Translations under genes and position numbers: made by a program
Part shown: piece after piece, positions 1-64,000 of the stretch
Layout: each line of letters opens with the position of its first letter
Position numbering within the stretch: position 1 is the first letter of the stretch
Notes under the pieces: model-generated
What the model was told of the DNA's origin: nothing
Seen by the model: the letters and a program-made list of their open reading frames with translations, nothing else
The model's database searches: none
NCBI GenBank assembly: GCA_016744455.1
Contig: JADGEI010000011.1
Coordinates: 12,569-76,568, forward strand
Direction of reading: 5' to 3'
Length of the DNA: 64,000 nucleotides
Source of the DNA: Alcanivoracaceae bacterium
Lineage (GTDB): Bacteria > Pseudomonadota > Gammaproteobacteria > Xanthomonadales > Marinicellaceae

Positions 1-730
1 ACATTAATTTAGATACAATTTTTAATTCATTATCAAAATCATACCAATTAGATACAGCACCAACATGAAGTAAAATTTTATCTGTATTGGCATAGCCAAC
101 ATCCTGCTTAAATTGGCTTTTTTCTTGAGTGCTGATTCTTTTAAATAACTGTTTATTTGCACATGTAGGGATTACAGCGATTTTTTTATTATCACAATAT
201 TGACTAATATATAGTACTGATGCATAGGTCAGGGTAACAATAGAATTTGATTTTTTATAAGAATAGTGTTCTATTTTTTTAAGTAGTTTAAACAAAATAG
301 AACCTTTTTTTAACCTACCAACTTCTGCTTTTTCATCAATTTGAAATCCTCTGATATCAAAGATTACTTTTAATTTAAACTTTCTTTTTAAGAAGAGAGC
401 AATCACTACTGGGATTAAACTGCGGGCATGTATTAATTTAATATTGTTTTGCTTAACAAGAATTTTAAGCTCTCTATAGCTAGAGAATATCTGTTTTATA
501 GTAGAAAATATACCATGTTTATTAGAATATTTTTGAAAAGACCACTTTATCTTTTCTCGCTCCATTTTTTTGGATAAATCATTAATGATTTCTTTTCTTA
601 AATCCTTTTCAAATGAATATAAAAACATAGAATAATTATTGCTTAAATCACTTAAGTATTCTAAAACTTGAGATTTTCCAAGAGGTTCGCTCATTCCCAT
701 AATGGATATATAAAGTACGTTTTTATTCAT
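1..730 (-). CDS. Glycosyltransferase family 4, partial (C-terminus outside window)
   Basis: The minus-strand frame is open from an ATG at 730 to the window edge, giving about 243 residues of an N-terminal part. It starts with the Rossmann-like pattern YISIMGMSEPLGKSQV, followed by a VIFDIRGF strand and a HVGAVSNWYD segment, as in the N-terminal half of GT4/GT-B transferases. The ATG lies inside the end of the preceding SGNH gene (8-bp overlap), which supports translational coupling and this start. Family knowledge: a retaining transferase adding one sugar to a lipid-linked repeat unit at the cytoplasmic membrane face. Donor and acceptor cannot be told, and the catalytic C-terminal half is not visible. 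Confidence 0.8.
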   Translation of the reverse strand, partial: MNKNVLYISIMGMSEPLGKSQVLEYLSDLSNNYSMFLYSFEKDLRKEIINDLSKKMEREKIKWSFQKYSNKHGIFSTIKQIFSSYRELKILVKQNNIKLIHARSLIPVVIALFLKRKFKLKVIFDIRGFQIDEKAEVGRLKKGSILFKLLKKIEHYSYKKSNSIVTLTYASVLYISQYCDNKKIAVIPTCANKQLFKRISTQEKSQFKQDVGYANTDKILLHVGAVSNWYDFDNELKIVSKLM

Positions 731-1760
731 TTATTAATTCTTTCAATATATTGCTTAAACGATGGCTATAATATAACCTACCTTGATTATTGAAATGTCT
801 AAAGTCAACCCACATTTCTTTTGTGGTTTTTAATTGAGTTAAATCAATTGTTTCAGCATCAAGATTTTCCTCGATATAATTTATGTCATAAATGTATTGC
901 AAGTTAAATTGATTAACAGGCTCTAATATTATGATTGGTTTTATTCCTTCTTCTTCAACAAGATTTATCAAATGGTTAACAAATTTTACGGTTTCAGTAT
1001 TAATTTGTACTAATTTTATTGTTTTAATATTAATCCAATCTTTAACACTACCAAATAATATACCATCACCTTTTTTACATTTTGTAGTTATAAATGGACC
1101 AGTCTGTTTTTTTGAGAATATTTGGCAATCTGACTTTGTATTATAATTTATGACTTGATTATCAGGCTTAATATTTGTGTTTACAATTGATTTAATATCG
1201 AATCTATTATAAAAACTCACGATTTTTAGGTATATACTTTCTGAATATCGAAGCAGAGAATGAAAATTTCCAATCCAATTTAATGTAGAATTTACTTTGT
1301 AACTAGTATTCATTGTCTGGAAATATGATTTTAGATCTGCAAGTTTGGGGTATTGAGACAGTGGTAATTGACGATATAGCTCATTGACCTCAATACTTAT
1401 GATAATGGATTTAGGAGTATATTTGATGGCTTCTTGAATTAATGAACTGTAATCTTGTAATGAACTATTACTGACGCCTAAATTGTAAATATCAAGATTG
1501 CTGTGTTTAAATGCATTAGTTGAAATATGATAGAAGGTTCTTGAACTGCCTACGAATATTGCATCTGTATTAAGAAGGTTGTTAAATTGTACATGTTTTA
1601 TCTTAGAATCTTTTTCTGTAATGTAGCTATTTGCTGTAGTTTTTTTAGAAACGTAAAATTCCAGCATTAAATCAATAACAACACTTAAAATAATAAATGT
1701 TAATATAAATATAACTATTGAGTTTTTAGTTTGTTTAGAAGTTAAAGTATAAGAACTCAC
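723..1760 (-). CDS. SGNH-like membrane-anchored protein, partner of MBOAT acyltransferase
   Basis: 345 residues with one N-terminal membrane segment (about residues 13-33) and a periplasmic domain. The sequence GSSR at 71-74 resembles SGNH block I, and D319-x-x-H322 (VDFRH) near the C-terminus resembles block V. The gene overlaps the upstream MBOAT gene by 26 bp. In alginate (AlgI/AlgJ/AlgX) and peptidoglycan (PatA/PatB) systems, an MBOAT protein exports the acetyl group and an SGNH-type partner transfers it to sugar. I infer periplasmic O-acylation of the polymer made by this cluster. Overall similarity to named families is low, so the exact acyl group and acceptor are unknown. Confidence 0.7.
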   Translation of the reverse strand: MSSYTLTSKQTKNSIVIFILTFIILSVVIDLMLEFYVSKKTTANSYITEKDSKIKHVQFNNLLNTDAIFVGSSRTFYHISTNAFKHSNLDIYNLGVSNSSLQDYSSLIQEAIKYTPKSIIISIEVNELYRQLPLSQYPKLADLKSYFQTMNTSYKVNSTLNWIGNFHSLLRYSESIYLKIVSFYNRFDIKSIVNTNIKPDNQVINYNTKSDCQIFSKKQTGPFITTKCKKGDGILFGSVKDWINIKTIKLVQINTETVKFVNHLINLVEEEGIKPIIILEPVNQFNLQYIYDINYIEENLDAETIDLTQLKTTKEMWVDFRHFNNQGRLYYSHRLSNILKELINE

Positions 1761-3111
1761 TTTTATCTCCTATTCTGATGATGTATATGCTTACAGTAAA
1801 TAAAATGCCATAAAAAATTGCTGGCAGTATTGTGAATACGTATTTTTTTTGAATACTGTTCTTGAAAAACAATGTTATAAAAAATCCTAAAAATATCATT
1901 GAAATAATAATAGGGTTAATCATTTGTAACTCATCTACTACAAACATTCCCTTAAATATTTTTAATGTATCACTCCATTCTTTAGCTCTAAAAAAAATCC
2001 ATGTTATATTAACAAAGTTAAATGTAATCACCCATGCTATAACTTTATTTAACTTAAATCCAAACTTCCCCCATAGACGATGAATTGAAAGCGCTATACC
2101 ATGCAAGAATCCCCAAAATAAGAATGTCCAACCAGCCCCATGCCAAAGTCCACCCAATATAAATGTTGCCATAATATTTGTATAAGTCCTATAGTTTCCT
2201 CTTCTATTCCCCCCAAGCGGGATATAGATATAATCTCTTAAAAACCTTGATAGTGTCATGTGCCACCTTCTCCAAAAATCCTGAATATCTAGCGCCTTGT
2301 ATGGAGAATTGAAATTGATTGGTAGCTTAATATTAAAAAGCAGGGCTGCTCCAATTGCCATATCAGTATAACCGCTAAAATCAAAATAAAGTTGGAATGA
2401 ATATGATAGTGACGTTGACCAAGCTTCCAATAGGTTTAATGTTATTGCATGATCAAACCCTTGTGTTGCCCATATGGCAAATGTATCAGCTATAGCTACT
2501 TTTTTAAAAAGGCCAATTGTAAATATGAAAATCCCTGTTGCTATATTCTTATAAATTTTTATCTTATTTCGTTTATTAGCAAATTGAGGCATCATTTCCT
2601 TGTGATGAACAATAGGCCCTGCGATCAACTGTGGGAAGAATGTCACAAAAAGCGAATAATTTAGGAAATTATATTCATGTGTTTCTTTTTTATAACTATC
2701 TACTAAATAAGCTATTTGTTGGAATGTAAAAAAACTAATGGCTAATGGCAAGGCTAAATGAAGCAGCGGTATATTTGTTCCCACTGTATTGTTTATGTTT
2801 GAGATGAAAAAATCAGAATATTTGAAATAACCTAAAAGTGATAAATTTGCAATAATGCCAAATGTTAAGATTGGCTTTTTAATACTATTTTTGTGATTCT
2901 TAGTAAGACTAGAGCCAATAGTATAGTTAAATGACATTGAGATTAATATGAGAGGAAGGTAAATAATGTTCCACCAACTATAAAAAAACAAAGAGCTAAG
3001 CACCAGGAATCCTTTGCTAAGTTCTGTTAATCGCTTATTATTTAAATAAAAATAGAAAAACCATGTTATTGGTAAAAATAGAAAAATAAACTCGTAACTA
3101 TTAAATAGCAT
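1735..3111 (-). CDS. MBOAT family O-acyltransferase (AlgI-like)
   Basis: 458-residue polytopic membrane protein of usual AlgI-family length. The family signature GGLWHGAGW is present, with the conserved catalytic histidine at residue 324; upstream it has DFWRRWHMTLSRFLRDY, the other highly conserved MBOAT stretch. The family passes an acyl group, usually acetyl, from a cytoplasmic donor across the membrane for transfer to extracytoplasmic polysaccharide. It overlaps both the asparagine-synthase-like gene before it (11 bp) and the SGNH-like gene after it (26 bp), so the three are one transcription unit. Role in O-acylating the surface polysaccharide is inferred from this context. Confidence 0.9.
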   Translation of the reverse strand: MLFNSYEFIFLFLPITWFFYFYLNNKRLTELSKGFLVLSSLFFYSWWNIIYLPLILISMSFNYTIGSSLTKNHKNSIKKPILTFGIIANLSLLGYFKYSDFFISNINNTVGTNIPLLHLALPLAISFFTFQQIAYLVDSYKKETHEYNFLNYSLFVTFFPQLIAGPIVHHKEMMPQFANKRNKIKIYKNIATGIFIFTIGLFKKVAIADTFAIWATQGFDHAITLNLLEAWSTSLSYSFQLYFDFSGYTDMAIGAALLFNIKLPINFNSPYKALDIQDFWRRWHMTLSRFLRDYIYIPLGGNRRGNYRTYTNIMATFILGGLWHGAGWTFLFWGFLHGIALSIHRLWGKFGFKLNKVIAWVITFNFVNITWIFFRAKEWSDTLKIFKGMFVVDELQMINPIIISMIFLGFFITLFFKNSIQKKYVFTILPAIFYGILFTVSIYIIRIGDKSEFLYFNF

Positions 3112-4981
3112 TGTTGTTATACATATTTTTACTAAACCACATTTGGAACATCAATATTGTCCAAATTTTCCTATCATCAATTTTGTCTCTAAAAAACAAA
3201 TCTTTTAAACTTTCTATATACCCAACATCAAATATATTTTGATCTTTAATTAGTGAAACATCCATGTGAGTGTCGATTAAATATTTTAAATCGTTACGCA
3301 ACCAATTATTTATTGGAATACCAAAACCTGTTTTTTTCCTTTCAAATAATTCTTTGGGCACATATTTGGACAAAATATCTTTGAGAATTCTCTTATTCTT
3401 TTTAAATTCTATGGGAAGCTTGACCGCATATTCAATTACTTTATGATCAAGTAATGGCTCCCTGCTTTCAAGTGAGATACTCATAGATGCTCTGTCAACT
3501 TTCACAAGTATATCGTCTGCTAAGTAACCATTAAAATCAGATAACATCATTTTTTCGATGTTATTTATATTCTCAAAACTAGGGTCATTAATAAAATGAT
3601 ACTTATCTGATAATGCGTGGTTTATTTCGCTTTTTGTAAACACTGAATTTGATACTTTATACATGTTTTGTATATCTTTATGTTCAAGTGTGTTTTTCAA
3701 TTTTAAATACTTAGGATAATACTTTGTACTCCAATTATGAAACTTGACTATTGGATCTGGAATAATTCCAATTATCGTTTTTGCGATATTAAACTTTGAA
3801 AGTTTTTTAATTTTATTAAACCTACCCTCAAATAATTCATAACTTGAATATCCCGCAAATAACTCATCTCCACCATCACCAGATAGTGCGACTGTCACCT
3901 TCTCTTTTGCAATTTGAGAGACCAGCGTAGTAGGAATTGCAGAGCTGTCCGCAAATGGTTCATCGTATATTTCGGGTAATTTTGGAATGATGTCCATGGC
4001 ATCTTTCATACTACAGTAATGTTCAGTGTGGTTTGTCCCAAGGTGTTCAGCTATTTTTTTGGCATAAGGAGCTTCATTAAACTTCTCATCATCAAAACCG
4101 ATAGTAAATGTACTAATAGGCTGTTCAGTATTCTTTTGAAGAATTGCAGTCACCAATGAACTGTCAATTCCACCACTTAGAAAAGTCCCAACGGGTACAT
4201 CTGAAATCATTCTTAATGAGAAAGAATCTTTCAATACGTCTTCTAATTCATTTTGTGCATTTTCATAGCTATTATCCTTGTTTTTCTGTTGATAGTGCTT
4301 AACAACACTCCAGTAATTTTTTATTTTAAATGTGTGGGATTTTAAATCGTATTCTAAATAATTAGCTGCTTTGAGTTTGTGAGTATTCTTGAAAATTGTT
4401 AAGGGTGCTTGGATATAGCCAAATTGTAAATACATTGATAAAGCATTAAAATCAATTTCTTTTTGAAACATGGGGTGTTGATAAAGTGCTTTTAATTCAC
4501 TGGCATATATAAACAAATCATTTTTTTGATAATAATAAAGTGGCTTAACTCCAACCCTGTCTCTGAAAACCCATATTTTCTCTAATTGTTTATCATGAAT
4601 AGCAAAGGCAAACATGCCTCTAAATTTATCAACTGATTTTGCCCCCCAATGATGAAATGCTTTAAGCATAACTTCTGTATCTGAATCTGAGTAAAAAGTA
4701 TAATTCAATTCAATTAACTCTTTTCTAATTTCTTTAAAATTATAAACTTCGCCATTAAATATTATGGTGAAATTTTCATACATCATAGGCTGATGTCCTT
4801 TTAAAGACAAATCTTGAATAGCCAATCGTCTATACCCAAAACCCAAAGAATACTTATGTGTTTCATAGAGTTCATAACCGCTGTCATCAGGACCTCTGTG
4901 GATAAGAGTATCTGTCATAGACTTGAGTAAATCTTTAGTAATACTATTCTTATAATCTATTATACCTGTTATTCCGCACAT
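3101..4981 (-). CDS. asnB: Asparagine synthase-like glutamine amidotransferase (AsnB family)
   Basis: 626 residues with the two AsnB domains. The N-terminal class-II glutaminase begins MCGITG with the catalytic Cys2, and a C-terminal ATP-pyrophosphatase domain carries SGGIDSS at 269-275 and SGDGGDELFAGY further on. The chemistry is glutamine-dependent conversion of a carboxylate to a carboxamide through an acyl-adenylate. Within polysaccharide clusters, relatives such as WbpS and WbtH are thought to amidate hexuronic acids to uronamides. Because neighbouring genes make a diacetamido-uronic acid, uronamide formation is a reasonable inference; ordinary asparagine synthesis cannot be excluded. 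Its stop lies one base into the start codon of the preceding glycosyltransferase region (coordinates touch at 4981), so coupling is tight. Confidence 0.88.
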   Translation of the reverse strand: MCGITGIIDYKNSITKDLLKSMTDTLIHRGPDDSGYELYETHKYSLGFGYRRLAIQDLSLKGHQPMMYENFTIIFNGEVYNFKEIRKELIELNYTFYSDSDTEVMLKAFHHWGAKSVDKFRGMFAFAIHDKQLEKIWVFRDRVGVKPLYYYQKNDLFIYASELKALYQHPMFQKEIDFNALSMYLQFGYIQAPLTIFKNTHKLKAANYLEYDLKSHTFKIKNYWSVVKHYQQKNKDNSYENAQNELEDVLKDSFSLRMISDVPVGTFLSGGIDSSLVTAILQKNTEQPISTFTIGFDDEKFNEAPYAKKIAEHLGTNHTEHYCSMKDAMDIIPKLPEIYDEPFADSSAIPTTLVSQIAKEKVTVALSGDGGDELFAGYSSYELFEGRFNKIKKLSKFNIAKTIIGIIPDPIVKFHNWSTKYYPKYLKLKNTLEHKDIQNMYKVSNSVFTKSEINHALSDKYHFINDPSFENINNIEKMMLSDFNGYLADDILVKVDRASMSISLESREPLLDHKVIEYAVKLPIEFKKNKRILKDILSKYVPKELFERKKTGFGIPINNWLRNDLKYLIDTHMDVSLIKDQNIFDVGYIESLKDLFFRDKIDDRKIWTILMFQMWFSKNMYNNNAI

Positions 4982-6114
4982 TAATTCTTATCTCTATTAA
5001 ACAAGTCAATCCATTGTTTTATTATTAAATCTGAATTAAATTTTGAAGCTGTAATTTCAGCATTACTAATTAAATATTTAACTTTATCTGTATTATTGAA
5101 CAATTTCAAAATTGCTTGTGCTAATGCATTGGAATCTTTAGCTGGAACATGTATTGCATCGAAATTGTTTTTTGTGATCTCTGTTAATCCATCTATATTA
5201 GATACTATAATCGGTTTTTTTAATGACATTGATTCAATTGCGACAAGTCCAAAAGCTTCAAATAAAGATGGGATTACAATTAAATCACTGGCATAAATAA
5301 CGCTAAATAACTTCAATTGTTCCAAATTACCAGTTAATATAAATTGTTCTTGCAACCCTAATTCATCAATTAATTTTTTAAGGTTAGCCTGAAAAGGTCC
5401 ATCGCCAGCTAATACTACTTTAGATGAGAAATTATGCTGCTCTTTTAATATTTGAATGGCTTCAATTAAATATTTATGCCCTTTACTTTCATGCAGCCTT
5501 CCTGGCAATGTAATAAGCTTTTGGTTTGATCCGACCCTGTATTTATTTCTGGTTTTTATAACATTTGAATTATGCATGACATCAATTATTTTGGTAGTGT
5601 CGATCGAATTATAAATTGTCTCTATGTTATTCCAACCATAGAACTCCTCATAATCTTTTTTAACACTTTTTGAAACAGCTATTGTTGCAAAATCGATTTT
5701 TTTACTTTTGTTAAACATCCAATGCCTAAATGAGTACCATAAGCCTTTTTTAATTGAATCTGAAGACACATGATAGTGTAAAACAGAAATAACTTTTACT
5801 TTTTTGAAAAATAATGAGACAAGTCTTGAGTACAGGATTCCAAAATACAAATGCCCCCAAAGTACATCTGGATTAAACCGCTTAATTTCTTTTATTAGTT
5901 TATAAACAGCTTCAAATATAAACCACCTGTGCCTTAAATTAATAATATTTACTTGTACACCTTTATCATTTAGTTCTGACACTAAATCAGTTGGTAGATA
6001 GAATAGACAAACAATTACGGAATGGCCTAAATTTTGAATTTTTGGCAATAGAGTTGTTAATAACCTTTCAGCTCCACCAAAACCTAGAGTTGGTATAACT
6101 ACCATTATTTTCAT
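4981..6114 (-). CDS. Glycosyltransferase family 4
   Basis: 377 residues of typical GT-B/GT4 length. The N-terminus has VVIPTLGFGGAERLL, a donor-fold loop common in GT4 proteins, and the C-terminal domain has the EX7E-like region PSLFEAFGLVAIESMS that contacts the nucleotide sugar. The strand ITLPGRLHESKGHKYLI marks the start of the second Rossmann domain. It lies one base downstream of the sugar amidotransferase gene and its end meets the AsnB-like start, so it belongs to the same operon. It should add one sugar to the lipid-linked oligosaccharide in the cytoplasm; the linkage cannot be told. Confidence 0.9.
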   Translation of the reverse strand: MKIMVVIPTLGFGGAERLLTTLLPKIQNLGHSVIVCLFYLPTDLVSELNDKGVQVNIINLRHRWFIFEAVYKLIKEIKRFNPDVLWGHLYFGILYSRLVSLFFKKVKVISVLHYHVSSDSIKKGLWYSFRHWMFNKSKKIDFATIAVSKSVKKDYEEFYGWNNIETIYNSIDTTKIIDVMHNSNVIKTRNKYRVGSNQKLITLPGRLHESKGHKYLIEAIQILKEQHNFSSKVVLAGDGPFQANLKKLIDELGLQEQFILTGNLEQLKLFSVIYASDLIVIPSLFEAFGLVAIESMSLKKPIIVSNIDGLTEITKNNFDAIHVPAKDSNALAQAILKLFNNTDKVKYLISNAEITASKFNSDLIIKQWIDLFNRDKN

Positions 6115-6115
6115 A

Positions 6116-7939
6116 TTATTTTTTATATAATTTTGGAATTTTATTTATTATGGTTATGGTATCCCTAAAATCTAATGAAAGAGTGTCTAGATACCATCTA
6201 ATGTTTTGATATCTAGGTTTGTTTTCATCATTAACTAACCTTAATGCTTCTTTTCTAGTGATTTGTCCTTCTCTAATTTGATTACTACGAAATGTGTCAT
6301 GTTCTGTAAATCCTGCCACAGTATAATAAACGTAATTATAAAATCCTGCCGTTCCATCTCCTATCCGCCATGTAGTTGATGTATCTATAGCTGTTTCCCA
6401 ATCATACTCTTTGATCAAAGTATTGTTTACAGTTTCTTCATCCCATTGCCAATAATCAAAGATATGAAAATAATCATTCTTCTTAGTAAAGCTTCTATAA
6501 TATTCACCAGAAAGTGTGTCCCATAATGAAGAATTAAAATATCCTGGGCTTGCCAACATTGCTTTAAATCTTTTAGAATGGTACCTAAGTTGTTTCATTG
6601 CTCCATGACTATAGACTTTTTCTTCTTCAAAATCCGGCTTAATTCCTAAAAACCCGGTTTTAAAATGAGTTGTCTCAAGCGGGTTTACTCCCCACAGATT
6701 CAAATTTATACCAGTTTGCTTTTTAATCGTCTCTACATGCCTAAAAAAATGTTTGTCTCCAGCAGTAAGCATTGCTATCATTCCTAAATGAGGTGATTTA
6801 AGCCATGCCCTCAAATTCTTTGCAATATTCTTTCTTTTTTTGGAAATATCCGCAGCTACTATTATGTTTTCTACTCCCATATCACCACACATCTGGCTAA
6901 TATTACGACGACCAAGGTCAGTTACCATTCCCCAGTCATAAGTATATGTTATTGGATTCATACCTAGCTCATTTATAATCAAATGCAAACCATAGCAACT
7001 ATCTCGACCTCCTGAGAATGGAACAATACAATCTAAACCTTCTTTTCTCCGATAAGGTTCAACCAATTTAAAAAGTTCTTCTTTAGGCTTAGGTTTATTG
7101 CGCAATTTATAATTATGGCAATAATTGCAAATACCGTCAATATCAAAACTTATGTATGGCATGGTTTCTGGTAAGATACATTTAGTACATCGTTTTAAAC
7201 ATATTTCATTATATTCCAATAATTTTTCTTCTTTTTTATTGAATTTAAATTCAGGAACAAGGTTTTCAATTCTACTGTTTTTATCATTGATGATAAAGTC
7301 ATCATTGGAAATAGGAATATCTATATAAAAAGCACTTTCTTTTATTTGTTTAATATTAACACACCCTGTTTTATTTAATGCAAAACTTTCTGATGCGAAA
7401 TATATATTGTCGCCATCTTCTCCAACATATAAACTTCCATTGTTTGAAAATAAAATTATTTTCCCATGTGTTGGTATAATAAGAGCACATGAAACAATAC
7501 CTCTACACATAGATAATATCTTTTTTGGAATGTCTGATAAATCTTCACCATCTTCTATTAGGTCTTCAGCAATGGCAACAATAATTTCAGAATCAATTTT
7601 ATAATTTCTTTGTTTTCTAATCTGGTTCCAAATATCCTTTTCATTAACAATAATACCATTGTGAATTGCACAAATTTTATTTCTTATAACAGGTTGATTA
7701 TCATCTAATCCATTTGTAATAAGACGACTATGCCCAAGAATGACTTTAGAATTTTCAATACTAACTGAATTTAGAAGAGTCTCTATATTATAATCTGCTC
7801 GATTTATCTTATAATCTAAATTGTCATAATAAATCAACCCACTAGAATCAATACCTCTTTGTTCTGAATGTTTAACTAATATGTTTAGTTTTTCCATACT
7901 AATTTTACTATTAGAAATTTGACCAAATATACCACACAT
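6116..7939 (-). CDS. Fused class-II glutaminase and WbpG/PseA-type N-acetyl sugar amidotransferase
   Basis: 607 residues with two joined enzymes. Residues 1 to about 215 form an Ntn-type class-II glutaminase starting MCGIFGQIS with Cys2 and HNGIIVNE, as in GlmS and PurF. From about 245 it continues as a WbpG/PseA-type sugar amidotransferase: CTKC near 246-249 and CNYC near 270-275 (probable zinc site), then the PP-loop PFSGGRDSCYG near 308. WbpG installs an acetamidino group on a diacetamido-mannuronic acid and normally takes ammonia from separate HisH/HisF-like partners. Here a different glutaminase class is built in. The wbpB/D/E homologues nearby supply the matching substrate type. The product (amidino-uronic sugar) is inferred; sugar identity is unproved. 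Confidence 0.85.
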   Translation of the reverse strand: MCGIFGQISNSKISMEKLNILVKHSEQRGIDSSGLIYYDNLDYKINRADYNIETLLNSVSIENSKVILGHSRLITNGLDDNQPVIRNKICAIHNGIIVNEKDIWNQIRKQRNYKIDSEIIVAIAEDLIEDGEDLSDIPKKILSMCRGIVSCALIIPTHGKIILFSNNGSLYVGEDGDNIYFASESFALNKTGCVNIKQIKESAFYIDIPISNDDFIINDKNSRIENLVPEFKFNKKEEKLLEYNEICLKRCTKCILPETMPYISFDIDGICNYCHNYKLRNKPKPKEELFKLVEPYRRKEGLDCIVPFSGGRDSCYGLHLIINELGMNPITYTYDWGMVTDLGRRNISQMCGDMGVENIIVAADISKKRKNIAKNLRAWLKSPHLGMIAMLTAGDKHFFRHVETIKKQTGINLNLWGVNPLETTHFKTGFLGIKPDFEEEKVYSHGAMKQLRYHSKRFKAMLASPGYFNSSLWDTLSGEYYRSFTKKNDYFHIFDYWQWDEETVNNTLIKEYDWETAIDTSTTWRIGDGTAGFYNYVYYTVAGFTEHDTFRSNQIREGQITRKEALRLVNDENKPRYQNIRWYLDTLSLDFRDTITIINKIPKLYKK

Positions 7940-8084
7940 GGTAACTCCTATTCTTTTTCTGACTTTGTTTTATTTTTTGCCAATTCATATGATTATATTC
8001 TAAGATTAATATGTTGATTGTTTATTTGTTTTTATAGTTATATGTTGAGTTACATAATTATTTCGCTGATTAGCGTGTTGACAG

Positions 8085-9245
8085 TTATTTAATATTTTCA
8101 TTATATTTTATAATTTGAATAAATTGATACAATTCATTTACTTTTATTTTCCAATCTACTCTTTTAAAAGCAAGTTGTCTCATTTGTGAAGATATGTTTC
8201 TTTGAGATGAAATGTTACTAGCAAATTCTACAATTTGATTGAAATCTAAAGGAATAGGCTTATTTGGAATTTGTAGAGCAAAATCTACATTATGTGGAAT
8301 ATCTGAATCTTCTGCTGAATAAACAAAAGGGATACCTCTTGCAAGATATTCTCTAATTTTTAAAGCACAAGCTTCAGTTAGCTTTTGTCGATAAATTGCC
8401 AAGCTACCTATAGCTAATGTACTATTAGAAAAAATATCATCAAGTTCCTTTCCTCGTTTTATACCAAGTACATTTGCATTCACATTGTTTTTTAAATCGT
8501 TAACTTTTTTGATTAATAATCTATCCTCAACTGATATGTACTCTCCTATAATATTAATAGTGATATTTAAATTTGTTTCAAACTCTAGTAAAGATTTTAA
8601 CAATTTATCTAAACCATGCCAAGGTGCATATTCAGACGCTACTATGGTCATTGTTAAATTTTTATTTTTAAATGGGATGAATTTCGTATAGGTTACATTT
8701 GATACATCAATTCCGTTAGAAATCGTTTTAACATTTATACCAATATTCCTTTTGGATTCATGTTTGGTAATTTCATCAGTTACACCAATTAACCCAATTA
8801 AATTTTTTTTAAATTTTTTACTATTAATAAATTCTTGAGCAAAGCTAAAAAAATTTCTAATAGAAATTTTACTAATTGTTTCATGAATTGCAATTGCATG
8901 ATGTTCGGTTATTATCTTTGATGGGTACTTATCTGTAAATTTTTCCCAGTCATATGCTACAGGCAATGGATACCTAAATACAATTACATCATAGTTACTC
9001 AAATCAATTGTATTGTTTATGATTGTAAACTTAAAAAATCTTTGCATTATTTTCCGAGTTATGCTTTTTTTTGGATAGATTAACTTCTTATAGAGAATAT
9101 TATTTAACCTGCATTCTTTTTTTCTGTTTAAAATAATATAATCAATGTCTAAATTTAATTTATTAGCTGCATTTGCTTGTTCAATCAGTTTGTTTTCAAT
9201 TCCAACATATAGATATTCAAGCAAATTGAGATGTGCAATTTTCAT
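8085..9245 (-). CDS. Glycosyltransferase, GT4-like
   Basis: 386 residues. The N-terminal half is divergent but begins with a hydrophobic strand (KIAHLNLLEYLYVG). The C-terminal half has recognisable GT-B features: MTIVASEYAPWHGLDKLL at the second-domain start and KIREYLARGIPFVYSAED, where GT4 enzymes bind the donor. The start overlaps the end of the CysE-like acetyltransferase gene by 4 bp (ATGA), so this is the last gene of the wbpB-led unit; 145 bp of AT-rich DNA follow before the next gene. Sugar specificity is unknown. Confidence 0.75.
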   Translation of the reverse strand: MKIAHLNLLEYLYVGIENKLIEQANAANKLNLDIDYIILNRKKECRLNNILYKKLIYPKKSITRKIMQRFFKFTIINNTIDLSNYDVIVFRYPLPVAYDWEKFTDKYPSKIITEHHAIAIHETISKISIRNFFSFAQEFINSKKFKKNLIGLIGVTDEITKHESKRNIGINVKTISNGIDVSNVTYTKFIPFKNKNLTMTIVASEYAPWHGLDKLLKSLLEFETNLNITINIIGEYISVEDRLLIKKVNDLKNNVNANVLGIKRGKELDDIFSNSTLAIGSLAIYRQKLTEACALKIREYLARGIPFVYSAEDSDIPHNVDFALQIPNKPIPLDFNQIVEFASNISSQRNISSQMRQLAFKRVDWKIKVNELYQFIQIIKYNENIK

Positions 9246-9838
9246 GAATTTTCTGTATCTGTTTTGTGTTGCATTTCGGTATCACCTTTTAAAATTAGAC
9301 CACTTGAATCTTTATTGGATATTTCTTTAGCAGGTATACCACCTATTGTGATATTTCCAGTTGGAAAACTCTTATTAACAACTGCATTTGCACCAATTGC
9401 AGTATTATCACCAATATTAATTTTACCGTATATTTTTACACCAGGAGCAATATAGCAATTATCGCCTAACACCGGTGCATCATAAGCAGCGCCTGCTTTT
9501 GAACCAATATTTACACAAGCATGTAATCGACAATTTTTCCCAATCTTTGAATTTCCATTTACAATTATAGTTCCATAATGTGCAATTGAAAGTCCTGGTC
9601 CAAAAACGTTTATTGGGATAGTGAAACCTAATTTAATTGATAAAGATCTAAATCTATAAGAAATTAGTTTTCTTAAGATAATATTTTTCTTACAGTTTGT
9701 AAAATATTCTAACTGTCTTAACAAACGCTGAAATTTCCATACTTTATCAAAAAATAGATCTCTATATGTGCTTTCTTTACATAATGCGATTCTATCTGCG
9801 TTTAGATAATATTTATAATCATCTTTTGATTTAATCAT
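9242..9838 (-). CDS. Serine acetyltransferase-like hexapeptide (LbH) acyltransferase
   Basis: 198 residues. A helical N-terminal part (to about residue 70) is followed by left-handed beta-helix hexapeptide repeats, including VLGDNCYIAPGVKIYG and IGDNTAIGANAVV. The pattern INVFGPGLSIAHYG followed by IGGIPAKEIS resembles CysE-type O-acetyltransferases. In polysaccharide clusters such CysE-like proteins usually O-acetylate sugars or sugar nucleotides with acetyl-CoA rather than make cysteine. It overlaps the downstream glycosyltransferase by 4 bp. The acceptor cannot be assigned. Confidence 0.8.
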   Translation of the reverse strand: MIKSKDDYKYYLNADRIALCKESTYRDLFFDKVWKFQRLLRQLEYFTNCKKNIILRKLISYRFRSLSIKLGFTIPINVFGPGLSIAHYGTIIVNGNSKIGKNCRLHACVNIGSKAGAAYDAPVLGDNCYIAPGVKIYGKINIGDNTAIGANAVVNKSFPTGNITIGGIPAKEISNKDSSGLILKGDTEMQHKTDTENS

Positions 9839-9850
9839 ATTGTTACCCAG

Positions 9851-10396
9851 TTAATCATTATTATGATTTTTTATAATTTTACAAGGTACACCTGCAATCA
9901 CACAATTAGATGGGAAACTTTTAGTAACGACTGCTCCTGCAGCAACAATGACATTATCTCCTAGTTGTACACCTGGTAAAATTGAAACATTTGCTCCAAT
10001 CCAACAGTTTTTACCTATTTCTATTGGTTTTTCTTTAATCCAAACTGTGAAATCTAATAAGTCGTGATTTGCCGATATTATTTTGACACCTGGAGCAAAA
10101 ATTGTGTCATCGCCAATGAATACACCATTTCCTCCTTGTATATAGCAGTTTCCACTCAATGCAAATGAAGTCCATACATTTTTTCCAATAGTGATTTTCC
10201 CAATTGCTCCTGAAGTAAAATGAATCATCCAAGGTATTTCACTATTTATTCGAAGAATTTTTTGAAAAAAATTATTAACAATCCATAAACCTGGTGTAAT
10301 TGGACTTTTCCACCCCCTTCCTATAAAACTCTTAACACGAGAAATGAAATGTTTAATGCTATTATTTTTTGTTTTTTGTTTTTCTGTTGTGTTCAT
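9851..10396 (-). CDS. Hexapeptide-repeat acyltransferase (maltose/galactoside acetyltransferase type)
   Basis: 181 residues dominated by left-handed beta-helix repeats: ITIGKNVWTSF, GDDTIFAPGVKIIS, IGKNCWIGANVSILPGV and GDNVIVAAGAVVTKSF. The ANHD at roughly residues 114-117 supplies the usual catalytic histidine of this acetyltransferase class, and the end CVIAGVPCKIIK is characteristic. Reaction: acetyl transfer from acetyl-CoA to a sugar hydroxyl or amine. Its start overlaps the flippase stop by 4 bp and the CysE-like gene follows after 12 bp. Together with the WbpD homologue, this gives the cluster three soluble acyltransferases. Confidence 0.82.
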   Translation of the reverse strand: MNTTEKQKTKNNSIKHFISRVKSFIGRGWKSPITPGLWIVNNFFQKILRINSEIPWMIHFTSGAIGKITIGKNVWTSFALSGNCYIQGGNGVFIGDDTIFAPGVKIISANHDLLDFTVWIKEKPIEIGKNCWIGANVSILPGVQLGDNVIVAAGAVVTKSFPSNCVIAGVPCKIIKNHNND

Positions 10397-11874
10397 TTTA
10401 GCTTCACTTTTATTACGCTTGGTATATATTTATTAAATTTTTCTGGTATTTTTATGTACATATACTTATATAATAAACACAAAATAATAGGAAAATAGAA
10501 AATTGAAGATACAATTAATTGTATCCACCACTCGTGGTTATTATTCAAAATATATGTTAATGCTATTGGAGATGCTAAAATACTTAACAGCATTATTTGA
10601 CTTATTTGTTTTAAAGGTAATATTTGCCATGCTTTTAACTCAAACCCTTGCCCAATTTTATACAAGTTGAAAGGAACTGTCCAAAAATATAATGTTACTA
10701 TTGTTGCAATAGCAGCACCTAAGTAACCAAATAGTTGTATAAATAAAATACTTAAAAAGATATTAATTATAAAATCAAATAAACTCCGAAACAATATAGC
10801 TTTTGTTTGACCTAATGCCATCATGGCAGAACCATAAATCACAATGCGAATTGGCAGAATGAATAGATAGATATAAAAAGGTGCCACACTTCCTTCATAT
10901 TTTTCAGAATATAGAGTCAAAATTAATGACTTTCCTGATATTAATAAAAATATCATAACAGGAAAAAGAACAATCGCGCTTTTAACAGCAGCCTTTTTAA
11001 AAAGTTTTAAAGCTTTTATTTTTTTTTCTTGATCTATATATTTTACCATATCAACTAATATGATTGAAGCGATAGAACCTGTAATGATTCCTATTAATGG
11101 AATCTCAATTGCTCCATTTACATAATTTGCAAATTTTTCAGGTGTACACATAGTTGAAACAATTACTTTATCAGTCATTAAAGTAATTGTACCTAGCATC
11201 CCAGAGAGGCCAAGAGGTACTGAATAATTTAATATTTTCAACATGCTTTGTTTACATGGAAGGGTTATCTTGCCAGGGACGTGTTTAAAACATAGCCACA
11301 AAATAAATGGTAATGCTAATAATGGGAAATATATTTGAGCTATTAATGGTCCAGTAAAACTACGTGTTAAAAATATACCTGTTATAATAAAACTAACCAA
11401 TAAAAACTTTGATATAACATTGTAGATGGTGAATGTGTAAGTTTTGTTTTGTGTGATTAATACAGCCCCTAATATAGTTGCTGGCATCATAAAAACAGGA
11501 TATGGAATTAACCATTTAAGGGTTATTAACAAATCAGGGTTATCAAAATAATGCGCTATAATTTTATACCCTCCTAAGTATAAAAAAGCACTAAAAACTA
11601 GTGCCATAACAAATAATAAAACAATATTATCTATAATAATACCAGTTTTACGATGTTTCTCTTTCGGTAAAAAATAAAAAAGGGCATCAGACAAACCAAG
11701 CATTACTAGTGGAGCTATAAAGCTATAAACTAATATTGTTTGTTTCATTGTAGCGTAATCATGTTTTGTTAATAGTCTTGCCGCAATAACCCCAGCAATA
11801 ATTAATGCTATATTGTTGAATGTTCCTCCAAGAGATAAAGCGAGGACTTTTTTTGTTCTAGTAACTTGTACCAT
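10393..11874 (-). CDS. Wzx-like polysaccharide flippase
   Basis: 493 residues made almost wholly of hydrophobic segments separated by short loops, consistent with 12-14 membrane helices in the MATE/MOP superfamily (polysaccharide biosynthesis protein). The N-terminus KKVLALSLGGTFNNIALIIA and the segment TLMTDKVIVSTM are typical of Wzx-type flippases. Such proteins move undecaprenyl-linked repeat units across the inner membrane. It sits directly after the sugar-nucleotide genes (12 bp after the aminotransferase) and overlaps the next gene by 4 bp. I did not find a matching Wzy polymerase in the window, so polymerisation must be encoded elsewhere or be of another type. Confidence 0.85.
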   Translation of the reverse strand: MVQVTRTKKVLALSLGGTFNNIALIIAGVIAARLLTKHDYATMKQTILVYSFIAPLVMLGLSDALFYFLPKEKHRKTGIIIDNIVLLFVMALVFSAFLYLGGYKIIAHYFDNPDLLITLKWLIPYPVFMMPATILGAVLITQNKTYTFTIYNVISKFLLVSFIITGIFLTRSFTGPLIAQIYFPLLALPFILWLCFKHVPGKITLPCKQSMLKILNYSVPLGLSGMLGTITLMTDKVIVSTMCTPEKFANYVNGAIEIPLIGIITGSIASIILVDMVKYIDQEKKIKALKLFKKAAVKSAIVLFPVMIFLLISGKSLILTLYSEKYEGSVAPFYIYLFILPIRIVIYGSAMMALGQTKAILFRSLFDFIINIFLSILFIQLFGYLGAAIATIVTLYFWTVPFNLYKIGQGFELKAWQILPLKQISQIMLLSILASPIALTYILNNNHEWWIQLIVSSIFYFPIILCLLYKYMYIKIPEKFNKYIPSVIKVKLK

Positions 11875-11886
11875 ATTTATTAGATA

Positions 11887-12987
11887 TTAAACCTGTGTTT
11901 TTAGAAGTTGTTGATTGATATTATTGATTTCTATATCTAATAAATATGGATTCATTGGTAAGCTTAAAATATCTTTTGACACTATTTCACTCACTGGGAA
12001 ATCATTAACTTTATAGCCAAGATATCTAAAACACTCTTGCAAGTGTAATGGCCTAGGGTAATGGACCGCTGTCGGAATATATTGTTCCTTTAAATATAAC
12101 TGTACTTCATCGCGTTTTTTTACTCGAATGGAAAACTGAGCCCAAACAGAGGTAGTAAACTTTTCTATAAAAGGCAATACAATATCTTTAGTTTCAAGTT
12201 CTTCGCAGTACCGATCTGCGACTTTTTGTCTTAAAATTATGTCCTTTTTGTAGTGTTTTAGTTTGACATTTAGAACCGCTGCTTGAATAGTGTCAAGCCT
12301 ACCACCCATTCCAATATATTTATGATGGTATCTTTTATCCTGTCCATGAGTTCTCATTTGTCTCATTTTGACTGCCAATTCCTCATCATTGGTAAATATT
12401 GCCCCACCATCGCCATAACACCCCAATGGTTTTGCTGGGAAAAAACTTGTAGTAGAAATATCACCTAAATTGCTGTCTGTCTTACCTTTATAAGTACTGC
12501 CAAAGCTTTGAGCTCCATCAATGATGACCTTTAAATTGTACCTATCCGCAATCAATTGTATTGCATCAATATCTGCGGGTTGTCCAAAAAGTGATACGGG
12601 CATAATGGCTTTTGTCTTGGATGTAATTCTTTCTTCAATTTTAGATGGGTCAATGTTATAAGTTCTTTCATCAACATCTACGAATACAGGAATTGCACCC
12701 ATAAATGCAATGGTTTCTGCTGTGGCTATAAATGTAAAAGGCGGTGTAATGATTTCATCACCTGGTTTAATGCCCAATGCCATCATTGCTAATAGCAGTG
12801 CATCTGTTCCATTGGAGCATGTAATGGCATGATTAGCATTGGTGAATGATTCTAAACTTTTTTCAAGCTGGGTGATTTCTTCCCCCATTATATAGTTTGA
12901 TTTATTTAGTACTGCTTGAACAGCTTCATCAATTTCTTTTTTGTAAAGTTGGTATTGATACTGTAAATTTGCAAAATCTATTTTCAT
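11887..12987 (-). CDS. wbpE: WbpE-like UDP-3-keto-hexuronate aminotransferase (DegT/DnrJ/EryC1/StrS)
   Basis: 366 residues, full length for a PLP-dependent sugar aminotransferase. The Schiff-base lysine is K186 in [15 protein letters not shown], and [16 protein letters not shown] and GRLDTIQAA are conserved family stretches; many of these stretches match WbpE from memory. Reaction: amino transfer from glutamate to C3 of UDP-2-acetamido-2-deoxy-3-keto-glucuronate. In Pseudomonas WbpE works coupled to WbpB, whose homologue is two genes upstream. The start overlaps the wbpD-like stop by 4 bp, so the three genes are translationally linked. Confidence 0.9.
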
Positions 12988-13556
12988 TTGTATATAACTT
13001 TTAACCCATTGTTAATCAGTTTATATTCGCCAAATTCATCAGATGCTAGGTTATCAATAAATTCTAATGTATTACCTGAAATGCCAACCCAGCCAATCTG
13101 ACGAGCGGGAACACCCGCCATTAGTGCATAGGGTTTGACACTTTTATTAATGACTGCTCCAGATCCTACCATTGAATATTCACCAATAGTTACACCGCAT
13201 ATAATCGTGGCATTGGCGCCTATTGAGCAGCCTTTTTTAAGTAAAGTTTTTTTAAATTCTTCTTTTCTCTGTATAAAAGCTCTGGGATTGATGACATTGG
13301 TAAAAACCATCGACGGCCCAAGAAAAACATCGTCTTCTATTTCTACACCTTCATATATAGAAACATTGTTTTGTACTTTTATACCAGAGCCTAAACTTAC
13401 TTTAGGTCCAACTACGCAGTTTTGGCCGAAGGAACAATTTTTACCAATTTTTGTGTGTGATAGAATGTGAGAAAAATGCCATATTCTTGTATTACTTCCA
13501 ATTTCTACGTTCTCATCAACAATACTTGTTTCATGAACAAAGCTATCATTACTCAT
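12984..13556 (-). CDS. wbpD: WbpD-like UDP-3-amino-hexuronate N-acetyltransferase
   Basis: 190 residues forming a left-handed beta-helix. The sequence RIWHFSHI near the N-terminus and [15 protein letters not shown], then [19 protein letters not shown], are the hallmark stretches of WbpD/WlbB enzymes. It uses acetyl-CoA to acetylate the 3-amino group of UDP-2-acetamido-3-amino-2,3-dideoxy-glucuronate. ATGA overlaps (4 bp) at both ends tie it to the wbpB-like gene before and the wbpE-like gene after, which matches the order of the biochemical steps. Identification is by motif recall; no alignment was run. Confidence 0.9.
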
Positions 13557-14515
13557 CTTTCTTGAACTTTTTTACAAAAAGGATGATAATCACCTTTTAA
13601 ACCGACAGGCTTTAAATCTCTGATAGTTGAAACTGTATTGATTGAGCTGTAAGCTTCGTTAAGACCAAATCCATTTCCTTTTAATATTTCTTTGTAACTT
13701 TTTGTGTGTAAATCGGTAAAACCTCCAGAAAACTCAATTTCTTCACCATTAATCTTAATACTGCGATAAGTTCTTTGCCCAATGCTTTTAACTTTTTCAG
13801 GAATGTAATCATAATTCACAGATAGAAACCACCTGACATTGGCATTTTTCAATTTTAAAAAACCAGCATTAACAAATGGTTTTTTAACATGGACTATATT
13901 TTCTTCAATATCACCAAATATCCAATTAAGCATGTCATAAAAATGTACGCCTATATTTGATGCTATCCCACCAGATTTATCTTCATCGCCTTTCCACGAT
14001 ATAAAAAACCATTTTCCTCGACTTGTTAAATAGGTCAAATCAATATCATAAATTTTATCTGGGTTGTTTTTGAGTTCTTGGGCTACCTTTTCTTTTAAAG
14101 CAATAATGGATGGATGTAATCTGAGTTGTAGAATATTAAATATTTTTTGATCAGTTTCTTCTTCAATAACCTTTAATTGATCTATATTCCAAGGGTTTAG
14201 AACTAATGGTTTCTCACATATAGCATCTGCACCTGACCTTAATGCAAATCGCATATGTGAGTCATGCAAGTAATTTGGGGAACAAATTGATACATAATCT
14301 ATTTTTTTGCCCGTATTTCTACGCCATTTATCAACAAACCTATCAAACCTTTCAAATTCTGTAAAAAAACTGGCTTCAGGAAAATGACTGTCCATAATTC
14401 CAATACCATCGTAAGGGTCTAAAGCAGCAACCAAATCATTACCAGTTTCTTTGATAGCTTTCATGTGTCGAGGTGCAATATATCCAGCAGCCCCTATTAA
14501 AGCAAAGTTTTTCAT
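13553..14515 (-). CDS. wbpB: WbpB-like UDP-N-acetyl-glucuronate 3-dehydrogenase (Gfo/Idh/MocA)
   Basis: 320 residues with the Gfo/Idh/MocA layout: an NAD-binding Rossmann start ([17 protein letters not shown]), the catalytic-region CEKPL at 100-104 and [16 protein letters not shown] in the substrate domain. The A-A-G-Y-I-A-P-R-H version of the nucleotide loop is typical of WbpB/WlbA. Reaction: NAD-dependent oxidation of C3 of UDP-GlcNAcA, producing the 3-keto substrate of WbpE. It is the first gene of the co-directional unit, with about 210 bp of gene-free DNA upstream that should contain the promoter. The dehydrogenase making UDP-GlcNAcA (WbpA) is not in the window. Confidence 0.9.
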
Positions 14516-14725
14516 TGTGATATTTTCATGTAGAAATTAATGATGAGAGTTATATTCCAAAATACTATTGTAACTATTAATTATAAATTTGAAAGTTTTT
14601 CATATTAGTTACTTTTATTAGATTGAAAAAGGTTTAATCTGAAATACTATCGACATGTTTTTGCAATTCACAAAACCGTTTATTGCCTTCTTCGGCAATT
14701 TTAGATTTTTTGATCTATTTTACAA

Positions 14726-15616
14726 TTAGGTTTTTCTTGAGACTAGGTATTGTGCAAGGTATCTAAGGTAGGAGCTGTCGTTGGGGAGGTGTTGTAGCTG
14801 GGATACGGCTTCTTTTGAGTGTTTTATTGCTGCGCTTTTTGAAGCATCCAAGCCCATAATTGCGGGATAGGTGGATTTATTGTTGCCTATATCTGACCCT
14901 ATGGGTTTGCCAATTTCTTTAGCGTCTCCTATGATGTCTAAGACGTCATCTATTATTTGAAAGGCCATTCCAAAATTATAGGCGTATTTTTTTAGTGCTT
15001 GTTGGGTTTTTTCTGTGCACTTTGGATCTAATATACCGACCATTTCAACTGCTGCTGCAATAAGTGCTCCTGTCTTAAGTTGATGAATGTTATCCATTTC
15101 GGCTAATTGAAGTTGTTTATTCTCTGACTCTAAGTCCAATGATTGTCCACCTGCCATACCAATGGCTCCACAAGATTGACAAAGTTGGGCAATCAGTTTG
15201 ACTACTATTTGCGGATCTGTGTTTACGAGGGTTAAGACCTCAAATGCCATGGCTTGCAGGGCATCTCCTGCGAGTATTGCGGTTGCTTCATCGTATTTTA
15301 CATGACAAGTTGCTTTGCCACGACGTAAATCATCGTCATCCATCGCTGGTAAATCATCGTGGATTAGTGAATAAGCGTGAATCATTTCGACACTTGCAGC
15401 AATAAAATCAGCTTGTTTTAGATCTAAACCGAGTGCTTCGCTTGTGGCATAACTCAATAGTGGACGAATACGTTTGCCGCCTGATAGCAATGAATAACTC
15501 ATTGCTTCAATTAGGCGATTGGATTTTGAATAATGCTGTGTTAAAAAATCAGCTAAAAATGTATTTATACGTTTTTGGTAGTGGTGATTTTTTTCTTCAA
15601 ATTGTTTTGTCATCAT
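14726..15616 (-). CDS. ispA: Farnesyl diphosphate synthase
   Basis: 296 residues, the usual IspA length. The first aspartate-rich motif is DDLPAMDDDD at 87-96 and the second is FQIIDDVLD near 217-225; the GGKRIRPLL substrate-binding stretch lies near 47-55. It condenses IPP with DMAPP and then GPP to give C15 farnesyl diphosphate in the cytoplasm, the precursor of undecaprenyl phosphate, ubiquinone and haem side chains. xseB lies 49-50 bp upstream in the same direction, the common gammaproteobacterial xseB-ispA order; dxs, often next, is absent here. A second Met precedes Lys at the start (MMTKQ), so the start may be one codon later. Confidence 0.96.
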   Translation of the reverse strand: MMTKQFEEKNHHYQKRINTFLADFLTQHYSKSNRLIEAMSYSLLSGGKRIRPLLSYATSEALGLDLKQADFIAASVEMIHAYSLIHDDLPAMDDDDLRRGKATCHVKYDEATAILAGDALQAMAFEVLTLVNTDPQIVVKLIAQLCQSCGAIGMAGGQSLDLESENKQLQLAEMDNIHQLKTGALIAAAVEMVGILDPKCTEKTQQALKKYAYNFGMAFQIIDDVLDIIGDAKEIGKPIGSDIGNNKSTYPAIMGLDASKSAAIKHSKEAVSQLQHLPNDSSYLRYLAQYLVSRKT

Positions 15617-15665
15617 GTCTTATGGATTTCAGCCTTTGCAAATTTGATAAAATTAACTCGTGAGC

Positions 15666-15869
15666 TTAATTTTGTTGTGAACTATTAGCCATGAGTTTTT
15701 CAATTTTCGCTTCGGCTTCTGCCAATGTTTTTTGACAGCTTCTGGTCAATTTTACTCCTTTTTCAAAAAGTTTAAGCGACTCATCTAGGCTCAAATCACC
15801 GGATTCCATTTTACTTACAATTTCATCGAGTTCTTCAACTGATTTCTCAAATGTCTTTCTATCTGTCAT
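15666..15869 (-). CDS. xseB: Exodeoxyribonuclease VII small subunit
   Basis: 67 residues from the internal ATG at 15869, encoding MTDRKTFEKSVEELDEIVSK and the family-typical SLDESLKLFEKGVKLTRSCQ. The reading frame stays open to 15917, but the 16 extra N-terminal residues do not resemble XseB and most relatives begin near the MTDRK position, so I chose the shorter start. XseB binds the XseA catalytic subunit to form the nuclease that degrades single-stranded DNA to oligonucleotides. ispA follows in the same direction. Confidence 0.93.
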   Translation of the reverse strand: MTDRKTFEKSVEELDEIVSKMESGDLSLDESLKLFEKGVKLTRSCQKTLAEAEAKIEKLMANSSQQN

Positions 15870-15957
15870 AGTACTCAACTCTACTTGTGTATAAAAGGCG
15901 TATTTTAACAGAGTCAATGTGTAATGTGCAATGACGATGTATATTACACCTTGTTGA

Positions 15958-16656
15958 TTACTTCCAACCGCAAGCAGTTATAACTATGGCTACTGAAACA
16001 CAGTCGATTTTGGTTCCGTATTTTGTTGTGAAGCGTTTTTTTTTGGTTATTTTATCCATAAACCGTTCTACACTACCTTCTATCCCTTCTGAATAGAAGT
16101 TCATTTCGTATTGCGGTTTATCGACTTCTTCATCTATTAGTTTTGTTACCTGATTCCATTTGGGTTGTTGGTATGTTTTGTAAATAAAGTCTTCTGGATT
16201 TGCTGTCCTTGGTTGAAAAGCTTTATCTAAATTATATAATTTAGCTTTCCCTTGCATTGAATTTAGAATTAAACCAACTGAGGGGAGTTTATTTTGATTC
16301 TTCTCAATCTTGTTTTTTTGTTGGTTTTGTTGGTTTTGTTCTTTTTTTGCTAGCAGAGGTTTGCTTTTTTCTTTAGGTTTAGGTGGTTCTTTAATAGTTT
16401 CTGGTTTTGGCTTTATGGCATCAATTTGTACTTTTTGAGGTTCTATTGGTTTTTTTATAGGTTCTATTTGTACTGTCTTTGGTTTAACTAACTCAACACT
16501 TATGCGAGTCTTTTCAGTGCCTTGTTGCAACGACTGGTTTATTGGTATCAATAATAACAATGCCAGTACAACAACAGATAGACTCAGAGCTGTTGCATGC
16601 CTTTTTATAGAGTTATTGTTTTTTAACCAGTTGTGTTGTTGCCAAATTGTTTGCAA
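15958..16656 (-). CDS. TonB-like N-terminal protein with divergent C-terminus, function unknown
   Basis: 232 residues. A short cytoplasmic N-terminus is followed by one membrane helix (about 22-41, ALSLSVVVLALLLLIPI), then a long Pro/Lys/Glu-rich spacer (about 57-125) with repeated PKP/EPP units like the periplasm-spanning part of TonB. The C-terminal 100 residues do not show the TonB signature (no YP..A...G..G.V), and contain a Cys pair near the end (CVSVAIVITACGWK). ExbB/ExbD genes are not adjacent. It may span the periplasm and hold an unidentified partner. It is transcribed away from the membrane protein gene at 16766. Confidence 0.6.
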   Translation of the reverse strand: MQTIWQQHNWLKNNNSIKRHATALSLSVVVLALLLLIPINQSLQQGTEKTRISVELVKPKTVQIEPIKKPIEPQKVQIDAIKPKPETIKEPPKPKEKSKPLLAKKEQNQQNQQKNKIEKNQNKLPSVGLILNSMQGKAKLYNLDKAFQPRTANPEDFIYKTYQQPKWNQVTKLIDEEVDKPQYEMNFYSEGIEGSVERFMDKITKKKRFTTKYGTKIDCVSVAIVITACGWK

Positions 16657-16765
16657 ACTTTTTATTGTCCATTTCCCATTCCAAGTAGTGTATTTTAGTG
16701 ATATGATGTTAATTGAAAGTTAAATTCATACTATCTAACTAAATTAATTCAACTACAAAGAACAC

Positions 16766-18043
16766 ATGAAACCTGCAAATCCCCAAAAGTTTTTTTTATC
16801 TAACTTGCCACAGTTTTTTTCTTATGTGAATAGTAATCAAATCTTGCCTATGATTTTACTTTTGGCTGCTGGTCATGTGTTTACATTATTGCCATCAATT
16901 TTGGGGCTAATTGCTCTTTTTGTTTTGTATGCTTTGGTATATAAATTAGCTGTCGATGTGCTACTAGAAACAGCACATGGGAATATGCTGCCTGGTGACT
17001 TTCAGAGTTCTTTTGAAGCTAAATCAATCTTAATTCAATTTATTGTTGTTGGGTTATGCCAAAAAGGTATTTTAATTTGGTTGCTGTATTTTGTAAAAGA
17101 TCCTCTGATTTTAGTTTCCTATATCTTTGCTAGTACGTTTTTAACGCCAGCTATTTTTATGGTTTTATCTGTGACCAATTCGATCACCAGTGCTTTAAAT
17201 CCCATGACAATTATTCGTTTGATTAAACCACTATTTTTTAGTTACCTTTGCTTTGTTGGTTTTTGGTTGCTCTTAGAGTATTTACAACTCTACGCTATTG
17301 AACCGTTATTTTACAGAATTTTACCTGAGTTGTTTGCAAACATTGTCATTCTATTTTTTAAATTTTTTATCATGGTACTTAACTTTCACATCATGGGTTT
17401 TTTAATTTTTCAAAATCGAGAGTCCTATGGTTTTGAAGCTATGTTTAATAGTGAAAATGACGATGAATCATTAACTCTACAACAAGCTGAATCAAATCCT
17501 ATTCACCAGAGAATTAGAAGCTTGATACTTGCTGGAAATTTTTCTCAAGCGGCATTAATCATTGCCGAATTAAAAAAAAATGGTGATAATTCTAACGAGC
17601 TGCTGGTATTAGAAAAGCAGATAGAAGAATCAGCAAAAGATGATAAAACCAAATCGTTATCTGATGCTGAGTCAATACACGAGCTTATTAACGAAAATAA
17701 AATTGGCGCAGCTTTTAAACTTTATAGTGATTTAATCTTAGAAAATAAGAAATTCATTGAGAAAGACCCAACCGATATCAATGTTTTAGCTAAGTATGCT
17801 TTTTCTGCCGAAAAATTTCAAATGGTTGTAGACATTGTTAAGTTTTTTCATAACAAATATCCGGGGCATGAAGATATTGTGGCCAATTATTTTTTATTGG
17901 CACAAGTTCTTTATCGTAATCAAAACACTAAAGCAAAAGCTCAAACCATTTTGAATGGGTTGATAAAAAAATACCCAAACCATAAACTTAATTCACAACT
18001 AAGTTCATGGCTTAAAGGCATGGAGTTAATGAATCAAAAATAA
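16766..18043 (+). CDS. Polytopic membrane protein with C-terminal helical-repeat domain, function unknown
   Basis: 425 residues. The first 220 contain about five to six membrane segments (for example MILLLAAGHVFTLLPSILGL and ILIWLLYFVKDPLILVSYIF). From about 245 the sequence is soluble and alpha-helical, with TPR-like spacing (NFSQAALIIAELKKNGDN, AKYAFSAEKFQMVVDIVKFF and AKAQTILNGLIKKYPNHKL). I do not recognise the family beyond this. The TPR-like part suggests protein binding in the cytoplasm. It is divergent from the TonB-like gene (about 110 bp shared upstream) and converges with the lipoprotein gene 3 bp away. Confidence 0.65.
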   Translation: MKPANPQKFFLSNLPQFFSYVNSNQILPMILLLAAGHVFTLLPSILGLIALFVLYALVYKLAVDVLLETAHGNMLPGDFQSSFEAKSILIQFIVVGLCQKGILIWLLYFVKDPLILVSYIFASTFLTPAIFMVLSVTNSITSALNPMTIIRLIKPLFFSYLCFVGFWLLLEYLQLYAIEPLFYRILPELFANIVILFFKFFIMVLNFHIMGFLIFQNRESYGFEAMFNSENDDESLTLQQAESNPIHQRIRSLILAGNFSQAALIIAELKKNGDNSNELLVLEKQIEESAKDDKTKSLSDAESIHELINENKIGAAFKLYSDLILENKKFIEKDPTDINVLAKYAFSAEKFQMVVDIVKFFHNKYPGHEDIVANYFLLAQVLYRNQNTKAKAQTILNGLIKKYPNHKLNSQLSSWLKGMELMNQK

Positions 18044-18045
18044 AC

Positions 18046-18507
18046 CTATAGAAAATCTGTGGGTCTGGCCCATTTCCATGTGGCTGACTGGACTTTATAA
18101 ATTTCATCTTCAAGTTTAAAACTGACTTGAAATGTCACCATATCAGCTCGAATTGAGGTCAATATACTGGCACTTTTAATGGGTTTGCCACCCATCGCTG
18201 TTGCGATGGTGACATCAACATTGTTATCATCTATCCAGACGATTTCTTTGACTGTTGAAAAGACATGCAGCGTTTTGTGCCGCATTAATTGTAATTGAAT
18301 AATGCGTTTTATGTCTCGGAGTTTTCTACCTGATTGATCTAGGTAATTTTCGCTAATGTATTCAATTATTCGACTAAGTTTGCGTTCTTCAAAACGATTC
18401 TCCAATTCATCAATTGATTGGAGGAGGATTTGTTCTTTTGTGAGTTGTTGCTCACTGGTGCAAGCATCAAGTAGTAGCAACGATACAATTAATAAAAGGC
18501 TTTTCAT
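18046..18507 (-). CDS. Small lipoprotein, function unknown
   Basis: 153 residues. The N-terminus MKSLLLIVSLLLLDAC is a lipoprotein signal with the modified cysteine at 16 and no Asp at +2 (C-T-S), so outer-membrane sorting is plausible. The mature part is helical at first (QSIDELENRFEERKLSRII) and then beta-rich, resembling small SnoaL/NTF2-like periplasmic proteins in outline, but I cannot assign a family. It starts 4 bp inside the CotH gene's end, so it is co-transcribed downstream of it. Confidence 0.7.
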   Translation of the reverse strand: MKSLLLIVSLLLLDACTSEQQLTKEQILLQSIDELENRFEERKLSRIIEYISENYLDQSGRKLRDIKRIIQLQLMRHKTLHVFSTVKEIVWIDDNNVDVTIATAMGGKPIKSASILTSIRADMVTFQVSFKLEDEIYKVQSATWKWARPTDFL

Positions 18508-20246
18508 TCAAAACTCGAAGCAAATATCACATCTAAATTATTGTTTTCTGAATTAAATGTAACAGTGGTATTGATGAAATCTCCTGTGCCATTGGGTATT
18601 CTTGATAAACTTTCTTCTTTTTCTTGTGTGCTATAGGTGGCTGAATCAATCAACGTACCATCTAAATATGATAGATAAATATTTCCACCATCTTTGTCCA
18701 AGCTAAATTTTGTATGTAAACCAACTTGGTGAGGGTCTTTATCTGCCCAAATAATCAAGTAACCATTCGCAGGAATGACTGCATTTTCTGGAAGTTCCCA
18801 CTTATGAAGAAAGGTATCAGTATCACTTAAAAAATAATTGGCTAATGAGATTGGGCTTGCTGTGTTATTGTATAATTCTATCCAGTCATCAAAATCTCCA
18901 TCCTGATCAAACCATGGACTATCATCATCATTGCGAGCCATGAATTCGTTAACCACTACATCTTGCGGATCAATTGGTGCATTTAATGCTGTACAAACAT
19001 GCCCTTCTTGTGCCATTTCAGCTTCAACAACGGCTCTTCTGTCAATTAAAAACTTCTTCATGCCTTGAGTTCCAGGACCACCAAAGGCACCATTCCATGT
19101 ATCCGCATTAATGAAATTATTCAAATCTACTGTATTAAAAAAATCATTGCTTGAACCCCACTCATTAATGACAAGATTTAATTGACTATCAAGCATAGGA
19201 TAAACTCTTTCACTGGTGTAATTAACCGCTAAAATTTCACACATATAATCCAATATTCTAGTGCGGTAAGCAGGAGTCTCAAAGACTCTTTTGGTGAGAA
19301 CCTTACTTTGATTCATCTGGATTAGCTCCAGATCACCATCGCCTGCTATATTTCTATCAAAGGCAAAGTTATAATCCCATGGTAGCCAGTGCATTTTATC
19401 TATTTTGGGTTCATAATACATATACCAATTTCTGCCATGATCTATATAGGAATCCCAATTGTTAATTAAGAGATCTATTGCTAAAATTCTAAAATATTCA
19501 TCTAGTTCAAAAATATCAGACAATTGATTAGCGAATTCTGTATTTGTTGCTGTGTTTATAAATTCAATAAAACCTAAAAATTTGGTCCAATCATCTTCCG
19601 TTTCGTTTGTCTGTAGTTCAAATGGATAATCGGCCTGTGTATTTCCTGGCGACCACTCTAAGTTTGAATTGCCTTTGTTTTTCCATAGATTTCCGTCATT
19701 ATCGGAGAAATTACGTTTGAGGTATTTTTTATCGACTTGTTCAATTAATCCATAAACACCCCAAAACACATCATTTACATAGATTTTAGCATGTGCAACC
19801 CTAGGCCCAGGTACGCCATGCATTCGGAACATATCATAAGCAAGTTTATCTTTTGCGATGGCTGCATCACCTATCCCATTCATTAAATTAACTTTACGAA
19901 CGCCATCAAAAGTTCTTTCTCCATCGCTTGAAAAAATTCCGAAATTTAATTTAAGTGGTTTTTTTGTTGTGTCTGTAAAAAAATTTGATGAAAAACCTTT
20001 TTGTCTAATTCCAACATCATCCATGCTGGTTCCATCCACAATAACTGTAGCATTGCGGTAAGGTATTTCTACACCATTACTGAGCCAATTTTGATAATCA
20101 TCATCGAGCTGCTGCCAAAAATTAGGGTCTTTCGATGATATCCTTACTTCGTGTAAATAGCTCGTGTCGAATAATGAATATTGGGCAACTACATTTCCAG
20201 ATAAGAGAAGTATTCCTATCAATAAGGTGATCATTATTTTTTTCAT
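18504..20246 (-). CDS. Secreted CotH-kinase-like protein with lamin-tail domain and FE tail motif
   Basis: 580 residues. A signal peptide (about 1-21) is followed by a CotH domain (about 30-330) with IRQKGFSSN, GLIEQVDKKYL and NNWDSYIDHGRNWYMYY...WLPWDYNFAFD, the region equivalent to the kinase active site in CotH. From about 415 there is a lamin-tail-like domain (VVVNEFMARNDD, DDWIELYNN, ANYFLSDTD). CotH proteins phosphorylate secreted substrates in spore formers; in Gram-negatives the role is unknown. The protein ends in VIFASSFE, the tail shared by other secreted proteins in this window. The lipoprotein gene overlaps its end by 4 bp. Confidence 0.85.
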   Translation of the reverse strand: MKKIMITLLIGILLLSGNVVAQYSLFDTSYLHEVRISSKDPNFWQQLDDDYQNWLSNGVEIPYRNATVIVDGTSMDDVGIRQKGFSSNFFTDTTKKPLKLNFGIFSSDGERTFDGVRKVNLMNGIGDAAIAKDKLAYDMFRMHGVPGPRVAHAKIYVNDVFWGVYGLIEQVDKKYLKRNFSDNDGNLWKNKGNSNLEWSPGNTQADYPFELQTNETEDDWTKFLGFIEFINTATNTEFANQLSDIFELDEYFRILAIDLLINNWDSYIDHGRNWYMYYEPKIDKMHWLPWDYNFAFDRNIAGDGDLELIQMNQSKVLTKRVFETPAYRTRILDYMCEILAVNYTSERVYPMLDSQLNLVINEWGSSNDFFNTVDLNNFINADTWNGAFGGPGTQGMKKFLIDRRAVVEAEMAQEGHVCTALNAPIDPQDVVVNEFMARNDDDSPWFDQDGDFDDWIELYNNTASPISLANYFLSDTDTFLHKWELPENAVIPANGYLIIWADKDPHQVGLHTKFSLDKDGGNIYLSYLDGTLIDSATYSTQEKEESLSRIPNGTGDFINTTVTFNSENNNLDVIFASSFE

Positions 20247-20415
20247 ATTAGATAATTACTGTTAGATAAGTCAATCTTACAACACTAGTAGTTAAAGGGG
20301 TGTTAATTTTGTAAGAAATGTATTCTATGTTGATTTGTCAATCATATCAATGACTCATGTTATTTAGGTAAATGGTAGCCAATAGTTTGCTTGCTTTCAA
20401 AGTTAAAAGCCCATA

Positions 20416-20756
20416 GATTCCTGCCTTCGCAGGAATGACGAGGAGTGGTGGATTTCTGCCTTCGCAGGAATGACAGGAAATTGTGGATTCATGGTTTTGC
20501 GGGAATGACGAGGAGTGGTGGATTCCTGCCTTCGCAGGAATGACGAGGAGTGGTGGATTTCTGCCTTCGCAGGAATGACAGGAAATTGTGGATTCATGGT
20601 TTTGCGGGAATGGCGGGGAATGGTGGATTCCTGCCTTCGCAGGAATGACGGGAAATTGTGGATTCGTGGCTTTGTGGGAATGACGGATAAAGTTAAATTA
20701 CTGTACTTAGCATAATAACAATAACACGTCATTCCCGCGAAGGTGGGAATCCATTG
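20416..20756. repeat. 35-bp tandem palindromic repeat array, copy 1, with shared tail
   Basis: Eight head-to-tail units of exactly 35 bp run from 20416 to 20695. Each contains the inverted core TTCCTGCCTTCGCAGGAA or a variant with TTCATGGTTTTGCGGGAA. Units 1-3 and 4-6 repeat almost exactly, so there is a 105-bp higher period. A unique-looking tail (20687-20756) ends in an oppositely oriented copy of the core (CGTCATTCCCGCG). There are no spacers between units. The array begins right after the stop of the GIY-YIG gene when read on the minus strand. Confidence 0.9.
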
Positions 20757-20757
20757 T

Positions 20758-21048
20758 TTAAAGTATCTCAGGCCATAAATCATTCCATTGAGGGTTGTCT
20801 TTTTCAATTAGATTTATTTTCCACTGCCTTTTCCATTTCTTCATTTGTTTTTCTCTAGTAATTGCAGAAATCATGTCTTCATGTTGTTCGAAATATACCA
20901 ATTTATCAATTTCATATTTTTCAGAAAATCCTGCTACTAGTTTTTTCTTATGTTGCCATGTTCTTTTGACCAAGTCGCTTGTTACTCCAATGTATAAGGT
21001 TCCATTCTTTTTGTTTGATAAGATGTAAACGCATGGTTGTTTGTTCAT
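20758..21048 (-). CDS. GIY-YIG domain nuclease-like small protein
   Basis: 96 residues with the GIY-YIG fold: VYILSNKKNGTLYIGVTSDL supplies the two Tyr motifs (VYI and LYIG), R29 follows in LVKRTWQHK, and YEIDKLVYFE and AITREKQMKKWKR complete the domain, with the usual catalytic Glu in the latter region. This is the small stand-alone UPF0213-like class; its biological role is not settled. It is flanked immediately on both sides by 35-bp repeat arrays with the same tail, so the gene and repeats may have spread together. Confidence 0.9.
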   Translation of the reverse strand: MNKQPCVYILSNKKNGTLYIGVTSDLVKRTWQHKKKLVAGFSEKYEIDKLVYFEQHEDMISAITREKQMKKWKRQWKINLIEKDNPQWNDLWPEIL

Positions 21049-21062
21049 TATAAATACCTATG

Positions 21063-21370
21063 GATTCCTGCCTTCGCAGGAATGACGGGAAATTGTGGAT
21101 TCCTGCCTTCGCAGGAATGACGGGAAATTGTGGATTCCTGCCTTCGCAGGAATAACGAGGAGTGATAGATTCCTGCCTTCGCAGGAATGACGAGGAGTGA
21201 TAGGTTTCTGCCTTCGAAGGAGTGATGGGGAATGATAGATTCATGGTTTTGCGGGAATAGCGGGGAGCGATAGATTCATGGCTTTGCGGGAATGGTGGAT
21301 AAAGTTAAATTACTGTACTTAACAGAATAACAATAACACGTCATTCCCGCGTAGGCGGAAATCCATTGTT
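21063..21370. repeat. 35-bp tandem palindromic repeat array, copy 2, with shared tail
   Basis: Seven units of 35 bp occupy 21063-21307, with the same core as copy 1; units 5-7 are more decayed. The tail from 21297 to 21370 matches the tail of copy 1 at nearly every base and lies exactly 612 bp away from it, in the same orientation. On the minus strand it starts at the icd stop codon and ends 14 bp before the GIY-YIG start codon. Confidence 0.9.
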
Positions 21371-21371
21371 T

Positions 21372-24096
<2,725 letters not shown>

Positions 24097-24786
24097 ATGT
24101 CAGTTTCAAATATAAAAATCATTCAATTAAGAAAAGAACGTGGATGGTCCCAAGAAAAACTGGCCGCAATTAGCGGCTTAAGTGAAAGAACCATTCAACG
24201 AATTGAAAAAAATGGCAATTGTTCACCCGATTCTAAATTGGCATTGGCCAGTGCATTTGAAATTTCACCTCAGGTATTTTCCATAGATAAACAACCTGAT
24301 GCTGAAGATCATACAATGATAACCGATTGGGGTGGCATACTAGGCCTTTTCATATTAGGTCTCACAACACCGACAGTAATATTGTTAACGGGCACTAATG
24401 GAATGTGGGAATTAGCTAGTTTTTCACTTGTTATGGTTTTAACCGTTATGCTTTCGATTATGACTTATGGCTTTAAAAGCACACATTATTTATTTGATAA
24501 AACATCATGGATTGTTAAATACCCCAAAATTGTATCTGGCCTTGACCAACTCATCATCCAAGCCCAATTTATCATTAAAAATGCCTATATTGTCGGTGTA
24601 TTCGCAACAATCATCACAGGTTTAACTCTCGCCATACATATGCCATTAGAATTAAAGTCAATTACATCCTTCCTTACTATTATTCTAAAACCTACAATTT
24701 ATGCTATGTTGTTTGTCGAGTTTTGGTTTCGCCCGTACAAACATAAACTGGAAAAGATGTTAAGGACACAAAAGCTAAAAGAATAA
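24097..24786 (+). CDS. Membrane-anchored XRE-family regulator
   Basis: 229 residues. Residues 1-65 form a Cro/cI-type helix-turn-helix (IIQLRKERGWSQEKLAAISG, then LSERTIQRIEKNG). From about 78 there are four hydrophobic helices (GILGLFILGLTTPTVILLTG, FSLVMVLTVMLSIMTYG, NAYIVGVFATIITGLTLAI, FLTIILKPTIYAMLFVEFWF) ending in a basic tail. The layout suggests a DNA-binding domain tethered to the inner membrane, perhaps sensing a membrane signal. No obvious partner gene adjoins it; targets are unknown. Confidence 0.8.
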   Translation: MSVSNIKIIQLRKERGWSQEKLAAISGLSERTIQRIEKNGNCSPDSKLALASAFEISPQVFSIDKQPDAEDHTMITDWGGILGLFILGLTTPTVILLTGTNGMWELASFSLVMVLTVMLSIMTYGFKSTHYLFDKTSWIVKYPKIVSGLDQLIIQAQFIIKNAYIVGVFATIITGLTLAIHMPLELKSITSFLTIILKPTIYAMLFVEFWFRPYKHKLEKMLRTQKLKE

Positions 24787-24927
24787 CTGTTCATAATTAT
24801 TCACATTAGTAAAAATATCAATTTCAATCATTGCTAGAAACGATAGTTAGATGGCAATCTTTGTCAATTAATAACATACCTTGTGACACTGATGGGTGAG
24901 ATCTGAGAACGCATAATAACATTGCCA

Positions 24928-25020
24928 AATTCTTGATTAGATTGGTTTAGTTGTTTGCTAGCTTGGTGCTTGGAAAAACAAGTTGGTGAATAACCAATGC
25001 GTATTTTTTAAGTACCAAGA
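24928..25020. repeat. 93-bp direct repeat, copy 1
   Basis: This block matches 25128-25220 at all but one base, exactly 200 bp apart. It contains nested inverted repeats: CTTGGTGCTT near its middle pairs with AAGTACCAAG at its end, and TTGGT-GAATA-ACCAA sits between them. It lies beyond the groEL terminator. Confidence 0.93.
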
Positions 25021-25081
25021 GTATGTGAGTATTAAAGTGATGGGCGAGCCCCATCTTACATGTGGGTTTGTTGGCATTAAA

Positions 25082-25109
25082 AAAGCCCTGATAATTTTAT
25101 CAGGGCTTT
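25082..25109 (-). terminator. Rho-independent terminator of groES-groEL
   Basis: A perfect 12-bp stem (AAAGCCCTGATA / TATCAGGGCTTT) with a 4-base loop. Read on the minus strand it is followed by a run of six T, as expected for termination of groEL transcripts about 145 bp after the stop codon. The plus-strand side has only a short T-run. Confidence 0.9.
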
Positions 25110-25127
25110 CAAGTATACAACAAGTAT

Positions 25128-25220
25128 AATTCTTGATTAGATTGGTTTAGTTGTTTGCTAGCTTAGTGCTTGGAAAAACAAGTTGGTGAATAACCAATGC
25201 GTATTTTTTAAGTACCAAGA
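25128..25220. repeat. 93-bp direct repeat, copy 2 (groEL 3'-untranslated region)
   Basis: Second copy of the 93-bp block, differing from copy 1 by one base (GCTTAGTGCT instead of GCTTGGTGCT). It lies between the groEL stop codon and the terminator, so it should be present in the groESL mRNA, where the nested inverted repeats could fold. Confidence 0.93.
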
Positions 25221-25253
25221 TAGCGGATAAATGAGCCAATATCATCAATGAAT

Positions 25254-26918
<1,665 letters not shown>

Positions 26919-26948
26919 TTAATTGATTCGTTTATAGATAAGGTATGA

Positions 26949-27236
26949 TTATTCGACTACGCCAATAATATCGCTTTCATTCATGTACAAAAATTCTTCA
27001 CCATCTGCTTTGAATTCCGTACCTGCATATTTTCCAAATAATACAATATCACCTGCTTTAACTTCTAATGTACGCACATCACCATTTTCAAGCACTTTGC
27101 CATTGCCAACGGCTACAATAGTACCTTGCGATGGTGTTTCTTGACCTGATTCTGGGATTATGATACCACTAGCTGTTGTGGTTTCTTTAGCCTCACGTTT
27201 AACAATTACACGATCGTGTAATGGACGAATATTCAT
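26949..27236 (-). CDS. groES: Co-chaperonin GroES (10 kDa)
   Basis: 95 residues. It begins [14 protein letters not shown], has the mobile-loop region [13 protein letters not shown] that contacts GroEL, and ends in the family-typical [10 protein letters not shown]. The heptameric lid caps the GroEL ring. An AAGGAG ribosome site (complement 27243-27248) lies 6 bp before the ATG. First gene of the groES-groEL operon. Confidence 0.99.
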
Positions 27237-27280
27237 TGATTTCTCCTTGATTTAGGTTATTTAAAATTAAGTTGGCAACT

Positions 27281-27308
27281 AGATAGGGTTAAATGCGTTA
27301 AATTCAAG
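27281..27308 (-). promoter_or_regulatory. Sigma-32-like heat-shock promoter of groES-groEL
   Basis: On the minus strand, CTTGAA (complement at 27303-27308) is followed after 14 bp by CCCTATCT (complement at 27281-27288). This fits the enterobacterial sigma-32 pattern CTTGAA - 13 to 15 bp - CCCCATnT with one or two differences, 45 bp before the groES start codon. The transcription start is not proved. Confidence 0.65.
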
Positions 27309-27435
27309 GAAAAAATATAATTTTTATTGAGAGTTTTGAACAACTCTAGGGCGGTGGAGAAAAGAGTGATAAATACAACACACGTATGAAGCATCCTTTA
27401 GAAGCACCATAAATTTATATATGAAAAAAGATGTT

Positions 27436-28680
27436 TTAGTCTAACTTCTTCTGAATCAACTCAATTTGTTTTTGTGCACTTTGAGATTCTTTTTTAATAT
27501 CTTTAATGTAACTGTAAACGAAAAAGATTGAAATAAGTGCAAGAGTTGCCAGTAGAGAACTTGTAATAACAAGCAACTTGTTGCGAGCAAAATATTTCTT
27601 AAACAAGTACCATCGTGTTGGCTTAGTTGCGGAAATAGGCTTGTTTAATGACCATTTATGTAAATCCTTAGCAAAATCGAACATGGTGAAATAGCGTTTA
27701 AAACTATCTGTACGTAAGGCCTTGATTAAGATGTTGCACAAATCACTATCTAAAGTTGATTCATTTAATAGTTTCTTCACATACCTTTCATCTTCTTTCT
27801 CATCGTAAGTTTCAGGCGTGAATTCTGGTAGTTTGCTGTCTTTAATTAGCAATTGTAATAGCGTTACTGCTAAAGAAAACACATCTGTTTTAGTGGTCAG
27901 AGCTTCACCTTTAATTTGCTCAGGCGACGCAATGTCAGGTGTATAAGCATTGATTCCATTGTCATCTGCTTTATAAGTAAATGCAGCAATCCCAAAATCA
28001 ACAATTTTTATATTGCCGTCTTTGTCAGTGAGAATGTTGTCTGTTTTTAAGTCTCCATGAATAATCAAATTTTCATGGGCAAACTTCATGGCATTGGCGA
28101 TTTTTTTTATCATGCAAACAATCGTGGTGTTATCAATTTTTTTCTTTTCTATATATGCATCAATTGGAATACCATCTTCGATGTACTCCATTACTAGGTA
28201 ATAAATGCCATCATCTGTTTGGCCTCCATGCAAAAATGATACGATATTAGGGTGATTTAACCTAGACAAAGTTTGTTGTTCGCGATTGAAAAGGGCGATA
28301 GTCTGTGGAGACTTGTTCAGCGACATAACTTTTATTGCTACTGGTTTTTGTACTTTTGAATCAATACGGTGTGCTTTATATATATAAGACATGCCGCCAA
28401 TAGCTATGAGTTCTGTAATTTTATAGTTGTCTAGTGTTTTACCTGTTAAATCTGTAATGGCTTTGAGTTGTTGATAAACATTTCCAGAGTTTACAACATC
28501 TAAAACGGTATTATCTTTATCAACTGCTTTAATTAATTTACTAACTCTTTGCTTTACAGCCTCAGGAATATTTTCTAATAATTGTAATTTTGACAATGCC
28601 TGTGTCTGAGGTAACTCAACCAAACTTTCAAAAATTTCAGTTGATTGCTGCCAAATTGTCCTATTATTTTTTACTATCAT
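27436..28680 (-). CDS. Membrane-anchored Ser/Thr protein kinase (Hanks type)
   Basis: 414 residues. The kinase domain covers about 86-350: glycine-rich loop AIGGMSYIYKA, ATP-binding K117 in VAIKVM, catalytic loop IHGDLKTDNIL (D210, N215), DFG at 228-230 and a SPEQIKGE activation-segment end. The usual HRD is HGD here, which is common in bacterial kinases. A single membrane helix lies near 370-393, followed by a short periplasmic, coiled-coil-like tail of about 20 residues, too small for a sensor domain. Its start overlaps the ECF sigma-factor gene by 17 bp, so kinase and sigma factor are probably made together and may act in one pathway. Confidence 0.92.
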   Translation of the reverse strand: MIVKNNRTIWQQSTEIFESLVELPQTQALSKLQLLENIPEAVKQRVSKLIKAVDKDNTVLDVVNSGNVYQQLKAITDLTGKTLDNYKITELIAIGGMSYIYKAHRIDSKVQKPVAIKVMSLNKSPQTIALFNREQQTLSRLNHPNIVSFLHGGQTDDGIYYLVMEYIEDGIPIDAYIEKKKIDNTTIVCMIKKIANAMKFAHENLIIHGDLKTDNILTDKDGNIKIVDFGIAAFTYKADDNGINAYTPDIASPEQIKGEALTTKTDVFSLAVTLLQLLIKDSKLPEFTPETYDEKEDERYVKKLLNESTLDSDLCNILIKALRTDSFKRYFTMFDFAKDLHKWSLNKPISATKPTRWYLFKKYFARNKLLVITSSLLATLALISIFFVYSYIKDIKKESQSAQKQIELIQKKLD

Positions 28681-29248
28681 TTATCTCACCCTCACTTTCT
28701 TCTAAAATAGTGACTAAAAAAGCACGCGCAATAGTCCATTGTTTATGAATGTGACTTTTGCTACACCCAAGTGTTGCTGCTATTTCTTCCAATGTCATGC
28801 CTGAAAAATAACGCATTATAGTTATATTCGCCAAATCTGGATTTATTTCCTCAAGTTGGTTTAACGCATCGTCTAATTCAAGCAATTCCATGGCTATGCC
28901 ATCATTCCCTACGATTTGACTTACACTGAAGTCTGTATGTTCCCCTTTCCTTTTTTGGCGATGATGAGAACGCACTATATCAACCAAGAAAAAACGCATG
29001 CATCGAGCTACAGTATTGTAAAAATGTTTTTTATTGGCATAGTTCTGTGGTTGACCTGCACTTAACTTGATATAACATTCACTCACCAAAGCAGTTGGAG
29101 TTAACTGCTGGCCAGGATTAAGCTTCATCAATTCATAGTGAGCCAACTGTTTAATTGAAGGATAAAGCTTATTAAACAGCTCATCATTTCCAGACGCTGC
29201 AATGCTTTCCTCAGCAATTTGGGTAATTTTGTTTAATAGTAGTTGCAT
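28664..29248 (-). CDS. ECF-type RNA polymerase sigma factor
   Basis: 194 residues with region 2 (PTALVSECYIKLSAG, HFYNTVARCMRFFLVDIVRS) and region 4 (ITIMRYFSGMTLEEIAATLG, followed by the helix-turn-helix SKSHIHKQWTIARAFL). The PTALV..CY.KL pattern belongs to the group of ECF factors often paired with Ser/Thr kinases rather than with a classical anti-sigma factor. The kinase gene overlaps its end by 17 bp. It is transcribed away from the large beta-helix protein gene at 29355, with about 106 bp between them, making that gene a plausible target. Confidence 0.9.
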   Translation of the reverse strand: MQLLLNKITQIAEESIAASGNDELFNKLYPSIKQLAHYELMKLNPGQQLTPTALVSECYIKLSAGQPQNYANKKHFYNTVARCMRFFLVDIVRSHHRQKRKGEHTDFSVSQIVGNDGIAMELLELDDALNQLEEINPDLANITIMRYFSGMTLEEIAATLGCSKSHIHKQWTIARAFLVTILEESEGEINDSKK

Positions 29249-29354
29249 ATCCTTTTACTTAATAATGACTTTTAAAACCATATTCTACCTCGAAAATAAA
29301 ACTTTTTTGTGATTATGTCGAAATTATTAATAACTTATCAAAACAAATACACCT

Positions 29355-32009
29355 ATGAACCTAACAATACAAAAATTGACTTTATTAACAATTATCATTT
29401 GGATTAACCCTATCTATGCAGGACAACCCATGGCCAGTATCAATGGTGCTGCTTGTAGTTTTAACACTATAGCTGATGCCATTTCAGCGGCTCAGCCCAA
29501 TGATGTTATCAATATAAAAGCCGGAACATACAATCAATTGATTGGTGAAATCGATATGAATTTGACGCTTGTCGCTAGTGATGGTGTAACGGGTTGCGAG
29601 GTAGGTGGCAATATATTTACAACCATTGATGGATCGGGTCAAACATTTGATGCAACTGGTGGTCTGGTTAAAGTTACCAATGGTGCGGTAGTGACTTTTC
29701 GTGATATGGCACTAGTTAATGCCTCTGCAATCAATGGTGGTATCATGGCAGTTTTAGATGAGAGTAGTGTATTTCTTGACCATGTGGTAATTATTAATGG
29801 ATCCGCTTTAACTGCTGGCGGCAATATCTATGTAGACTCGACTACTGGAATTGAAAGTAGCCTTGTGCTTGATAATGGTTCGATTATTCATAGTGGGTCA
29901 GTGATCAATGGTGATGGAGGTGGATTAGCAATTTATAATTCGAAGCTACTAATTAACAATAGTACTATTGGATTAATGGGGATGAACGAAGGAAACATAA
30001 GTTCTAATAATGGAGCAGGAATTTACGCTGAAAACTCAAATTTAACGATAAACAATTTTGCAACTCAAATCCAAAACAACAGTGCTAATAATGATGGTGG
30101 TGGAATCTATGCCATTGATTCAAGTCTTACAATAACTGAAGCTATTGTTAAGGACAATACCACTGGATTTAACGGCGGTGGTATTTATTTAGACAATACT
30201 AATGTTACGTTAAATAATGCTACAATCAGTGGAAATATAACAACAGAATTTTTAGCCAATAGCGGCGGCGGTGGTTTGTATTTAACAGGGTCAAGCCAGG
30301 CTATGATTGATTCAACCACCCTATTATCAAATATATCAGAAACTTTAGGAGGAGGCATATTGAGTGTAGATGCCAATGTTTCGATTAGTATTGGTAGTGG
30401 CAGTGATATAATCAATAATGATGCACGCTTTGGAGGAGGTGTTTTTACAATTTCACCAGTATCAGTTGATAATAGTAGAATATTATTTAACACGGCAACA
30501 AATTCCGGTGGTGGAATTTCCTGTAACGCTTGTCAATCTCTTTCAGTTGTTAATTCATCTCAGGTTTCAAATAACACTGCGTCATCTAGTGGTGGAGCAT
30601 TAGATGTTTTTTCTAATTCAACGACCACTGTAGAACTTAGAAACTCAACATTTAACGGAAACAATCTCACAACATCAGAATCTTCATTTGGTGGTGCAAT
30701 TGCTCAAGATGGAGGCACAATATTAATTGAATCTTCTGTCATTTCTAATAACACCGGAGCTGCCAATGGCGGAGCTGTTTCACTTTTTGACTTAGAAAAT
30801 ATTGTTGATAGTGCACGTATTTTAAATTCACAGTTTTTTGATAATTCAGTACCAAGTTCAGATTTTGGTTTAGGAGGTGGAGCATTGTTTTTAAGTGGAT
30901 TATTTGATGCGCAAGTTTCTGGATCCCATTTTAACAATAACAGTTCAGGAATAGATGGTGGAGCAATTAACCTTTTTGAAAGCACTCTAACCATTGAAGA
31001 TACGATTATATCTGAAAACTCATCAATATTTGAAGGGGGTGGAATACATGCAGAAGATAGTGATTTAACGATAAGAAATTCATCAATAATTCAAAATGAA
31101 GCCATAGATGTGGCACTTATTACTCCCGGAAACCTAGGAGGTGGTGGCATTAAATCATTAGATTCAAATTTAGAAATAGTCAATTCTAAAATAAACCAAA
31201 ATAATAGTAATGATATCGGTGGTGGTGTATTTTATAATGGCAGTGTTGACAATTCATTATCTATCTACTCAGATTATGGGATTTCAACTAATGAATGCCT
31301 ACCTTCTTCTTTAGGTTTCAATGAATATTGCAGTGAAATATCAAACAATACCGCATTTTTAGGTTCAGGTTTAATGATAAGAGGTTCAACCAATGAACAA
31401 GGCATAAACCTAACTGGCGTGGCATTAAACAGTAATAATGTGTTGTCATCTCCTTTTGGTTTAGTTGTTGGAGTTGCAATAGAACTTGATATAACTAATC
31501 CACTTGATACAGAGGTAACAATGGAAAATTTAATCTTAGTGGAAAATGATGGCCTCTCGGATTTAAATAAATCAGTTATTCACACAAGCGGACCTATTAT
31601 ACTGGACCTCCTTTCTTCAACAATTGCCAACAATACAGTAAGGGCAATTAGGACTAATCCAGACAATACGGCCATTTCAATCCAAAACAGTATTTTTCAG
31701 CAAAACAATCATGGCCCTCTTGTATTAACGACTGTTCCATTCATCGGAATTTGCAATAATTCTGAACAATCAGAGCTAGGTGGGTCATCTATCGGAGCAA
31801 ATCTTGGAGACCCACAATTTATCAATACCAATCGAGGTAATTATCGGTTATCAGATACTTCTCCCAGTCTTGATGTCTGTTCGTTTGGCGCATTGCTTGA
31901 TATTGATGGAAATGTACGTCCAAATAGTACTAGTACTTTCGACCAAGGTGCTTTTGAGATGCATGCTGATTTCCTAGTAGATGAAATATTTATGAATAGT
32001 TTTGAATAA
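29355..32009 (+). CDS. Secreted beta-helix surface protein with FE tail motif
   Basis: 884 residues. A signal peptide (about 1-22, ending IYAG) is followed by a long right-handed beta-helix region made of repeated units such as NNDGGGIYAIDSSLTI, NGGGIYLDNTNVTL and GGAVSLFDLEN, similar to chlamydial polymorphic outer-membrane repeats (GGAI/FxxN type). It ends in EIFMNSFE. These proteins are exported and often act in adhesion or as surface coats; no autotransporter barrel is present. Ribosome site before the ATG is poor. It diverges from the ECF sigma-factor gene and converges with the next beta-helix gene only 5 bp away. Confidence 0.85.
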   Translation: MNLTIQKLTLLTIIIWINPIYAGQPMASINGAACSFNTIADAISAAQPNDVINIKAGTYNQLIGEIDMNLTLVASDGVTGCEVGGNIFTTIDGSGQTFDATGGLVKVTNGAVVTFRDMALVNASAINGGIMAVLDESSVFLDHVVIINGSALTAGGNIYVDSTTGIESSLVLDNGSIIHSGSVINGDGGGLAIYNSKLLINNSTIGLMGMNEGNISSNNGAGIYAENSNLTINNFATQIQNNSANNDGGGIYAIDSSLTITEAIVKDNTTGFNGGGIYLDNTNVTLNNATISGNITTEFLANSGGGGLYLTGSSQAMIDSTTLLSNISETLGGGILSVDANVSISIGSGSDIINNDARFGGGVFTISPVSVDNSRILFNTATNSGGGISCNACQSLSVVNSSQVSNNTASSSGGALDVFSNSTTTVELRNSTFNGNNLTTSESSFGGAIAQDGGTILIESSVISNNTGAANGGAVSLFDLENIVDSARILNSQFFDNSVPSSDFGLGGGALFLSGLFDAQVSGSHFNNNSSGIDGGAINLFESTLTIEDTIISENSSIFEGGGIHAEDSDLTIRNSSIIQNEAIDVALITPGNLGGGGIKSLDSNLEIVNSKINQNNSNDIGGGVFYNGSVDNSLSIYSDYGISTNECLPSSLGFNEYCSEISNNTAFLGSGLMIRGSTNEQGINLTGVALNSNNVLSSPFGLVVGVAIELDITNPLDTEVTMENLILVENDGLSDLNKSVIHTSGPIILDLLSSTIANNTVRAIRTNPDNTAISIQNSIFQQNNHGPLVLTTVPFIGICNNSEQSELGGSSIGANLGDPQFINTNRGNYRLSDTSPSLDVCSFGALLDIDGNVRPNSTSTFDQGAFEMHADFLVDEIFMNSFE

Positions 32010-32014
32010 AAAAT

Positions 32015-33907
32015 TTAATCCTCAAAACCATCAAGAAACATTTCTTCAAAGAAATAACGTTCATCCGCGCCAGCGTCAAAAGCACCCATTCCATTAGCTA
32101 CATCTGGATCGTCCCATGCTCTTGTTTGCATATCCATATCTAAAGGGTTTAACATTGTTATACCCGAACACATATCGATGGCTGGTGAACCTGAAGCAAG
32201 GTGAAAATTCCCTTGCGATGGACTGACAAACATAGGGTCACCTACTATGGTATTTGTACCCACAAAACTGTTTGCTTCATGCGAGACTAAACAATCGATT
32301 GATAAATTACCGTTTATAGGGCCAAATAAATTACCTGAGCTTGGGTCATGTACTACCGAAGAACTTAGCGACATGGATGAATTTAAAGCCGGATCAATAG
32401 TAAAAATATTATTCACAACATTATTATTAGCAAGGGTACTATGACGCATAACGATTGATGCCCCTAATGAGGCTCTTAAAACTTCAAAATCAGAATATCC
32501 ATCTAATCCATCATTGCCATTATCATCAAATACCGAATTTTCAATTGTTACAACCGCATTTTCACCACTAACCGCTATAGCTGTGCCAAAATCAGCACGG
32601 TTTTCTTCTAAATAAACATGACTCAAATTCATAGTTCCATCATCAATATAAAATCCTCCACCAAAACCAACAGATGTGCTTGATCGATTGTTTATAATAA
32701 GATTACAACGATCACGTTGCCAACATTCTCCAGGTCTTCTTTCAATTTCATAAATTGAATTGGCTCCTACATATACAGCACCACCGTTGCCTCCTGATTG
32801 ATTATCTTTCATCCATAGCCCATTAGCGTAAAATTCATTGGTTCCTCCTGAACCCGCTAAATAAATACCACCACCTGATTCACTGCTCATGTTGTCACTG
32901 TCAGAAAAATTCCCTTGTACATAAATTGGCAAACCATTTGATCCTAAACAATGGGTGTTATCGCACATCTCTTGCCCAAACAAAAACAGATGAGCAGAAG
33001 CATTGAGGTAAGCTCCACCACCCTCTTCAGCACTATTGTTGTTAAATAGCCCAGGAAAGGCACTAATTGCCTGTGAATTAACTTCAGAATATATACTGAC
33101 TTTACAATTTCCTCGCATATAAATCCCTCCTCCAGTAGTTACCGCTGTATTATTAGAAATAGTACTGACACCAGAAAATGTGATTTGAGCTCCTGAACCA
33201 GTGCAATATAAACCCCCTCCTAAATTAATAGAAGCATTATTGACAATAAGTACATCTTGGGCGAAAACATCGGTATTTGTGAAATTAACACCAAATCCTG
33301 GGTTAATGAGTAAGCCACCTCCGACATTGCCAGAATTACTAGAAATACCAACCCTTAACAATTGCAACTCAAGCTCTGCCTCATCTACTATTAATCCACC
33401 GCCTAAGGTTGGAGGTGCAACAGTTGCACCTGTTAATATCAAGTTTTCCAAGCGGATTAAACGTCTTGTCGTATTACCAATAATTCGAATAGTATTAGTT
33501 GGTGTTGCAGATCCATTGATTTCAGTTAAATCTGTAAAATCCTGATTATTTAACTCTGCATCGCCACAAGTCGCAAATCCACCTCTAAGAATCAAATCTT
33601 GATCGTCAAGTATAAGGTTTTCAACATAGGAGCCATTTGATGCCACCCTCACCTCTGTCGCACCACTAGAAATAGCGTCTCCAATTCTCCAAACAGTAGA
33701 ATCAAAGTCACAGTTAGCATCCGCGCCAATGGTGACAAAATCTGCTTCTTGGTGTAATTCTATTTGCTCACTGACTGCCAAAAATGAACGATACATATTT
33801 AGATCATGAGCCACTTTGTCATTGATGTTTATTATGCCAGCATTTAATGGCTCAATAAATCCAGCAATAAAGATTACTGGTATAATTTTGTTTTTAAATT
33901 TCTTCAT
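32015..33907 (-). CDS. Secreted beta-helix surface protein with FED tail motif
   Basis: 630 residues with a signal peptide (about 1-23) and a right-handed beta-helix body: GGGLLINPG, GGGLYCTGSG, GGGIYMRGNC, GGAVYVGANS and GGGFYIDDG repeat at fairly even spacing. Near the end NFHLASGSPAIDMCSG is the typical closing stretch of such proteins. It ends in EEMFLDGFED. It follows the small CTERM-like gene after about 12 bp and so is probably co-transcribed with it. Function unknown; surface exposure is inferred. Confidence 0.85.
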   Translation of the reverse strand: MKKFKNKIIPVIFIAGFIEPLNAGIININDKVAHDLNMYRSFLAVSEQIELHQEADFVTIGADANCDFDSTVWRIGDAISSGATEVRVASNGSYVENLILDDQDLILRGGFATCGDAELNNQDFTDLTEINGSATPTNTIRIIGNTTRRLIRLENLILTGATVAPPTLGGGLIVDEAELELQLLRVGISSNSGNVGGGLLINPGFGVNFTNTDVFAQDVLIVNNASINLGGGLYCTGSGAQITFSGVSTISNNTAVTTGGGIYMRGNCKVSIYSEVNSQAISAFPGLFNNNSAEEGGGAYLNASAHLFLFGQEMCDNTHCLGSNGLPIYVQGNFSDSDNMSSESGGGIYLAGSGGTNEFYANGLWMKDNQSGGNGGAVYVGANSIYEIERRPGECWQRDRCNLIINNRSSTSVGFGGGFYIDDGTMNLSHVYLEENRADFGTAIAVSGENAVVTIENSVFDDNGNDGLDGYSDFEVLRASLGASIVMRHSTLANNNVVNNIFTIDPALNSSMSLSSSVVHDPSSGNLFGPINGNLSIDCLVSHEANSFVGTNTIVGDPMFVSPSQGNFHLASGSPAIDMCSGITMLNPLDMDMQTRAWDDPDVANGMGAFDAGADERYFFEEMFLDGFED

Positions 33908-33919
33908 AATAACTCCAAA

Positions 33920-34354
33920 TTATATAATTGATTTCTTGATTTTTGTACTAAACAGGATGGCAATAAATAGAAACAATAACCAATGAAATTGATTAACAGG
34001 GACTACCTGAACATTTATTCCAGTTAAACACGTAACAGTGATAGCAACAGTTGCGGTGGAATTGCCTGTTAGCGTATAGGTGAAATCATCAGTGTTAATA
34101 CCATTGTTGCAATAACCATTGTTTGCTTGATAGGTCATGCCAAATAACTCTAAATTCACGACTCCATTTGCTGGTTGAGTAAACATTGTTACTGTATCTC
34201 CTTTATCAATAGTGTCATTAGCAAATACATCAATGATAGCAGCCGGGCTATTCTCTATCACGCTAAAGTCATCATCTACTGCAATTGCAGCGACAACTAT
34301 TTGAGTTATAAAAACCAATAGTAGTGTGGTTATAATACGTATCTTAATATTCAT
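33920..34354 (-). CDS. Ig-like/cadherin-like domain protein with C-terminal membrane anchor (CTERM-like)
   Basis: 144 residues from the ATG at 34354, chosen because a GAGGTAA ribosome site lies just upstream and the signal peptide begins there (MNIKIRIITTLLLVFITQ); the open frame extends nine codons further. The middle (AVDDDFSVIENSPAAIIDVF, then QPANGVV and FTYTLTG) is a bacterial Ig/cadherin-like unit of the Big_9 kind. The end VPVNQFHWLLFLFIAILF plus a Lys-rich tail has the short motif, helix and basic cluster of IPTL-CTERM-like sorting tails. First of a two-gene unit with the beta-helix gene. Confidence 0.75.
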   Translation of the reverse strand: MNIKIRIITTLLLVFITQIVVAAIAVDDDFSVIENSPAAIIDVFANDTIDKGDTVTMFTQPANGVVNLELFGMTYQANNGYCNNGINTDDFTYTLTGNSTATVAITVTCLTGINVQVVPVNQFHWLLFLFIAILFSTKIKKSII

Positions 34355-34595
34355 AATTACCTCATGATTGTTAATTTGCATTCATAAGATATGTATCGTG
34401 TTTATCTGAAAATTTTCCTTAAAAAAGGTAATCAACTATACAAAGTGTGATTAAGGTCTCATTTCAAGAATGATAAAAAACCCCAATCAAGGCTGAAAGA
34501 GAGTTAAATAGTGTGCTATTTATGAGTTTTTTAACGCCTAGCGGATTTTTAAAAACTTTTTTACAACATGCTTCATGAGTTGTGCAAAGGTCTCC

Positions 34596-37500
34596 TTAAT
34601 GCCGTAATGAAGAAGGGCTTTTTCCAAAATATTTTTTAAAGGTACGTGAAAAATAGGATAAAGAATCAAATCCTGTACCATAGGCTATTTCGCTTATTGT
34701 TAATTTATCATCAATAAGTAAATTTTGGGCATGTAACATTCTAATATCACGAATAATCTTAGTGGGTGTTTTTTTAAATTTGGTGTTACATTTTCGAAAC
34801 AATGAGGAAGGACTCAGGTTTAACTCATTTGCAATATCATCAACAGATAAATTAGGGTTCGATAATTGCTGTGTCACAAATGCATTAAAATGAATGGTAA
34901 ACTCATCATTTTTTGACATCTGTGTTGCTTCTTGAGAGAATGAAAGCTTAATCGTTTGTCTGATAAGCTTACGGTTATTTATCAAGCCTGCTACACGCAT
35001 AATTAACTCTGATGTATCAAAAGGTTTGCTCAAATAATCATCTGCACCTGTCTGCAACCCTTCAACAACTTCACGTTTACTGGATTTTGCTGTGAGTAAA
35101 ATAATTGGAATTGTGTTGGTTGATTTATTGTTTTTCAGTTGTTTAGCCATTTCTAAACCATTCATCACTGGCATCATAACATCGGATATAATTAAATCCG
35201 GTAACCCTATTAATGCAGCTGACAATCCCTCTTTTCCATTATGTTTTTGAATGACATGATAATAACTTGATAAGCGACTAGCAATAAAATCACATAACTC
35301 TATATTATCATCCACCACTAAAATGGTGGTGATATCATCTTGCGAAGTACTGTTTTCTTTTATCAATGGTTTTGGTAATTCTATTGGAATGCTTGGTGTT
35401 TTGACATCACTGTTTATTGGTTCATAAAGTTGCTCAGCATCAAAATGTGACTTACCTTGTTTCAGCCATAGTGAAAATTTGCAACCTGTGCCTATATTAT
35501 TTTCAAATTCTACCGTTCCGTGATGTAATTCGATAAGTTCTTTCACTAATGACAAACCAATACCAGTACCAGCATCACTGATGGCTTCAGATTGTTGGTC
35601 TTGGTAAAATCTATCAAACACTTTATCTTGTGATTCTTGTGAAACTCCTTTGCCTGTATCACTTACTCTTAATCCAATTTGTTGTCCTTGTTTTATTATT
35701 TCAAGTGTAATTTCACTTTTGTTTCCAGAATATTTAATCGCATTTGAAATCAAATTGGATAAACATTTGTCTATTTGCTCTTGATCACAATAAAGCAACT
35801 TGGGTTCTTGTGTATTTTTAGTGTTGATAATTTGTTGATTCTTCTGTGCCCACAATCTAAACCGAATAGCTAATTGATTGAGCAAATCTGCCACATCGTA
35901 TTGAGCAATTCGCAATGGAAAACGCCCTGATTCTAGTCGGTTAAAATCTAATATTTGCCCAACCAATGATAACATTTTTTTAGAATTGGCAATTGAAGTC
36001 TGAACGGGGCGAGACAGTCGTTTCTCGAGATTGGGGTTGTCAAGCAACATACTTTCTAACGGTGCGATAGCAAGTGTCAATGGCGTTCTAAATTCATGTG
36101 AAACATTGGCGAAAAAGCGAATTCTAGCTTCATCTAATTGATGTAACTCTTCGGCTTGTTTTTCAATAGTTGTGGTACGTTTTTTTACCAAACCTTGTAA
36201 ATGTTTATTGCGTTTTTTGATTTGATGTGTACTAATTTTGCTAATTATATAGATTATAAATGCAGTTAATAATACTGCTAGTAGTTTAAACCATAAAGTT
36301 TGGTACCAATATTTAGCAACTTCAAATTTGAAATTAAATTGGTTAATTGCCCTATCTGAATTTCCAGAATATAAGGTTAATTCATGGGATCCACCTGAAA
36401 TATTAGAATAATTTATACTGGTATTGCTTGACCAATTAGTGCAATTTTCACCTGATAAACAGGTTTTAAATTGTGCACTTTTAGTTTTTGCAAAATCAGG
36501 ATAACTAATGTTAAATTGTATATCGTGTTGATGCAAAACTGTCGTTGTATCCATTGGCAACAATTTTTTTCCTAATTGAATGCTTTTAATTCTTGGTGTG
36601 ATTGCAGGCATAAGTTCTATATCTGAATTGATGGAAACAATACCACTATTTTGGATGAGGTAATTGATATTTTGTTCGTCAAAAAACATATTTAAAGTTA
36701 AATCTGGCGATAAATAATTACTCAAAGCACGATTGGGGTTTTCAAAACTTTTATCAGCGAATGTTTGCATAGATGATTTTGTAGAAAGCCAAAATCTACC
36801 TTGCTTGTCTTGTTGTAACAATTCAATTTCAGAACTAATATCAAGTTTTTTAAATTGTGAGAATTTATTTGTAGTAGAGTTAAAGTTAAAAAGTTGATTA
36901 TCGTAAGTGGCAATTAATCCTTCTGAGCTGGGAAAAAGTCTAGTCTTGAATTGAGGAGTGTGATTTGGGATTGTGTAAGTTTTATAACTGTATTCATTTA
37001 ATTGATTAAATTCTTCAATTTTTAGAATATCTCCAGTACTCAAACTCAACCACAAATCTTGTTGGTTTAATGCAAATGAAACCACATCATGCTGAAATTC
37101 TTCTAGTAACTGATAAGACCATTTGTTATCACTAAATTGTAAACGAGCTATGCCATTTTTGAGGCGAAGCAAAAACTCATTATTATGCCAATGCGACTTT
37201 ATAATTTCTTCTACGGTGATTTTATTTTGAATTATTTCATGGCTAAAAACATATGGTAATTGACTGAAATCAATGTTCACCAATACAATACCAAAATAGC
37301 CCACCACCAATAAGCCATTAATTTCACTATCAATCATAGACTGTAATTGATTGAATGCAAAATCATAATGTTGAAATTCGCCTTGTGAGAAAATTGCAAT
37401 GTCAGAAAAAGATAAACCAAGCAAATGATTTTTATAGCGAATAATAGTGTTGATTTTTTGTAAACCCAAGTTCTTTTTGTCAATGCGTAATGATAAAGGC

Positions 37501-38483
37501 GATTGGATACGGCTCATTCCACGATTAAGGCTACCTACCCACAAGCCATCTTGGTTATCTGTTGTTATTCCAATACTGATTTCATTCGGCAAACCATGTT
37601 CTTTACTGATATTGAAAACGTTCTTTCCATCATAAGAGACAAACACAACGCCCTTGGTAACTGTAGCAACAACAAAATAATCTTTGTTGTATGGCATGAC
37701 ATCATAAATCCAACTATCGGTTAAAAATTCGCCTCCAACTGTATTCCATTTACTAAATTTATCTTCCTTTAAATAGACATTATTTTTACTGAAAACCATT
37801 TCACTTTGTGGAGTTTGGATGGTTTCAATGACATTGATGCGCTGATTATTTGCATCAGAAAAAAACGATATTTTTACTAAATTATCATATTTATCTATTT
37901 TTAAATTAAAATTTACACTAGAAAAATACAATTGTGAATCATATACAAAAACATCCTTTATTGGAGAGTCTTCGATATATTGCCATGCTTTTATGCTATT
38001 TTGTTTACCTAAACTATTAGTGTTTAATCTAAACAACCAATGACTTGCAACAAAATAAACCGAGTCTTCAAATACAAAGACATTATAAACTTCATCAAAA
38101 TTTTTATCCGGCACATCACTTGTATTACTCAGTTCATGGTAGTGTAATTGCCCGTAGATGTCTGCTTTTAAATAACCAAAACTATTTACCGAACCAGCAT
38201 AAATTATGCCATTCTTATCTTTTTTCAGAGACCTAACCGCACCGAGGTTTGGCGTTTTGATTAATCTCCATGTCACACCATCATATTCTACAACACCATT
38301 GCCATTGCCTGTGTATAGATTGCCATCATCCGCAATTATCATCGACCAATTGTGCTCATGTGCTTTATAAACATGAGCTGGGTAATAGTCAATAATCGGC
38401 TTACCAAAAGACAAATTATCCTTAAGCGTATTGCTCAAGCCACTTAATGAAAATAGCAATAAAAATAGTATTAAATATTTCAA
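34596..38483 (-). CDS. Hybrid two-component system protein: sensor propeller, kinase, receiver, AraC output
   Basis: About 1295 residues. A signal peptide (MKYLILFLLLF) leads into two-component propeller repeats, a Y_Y_Y domain (about 640-720) and a membrane helix near 735-757. Then come HisKA with the phospho-His in VSHEFRTPLT (near 794), HATPase, a receiver domain (VVDDN, phospho-Asp in LIISDVMMP near 1100) and an AraC-type helix-turn-helix at the C-terminus (DDIANELNLSPSSLFRK, ISEIAYGTGFDSLSYFSRTF). Signal sensing and DNA binding are in one polypeptide, as in Bacteroides HTCS. The frame extends to 38642, but that part translates a dispersed repeat, so I prefer a TTG start at 38483. Divergent from the FG-GAP gene. 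Confidence 0.88.
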   Translation of the reverse strand: MKYLILFLLLFSLSGLSNTLKDNLSFGKPIIDYYPAHVYKAHEHNWSMIIADDGNLYTGNGNGVVEYDGVTWRLIKTPNLGAVRSLKKDKNGIIYAGSVNSFGYLKADIYGQLHYHELSNTSDVPDKNFDEVYNVFVFEDSVYFVASHWLFRLNTNSLGKQNSIKAWQYIEDSPIKDVFVYDSQLYFSSVNFNLKIDKYDNLVKISFFSDANNQRINVIETIQTPQSEMVFSKNNVYLKEDKFSKWNTVGGEFLTDSWIYDVMPYNKDYFVVATVTKGVVFVSYDGKNVFNISKEHGLPNEISIGITTDNQDGLWVGSLNRGMSRIQSPLSLRIDKKNLGLQKINTIIRYKNHLLGLSFSDIAIFSQGEFQHYDFAFNQLQSMIDSEINGLLVVGYFGIVLVNIDFSQLPYVFSHEIIQNKITVEEIIKSHWHNNEFLLRLKNGIARLQFSDNKWSYQLLEEFQHDVVSFALNQQDLWLSLSTGDILKIEEFNQLNEYSYKTYTIPNHTPQFKTRLFPSSEGLIATYDNQLFNFNSTTNKFSQFKKLDISSEIELLQQDKQGRFWLSTKSSMQTFADKSFENPNRALSNYLSPDLTLNMFFDEQNINYLIQNSGIVSINSDIELMPAITPRIKSIQLGKKLLPMDTTTVLHQHDIQFNISYPDFAKTKSAQFKTCLSGENCTNWSSNTSINYSNISGGSHELTLYSGNSDRAINQFNFKFEVAKYWYQTLWFKLLAVLLTAFIIYIISKISTHQIKKRNKHLQGLVKKRTTTIEKQAEELHQLDEARIRFFANVSHEFRTPLTLAIAPLESMLLDNPNLEKRLSRPVQTSIANSKKMLSLVGQILDFNRLESGRFPLRIAQYDVADLLNQLAIRFRLWAQKNQQIINTKNTQEPKLLYCDQEQIDKCLSNLISNAIKYSGNKSEITLEIIKQGQQIGLRVSDTGKGVSQESQDKVFDRFYQDQQSEAISDAGTGIGLSLVKELIELHHGTVEFENNIGTGCKFSLWLKQGKSHFDAEQLYEPINSDVKTPSIPIELPKPLIKENSTSQDDITTILVVDDNIELCDFIASRLSSYYHVIQKHNGKEGLSAALIGLPDLIISDVMMPVMNGLEMAKQLKNNKSTNTIPIILLTAKSSKREVVEGLQTGADDYLSKPFDTSELIMRVAGLINNRKLIRQTIKLSFSQEATQMSKNDEFTIHFNAFVTQQLSNPNLSVDDIANELNLSPSSLFRKCNTKFKKTPTKIIRDIRMLHAQNLLIDDKLTISEIAYGTGFDSLSYFSRTFKKYFGKSPSSLRH

Positions 38484-38610
38484 ATTGAAAAGCTCTGTAA
38501 CTTTGATCCTGTTGTTTATATTATGTTTGGGGTTATCAAAATGTATTTTAACATAGAAATTTAGAAGCCTGAAATATAGGAAGTTAAGATCCTTGAGACA
38601 TATAATAATA

Positions 38611-38700
38611 CAGTCATTGCGAGGAGCTCTGCGACTCGACAATCTCCTAAATCTGCCGTCATTCCCAACAGATTGCCACGCTCGTTCCTCTTTCGTAATA
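38611..38700. repeat. Dispersed imperfect inverted repeat (REP/MITE-like)
   Basis: A roughly 90-bp element with ends CATTGCGAGGAG and, inverted, CTCTTTCGTAATA, and inner arms CGACAATCT and AGATTGCCA. This form (starting GTCATTGCGAGGAG and carrying GCAATCT arms) is a familiar bacterial intergenic repeat. Only one copy is in the window. Confidence 0.7.
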
Positions 38701-38757
38701 TCAAAGTTTCAATAAATCTTTCAAAATGATGGTTTTATTTGTTTTAAATGTACAATA

Positions 38758-38795
38758 GATAGAATATTGCAAACATTTGATAGAATTGAGCAACA
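38758..38795 (+). promoter_or_regulatory. Two direct-repeat half-sites, 21 bp apart, upstream of FG-GAP gene
   Basis: GATAGAATattGCAA at 38758-38772 recurs as GATAGAATtgaGCAA at 38779-38793, a spacing of exactly 21 bp. The same half-site pair stands before the gene at 40705. Such two-turn spacing is typical of AraC-family binding. It lies in the region shared with the AraC-output hybrid sensor gene. Binding is not proved. Confidence 0.55.
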
Positions 38796-38846
38796 GTAAA
38801 TTTGTTTGTATAAGTAATAATAAGCACAATAAAAACAATTGGAACT

Positions 38847-40517
38847 ATGCTTATGAGGTTATTTGCTTTTTTATTACTACTTAACTTTAATGCCATAGCC
38901 GGGGGCGGTAATTGGTTTGAGATTGGAGATGCACCCAGTTTTCCTGACGGGCAAGCACAAGTCACTAGAGGACAAGGGTTATTAACTACTCTTTCTGGTG
39001 CAACAACTGCCACGATAGACCGCAGAGATTCCTACTGTATCAAAATCACTGATCCTGACAACTTTAGAGCCACAACAGATGCCAATAGTGACCCACTGGC
39101 TTCAGCCACTTTCGATACACGTTTGTATTTGTTTGATAAGCGTGGCACACCTGTTTTGTATAATGATGATACAGTCAATAATACAGCTCCATTTCACTCA
39201 ACCATAACGGGTACTGCAAGCGATGGTTCTAATTTTGTCTTATCCCAAGGCGGCGAATATGTTTTGGTTGTGGGTGGGTTTTCAGATGATGCTTTTGACA
39301 ATAGTGTTAATAATGTATTTAATACTACAGGTAACAGTAGTTCGATAAATGCGGCAAATTCTTCAGCAGGGCATTTTAACACTTGGGAAAATGGCAACCC
39401 AAACACAGGAGATTATACACTGGCATTACAAGGAATTAGTTTTTGCCAAGATAAATTAGATATCATAGGTACGGGAGTAAGCTTAACCAATGACAGTCAA
39501 ATGTGTATAGGTGATGGAGAAGGAGGCTTTACTAGTTGCAATAATGATAGTATTGATACGGCAAAAAAGCAAATTGTCACGGGTTATCTTGATAGTGATG
39601 CGCACCTAGATGTTATTTTTGATAAGTTTGATATCGAAGATCCAACTATTTGTTTAGGCAATGGAAATGGCGGTTACCAATCATGCTCTCTTTATAACGA
39701 TGTAGCAAACATTAATTCTGATACTCCTATACTGGGCGACATCAATAACGATAGCATTACTGATGCGGTATTTATTGTCGATTCTGAAAATCATAAAGCT
39801 TGCTTAGGTGATGGTTTTGGTTCTTTTATCAATTGTACCGATATTTCAAATACAGATTCAACATATGCCAACGGTGCACAATTATCCTATATAGATGCCG
39901 ATAATAAACTTGATTTAATTTTTACAACATTTAATCTAATTACGCTCAGTAGTACACATATTTGTTTAGGGAATGGCTTAGGTGGGTTTAATGCTTGTAT
40001 CAACGCCAGTATAGATGCTAGTGTATTTGAAGTTGCTGATTTTAATAATGATGGTAGCAGCGATATTATTGCTCTAAAAGGGCTTGGCATTCCCAACAAT
40101 ATTTGCCTCAACAATGGTTCGGGCGGATTTAGCTGTAATAGCATAAGTGCCTCAACAAACAATTCGAAAGGAGTTGCTATCGGTGATTTAAACAATGATG
40201 GAAATTATGATAGTGTCATTGCCAATTTCTTTGGTCTTAATCAGGTCTGTCTAGGTGTTGGAAATGGGACTTTTAATTGCAGTAATGTCAGTGACCTAAC
40301 AGGGAATTATACGGCTGTAAAACTGGGCTTATTAAATGATGATAACTTTTTGGATGCCGTATTTGCTGGTAATAATAGTTTCACCCAGACATGTTTGGGT
40401 AATGGTGATGGTTCTTTTAATAACTGTGTTACTGATACCAGCCTTGATTTTTTTGATATTGAATTAGGGGAATTTGGGGAAGCTCCTAATGAGTTGTTTT
40501 CCGATGGGTTTGAATGA
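38847..40517 (+). CDS. Secreted seven-repeat FG-GAP protein with paired cysteines and FE tail motif
   Basis: 556 residues. A signal peptide (1-18) precedes an N-terminal beta domain with DTRLYLFDKRGTPVLYNDD and GGEYVLVVGGF, like secreted pre-peptidase C-type domains. Residues about 219-530 hold seven units each with a C-[LI]-G-x-G-x-G-x-F-x(1-2)-C signature and DLNNDGNYD-type calcium-like loops, as in VCBS/FG-GAP propellers. The Cys pair inside every unit could form a disulfide. It ends ELFSDGFE. Two start codons (38847 and 38853) are possible. The tandem half-sites at 38758-38795 lie upstream. Confidence 0.85.
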   Translation: MLMRLFAFLLLLNFNAIAGGGNWFEIGDAPSFPDGQAQVTRGQGLLTTLSGATTATIDRRDSYCIKITDPDNFRATTDANSDPLASATFDTRLYLFDKRGTPVLYNDDTVNNTAPFHSTITGTASDGSNFVLSQGGEYVLVVGGFSDDAFDNSVNNVFNTTGNSSSINAANSSAGHFNTWENGNPNTGDYTLALQGISFCQDKLDIIGTGVSLTNDSQMCIGDGEGGFTSCNNDSIDTAKKQIVTGYLDSDAHLDVIFDKFDIEDPTICLGNGNGGYQSCSLYNDVANINSDTPILGDINNDSITDAVFIVDSENHKACLGDGFGSFINCTDISNTDSTYANGAQLSYIDADNKLDLIFTTFNLITLSSTHICLGNGLGGFNACINASIDASVFEVADFNNDGSSDIIALKGLGIPNNICLNNGSGGFSCNSISASTNNSKGVAIGDLNNDGNYDSVIANFFGLNQVCLGVGNGTFNCSNVSDLTGNYTAVKLGLLNDDNFLDAVFAGNNSFTQTCLGNGDGSFNNCVTDTSLDFFDIELGEFGEAPNELFSDGFE

Positions 40518-40612
40518 AATGTAAAATTATTAAAGGGTGATTATTTTTGATCTAAAGTATCTTCAACAGATTGTTGCTCCATTTCTCCTGATCATGATGA
40601 GCTTTTATGTAT

Positions 40613-40651
40613 TTGACAGAATAGTACAAACAATTGACAGGATAGTATAAG
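40613..40651 (+). promoter_or_regulatory. Two direct-repeat half-sites, 21 bp apart, upstream of large FG-GAP gene
   Basis: TTGACAGAATAGTA at 40613-40626 and TTGACAGGATAGTA at 40634-40647 differ by one base and are spaced 21 bp. The block ends in GTATAAG, as does the one before the gene at 38847, where GTATAAG lies at 38808-38814. It is about 54 bp before the start codon. Confidence 0.6.
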
Positions 40652-40704
40652 AAACAAATCTGTACCCATTGTTAATATATAACAATTAGATTAAAAGAAG
40701 AATT

Positions 40705-43700
40705 ATGATGAAAAGCAATATTTTTACAATACTTATATTTATTCTGTTTAATAGTTATTCCCAAGCTAACTCATTGAAACAGCACTTTAGTCAACTGAGT
40801 GTAGAGGGTATTCAATATTCTGATAGTCAGAACCTTTTAAATAGGAGTGGGTATCACGCAATTGGGGGCAATAATTTAACGGCCGAAAAATATGCTCAAA
40901 ATGTTTACATCAAAGCATCAAATACTGAGGCAAATGATCAGTTTGGTGGTGCAATAGCATTATCTGGCAACACCTTAGTGGTTGCTGCGAAATTTGAAGA
41001 TTCAGATGGTTCTTCACAAAGCAATAATTCTGCGTTTAGTGCAGGTGCAGTTTATATTTTTATTCGCGTTAATGATGTATGGCAACAACAAGCCTATTTA
41101 AAATCTGAAAACATTGAAGATCAGGACAGTTTTGGAACAAGTGTAGCAATTTCTGGAGATACTATTGTCGTTGGTGCGCCTACTGAGGATGGAGATTCAT
41201 CATCTGCAATGGGCGCTTACAACAATAACGTTTCCAATGCAGGAGCTGCTTATGTTTTTGTGCGTAATGGCACTAGTTGGTCTCAACAAGCTTACCTCAA
41301 AGCAAGCAATGCTGATACTGGAATCAGTGATAATTTTGGGCAAGCGGTCAGCATCTCTGGAGATACCGTAGTAGTTGGTGCTTTTGGTGAAGCCAGTAGT
41401 GCAACAGGAGTTAATTCTAATCAAGCACTAAATAATGCTTTAAATGCTGGTGCTGCTTATGTTTTTACGCGTTCAAGTACAACTTGGTCACAACAAGCTT
41501 ATCTTAAAGCCTCAAATACACAAACTGGTGATAATTTTGGTATTTCTGTGGCCATCTCTAACAATACCATTGTTGTTGCAGCAAGAAGCGAGGATGGTGA
41601 TGATAGTGGAACACAAAATAGTAGCGGTGCAGTCTATATTTTTCAACGAAATGGCACTAGTTGGAGCCAGCAAGCTTTATTAAGAGCAGATAATGCTGGA
41701 TCAGGTGATGTCTTTGGATTTTCTTTGGGTATTTCAGGAAACACCATTGTGGTTGGAGCTAGAGGCGAGAAAAGCACATCGACGGGTATAAATTTTGCCG
41801 ACAATGATAATGGTAGTGCAGTAGGTGCTGTCTATATTTTTCAACGAAGTGGTTTAACTTGGGCACAACAAGCCCGAATAAAACCCAGTTTTACCAATAA
41901 CAGTGATTTTTTTGGGCAATCAGTAGCAATATCTGGTGAAACTTTGGTGGTTGGTGCTATTGGCGAATCCAGTGATGCAACCGGTATTAATGGAGAGGCT
42001 GATAACAACAATTCAAGCGGTTCAGGGGCTGCTTATGTATTTACTCGCCGCAATGGTATTTGGCAACAACACAGTTTCATAAAAGCCTCAAACTCGGATG
42101 ACAACTGGAAAACTGGCAGTTCAGTTGCGGTATTTGGTGACTTGGTTGTCACGGGTGCAAGAGAAGAATCCAGTGATGCAATAGGTATTAATGGCGATCA
42201 AAACAATACAAATGCCAGTGATTCAGGCGCAGTCTATGTGTTTAATGATATTAGCTTGAGTAAAAGACAGTTTGATATCAATTTAGCTATTCCTGATGAT
42301 GACAGCAATGGCTTAACTATTGATTTAGATCTTAATGGGCTCTTTAACGAAAATATTTTAAATTTAGAAATTGCCCTTGATATAAACCACAATGCTATCG
42401 GAGATTTATCAATTGAAATAATTGCACCCAATAATATAGCCCATCTTGCCATTATGTCTCGCACAGGCATGACAAGTACTGGGTTAAGCACATTTGGCGC
42501 AGAATCTAGACTAGTTGGGGTTTATCATTTTAGTGATTTAGCAGGAGAAGATTTATGGCAATCTGCTTTAGGTGTTGCCAATGGTGAATTGATAAACCCT
42601 AACAGATATCGAACCAGCACCAAAGGCAACAATTTTAGCCAATATGGCGGTTGTACAACACGCTTAAATGGTGCGTTTGCTGGATTAACTCCGACACAAA
42701 GTAACGGAATATGGACATTAAAAATTTCTGATAATGCTAACGCTATTACAGGATTTATCAATAGCGTTGAAATTATAACTCGCCAAGAAATTTCTGAGGT
42801 TATTTTTAGTGATGGCTTTGAGCCTTCTGCATCTACCCTAAAAGGAACGGCCGTTCCTGTGTTTGCTGCCTTTCCAGATATAACGGCATCAGATGTTCCT
42901 GGCGATTGTATAAAAGCCCAGTTTGATTATACAGGTACAGGCTTAAGTGATTATGTAACCACTTTTACAAACTCTGTTACTCCAGGTATCACAGATGTAA
43001 ACTATCAAATAAAGCGAAACAATGGCACCCTAACCGATACTGAAGAGTTGATAACTTTTAGTGCCATTAGTAGCAATCCTGTTGTAACCAGTGGTGGCGA
43101 TTTTGATGGTGATGGCATTGATGATATTATTTTGCAAACAGATGTTAATTTTGCTGATTACTTTATTCGTAGATCTTCACGCCCCAATGATTTACCTGTG
43201 TTTTTTAATGGTGGGCCTATACAGGCAGGTCGTTCTATCGACTTACAGATTGGTGACTATAATGGCGATGGTTTAGATGATATTGGATTTTTTAGATCAG
43301 ATTTCAACATCAATGAACAATCAATGTTTTTCGGATTTAATATTGCTTCGGGAGAACAATTACTTTTCAATTATTCTCTAAATTCAGGTATAGCATCGGA
43401 TTTTAAACCGTCGGGTGGGTTTGATCATAATGGTGATGGCAGTGCGGATTTGTTATTACTAAATAAACAACCAAATGATATGTATTTAACCCTGGTCTAT
43501 GACGGCAAGACAGGTAATCTATTATTTGACTCAACAGGGTTGGCACTTACCACACCAGTTCGCAGTGTTTCAGGTATCTATTTAGATAATGGAAATTCTG
43601 GAATCAGTACAATATTTGGTGATGAGTCAGGTGGCGCAGTAACGTATCAATTTTTTGATGAGAATAACAATCTGGCATTTTCTAGCGAGACTATTTCCAC

Positions 43701-43896
43701 CTTAATCCAAGATATATTGTTAAGTGGCGATTACAATGGCGATGGAAAAGATGATGCAGGAGTATGGCGTCCAAATTCAGATGGGTTGGGCAATCGATTT
43801 ATTATAACCCCAACTAATGGTGATCCTATTATCGAATACCTACCCTCTAGTGTATCCAATGTAGATTACCCAATCGCAAATACTCGAATTAGATAG
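40705..43896 (+). CDS. Large secreted FG-GAP/P-domain protein with an internal FE motif
   Basis: 1063 residues. A signal peptide (about 1-22) precedes seven or so units of the form FG.SVAISGDTIVVGA...GAAYVF.RNGTSWSQQAYLKASN (about 60-515), an integrin-type beta-propeller. Residues about 522-690 form a P-domain-like beta sandwich (FDINLAIPDDDSNG, GDLSIEIIAPNN). VIFSDGFE follows at about 699-706, but here it is internal. The last 357 residues are a second VCBS/FG-GAP-like module (GDFDGDGIDDIILQTD, GDYNGDGKDDAGVWRP). The protein reads as a normal tail-bearing protein to which a further module was added, or as a stop-loss fusion. Upstream half-sites suggest control shared with the 38847 gene. Confidence 0.87.
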   Translation: MMKSNIFTILIFILFNSYSQANSLKQHFSQLSVEGIQYSDSQNLLNRSGYHAIGGNNLTAEKYAQNVYIKASNTEANDQFGGAIALSGNTLVVAAKFEDSDGSSQSNNSAFSAGAVYIFIRVNDVWQQQAYLKSENIEDQDSFGTSVAISGDTIVVGAPTEDGDSSSAMGAYNNNVSNAGAAYVFVRNGTSWSQQAYLKASNADTGISDNFGQAVSISGDTVVVGAFGEASSATGVNSNQALNNALNAGAAYVFTRSSTTWSQQAYLKASNTQTGDNFGISVAISNNTIVVAARSEDGDDSGTQNSSGAVYIFQRNGTSWSQQALLRADNAGSGDVFGFSLGISGNTIVVGARGEKSTSTGINFADNDNGSAVGAVYIFQRSGLTWAQQARIKPSFTNNSDFFGQSVAISGETLVVGAIGESSDATGINGEADNNNSSGSGAAYVFTRRNGIWQQHSFIKASNSDDNWKTGSSVAVFGDLVVTGAREESSDAIGINGDQNNTNASDSGAVYVFNDISLSKRQFDINLAIPDDDSNGLTIDLDLNGLFNENILNLEIALDINHNAIGDLSIEIIAPNNIAHLAIMSRTGMTSTGLSTFGAESRLVGVYHFSDLAGEDLWQSALGVANGELINPNRYRTSTKGNNFSQYGGCTTRLNGAFAGLTPTQSNGIWTLKISDNANAITGFINSVEIITRQEISEVIFSDGFEPSASTLKGTAVPVFAAFPDITASDVPGDCIKAQFDYTGTGLSDYVTTFTNSVTPGITDVNYQIKRNNGTLTDTEELITFSAISSNPVVTSGGDFDGDGIDDIILQTDVNFADYFIRRSSRPNDLPVFFNGGPIQAGRSIDLQIGDYNGDGLDDIGFFRSDFNINEQSMFFGFNIASGEQLLFNYSLNSGIASDFKPSGGFDHNGDGSADLLLLNKQPNDMYLTLVYDGKTGNLLFDSTGLALTTPVRSVSGIYLDNGNSGISTIFGDESGGAVTYQFFDENNNLAFSSETISTLIQDILLSGDYNGDGKDDAGVWRPNSDGLGNRFIITPTNGDPIIEYLPSSVSNVDYPIANTRIR

Positions 43897-44070
43897 AATA
43901 AGAGGTGTTCTAAAATTGCATTGATGATTTATTTTACTAAGGGTCATTTTTAACAAAATGTGATGAATCTCTCAATTTGACCGTAATTTAAATCAAATTC
44001 AAATATTAATAAAAAAATAAGGAAAATAAAACGAACTAGTAAGCAAGATTAATTATATTTGGAGAAAACC

Positions 44071-45735
44071 ATGAAAAACATTTATTTATTATACTTGTTA
44101 GTATTTAACCCTTGTTTTGTTAATTCTAAAGACTTAAGTTTTTATAAAAGTTTTATTAATCAGGTCAATCATGCCATCACAAGTAGTGCGATTTGGAACC
44201 TTGATACTATCAACATAATTGGTGAATCAGATTCTATAGATAGGTTGGGAGAAGCCGTTTCACATGGTGACTACAATGGCGATGGTATTGATGATTTAGC
44301 TATTGGTATTCCAAACTATGACTTCCAACTGTTTAATATAACACTTAATAATACTGGAACTGTGTTAATCATCTATGGGTCTATAAGTGGTCTTTCGACA
44401 TCAAATGAGCAATTCCTTTTTCAAACATTTGAAACTGAGCCACCTAACTTAGAGAATTTAAATGGTGTTGAAGAAAATGACTTTTTTGGAAAGTCACTTG
44501 CCAGTGGTGATTTCAATTGCGATGGCTTTACTGATTTAGCCGTTGGTACTCCTGAAGAAAGCGTCACATTTGGTGGAGAAGACAGGAACAATGTAGGAGC
44601 AGTTAACATATTTTATGGATCAGATGTAGGCTTTGCTGATTTAGGTGCTGGATCAACTTTTTTACTACAAGGCACTGGATTGGGAATATTTTTTGATGGC
44701 AGTATCTCAGCAGGTGATAGGTTTGGTTGGAGTATGACTGTTGGCACTTTTATTGATGGTGCTGTTGGGACTAATAGTTGTTCTGATTTAGCCGTCTCAG
44801 CTCCATTTGAAGACTTTGGAATCTCTAATTCAATTGCTGATGGCGGGCAAGTCGAAGTATACTATGGTAGTGTTATAGGTCTTTCCGGAGAACCTGATTT
44901 CAGAGACTCTTTGAGCCAACAATCTGATGACATACCTGGATCTGCTGCAGAAAGCGGAGACCAATTTGGGTTGAGTTTAGCAGCTGGTGGCTTTAGACTT
45001 GCATCCAACCAGTTTGAAAGTTTAGTTGTTGGTATTCCTGGAGAAGATACTGATGGCATCAGCAACTCAGGGGCTGTACAAGTGTTTCATAGTTCGATCA
45101 CTGGATTAGATCAAACCAATAGCAGTGAAATCTGGTCACAATCTGGTACTGTAATTGGAATTGTAGAAGTCAATGATAGATTTGGGTCTTCTGTTGCAGT
45201 GGGTGACTTTGACCATGACACTATAGATGACTTGGTCATTGGTGTACCCAGAGAAGACATCAATGCTTCAGGTATAAATGATGCTGGCTCTATTAATATA
45301 ATTTATGGCAGTACATTCGGATTATCTGATGCAACAAATCAATCTTTTCACCAAAATACGACCAACTTACTTGGTACGGCTGAAAACTCAGATCAGTTCG
45401 GAGATGTTTTGGCCGTTGGTGATTTAAATAATGATAACTTTGATGACCTTGTTGTTGGTGTACCTCGTGAAAACAGCTCAAGCGGTGCATTTCATGTCCT
45501 TTATGGTTCTAGTGATGGTGTTAGTACTGATAATAACCAGTACCATACAAACAATTTTAGCCCATTGGATGAATTGGGTTATGCAATAACTATTGCAAAT
45601 TTTGGCAATAGTCCTGAAATTGCTGTTGGCATTCCTGGGGATGATATTTTTCAAGGAAATAATGATGTAGGTTCTGTTGAAGTTTTTAATTTTGTATTAC
45701 CTGAATTAATGTTTTCAGATTCATTTGAGGATTAA
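44071..45735 (+). CDS. Secreted FG-GAP integrin-alpha-like protein with FED tail motif
   Basis: 554 residues from the ATG at 44071; a GGAGA ribosome site sits just upstream, and the signal peptide begins with this Met (MKNIYLLYLLVFN), so I reject the TTG four codons earlier. Repeats such as VSHGDYNGDGIDDLAIGIPN, GDFNCDGFTDLAVGTP and GDLNNDNFDDLVVGVPRE are FG-GAP propeller blades with Asp-rich calcium loops. It ends in ELMFSDSFED. The beta-helix gene follows after 3 bp, so the two form an operon. Confidence 0.88.
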   Translation: MKNIYLLYLLVFNPCFVNSKDLSFYKSFINQVNHAITSSAIWNLDTINIIGESDSIDRLGEAVSHGDYNGDGIDDLAIGIPNYDFQLFNITLNNTGTVLIIYGSISGLSTSNEQFLFQTFETEPPNLENLNGVEENDFFGKSLASGDFNCDGFTDLAVGTPEESVTFGGEDRNNVGAVNIFYGSDVGFADLGAGSTFLLQGTGLGIFFDGSISAGDRFGWSMTVGTFIDGAVGTNSCSDLAVSAPFEDFGISNSIADGGQVEVYYGSVIGLSGEPDFRDSLSQQSDDIPGSAAESGDQFGLSLAAGGFRLASNQFESLVVGIPGEDTDGISNSGAVQVFHSSITGLDQTNSSEIWSQSGTVIGIVEVNDRFGSSVAVGDFDHDTIDDLVIGVPREDINASGINDAGSINIIYGSTFGLSDATNQSFHQNTTNLLGTAENSDQFGDVLAVGDLNNDNFDDLVVGVPRENSSSGAFHVLYGSSDGVSTDNNQYHTNNFSPLDELGYAITIANFGNSPEIAVGIPGDDIFQGNNDVGSVEVFNFVLPELMFSDSFED

Positions 45736-45738
45736 GCC

Positions 45739-47442
45739 ATGAATTATACCTTTAAAGAGTGTTACACAACTCAGGAACAGTGGATAAACAGAGTGCTAAA
45801 CAGCTCACTATTTGCAAAGCAATCATTTAATAAGTATTTAATTATTTTGATGTTAATTTTTCCCTGTGTCAGCCAATCCACAGATTTCTATGTTTGTGAC
45901 TGTGAAGATGGTTCAGCAATTGCGTGCGTAATTGGCGATGACAATAATGATGGTAGCTTAGCTAACCCTTTCCGAAGTTTGACAAAAGCCAACCAAACAT
46001 TTAACACGGTATCCGCGGGAGATTCAGTCAATTTTTGTAAAGGTGGAGCTTGGTCAACATCAAGTAATCTACGCTGGGTTAACCCAATGTGCCAACATGA
46101 CAATAGGTGCCTAATTTCAGATTACACATCACTTTGGGCAGTTGGCGATGAGCAGAAACCACTCATAAACTTTCTAAATGGAGTACATGGTTTCAACCTA
46201 TCTGATAGTGGCAATGCTGAGCACGAAGAAGGTTATACCATAGAAAACTTAGATCTAAGGGGTAGCAATGATGGTGCTGGTGTACTCATTGCCAATGATG
46301 TTGATGATGTGATTTTGAATAATTTATCGATTTCAAATTTTTGGTTTGGTGTAAATTTAGCCTCCTCCAATGATTGCAACCCAAACGATCCTTCATGTGA
46401 TGGAAAAAATGACCGCATTACTTTAAAAGAGAGTGCAGTTCAATTCAATGATGTCCAAGGTTGGTTAGGAAGCTCAAATGATGTCGAAATACTAAACAAT
46501 TATTTTTCTGACAATGGTTCAAGAAGCCTATTTGATCACAATATTTATATTAGTGCTTCATCTCATGAAGTGACCAATGGAATAGTAATTAGCGGTAATG
46601 AACTCTATCGCAACACCTTAGATGTCGATGGCATGTGTTCTGCCGTTTCATTAGTTGTACACGGCCAACATGACACCATGGTTATTAAAAACAATAAAAT
46701 TTGGGAAGACGAAGGTACAGTTTTGCCAGGTTGTTGGGGTATTGCTATAGATAACGGCCATTCTGAGCCAGAAGGGTTTACCAATATTTTGATTCAAGGC
46801 AATAACATTATCAACGTAGGGCGAGTTGGAATTGGTGTAGGTGCTTGCGATAATTGCGTCATTGAGAACAATATTATCAGCAATACCCAAGAACTAGCTA
46901 CACGCGCAATTCTTGCTCCTGATCGAAGTTTAGGGCCGGGTGATTTACCATTAGACAATATTACTGTTCGTAATAATTCAATTTACATTAGCAATGCTCA
47001 AGGCGGTACTGGGGTTACCGTTGGCGAATCTGGAAATAACCATATCATTGTGAGTAATGCCATACATTATACAGGGACCTCCAATTCGTTTAATTGTCTC
47101 GATGTCGATCTTCCTACTTCAAATTATTTAGCTATTGACAACAATATATGTTTTACACCAAGTGCCAACAATGCTGAATGGGCCAATAACTTTGGTAACT
47201 TATCTCAATGGCAACAAAGCTCTGGCTTCTCAAATAACTCAAGTGAATTAAACCCTGGTTATATGGACCCCACAAATAATTTATTTATGGCAGAAAATCA
47301 AAATGCAGCAATCGTCAACTCTGGACATGCTTTATTAAGTTCCCTATGCGATTACCAATGTAGGCCCCGAGACGCAAATCCCGACAGTGGTGCTTATGAA
47401 TGGGTATCTGGAAATCTAATATTTACTAATGGATTTGAGTAA
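45739..47442 (+). CDS. Secreted right-handed beta-helix protein with FE tail motif
   Basis: 567 residues. A hydrophobic signal begins about residue 31 (NKYLIILMLIFPCVSQS), preceded by an unusually long basic/polar N-terminus, so a later start is possible. The mature part has DGSLANPFRSLTKAN, typical of a right-handed beta-helix start, and repeats such as VIKNNKIWED, NILIQGNNIINV, CVIENNIISN and ITVRNNSIYI of PbH1/NosD type. It ends LIFTNGFE. Located 3 bp after an FG-GAP gene. Carbohydrate binding or cleavage is possible for this fold, but no catalytic residues can be assigned. Confidence 0.83.
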   Translation: MNYTFKECYTTQEQWINRVLNSSLFAKQSFNKYLIILMLIFPCVSQSTDFYVCDCEDGSAIACVIGDDNNDGSLANPFRSLTKANQTFNTVSAGDSVNFCKGGAWSTSSNLRWVNPMCQHDNRCLISDYTSLWAVGDEQKPLINFLNGVHGFNLSDSGNAEHEEGYTIENLDLRGSNDGAGVLIANDVDDVILNNLSISNFWFGVNLASSNDCNPNDPSCDGKNDRITLKESAVQFNDVQGWLGSSNDVEILNNYFSDNGSRSLFDHNIYISASSHEVTNGIVISGNELYRNTLDVDGMCSAVSLVVHGQHDTMVIKNNKIWEDEGTVLPGCWGIAIDNGHSEPEGFTNILIQGNNIINVGRVGIGVGACDNCVIENNIISNTQELATRAILAPDRSLGPGDLPLDNITVRNNSIYISNAQGGTGVTVGESGNNHIIVSNAIHYTGTSNSFNCLDVDLPTSNYLAIDNNICFTPSANNAEWANNFGNLSQWQQSSGFSNNSSELNPGYMDPTNNLFMAENQNAAIVNSGHALLSSLCDYQCRPRDANPDSGAYEWVSGNLIFTNGFE

Positions 47443-47505
47443 CGATTTAATAGGCTCATGATCAATACAAATAGAGAAATGTTTTTCTTCAACGTCTTTG
47501 TAGGA

Positions 47506-47946
47506 TTATTCACCAATGTCTTCGTTCCATAACTCGGGTTTTTCGTCAATAAATTTTTTCATTAAATCAATACAGTCTTGGTTATTCATTTGCACGATTT
47601 CTACCCCTTTAGATTTAAGATACTTCTCCTCACCCATGAAGGTAGAATTTTCACCAATAACAACTTTGGGAATGCCATACAAAAGAATTGTACCTGAGCA
47701 CATAGAACAAGGTGATAATGTTGTGTAAAGTGTACACTCTTTATAAACAGCTGCTTTTTGCCTGCCTGCATTTTCCAACGCATCCATTTCACCATGTAAA
47801 ACGACAGAGCCATCTTGCACACGCTTGTTGTGCCCTGCTCCCAATATTTTACCTTGATGGACAATGACAGAACCTATTGGTATCCCGCCCTCTTCGTAGC
47901 TTTTTTGTGCTTGCTCTATGGCTGCTTGTAAAAAATATTGGTGCAT
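47506..47946 (-). CDS. Cytosine deaminase, yeast FCY1-like
   Basis: 146 residues of the zinc-dependent CDA superfamily with H51-G-E53 and P-C80-S-M-C83, the zinc ligands and catalytic glutamate. Long stretches such as YTTLSPCSMCSG, YGIPKVVIGEN and the end FIDEKPELWNEDIGE match, from memory, yeast Fcy1, whose ligands are His62, Cys91 and Cys94. E. coli CodA is unrelated. Reaction: cytosine to uracil, a salvage step. Cytidine deaminase is encoded at 55.4 kb. Enzyme specificity should be checked, because related families deaminate other bases. Confidence 0.85.
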   Translation of the reverse strand: MHQYFLQAAIEQAQKSYEEGGIPIGSVIVHQGKILGAGHNKRVQDGSVVLHGEMDALENAGRQKAAVYKECTLYTTLSPCSMCSGTILLYGIPKVVIGENSTFMGEEKYLKSKGVEIVQMNNQDCIDLMKKFIDEKPELWNEDIGE

Positions 47947-48053
47947 GTCATTTCTCTGAATATATACAATAATTCAATATACCAAGATATTTAATCAACT
48001 AAAAGAGTTAGTTTTAAGTTTTCTGATTATTCTGCCCAAAAAAGAAAAATCAT

Positions 48054-48220
48054 GTTACTAATTCAGCCCGAGGTGCGAAAGCATCAACAAATTTTTATTC
48101 AATAATTGCAACAGCTAAAGCACACATTTAAATCCTAAGAACTATCTCAGAGAAGTTTATCGACAATTACCAAATGCTGACACAATAGAGAAAATTGAAA
48201 ATTTACTGCCTCACTCTTTG
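48054..48220 (+). pseudogene. IS66-family transposase C-terminal remnant, frameshifted
   Basis: One frame reads RGAKASTNFYSIIATAKAH; the next frame continues LNPKNYLREVYRQLPNADTI and ENLLP. Together they resemble the conserved C-terminus of IS66 transposases (SLIETAKANGLEPYAYLR and LPxAxTxEDIEALLP). The N-terminal two-thirds, the other IS66 genes and terminal repeats are absent, so this is a decayed fragment. Confidence 0.75.
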
Positions 48221-48627
48221 CTCATTCTAATTCTATCTTGGATGTTAATGGTGTTTCTATCACCAATACAGGCGAATTAACCTTAGGTTTTACTGGATAT
48301 ATTGGGATAATGATTGTGCAATTAACTTTACAAAATGGTGGTTTACAAACTAATGGAGGGGAAGACACCTTTGTTATTGTGGAATTTGTTGTTTCATTAA
48401 GCCATACCTTGTTTGTAGATGAATTTGAAGAGCCACAAATCACTAAACTGTTTGATTTACTTAATGGTATGAAATCTAAAAGGCCATTGATAGACAATCC
48501 TACTTATAATGAGAGTAGCCATAGTTTAAATCATTATTAACACACACTAAAACTTGAGAATGATTATTTGATAACACAAGTGATGCAAGTGATTAATTCT
48601 TGGGTAAAAGAAATTGAAGTTAAATGA
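48221..48627 (+). pseudogene. Decayed coding fragments of unknown origin
   Basis: A frame from about 48229 reads LDVNGVSITNTGELTLGFTG and so on to TLFVDEFEE, then QITKLFDLLNGMKSKRP; after the stop at 48538-48540 the same frame continues LENDYLITQVMQVINSWVKE to 48624. The in-frame stop and position next to a transposase remnant suggest a degenerating gene. FVDEFEE faintly resembles the FE tail of the secreted proteins, but this is speculative. Confidence 0.4.
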
Positions 48628-48803
48628 TTTGGGTAACAGAAAATAGGTAAGGAGGGGCATCTATCAGCAGTGTTTGGTAAAAGCCCATAATTTCGGAGGA
48701 CATCCAAGGACAAGTAGAAATCAATTTACATGGAATTTAAAAACCAACCCAAGTAAATTTGGCTGTATAATCAACCTATGAAATTTACCAACAGGTTAAA
48801 TGC

Positions 48804-50102
48804 ATGAAAATAACCACGATTATCGCCTACGCTTGCTTATTCAATACATTAGTTATTGTTGCTAAAGTCGATGTTGAAACACAGACCCATCTCAAGAATG
48901 AATTAACTTCTTTTGGTGCGATTAAAAAAGGCAATGGTGATGCCATCCCAGCCTGGATTGGAGAATCGAAAATTCCAGTTGACGAAAAACCACTTTTTAC
49001 TATTACTAGTCAAAATAGCGAGGAATATAAAGATAAGTTAACCGTTGGACAGTTGGCTTTATTTGCTCAATACCCTGATACATTTCGCATGCCAATTTAT
49101 CCAACCCATCGTACAGCAAGTGCACCTGATTGGGTTTATGAAAATACTTTTGACAATGCCTTGTTGGCTACTCTCAATAAAGAAGAAACAGGTATTGAAA
49201 ATAACAAAGGTGGTATTCCCTTCCCTATTCCTCAATCCGCATTAGAGGTTTATTTCAATCATATAAGTCGATGGCGTGGAAAACAAGTAGAAAACCAAAC
49301 AAGTCAAGCAGTGGTTTTTAATAATGGGAAATTCACCTTGCACACCAACAAGTCGTTAGTCCGGTTTGATGGCTATTTAAAGGGGAATAATAGTAAATAT
49401 TTTATCTCGCTTATCGCTAAATCTTTAGCTCCAGCGAGCAAATCAGGCAGTGGTGTTTTGGTCTTGGAACCTTTAGATCAAATCAACAACAAAAGAGCTG
49501 CATGGACTTGGGACAAAGGTCGTCGTCGTGTGATTCGAGCACCCAATGTTGCCTATGATAACCCAGTTCAATCGGCAGGTTCATTACGAACAATAGATGA
49601 TACAGACCTTATCAATGGCTCACCAGATAGGTTCAATTGGAAATTATTAAAGAAAAGAGAAATCTATCTTCCCTACAACAATGAAGCCTTAGTGAGTAAA
49701 AAATTAAAGTACAAAGAGATACTTAATGCAGGTCATATCAATCCCGCCTACACACGGTATGAATTGCATCGTGTTTGGGTAATAGAGGCTACACTAAAAG
49801 AAAAATGGCGCCACATTTATTCCAAACGCACCTTCTATATTGATGAAGACACATGGCAAGTAATGGTCGCTGATCAATACGATAAACGTGGGAATCTTTG
49901 GCGGGTGAGCATGAGTTTCAGCAAGTTTTTTCAAGAATTACCTGGAGTTTTTCCTGTGATTAATGTTTTTCATGACTTAAGAAGCCAAAAATACCATGTC
50001 ATGGGCTTACAAAATCAAGAAAAGGGTGTTAACAAATTTAATGGTGAGATTGCTAACGACAGCCTGTTTACACCTAATGGATTTAAACGATATATGCGTT
50101 AA
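48804..50102 (+). CDS. DUF1329 family protein
   Basis: 432 residues. A signal peptide (about 1-21) is followed by the DUF1329 layout: GNGDAIPAWIGE, KLTVGQLALFAQYPDTFRMP with YPTHRTA, GGIPFPIPQSALEVYFNH, WTWDKGRRRVIRAPNVAYDN and the C-terminal FNWKLLKKREIYLPYNN, TLKEKWRHIYSKRTFYIDED. The family is periplasmic or outer-membrane associated, often near RND/MMPL or efflux-type lipid transport genes, and has a lipoprotein-sorting-like fold; its biochemical role is not settled. Its end overlaps the convergent HAD gene by 20 bp. Confidence 0.9.
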   Translation: MKITTIIAYACLFNTLVIVAKVDVETQTHLKNELTSFGAIKKGNGDAIPAWIGESKIPVDEKPLFTITSQNSEEYKDKLTVGQLALFAQYPDTFRMPIYPTHRTASAPDWVYENTFDNALLATLNKEETGIENNKGGIPFPIPQSALEVYFNHISRWRGKQVENQTSQAVVFNNGKFTLHTNKSLVRFDGYLKGNNSKYFISLIAKSLAPASKSGSGVLVLEPLDQINNKRAAWTWDKGRRRVIRAPNVAYDNPVQSAGSLRTIDDTDLINGSPDRFNWKLLKKREIYLPYNNEALVSKKLKYKEILNAGHINPAYTRYELHRVWVIEATLKEKWRHIYSKRTFYIDEDTWQVMVADQYDKRGNLWRVSMSFSKFFQELPGVFPVINVFHDLRSQKYHVMGLQNQEKGVNKFNGEIANDSLFTPNGFKRYMR

Positions 50103-50778
50103 TATCGCTTATTTTTTCTAACGTTTGGTATTTATTATTATCTACTGTTGATTCACAAACTTGTTCATGTTGCCATGTAGTATGGAAAGGCACATGTACG
50201 GCATGTGCACCAAGCGCCACTAAAGGTAGAATGTCAGATTTCAGAGAATTCCCAACCATCAAAAACTCATTGGGTTGGATATCCAAATGACTTAGTAATT
50301 TAGTGTAATCGGGCTCTTTTTTCTCACTCATCACTTCAATGTGATGAAAGTATTTTAACAAACCTGACTTCTCCAATTTTCGCTCTTGATCGAGCAAATC
50401 ACCTTTGGTCGCCAAAATCAAACGATGCGTTTGTGACAAAGTTTTTAAGACTTCCTCTACACCATCAAGCAATTCAACGGGTTTGTTCAACATGTTTTTG
50501 CCAATATCGATTATCGCTTTCATTGATTTATTACTTACTTGACCGTTGGATAATTTTATTGCCGCCTCAACCATCGACAAAACAAAACCCTTGATACCAT
50601 AACCATAAATTGGTAGATTCTTAATCTCAATTTTAAATAACTCTTGATCAATTTGATTTATGGTTTCATATTTTTGCATCAATTGACCAAAAGCCAATTC
50701 AGCCTCTCTAAAATATGTTTCATTGACCCATAAGGTATCATCTGCATCGAATCCGATGACTTTTATATTTCTGTACAT
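50083..50778 (-). CDS. HAD-superfamily hydrolase
   Basis: 231 residues with HAD motif I DADDTLW (D11, D13), motif II LILATKGD near 128-135, and motifs III/IV at KKEPDYTKL and MVGNSLKSDILPL. A helical cap lies between motifs I and II. The YjjG/phosphoglycolate-phosphatase-like subfamily is likely; the substrate is unknown. The last 20 bp overlap the end of the DUF1329 gene on the opposite strand. Confidence 0.9.
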   Translation of the reverse strand: MYRNIKVIGFDADDTLWVNETYFREAELAFGQLMQKYETINQIDQELFKIEIKNLPIYGYGIKGFVLSMVEAAIKLSNGQVSNKSMKAIIDIGKNMLNKPVELLDGVEEVLKTLSQTHRLILATKGDLLDQERKLEKSGLLKYFHHIEVMSEKKEPDYTKLLSHLDIQPNEFLMVGNSLKSDILPLVALGAHAVHVPFHTTWQHEQVCESTVDNNKYQTLEKISDINAYIV

Positions 50779-50966
50779 TGTTTTAGTTTTCCGTTGTGAC
50801 AGGCCTTTGTGTCTACCTTGTTTGGTAATTACTATTTATTATGTAGTTTACATTCAAATTTTATAGAAACCCAAATTTTAAACCAATACATTTTCAAATA
50901 TCTTCATTTATACTTCATCCAACATCGCAGAACCAACACTTAGGTGGCCCACTATTCTTTATACAT

Positions 50967-51626
50967 TTACCATGGTAGTTCTGTTCCATCGGCGTGCCAG
51001 AAACTACCTGTGTTGTCTAAGTTTAAGTCATCTATGCGTTGAATTAAGCCTTGAGCTGATTCATCTGTATCTACAAACCCTTGATTACCAGTCATGCCGG
51101 TGCGCACATAGCCTGGATGTAATAGAGCCACTGCTATGCCTTGGTTTTTTAAATCTTTTGCCAGTGAACTACCGACCATATTGACTGCTGTTTTACTCAT
51201 ACGATAGCCGTATTGCCCACCGGAACCATCAGCAATTGAACCCATACGGCTCGTGATAATCACCACTTTAGATCCTTCTGACAAGTTGGGCAATAGGTTT
51301 GCTGTGACACGTAACGGCCCTAATGTATTGATTTCGTATTGGCGGCGCATGGCATCAAAATCAAGGCTGTCTAGGCTCATGCTTTGCATAAATCCAGCAT
51401 TGTTGATAAGCAAATCCAAGTTTTGTCCATCAAGCTTACTGGCTAAATCCAAAATAGAGTCTGAGTTTGTGACATCAACATCTGTTATGACATCAGCGCC
51501 TAATTGATCCAATTCAGGGCTGGATTGGCGACATGTGGCTATGACCTTGTAATCTAACAAATGTAACTGTTGAGCAAGTGCCAAACCTATACCTCGGTTA
51601 GCGCCTGTAATTAATACTGTTTTCAT
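50967..51626 (-). CDS. Short-chain dehydrogenase/reductase
   Basis: 219 residues, classical SDR. The NAD(P)-binding TGANRGIG is at 7-14, NNAG at 75-78, the catalytic Ser near 126 (IITSR) and Y141-x3-K145 (YRMSK). LLHPGYVRTGM follows. The R/Q residues after the Gly motif and TCRQ suggest NADP(H) use, as in C-factor/CsgA-like SDRs. Substrate unknown. The HAD gene follows after about 188 bp, so joint transcription is uncertain. Confidence 0.9.
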   Translation of the reverse strand: MKTVLITGANRGIGLALAQQLHLLDYKVIATCRQSSPELDQLGADVITDVDVTNSDSILDLASKLDGQNLDLLINNAGFMQSMSLDSLDFDAMRRQYEINTLGPLRVTANLLPNLSEGSKVVIITSRMGSIADGSGGQYGYRMSKTAVNMVGSSLAKDLKNQGIAVALLHPGYVRTGMTGNQGFVDTDESAQGLIQRIDDLNLDNTGSFWHADGTELPW

Positions 51627-51665
51627 TTCATATCTATTATTGTTAATACTCTATTATGCCAGTTA

Positions 51666-52055
51666 TTAATCACAGTTGCCATATTCTGTACCAAATCGCC
51701 ATTCATCAACATTAAGAAGAGCAACGATGTTACCATTAGATAGTTCAGTTGCTATTACTGGCATACAATTACCGACTTTGGGAACTGGTCCATAAGCGAC
51801 ATTTACACCAGAGGTTCTGCCATCTCTAAACTGTACCGTTGCAAACCAGTTATGATACGATCCGACATTTGCTGACATTCCTACTCGGTTCCCAGCCCGA
51901 ATAGTTCTTTCAATGGTTTTAACATGGGTAATTTTTACCCTTTTCATTTGAGGTTCACCAAATTCTATATTCCATTTAAACAAGCCAATAAAGGATTGAG
52001 CCATCATCATAAGCAAAATAATGGAGAGAACAATAATTGTGATTTTTTTTAACAT
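51666..52055 (-). CDS. Small membrane-anchored protein, function unknown
   Basis: 129 residues with one N-terminal hydrophobic helix (about 4-24, KITIIVLSIILLMMMAQSFI) followed by a small beta-rich domain containing HNWFATVQFRDGRTSGVNVA and ending in a Cys. A short segment near residues 43-60 is predicted basic. I recognise no family. It precedes the SDR gene by 39 bp in the same direction and diverges from the nucleosidase gene. Confidence 0.55.
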   Translation of the reverse strand: MLKKITIIVLSIILLMMMAQSFIGLFKWNIEFGEPQMKRVKITHVKTIERTIRAGNRVGMSANVGSYHNWFATVQFRDGRTSGVNVAYGPVPKVGNCMPVIATELSNGNIVALLNVDEWRFGTEYGNCD

Positions 52056-52113
52056 AGTTTTATTATAACGCTAAAGAGTTGTGTAAGATGACAGCTTTTA
52101 TAAATTATTACTT

Positions 52114-52698
52114 ATGGATAGCCATAAAAACTACATCATTGTTACTGCTTTAGCCGATGAAGCTGAAGAGTTGGAACAGTTTGCCCCCCTAGTTCATACG
52201 GGTATTGGCAAAGTTAACGCCTGCATTAAATTATACGAAGCCATATTAAAATACCAGCCTGAATTGGTCATAAATTATGGAACTGCAGGCGGTATTACGG
52301 ATTTGGTTGGTTTACATAAGATTGCACATTTTGTACAAGTTGATATGGATGTACGAGGCTTAAATTTTCCGCGGGGTATCACACCTTTAATGAATGAAAA
52401 ACTTCCAATAAAAAATGGACTGGTTCTCGGAACAGGTGATAGTTTTATTACGAATGCAGATAAACAATTAGAAGGTTTAGGTATTGAAATTGATTTAGTG
52501 GATATGGAAGCTTACGCCCTAAAAAAGGTTTGTGAACACCACACGATTAACTTTGAAGCGTATAAATTTATCAGTGACAATGCCAATGAATCGGCAGGTG
52601 AAGACTGGAGTAATGCCGTAAAAAATGGAACACATCTTTTTGCGGATGTTTTAAATAAAAATTATGGGATTTCAAGCATAAAAAAAGCCAAGCTTTAA
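52114..52698 (+). CDS. MTA/SAH nucleosidase-like (purine nucleoside phosphorylase/uridine phosphorylase fold)
   Basis: 194 residues, shorter than the usual 230-residue MtnN. It keeps the family core: IIVTALADEAEELEQF, GIGKVNA, NYGTAGGI, DMEAYAL and SDNANESAGEDW. These place it in the PNP/UDP family; relatives hydrolyse 5'-methylthioadenosine and S-adenosylhomocysteine to adenine and a ribosyl product. Shortening makes the exact activity uncertain. The stop codon falls within the loop of a terminator hairpin (52685-52708). Confidence 0.8.
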   Translation: MDSHKNYIIVTALADEAEELEQFAPLVHTGIGKVNACIKLYEAILKYQPELVINYGTAGGITDLVGLHKIAHFVQVDMDVRGLNFPRGITPLMNEKLPIKNGLVLGTGDSFITNADKQLEGLGIEIDLVDMEAYALKKVCEHHTINFEAYKFISDNANESAGEDWSNAVKNGTHLFADVLNKNYGISSIKKAKL

Positions 52699-52708
52699 GA
52701 CTTGGCTT
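52685..52708. terminator. Bidirectional terminator between nucleosidase and pnp
   Basis: An 8-bp perfect stem AAGCCAAG / CTTGGCTT with an 8-base loop. A T-rich stretch follows on the plus strand and a run of T follows on the minus strand, so it can end both the nucleosidase transcript and pnp. Confidence 0.85.
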
Positions 52709-52743
52709 CTTTTATTTCTATGTAATTAGATTAATTTTATTAA

Positions 52744-54858
52744 TTAATCCTTTTTCTCAGGTTGATCCAATAAAGCTTTTATAGATAATCTAACACGCCC
52801 TTGCTTGTCAATTTCTAATACTTTAACTTTAACCGTTTCTCCTTCAGTTAATACATCAGTCACATTCGCTACACGTTCGTGTGAAATTTGTGAAATATGT
52901 ACCATTCCATCTTTACCAGGTAATAGATTAACAAATGCACCGAAGTCCATAATCTTTACAATTTTGCCTTCATAAACAGCGCCTACTTCAACATCAGCGG
53001 TAATTTCTTCAACTCGTTTTACTGCATTACGTGCATCATCACCATTAACCGCAGCAATCGTTACAACGCCATCATCATTAATTTCAATAACGGTATTTGT
53101 TTCTTCTGTTAGGGCGCGAATAGTTGCACCACCTTTACCGATAACATCACGGATTTTGTCAGGATGAACTGTAATAGTGATAAGCTTAGGCGCATAATCA
53201 GACATTTCGTCTCGTGTTGATGACAATACTTTGTTCATTTCACCAAGAATATAATCACGCCCACCTTTAGCTTGAGATAAAGCTTTTTCCATAATTTCAG
53301 CAGTAATTCCTTCAATTTTTATATCCATTTGTAAAGCGGTAATACCATCTGCAGTACCTGCAACTTTAAAATCCATATCACCTAGATGATCTTCATCACC
53401 TAAGATATCAGACAAGACAGCGTAATCATCGCCTTCTTTGATAAGACCCATGGCAATACCAGCAACTGGTGCTTTTAATGGAACACCTGCGTCCATCATT
53501 GATAAAGATGAACCACAAACTGATGCCATTGAGCTTGAACCATTTGATTCAGTAATTTCAGAAACAACTCGAATGACATAAGGGAAATCTTCTTCATGAG
53601 GCATAACAGCCATTAAACCACGTTTAGCTAATTTACCATGACCAATTTCGCGACGTTTAGGGCCACTCATAAAACCAGTTTCACCTACACAATATGGAGG
53701 GAAGTTGTAATGTAACATAAATTTATCTTTGTCTTCACCGTCTAGTGAATCAATTAACTGTGCATCACGGCCTGTTCCTAGTGTCGTCACCACAATAGCT
53801 TGAGTTTCGCCACGGGTAAATAGTGCTGAACCATGTGTGCGAGGTAACATACCAGTTTTAACTGCAATATCACGTACATCCGCTAGGCCGCGACCATCAA
53901 TACGAGGTTTACCTGAAATAACTTTTTTACGAACATGAGCTTTTTCAATTTGACCGATAATCTCCTTAACCTCATCTGCTGTTGGAGAATCTTCACTATC
54001 AGTTACCAAAGCTTCTACAGCATTTGTACGCATAGCATTTAAAGCATCATATCGTTCAGCTTTATCTTGTGTGTTATAAGCTGCTACTAATGGCGCTGCA
54101 ATATTTTCTTTAACTTGGTTAACCAAGTTTTGGTCCATAGATGGTGCTTGCCATTTCCATTGTTCAATACCTAAGTCTTCAACCATTTCGTTGATGGCAT
54201 TAATAACAACTTGTTGTTGCTCATGGCCAAAACTAACTGCACCTAACATAACTTCTTCAGATAATAAATCCGCTTCTGATTCAACCATTAATACAGCTGA
54301 TTCAGTACCTGCAACAACCAACTCTAATTGTGACTCTTCTAATTGCTCATTTGTTGGGTTTAAGATGTATTCACCTTCTTTGTAGCCAACTTTTGCTGCT
54401 GCAATTGGACCATGGAATGGTGCGCCAGATAAACTCATAGCAGCAGAAGCGCCAATGAGTGCAGGTATATCTGCATCGATATCTTCTGAGTATGAAATAA
54501 CAGTTGCTACAACTTGAATTTCGTTTTTAAACCCTTTTGGAAACAAAGGGCGAATAGGTCTATCAATTAAACGACAGATTAATATTTCTTTTTCAGTTGG
54601 TCGTCCTTCACGCTTAAAGAACCCACCAGGAATTTTACCCGCAGCATAAGCTTTTTCTTGATAATTTACTGTTAGAGGAAAGAAACTCTGTCCAGGTTTT
54701 GCTTCTTTTTTTGCTACAACTGCCACCATGACAACTGTATCACCCATTTTTACCATAACCGTTGAACTTGCTTGACGTGCAACTTCACCTGTCTCCAATT
54801 CTACAGTATGATTACCATACTGAAATGTTTTTGTATATTTAGCCACTGCTCTTTTCAC
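52744..54858 (-). CDS. pnp: Polyribonucleotide nucleotidyltransferase (PNPase)
   Basis: 704 residues, full length. Two RNase PH domains (first with [10 protein letters not shown] and [11 protein letters not shown], second with [18 protein letters not shown]), then KH ([20 protein letters not shown]) and S1 ([20 protein letters not shown]) RNA-binding domains. Catalyses phosphate-dependent 3'-5' RNA degradation and is part of the RNA degradosome. It follows rpsO in the conserved order; an intervening hairpin may act as attenuator or processing site. Confidence 0.99.
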
Positions 54859-54915
54859 CTATAATTTTAATTTTTAATGTAACACTTATTTGTTACATTT
54901 TCTTTTCCGATATAA

Positions 54916-54940
54916 AAAAAGGTACATCGTGTACCTTTTT
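54916..54940 (-). terminator. Hairpin after rpsO
   Basis: AAAAAGGTACA / TGTACCTTTTT forms an 11-bp stem with loop TCG directly after the rpsO stop and before pnp; on the minus strand it is followed by a T-rich run. In E. coli the equivalent rpsO-pnp site is a terminator with partial readthrough. Confidence 0.85.
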
Positions 54941-54955
54941 AATGTGTTGTAGAAA

Positions 54956-55222
54956 TTATCTACGTAGTCCTAAAGACTCAATTAGTTTTTGATAACCATC
55001 GCTATCTTTACCTTTTAAGTATTTTTGTAACTTACGACGTTGATTAACCAACTTTAAAAGTCCTCTACGTGAATGAAGATCTTTCTTATGTGATTTAAAA
55101 TGCTCAGTAAGGTATGTGATACGTGCTGTTAATAAAGCGATTTGAACATTGGCAGAACCCGTGTCATTTTCGCTTATTTTATATTTGTTTATAATTTCTT
55201 GTGTTTGTTCTACAGTCAACAT
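54956..55222 (-). CDS. rpsO: 30S ribosomal protein S15
   Basis: 88 residues, the standard length. [20 protein letters not shown] and [12 protein letters not shown] are S15 signatures that bind 16S rRNA. It precedes pnp. In several bacteria the S15 protein represses its own translation at a leader structure; the 144 bp upstream contain a small GGTCTT/AAGAGGCC-type inverted repeat near 55278-55300, but I cannot show a regulatory role. Confidence 0.98.
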
Positions 55223-55372
55223 GGTTTTCTCCGATAGTTTGACAATTTTAATAAAAAGCGACCATTTTCATCTTAAAATAGGCCTCTTAGACTAATAAGA
55301 CCAATCTAGCGTTGAACATATCGTCTAGATCAGAATTGCGCGTATTCTAAGTGATAAGGTAATTCATTGCCA

Positions 55373-55834
55373 ATGAAAAACAAGAATTTAGTTGAAAAGC
55401 TTAACAATTTTGGATATTGTCAGCAAATGATGATGAAAAACACAGACAAAGAATTAATTAACCATGCATTAGATGCAAAAAAACAGGCACATGCCCCCTA
55501 TTCCAGCTTTGCAGTTGGTGCAGCCATTATGGACGAAAATGATAGTATACACAAGGGCTGTAATGTTGAAAATGCAGCCTACCCATTGGGCATTTGCGCT
55601 GAAGCATCTGCCATTTCATCAATGGTTATGTCTGGTGGCACACTGATAAAAAAAATTATGCTTGTAAGTTCAGGAGAGCAACTAGTCACTCCATGTGGTG
55701 GTTGTCGACAAAAAATTAAAGAGTTTAGTGATTCTTCAACCCAAATTGTCATTTATAACAATAAAAAAATCACGGTATTTTCAATGGAAGATTTATTACC
55801 ACATTCTTTTTCTGACAAATACCTCCCTAAATGA
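55373..55834 (+). CDS. cdd: Cytidine deaminase
   Basis: 153 residues from the ATG at 55373 (AAGG about 12 bp before it). The zinc-binding sites are CAEASA, with the catalytic Glu, and PCGGCRQ. The N-terminal active-site loop HAPYSSFAVGAAI is also typical. It converts cytidine and deoxycytidine to uridine and deoxyuridine. An ORF extension begins at a TTG two codons earlier. The N-terminal extension of about 18 residues before MMMKNTDKELI has no obvious homologue in short Cdd proteins, so the start could be further downstream. The downstream SURF1 gene overlaps by 4 bp. Confidence 0.93.
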   Translation: MKNKNLVEKLNNFGYCQQMMMKNTDKELINHALDAKKQAHAPYSSFAVGAAIMDENDSIHKGCNVENAAYPLGICAEASAISSMVMSGGTLIKKIMLVSSGEQLVTPCGGCRQKIKEFSDSSTQIVIYNNKKITVFSMEDLLPHSFSDKYLPK

Positions 55835-56556
55835 ATAAACCTCCACTAATCCCAACACTAATCACAGCTTTTTTTGTGGTATTGATGATCAATCTTGGTT
55901 TGTGGCAGCTAAACCGTGCAGATGAGAAAAAACACTTACTAAAATTATTAGCCAATGACTCTGTTACTTTTATCAAAACAAAAGACCAGATTAAAAACTT
56001 ACCTAAGTATGCCAATATAAAATTAACAGGTCATTATTTGAATGCCCCTCAACTGTTGTTAGATAACCAAGTCAATAACCGAGTTGTTGGTTATCATGTA
56101 TTTACTCCTTTTAAAATTAATGATATCAATCTAATCTTAATGGTTAATCGCGGGTGGATTAATAAAAAAGATTTCAGTGATGATTTTCTTAAAGTAGATG
56201 GCACTGAATACACCATTAATGGGAAATTGAACAGCACACCACAAGTTGGTATGCAATTGGGTGAAATCACATTAGATGCAAGCTTACCTAACCAAATTAT
56301 GACCTATTATGATGAAAATAAAACTTCTGTTTTTTTACATCAAGAGATTTGCCAGCAATTGGACTGTGTTGTCAGTAAAAAAATCATGTGGCTCAATCAA
56401 AACCAAGATCAAGGGTTTAAGAGAGACTGGAACCCAATCATTATGCCAGTGAGTAAGCACATAGGTTATGCAGTACAATGGTTATCTATGACCATAGTAC
56501 TTATTATTATTTTTATTTACTGGGTTAGAAAACAACATTACAGTGTTACGATGTAA
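55831..56556 (+). CDS. SURF1-family protein (cytochrome oxidase assembly)
   Basis: 241 residues with the SURF1 layout: an N-terminal membrane helix (LIPTLITAFFVVLMINLGLW, followed by QLNRADEKK), a periplasmic domain with LLDNQVNNRVVGYHVFTPF and LMVNRGWI, and a C-terminal membrane helix (MPVSKHIGYAVQWLSMTIVL). It is thought to help insert haem a/assemble aa3-type cytochrome c oxidase. Here it overlaps cdd by 4 bp rather than lying in a cox gene cluster, which is unusual. Confidence 0.95.
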   Translation: MNKPPLIPTLITAFFVVLMINLGLWQLNRADEKKHLLKLLANDSVTFIKTKDQIKNLPKYANIKLTGHYLNAPQLLLDNQVNNRVVGYHVFTPFKINDINLILMVNRGWINKKDFSDDFLKVDGTEYTINGKLNSTPQVGMQLGEITLDASLPNQIMTYYDENKTSVFLHQEICQQLDCVVSKKIMWLNQNQDQGFKRDWNPIIMPVSKHIGYAVQWLSMTIVLIIIFIYWVRKQHYSVTM

Positions 56557-56603
56557 TAAACCCTTCAAGGGCTATATCTAAACAAGAAAAATTGACCACC
56601 TTA

Positions 56604-57698
56604 ATGACAAAACAAAATTTTAAGTTTTTAATCTACATTTCTTACAGTTATTCAATACCTATTGGCCAACCTCTAGAACAAGAAATCACTAAACGTGGAT
56701 TCCAAGTCAAATGGTTTAGTGATCATGAAGATGGAAAAAGTAAGCTTGGTGATTTTTCTAATAATCTTAAGCACATTAAAGATGTCATTGCTTATAAACC
56801 CGACATTGTCCTAGTCGCCACAAATATTGTCCCAGATTTTATAACCGGCATTAAAGTGCAAATTTTTCATGGATTTAATGCAAAAAAAAGACACTCTAAA
56901 CGAAACCGATTCAGTCATTTTAATATTAGGGGGTTTTTCGACTTATACTGTACTCAAGGCCCATCAACAACAGAATATTTCAAGGAACTAGAACAAAAAC
57001 ACAAATATTTTACTGTGGTTGAAACAGGCTGGTCGAAAGTTGATGCTTTATTTCCTCTTCAACGCAACAAAACAACAAAGAATGTGAAACATGTACTCAT
57101 TTCATCTACATTTAGTAAAAAACTGAGTCTAGCCTATAAACAAGAAGTTATTGATGAGATTTCACGCCTAATACAAACTGGAAAATATAACTTTTCATTA
57201 ATCTTACACCCAAAAATGCCAGAAGAAATTATTAACAAATGGAAAGCACTATGTTGCGAATCATTCACATACCATAATACGACCAACCTAACACCGCTGC
57301 TCAAAAAGGCAGATATTCTATTGGCTGACACCACTTCTGTCATTCAAGAATTTGTATTACAAAATAAACCTGTGGTCACCTTTTCTAGTCACGATGGTTC
57401 TGATTATTTAATAAATATTAATGATGTAAAGCTAATCGAAGACTCATTGGACCTAAAAATTGATAATAGTGAGGAAATCCATAAAAATATCACTAAATTT
57501 ATTCAAATACTACATCCTTATGATGATGGTAAATCAAGCCAAAGAATAATTGATAGCTGTATTACATATTTAGATAAAGATAAGACCCATATTCCAGCTA
57601 AACCATTAAATTTAATACGCAAATATAAAATCAGGAAAAAACTGGGCTATTTTACGCTAAAGTCTTATAACAAGCCATATACTAGGAAAAATACCTAA
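56604..57698 (+). CDS. CDP-glycerol glycerophosphotransferase-like protein
   Basis: 364 residues from the ATG at 56604; a TTG four codons earlier is also possible. The GT-B-like core shows VQIFHGFNAKKR, FDLYCTQGPSTTEYFKELE and VETGWSKVDAL in the first half, and ILHPKMPEE, LLADTTSVIQEFVLQNKPV in the second; these resemble TagB/TagF-type glycerol/ribitol phosphate transferases. In Gram-negatives such proteins decorate capsule, LPS or lipid carriers with phospho-polyols. It has no other polysaccharide genes beside it; substrate not inferable. Confidence 0.82.
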   Translation: MTKQNFKFLIYISYSYSIPIGQPLEQEITKRGFQVKWFSDHEDGKSKLGDFSNNLKHIKDVIAYKPDIVLVATNIVPDFITGIKVQIFHGFNAKKRHSKRNRFSHFNIRGFFDLYCTQGPSTTEYFKELEQKHKYFTVVETGWSKVDALFPLQRNKTTKNVKHVLISSTFSKKLSLAYKQEVIDEISRLIQTGKYNFSLILHPKMPEEIINKWKALCCESFTYHNTTNLTPLLKKADILLADTTSVIQEFVLQNKPVVTFSSHDGSDYLININDVKLIEDSLDLKIDNSEEIHKNITKFIQILHPYDDGKSSQRIIDSCITYLDKDKTHIPAKPLNLIRKYKIRKKLGYFTLKSYNKPYTRKNT

Positions 57699-57791
57699 TC
57701 AAACTTCATTCACTTATTTTAAGTAAACTTAACTTGTAATTAACAACACACCTGTTATATTAGACATTACTAATATTCAGTGAGTAACCAG

Positions 57792-58271
57792 ATGAAAACA
57801 CCAGCTTTAATAATTTTAATTTTAACATTTAATGCTTTGGCACTAACGCCAGAAGCAGAAAAAGGTAAAACTGCAATTGCAGCTTGTATGTCATGCCATA
57901 ATGCCGAATTAATTCCTCAACTGGCCCCACCATTTTATGGCGTGCAAAATAAATACAAAAAAGTTTATGAAAACAAACAAGATTTTATCAAATCAATTAA
58001 TGCTTGGGCAAAAAAACCAACACAAGAAAAAGCACTAATGCAAAGGCCGATTAAAATACTTGGATTAATGCCTCCAATGCCATTACCTGATGACATGTTA
58101 AATAATATTGGCGCCTACATATATGAAGAAAACTTTGGTCCTCCATGTAAGCATTGGGCAAATGATTTAAAAAATGATACAACAGCAAATATGAAAACCG
58201 GCAAGGGTAAAGGTATGGGCAGCAATCATGATGCTATGATTCGCATGAAATACCAACAATTATGCCAATAA
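57792..58271 (+). CDS. Secreted c-type cytochrome, mono-haem
   Basis: 159 residues from the ATG at 57792, where a signal peptide (MKTPALIILILTFNALA) starts; a GTG four codons earlier is possible. C32-M-S-C35-H36 binds haem, and the Met ligand is probably in GLMPPMPLPDD, like small class-I periplasmic cytochromes. It has an additional Cys pair (PPCKHW and QLC at the end) beyond the haem motif. It may shuttle electrons in the periplasm; partner unknown. Confidence 0.9.
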   Translation: MKTPALIILILTFNALALTPEAEKGKTAIAACMSCHNAELIPQLAPPFYGVQNKYKKVYENKQDFIKSINAWAKKPTQEKALMQRPIKILGLMPPMPLPDDMLNNIGAYIYEENFGPPCKHWANDLKNDTTANMKTGKGKGMGSNHDAMIRMKYQQLCQ

Positions 58272-58282
58272 AAATCCAGTTA

Positions 58283-58317
58283 GAGTATTGGGTATCACTA
58301 TGTATTACCCAATACTC
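58283..58317. terminator. Inverted repeat between convergent cytochrome and TetR genes
   Basis: GAGTATTGGGTA / TACCCAATACTC forms a 12-bp perfect stem with 11-base loop. It lacks a strong T-run on either side, so it may end transcription in both directions less efficiently or be a different structural site. Confidence 0.55.
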
Positions 58318-58320
58318 CTG

Positions 58321-58920
58321 TTAACTTAGTCTTATCATTGTTAGTAGAGCTTGCATCATTTCACCTCCCTTTTCTTTAATATTAAACTTAAAGCTATCCA
58401 TCCTCCACTTAACTATTAGCAGCCTAAATGCTCCCATAATTACGTGTATAATTTGATCACATGGTATTGTATCAATAATCACACCCTGAGATTGACCTTG
58501 TTCAACGATAGTAGTTAAGTGAGATGATTTTACCGACATAATCCTCTTAACTGCATTAGTCATCGCCACGCTATTCTGAATCAAATCATCTGACAAGACA
58601 ACCACAACAAAATACTTATTATCATTGAATAACTTAAATTGAGCATCGAAAAGAGCCATAAGTTGAACATCAAGAGGTTTTTCTGTATCAATAATTTCAC
58701 TAAAGTGTTGATCCATAGTGCAAGCCAAATAATCTAACATGGAGACTATAATATCTTCCTTACTGTTAAAATGTCGGTATAAAGCACTTTCAGTAAAGTT
58801 TAATTCTTTTGCAAGGTTTTTAGTTGTTAACCCGCCAATACCGGACCGTGCTAATATCATTCCTGCCGCTTCTATAATTTCTTTTTGACGTTTAGTTATG
58901 CTCGCTAATTCCATATTCAA
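58321..58920 (-). CDS. TetR/AcrR-family repressor
   Basis: 199 residues. The N-terminal helix-turn-helix is intact (RSGIGGLTTKNLAKEL, then FTESALYRHFNSKEDII). The C-terminal helical ligand domain is variable, as usual. It is divergent from the RND adaptor-pump genes; a perfect 22-bp palindrome begins 27 bp upstream of its start, so I infer autoregulation and control of the pump. The start MNMELASITKRQ is just upstream of the domain; two alternative Met are possible. Confidence 0.9.
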   Translation of the reverse strand: MNMELASITKRQKEIIEAAGMILARSGIGGLTTKNLAKELNFTESALYRHFNSKEDIIVSMLDYLACTMDQHFSEIIDTEKPLDVQLMALFDAQFKLFNDNKYFVVVVLSDDLIQNSVAMTNAVKRIMSVKSSHLTTIVEQGQSQGVIIDTIPCDQIIHVIMGAFRLLIVKWRMDSFKFNIKEKGGEMMQALLTMIRLS

Positions 58921-58947
58921 TAAGGTTATTCTGATTATATTAAAAAA

Positions 58948-58969
58948 AGTAAGTGAATATTCACTTACT
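58948..58969. promoter_or_regulatory. Perfect 22-bp palindrome, likely TetR-family operator
   Basis: AGTAAGTGAATATTCACTTACT is its own reverse complement. It lies in the 152-bp region shared by the divergent TetR gene and the RND operon, 28 bp before the repressor start and 104 bp before the adaptor start. TetR-family operators are of this size and symmetry. Confidence 0.75.
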
Positions 58970-59072
58970 AATACTATATCTATTGCTTATTAGTATTGCA
59001 AGTGTTTTAATAAATTTTGATAACTAACTAGAGAACAGAACAACTGCTAAAAAACAGTAAACATGTATAGCT

Positions 59073-60458
59073 ATGAATAAAATTATTAAAAACATTATCA
59101 TTCTTCCAATTATTATAACTATTGCTATAGTAATAGTTGTTCTAGTAGTGAACCTAAAACCGCCTATCGCTCATAAAAATGTTGGTTACCCACAAAAATC
59201 GGTAGAAGTCATAGCAATTAATAAAATCCCATTTCGTGCTCGCGTGACAGCATTTGGAAATGTAGAACCGGCAATTTTACTTAAATCAAAATCAGAGGTG
59301 AATGGGAAAATTTCTTATATACATCCAGATTTAAAACAAGGAGCAAGTCTAAAAAAAGGTTCTGTAGTGTTAAGAATTGAACCAACTACATTTAAAATTT
59401 CACTTAATCAAAGTGAAGCAGGACTAGCTGGTAGCAAATCAACTCTAGCTCAATTAGAAGTCGAGGAAAAAAGTACTAGACTTGCTTTGAAGATTGCAAA
59501 AGAAAAATTAGATGTAGGCTTAGTTGAATTAGAACGTATAAAGTCAATTTGGGAAAAACGCTTAATTGCAAAAACCATCTTAGACAAGGAGGAGCAAACA
59601 GTTTTATCTTTACGCCAACAGGTGCAAGATATAAAAGGAAAACTTTCAAGTTATACGAGTAGGAAATCAGCTATAAATGCACAGATTAAACAATCAATGA
59701 GTCAAGTTGACAAAAGCAGGGATACACTTGGAAGAACAGAAATTGTTTTACCATTTGATGCAAGAATTGGAGCAGTCAATGTAGAAAAAGGTGAATTCAT
59801 ACAAGCTGGCGGAGTTTTATTTGAAGCACTAGGTCTTAAAGCTGTTGAGATAAATGCCCAATTGCCACTAAAGCAGTTTAGAGCTTTAATTGCGGGGTTG
59901 TATGATTCAGAATATCCTGCCCTAAATTTACAAGAACCCAACGTATTACAGTCAGCGCTAATTCAATTGCAATTAGAAGCCAAGGTTCGACTAGTTGGAA
60001 ACAGTAATTCTTCTTATTGGGAAGGAAACCTAATCCGTTTAAGCGAAGCAGTTGATCCAACACGGGATACATTAGGATTAGTTGTAGCTATAAATAATCC
60101 ATATCAAGGGGTTATTCCTGGTATACGCCCTCCTTTATTAAAAGGAATGTATTGTTCGGTTGAATTTTATGCACCAGCTAAACCTACTTTTGTTATTCCG
60201 CGTAAAGCAGTTCATCAAGATAGAGTCTACATAGCCAAAGATGACAACACCGTAGATATTCGAAAAGTTGAAATTCAATTCAACCAAGGAGAGCTAGTTA
60301 CTCTGCTAGATAACGGTTCAATCACTGAAGGAGAGAAATTAATAATTAGTGACGTGATCCCTGTTATTCAGGGCTTACCAATAAAATCAACGCATGCGAA
60401 GAAATATGAAAAAAATATGATTGAAAAAGCAGCTGGTAAAAAAGTTGGTGAGTCCTAA
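59073..60458 (+). CDS. RND efflux periplasmic adaptor (membrane fusion protein)
   Basis: 461 residues. One N-terminal membrane anchor (about 8-28) is followed by a lipoyl/barrel-sandwich half (SEVNGKISYIHPDLKQGAS), a helical hairpin (about 120-215; LAQLEVEEKSTRLALKIAKE and SRKSAINAQIKQSMSQVDKS) and a second half (LGRTEIVLPFDARIGAVNVE). It bridges the RND pump and an outer membrane channel. The next gene, the pump, starts within this gene's stop (TAATG). No TolC-like gene is in the window. Confidence 0.93.
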   Translation: MNKIIKNIIILPIIITIAIVIVVLVVNLKPPIAHKNVGYPQKSVEVIAINKIPFRARVTAFGNVEPAILLKSKSEVNGKISYIHPDLKQGASLKKGSVVLRIEPTTFKISLNQSEAGLAGSKSTLAQLEVEEKSTRLALKIAKEKLDVGLVELERIKSIWEKRLIAKTILDKEEQTVLSLRQQVQDIKGKLSSYTSRKSAINAQIKQSMSQVDKSRDTLGRTEIVLPFDARIGAVNVEKGEFIQAGGVLFEALGLKAVEINAQLPLKQFRALIAGLYDSEYPALNLQEPNVLQSALIQLQLEAKVRLVGNSNSSYWEGNLIRLSEAVDPTRDTLGLVVAINNPYQGVIPGIRPPLLKGMYCSVEFYAPAKPTFVIPRKAVHQDRVYIAKDDNTVDIRKVEIQFNQGELVTLLDNGSITEGEKLIISDVIPVIQGLPIKSTHAKKYEKNMIEKAAGKKVGES

Positions 60459-63400
60459 TGATTCGGTATTTTATTAAACACCCTACTGCGGGTAATATAT
60501 TAATGATGGCAATAATTGCCATCGGTTTGGCATCTATATCATTCCTAAACAAAGAATCATTTCCTTTAATTTCTGCCAGTAAAATTCAAGTATCGATGAT
60601 TTACCCAGGTGCCAGCCCAACAGATGTGGAAGATGCTCTTTGCAACCGCATCGAGGATGCAACAGATGGAATTAGTTTCTTAAAAGAACAAACATGTGAT
60701 GCCAGGGACAACATGGCTCTTTTTACATTGGAAATGTTTGAAACTGGTGACATTGGTGACTTTTATGATGACATAAAAGCGGCTTTAGATTCTATACAAG
60801 ATTTCCCCAAAGAAGCCGAAAAACCTACCATTAAAGAGCTCGGAAGAGTGAGTGTTGTTGCAAATATTGCTGTAACCTCAGATGGCATAACTAACTCAGA
60901 ATTAAAATCTTTAACAGAATCTTACAGAAATAAATTATTGGCAATATCTCAGGTGCCAATTGTAAATGTTAGTGGCTTTTCTACACATCAGTTGCAAGTA
61001 TTAATAGACCCCAACACTTTAATGAAATATAAACTCAGTGTAAATGATATTGCTAATTTAATTGCACAACAAGCCATTGAAATGCCTGCTGGCTTACTTG
61101 AAACAAGCGAATCTTCCTATCAAATTAGATTTGATAATGTCCGAAAAACAACTCAAGAACTAGCTAATTTAGTACTCATTAACTCACCCGCTGGTGGTGA
61201 AATAAAGTTGGGAGACATAGCCAGAATAGTAGATAAGTTTGAACGGAAAGAAGAACGCATTGAATTAAATGGAAAGCCAGCGGGTTTATTAGTTGTAAAT
61301 AAGAATGCCACTGATGATACTTTGAAAGTCTTTGATGCCGTTCAAAATTTTGTTGATCAAGAAAATGCTATCTTACCAAAAGGAACCCTCTTAACTATTA
61401 CCCAAAATGGTGCTGAATCTGTTAGTGATAGATTGCAGTTAATCATAAAAAATGGTTGGCAGGGCTTACTATTGGCCTCTTTAACTTTGTTTGTGTTCTT
61501 TACATGGCGTTACACTTTTTGGGTCGCTGTTGGATTGCCTATTTCTTTCTTAGGTGGACTAGCATTAATGGTGATGTTTGGCATTACCATTAATATGATA
61601 TCAATGATTGCTTTATTGATGGCCATAGGTATCTTGATGGATGATGCTATCGTACTTTCTGAGAGTATTTCTCACGAATACAAGAAAGGTAAATCACCAA
61701 TGGATGCCGCCATAGATGGTACACAAAGAGTTTTAGCTGGAGTTTTTGCTTCATTTTTAACTTCAGCATTTCTATTTGGCTCATTGTTAATGATGAAAGG
61801 CGAGATGGGTCAAATTTTAGGAGTTTTACCTGTTGTATTATTATCAGTATTATCAATTAGTTTGATAGAAGCTTTTCTTGTGTTACCCCATCATTTAATG
61901 CATTCTCTTGAACACTCTCATAAAAATGGTCGTGATAAAGACCTTCCTGAAGCACGTAAAAAATTTGAAATATATTTTTCTCGTATACGAAATAGAGTGG
62001 GTTCTCTAGCAAATAGGGCAATTCATTATAAGTACGTCACTGTCGGTATTGCATTTGCTATGTTGATTTTATCAATTGGTATTATGGTAACTGGTATTGT
62101 AAAATTTAAAGCCTTTCCTGATATTGAAGGAAATTCTGTCGATGCACGGGTACTAATGCCACAAGGTACACCTTTGACTGAGACTGAAGCTGTAATAGCA
62201 ACTTTACTCAAAGGATTAGATATATCATTACAAGAGTTAAATAAAAGTGAACCTGAATCGCTAGTTAAAAATACACAGATTAACTATGGGACACATGGGG
62301 ATGTCCCTGAAAATGGTACACATTTAGCAACGATTACATTAGATTTACTTAATACAGAAAAACGTAACACAAGCATCAAAGAGTTAACGACTTTGTGGCA
62401 AAAAAACAGTGGTGCACTACCCAATGTCTTGGCTATCCAATTTAGAGAAAAAAAAGTAGGTCCTGCAGGTCGCGCAATAGAAATACGGCTCAGTGGCAAT
62501 AATCTAGATCATCTTTCCCAAGCAAGTTGGGAAATGCAAAATTGGCTGCGTGGATACGATGGGGTCTATAATTTGTTAGATGATTTACGTCCAGGAAAAC
62601 CACAATATACGGTAGAATTAAAACACGGAGCCTTACTTGCTGGGGTAGATGCAAGTAGTGTCTCAACTCAGTTAAGAGCAGCCTACCAAGGTGTTAAAAT
62701 CAGTGAAATTTATCACAACCGTGAACCCTACGAAATTGTTGCCAAAGTGGATAGCCAAAATGGAAAAGTTTTGCATGACTTTGAAAATTTAGCAGTGTTT
62801 TCTAAAATGAATGAACCAGTTCCTTTGACCAGTGTCGCTCACATCAAAGAAAAGCGAGAATATGCCAGAATTGGTCACATCAATCACAAAAGAACAGTAA
62901 CTATATTAGGGGATATTGATGCAAATATTGCCAACACCTCAGAAGTTATAGCGGGTACTCAGAGAGATTTCTTACCTAGTCTGAAGAAAAAATATCCAAA
63001 TTTAAGCATCGGCTTTAAAGGAGAAATTGAAAAAGGTGGAGAGACAAAAACTTCAATTCTCACAGGTTTTGGTTTAGGAGCACTAGGTGTGTTCTTGCTC
63101 TTAAGTCTGATTTTTAGAAACTACCGTGAACCCGCCATTGTCATGCTCAACATTCCTTTGGCCTTAATTGGTGCTATTTGGGGGCATTTAATCATGGGTT
63201 TGGATTTCACTTTGCCTAGCATGATTGGTTTTGTTTCTTTGGCAGGAATTGTAGTTAATGATTCAATACTATTGGTAATATTTGTCAAACACCATGTAGA
63301 AGAAGGCCATAATTTTCATAATTCAGCAGTGTTAGCTGTTCGAGATAGATTTAGAGCTATATTCTTAACTTCTGCAACCACTGTTGCTGGAATGGCTCCA

Positions 63401-63568
63401 TTATTATTTGAAACCAGTTCACAAGCTTTGATATTGGTGCCTTTAGTCACAAGCATAGTGTTTGGTATGCTGACATCAACTTTGTTGATTATGTTAGTCT
63501 TACCCTCAATCTATGCCATACTTGAAGACTTAGGTTTTGTAAAGTTAAAACCAAAAGCACAACATTAA
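60458..63568 (+). CDS. RND-family efflux permease (AcrB/HAE1-like)
   Basis: 1036 residues, full-length, with two sets of six membrane helices separated by large periplasmic loops. IRYFIKHPTAGNILMMAII is the typical first helix; helix 4 contains MAIGILMDDAIVLSE with the two adjacent Asp residues essential for proton coupling; helices 10-12 are present (FVSLAGIVVNDSILLVIFV). Its start overlaps the adaptor stop by one base. Closest by eye to multidrug/hydrophobe AcrB-type pumps; the substrate is unknown. The end lies at a 12-bp terminator-like stem. Confidence 0.95.
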   Translation: MIRYFIKHPTAGNILMMAIIAIGLASISFLNKESFPLISASKIQVSMIYPGASPTDVEDALCNRIEDATDGISFLKEQTCDARDNMALFTLEMFETGDIGDFYDDIKAALDSIQDFPKEAEKPTIKELGRVSVVANIAVTSDGITNSELKSLTESYRNKLLAISQVPIVNVSGFSTHQLQVLIDPNTLMKYKLSVNDIANLIAQQAIEMPAGLLETSESSYQIRFDNVRKTTQELANLVLINSPAGGEIKLGDIARIVDKFERKEERIELNGKPAGLLVVNKNATDDTLKVFDAVQNFVDQENAILPKGTLLTITQNGAESVSDRLQLIIKNGWQGLLLASLTLFVFFTWRYTFWVAVGLPISFLGGLALMVMFGITINMISMIALLMAIGILMDDAIVLSESISHEYKKGKSPMDAAIDGTQRVLAGVFASFLTSAFLFGSLLMMKGEMGQILGVLPVVLLSVLSISLIEAFLVLPHHLMHSLEHSHKNGRDKDLPEARKKFEIYFSRIRNRVGSLANRAIHYKYVTVGIAFAMLILSIGIMVTGIVKFKAFPDIEGNSVDARVLMPQGTPLTETEAVIATLLKGLDISLQELNKSEPESLVKNTQINYGTHGDVPENGTHLATITLDLLNTEKRNTSIKELTTLWQKNSGALPNVLAIQFREKKVGPAGRAIEIRLSGNNLDHLSQASWEMQNWLRGYDGVYNLLDDLRPGKPQYTVELKHGALLAGVDASSVSTQLRAAYQGVKISEIYHNREPYEIVAKVDSQNGKVLHDFENLAVFSKMNEPVPLTSVAHIKEKREYARIGHINHKRTVTILGDIDANIANTSEVIAGTQRDFLPSLKKKYPNLSIGFKGEIEKGGETKTSILTGFGLGALGVFLLLSLIFRNYREPAIVMLNIPLALIGAIWGHLIMGLDFTLPSMIGFVSLAGIVVNDSILLVIFVKHHVEEGHNFHNSAVLAVRDRFRAIFLTSATTVAGMAPLLFETSSQALILVPLVTSIVFGMLTSTLLIMLVLPSIYAILEDLGFVKLKPKAQH

Positions 63569-63598
63569 CTCCAACATCAATTGTACTGTTGGAGTTAA
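63565..63598. terminator. Terminator-like stem between the RND pump and the convergent gene
   Basis: TTAACTCCAACA / TGTTGGAGTTAA is a perfect 12-bp stem with 10-base loop, embracing the RND stop codon, and followed by AAAATTGTC rather than T-rich DNA on the plus strand. Bidirectional function between convergent genes is probable. Confidence 0.6.
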
Positions 63599-63610
63599 AA
63601 TTGTCATTTG

Positions 63611-64000
63611 TTAAAATGGCATTTCCATTCTTTTGTAGCCTTCAGGGATTGCAAAAAGATTAGAATCCAATTCATCATGATTAACCTCACTTAGCGTTCC
63701 TGATTCTCCAGACTGACTATAATTAACAGGAATATACTCACCTAAACTTGAAAAATCCATAGATTGATCAGAGCCAAACTGTTGGGCCATTTTCTGTACG
63801 GTTTCTTGAAACGATTGGATTACTGCATATTCTGCATTGGACATTCCAACCTCTGAATATTTAACAACACAGAATTCAGATTTATTTCTCTTCATTTTTT
63901 TCTTGACCACTTCGCAGTCAATCCCATTATAAGACTTTGTTTTTCCAGTTAATGAATATTCTGGTTTTGGCATTTCCTTTGGCATCTGTGCCTTAAGCGC
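63611..64000 (-). CDS. Partial CDS of a DUF4412-like protein (N-terminus outside window)
   Basis: The minus-strand frame is open from the stop at 63611 to the window edge (130 codons); an internal ATG at 63985 gives 124 residues, but the frame runs on upstream of it (ALKAQ), so the true start is probably outside. Recognisable pattern: SYNGIDCEVVKKKMKRNKSE, CVVKYSEVGMSNAEYAVIQS, as in DUF4412-like periplasmic proteins. Ends in PEGYKRMEMPF. No function inferable. Confidence 0.6.
   Translation of the reverse strand, partial: ALKAQMPKEMPKPEYSLTGKTKSYNGIDCEVVKKKMKRNKSEFCVVKYSEVGMSNAEYAVIQSFQETVQKMAQQFGSDQSMDFSSLGEYIPVNYSQSGESGTLSEVNHDELDSNLFAIPEGYKRMEMPF

Follow-up and report, generated by a model that had tools for sequence, protein, structure and literature searches.

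A 607-residue protein, encoded by an open reading frame with an ATG start in the window (the whole 64,000-nucleotide stretch of Alcanivoracaceae DNA analyzed here), joins an N-terminal class II (Ntn) glutaminase to a PP-loop amidotransferase domain of the N-acetyl-sugar amidotransferase (NASAT) type and is, as judged from its sequence, probably a single-chain, glutamine-dependent acetamidino synthase. A self-sufficient enzyme of this kind is the best reading given the domain architecture, its conservation and the absence of HisH2 and HisF2. The evidence in hand comprises both domains, intact active sites, a fold match, retention of the fusion, the missing HisH2 and HisF2, and co-inheritance with wbpD.

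Domain architecture and active sites

The two halves of the protein are recognized by different profiles. GATase_6 scores 44 bits against a Pfam cut-off of 27 and together with GATase_7 spans residues 63-189, and the C-terminal half has no Pfam match, Asn_synthase (PF00733) included. The NCBIfam models for GlmS, PurF and AsnB are restricted to the N-terminal part; the GlmS model (TIGR01135) reaches 63.7 bits against a cut-off of 418 over residues 2-243 only, the isomerase half being absent. Residues 249-574 match the NCBIfam WbuX model (TIGR03573) with 148.4 bits, under the curated cut-off of 203.2. A phmmer search of the PDB pairs the C-domain with LpNASAT (8wex) and the N-domain with GlmS. 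In an AlphaFold2 model built with 50 aligned sequences (pLDDT 89.4, pTM 0.88), the N-domain from residue 2 onward resembles PurF (Z 24.1) and GlmS (Z 23.7) more than AsnB (Z 18.8). Residues 247-607 of the model superpose on LpNASAT chain 8wex_B over 319 residues with a Z of 22.5, an rmsd of 4.2 and 21% identity. By this model, the nearest solved relative of the C-domain is the Legionella N-acetyl-sugar amidotransferase LpNASAT, and the glutaminase is more PurF/GlmS-like than AsnB-like. The two-domain architecture put forward in the original prediction is thus borne out by domain searches and fold matches. Of its finer assignments, a glutaminase like that of AsnB or GlmS is right for GlmS and less so for AsnB, and a WbpG/PseA-type C-domain agrees in NASAT fold and motifs but scores too low for membership under the curated cut-off.

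The signature residues of class II glutaminases, i.e., an N-terminal Cys, an Arg, the Asn-Gly oxyanion hole and the glutamine-binding Asp, are all present. Cys2, Arg72, Asn94-Gly95 and Asp116, which we take to be the equivalents of GlmS Cys1, Arg73, Asn98-Gly99 and Asp123, are invariant in an alignment of 50 relatives. The four cysteines and the SGGRDS loop of the C-domain (Table 1) are equally invariant, and conservation of the linker is poor. The motifs that define NASAT, an SGGxDS PP-loop and CxxC...[GN]xCxxC (PMC10607449), both occur in the C-domain.

Table 1. Features of the fusion gene and its cluster, in window positions.
Feature	Position	Strand	Evidence
Fused class II glutaminase / NASAT-like PP-loop amidotransferase	6116..7939	(-)	ORF, domain searches, genome scan, structure model
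Class II (Ntn) glutaminase domain, residues ~1-210	7310..7939	(-)	Pfam, alignment, fold match
Inter-domain linker, residues 211-245	7205..7309	(-)	Alignment, poorly conserved
NASAT-like ATP-PPase domain, residues 246-607 and stop	6116..7204	(-)	NCBIfam, PDB, fold match
Tetracysteine motif C251-x2-C254 ... G269-x-C271-x2-C274, expected Zn site	7118..7189	(-)	Alignment; motif as in PMC10607449
PP-loop SGGRDS, residues 309-314	6998..7015	(-)	Alignment
wbpB, UDP-GlcNAcA 3-dehydrogenase	13553..14515	(-)	386.6 bits to WbpB 3oa2
wbpD, 3-N-acetyltransferase	12984..13556	(-)	210.8 bits to 3mqg
wbpE, aminotransferase	11887..12987	(-)	398 bits to WbpE 3nyu
GT4 glycosyltransferase directly downstream of the fusion, candidate for transfer of its product	4981..6114	(-)	Pfam
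AsnB-type amidotransferase (GATase_7 and Asn_synthase), candidate uronamide former like P. gingivalis WbpS	3101..4981	(-)	Domain searches, 317 bits
GT1-family glycosyltransferase, weak match, upstream of the fusion	8085..9245	(-)	Pfam

The fusion combines elements of several known systems. With the WbpG/WbuX/PseA proteins (TIGR03573; LpNASAT 8WEX) it shares the SGGxDS PP-loop, the tetracysteine motif, the fold over residues 247-607 and a polysaccharide gene setting, but its C-domain is only ~20-30% identical to theirs and falls under the curated cut-off, and it carries its own N-terminal class II glutaminase without HisH/HisF partners. Asparagine synthetase B and the WbpS-type uronamide amidotransferases likewise place a class II glutaminase ahead of a PP-loop ATPase in one chain, whereas the glutaminase of the fusion is nearer to PurF/GlmS and its synthetase half is of the NASAT type with a Cys4 site, not Asn_synthase. 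GlmS and PurF have the Ntn glutaminase fold and catalytic residues in common with the fusion, which lacks the isomerase (SIS) and phosphoribosyltransferase domains. The three-protein system of WbpG, HisH2 and HisF2 would carry out the same net reaction, from glutamine, ATP and an N-acetyl sugar to an acetamidino sugar, but with a class I triad, in contrast to one polypeptide with an Ntn class II glutaminase.

Distribution of the fusion and supply of ammonia

Scanning 84,980 species genomes recovered 256 relatives, of which the best 80 matches are nearly full-length fusions at 62-77% identity; chance or an assembly artefact is excluded by these full-length relatives in 80 other genomes. The relatives belong to Bacteroidota, Pseudomonadota, Campylobacterota, Bacillota, Planctomycetota, Spirochaetota and other phyla, and the fusion is kept in remoter relatives at ~40% identity, such as that of a Solidesulfovibrio plasmid (G041). 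Phage and plasmid collections add a few further full-length relatives, and in E. coli the fusion occurs in 2 of 5,426 genomes. Database records name it 'glucosamine 6-phosphate synthetase', 'QueC' (7-cyano-7-deazaguanine synthase) or 'hypothetical', no curated family names it, the nearest being TIGR03573/WbuX, and a literature search, chiefly of freely readable papers, found no described glutaminase-WbuX fusion. Against TIGR03573, the fusion proteins of 50 genomes score 124-155 bits and canonical members 220-408. In a tree of the PP-loop domain the fusions form a single group opposite canonical WbuX, separated by a saturated branch. These comparisons place the fusion as a widespread and very divergent sister of WbpG/PseA, to be filed as a sister family. 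As the score lies far under the cut-off and the branch is saturated, the chemistry of the C-domain could differ from that of WbuX.

One viral contig with the PP-loop domain but no glutaminase counts against an acetamidino synthase, as does the presence of canonical WbuX in 20 of 50 fusion-bearing genomes. The stand-alone viral copy nests within the fusion group of the tree, and this position suggests that the glutaminase was lost there. It lies among nucleotide-sugar genes at positions 4992-6104 of a 119.5-kb IMG/VR contig (L006; 74% identity), in which no class II glutaminase of the fusion type was found. Two other IMG/VR viral contigs (L004 and L005, positions 5001-6827 in each) carry the full fusion at 56% identity; the open reading frames next to these gave no PHROGs match among those tested, the phage setting being that of the IMG/VR classification.

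The original prediction that no hisH/hisF-like genes accompany the cluster holds genome-wide. The window genome (99.96% complete) encodes one HisH and one HisF, beside a HisA-like gene on one contig, and the whole genome has no hisH or hisF outside this histidine operon. Canonical WbuX over the cut-off is absent from 30 of the 50 fusion-bearing genomes, and none of these 30 has a second HisF-like protein, counted at >=200 bits (at least 200), vs 14 of the 20 genomes with canonical WbuX (Fisher p=4e-8, related genomes not being independent). One HisF-like copy is found in 28 of the fusion-only genomes and none in the other two. Copy number was used in this comparison since the cut-off of the NCBIfam HisF2 model (TIGR03572) does not separate HisF2 from HisF. 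HisF2 therefore tracks canonical WbuX and not the fusion, which supports an ammonia supply that dispenses with HisH and HisF and contradicts constant co-inheritance of the two. The genomes with both enzymes indicate that the fusion is not simply a replacement of WbpG, and on sequence grounds it is best regarded as an enzyme parallel to canonical WbuX. The proposal of a separate solution to ammonia delivery is accordingly upheld insofar as the protein has its own glutaminase, but this solution is neither a plain substitute for WbpG nor a local oddity. On a plasmid of Agrobacterium sp. MA01 (L112), HisH/AglZ-HisF2 (positions 712-2083) and the fusion (15001-16815) are found in one polysaccharide region.

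Sugar pathway and candidate substrates

Among the neighbors originally named, wbpB, wbpD and wbpE are real (Table 1) and wbpI is absent, as no WecB/WbpI 2-epimerase scores over the cut-off anywhere in the window genome (best 82 bits). With the WbpB, WbpD and WbpE homologs of the cluster and a UDP-HexNAc 6-dehydrogenase encoded elsewhere in the genome, UDP-GlcNAc3NAcA can be made; a manno product is unlikely given the lack of a 2-epimerase, and the product of the window cluster is expected to be of the gluco type. Diacetylbacillosamine was rejected as a substrate in the window because no pglC/D/F-type genes were seen in the cluster. Further along the minus strand (positions 723-3111), an MBOAT-like O-acyltransferase, recognized by sequence motif, overlaps a 345-residue protein that lacks a Pfam match, an arrangement resembling an O-acetylation pair. 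Near the left edge of the window, a GT4 gene (L003 12065-13298) is apparently split in the assembly by four undetermined (N) codons.

The predicted link to the diacetamido-uronic acid (GlcNAc3NAcA) pathway is supported by wbpD (51-80% identity), which is found in 46 of the 50 fusion genomes, within 30 kb of the fusion in 35 of these, vs 34 of 298 background genomes drawn across the phylum of the window. An optional role of this pathway, suggested by wbpD among the 10-kb neighbors of 23 of 51 loci, was overturned by the genome-wide search. In the 51 loci with full flanks the commonest neighbors are a GT4 gene, usually directly downstream (44/51), and a pglC-type sugar transferase (34/51), all neighbor counts being lower bounds as ORF prediction misses correct-strand genes at some high-GC loci; one conserved neighbor family is DUF7033. 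In E. coli Z1323CEC0003, the fusion lies between galF and gnd in a rare, compact O-antigen locus (L117 5262-18315). Beside it are TviB, a WlbA-like dehydrogenase, WbpD, WbpE, WecB and two GT4s, such that the sugar genes other than the fusion are exactly the GlcNAc3NAcA pathway plus wecB; the examined region of this genome has no hisH/hisF beyond the histidine pair. A complete wbpD is missing in four of the 50 fusion genomes, including Taylorella asinigenitalis, and GlcNAc3NAcA is thus not the sole substrate of the family.

In the predicted reaction, the N-terminal glutaminase would hydrolyze glutamine via Cys2 and the ammonia would reach the PP-loop domain within the one polypeptide. This domain would adenylate a sugar N-acetyl group at the carbonyl oxygen, converting ATP to AMP and PPi, and displacement of AMP by ammonia would yield sugar-NH-C(=NH)CH3. 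The likeliest substrate in the window is UDP-2,3-diacetamido-2,3-dideoxy-D-glucuronic acid, presumably formed by a WbpA-type dehydrogenase with WbpB, WbpE and WbpD. Amidination may occur at N-2 or N-3 of the UDP-2-acetamido(-3-acetamido) uronic acid, and the amidinated sugar could then be joined to the exopolysaccharide unit by the GT4 enzyme.

The same chemistry could instead act on a conserved 2-N-acetyl group, that of UDP-GlcNAcA or UDP-GlcNAc, to give GlcNAmA or GlcNAm, with wbpB/D/E serving another residue of the same repeat; we rate this a serious contender at a little below an even chance. T. asinigenitalis ATCC 700933 fits it, having the fusion and one UDP-HexNAc 6-dehydrogenase and lacking wbpD, HisF and canonical WbuX, and the O-polysaccharide of this species reportedly contains 2-acetamidino-glucuronic acid. 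In the P. reactans O-chain, 2-acetamidino-glucosamine adjoins QuiNAc4NAc (PMC2746572), and a pglC-type module is often beside the fusion. Frequent coexistence with canonical WbuX would also make sense were each enzyme to amidinate its own nitrogen or sugar, and it is the co-inheritance of wbpD that speaks against a substrate of this type.

An activity like that of the AsnB-type WbpS, which would yield a uronamide (C6 carboxamide) instead of an amidine, is improbable. Ammonia and ATP-PPase chemistry would suit amidation of a carboxylate too, and the pathway yields uronic acids, but a separate AsnB-type gene in the window, whose product has the hydroxyamidotransferase TsnB9 as its best solved match, could fill this role, such genes co-occur with the fusion in 16 of 51 loci, and the C-domain, closest to NASAT, does not match Asn_synthase. 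Acetamidino groups give 13C signals at ~167 and 20 ppm (PMC2746572). The 605-residue Tannerella forsythia protein Tanf_01265, a proposed acetamidino-forming enzyme (PMC6120980), may be either a fusion of this type or an AsnB. The chance that the fusion is an ordinary GlmS or AsnB, misannotated, is negligible: its database label of glucosamine 6-phosphate synthetase is refuted by domain searches, in which neither the GlmS isomerase nor Asn_synthase is matched and the C-domain matches NASAT.

Implications for surface polysaccharides

With the acetamidino synthase as the preferred reading, there is a somewhat better than even chance that the fusion represents a second, independently assembled family of such enzymes, with its own substrate or regiochemistry (e.g., N-2 of uronic acids), distributed across bacterial phyla and bacterial viruses and often acting on the same polysaccharide as canonical WbpG/HisH/HisF. 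The fusion also adds to the known pairings of PP-loop synthases with glutaminases of an unrelated class. The literature search turned up no WbpG-type enzyme whose ammonia delivery had been reconstituted; a self-sufficient enzyme in a single chain would, if the prediction is true, offer the simplest setting for reconstituting and solving acetamidino chemistry. Amidinated sugars would likewise become predictable in a few hundred genomes whose records currently label the gene GlmS, QueC or hypothetical. Acetamidino groups alter both charge and serospecificity in the surface polysaccharides of bacteria, and the fusion probably makes these rare sugars for such polysaccharides without the two helper proteins of the known system.
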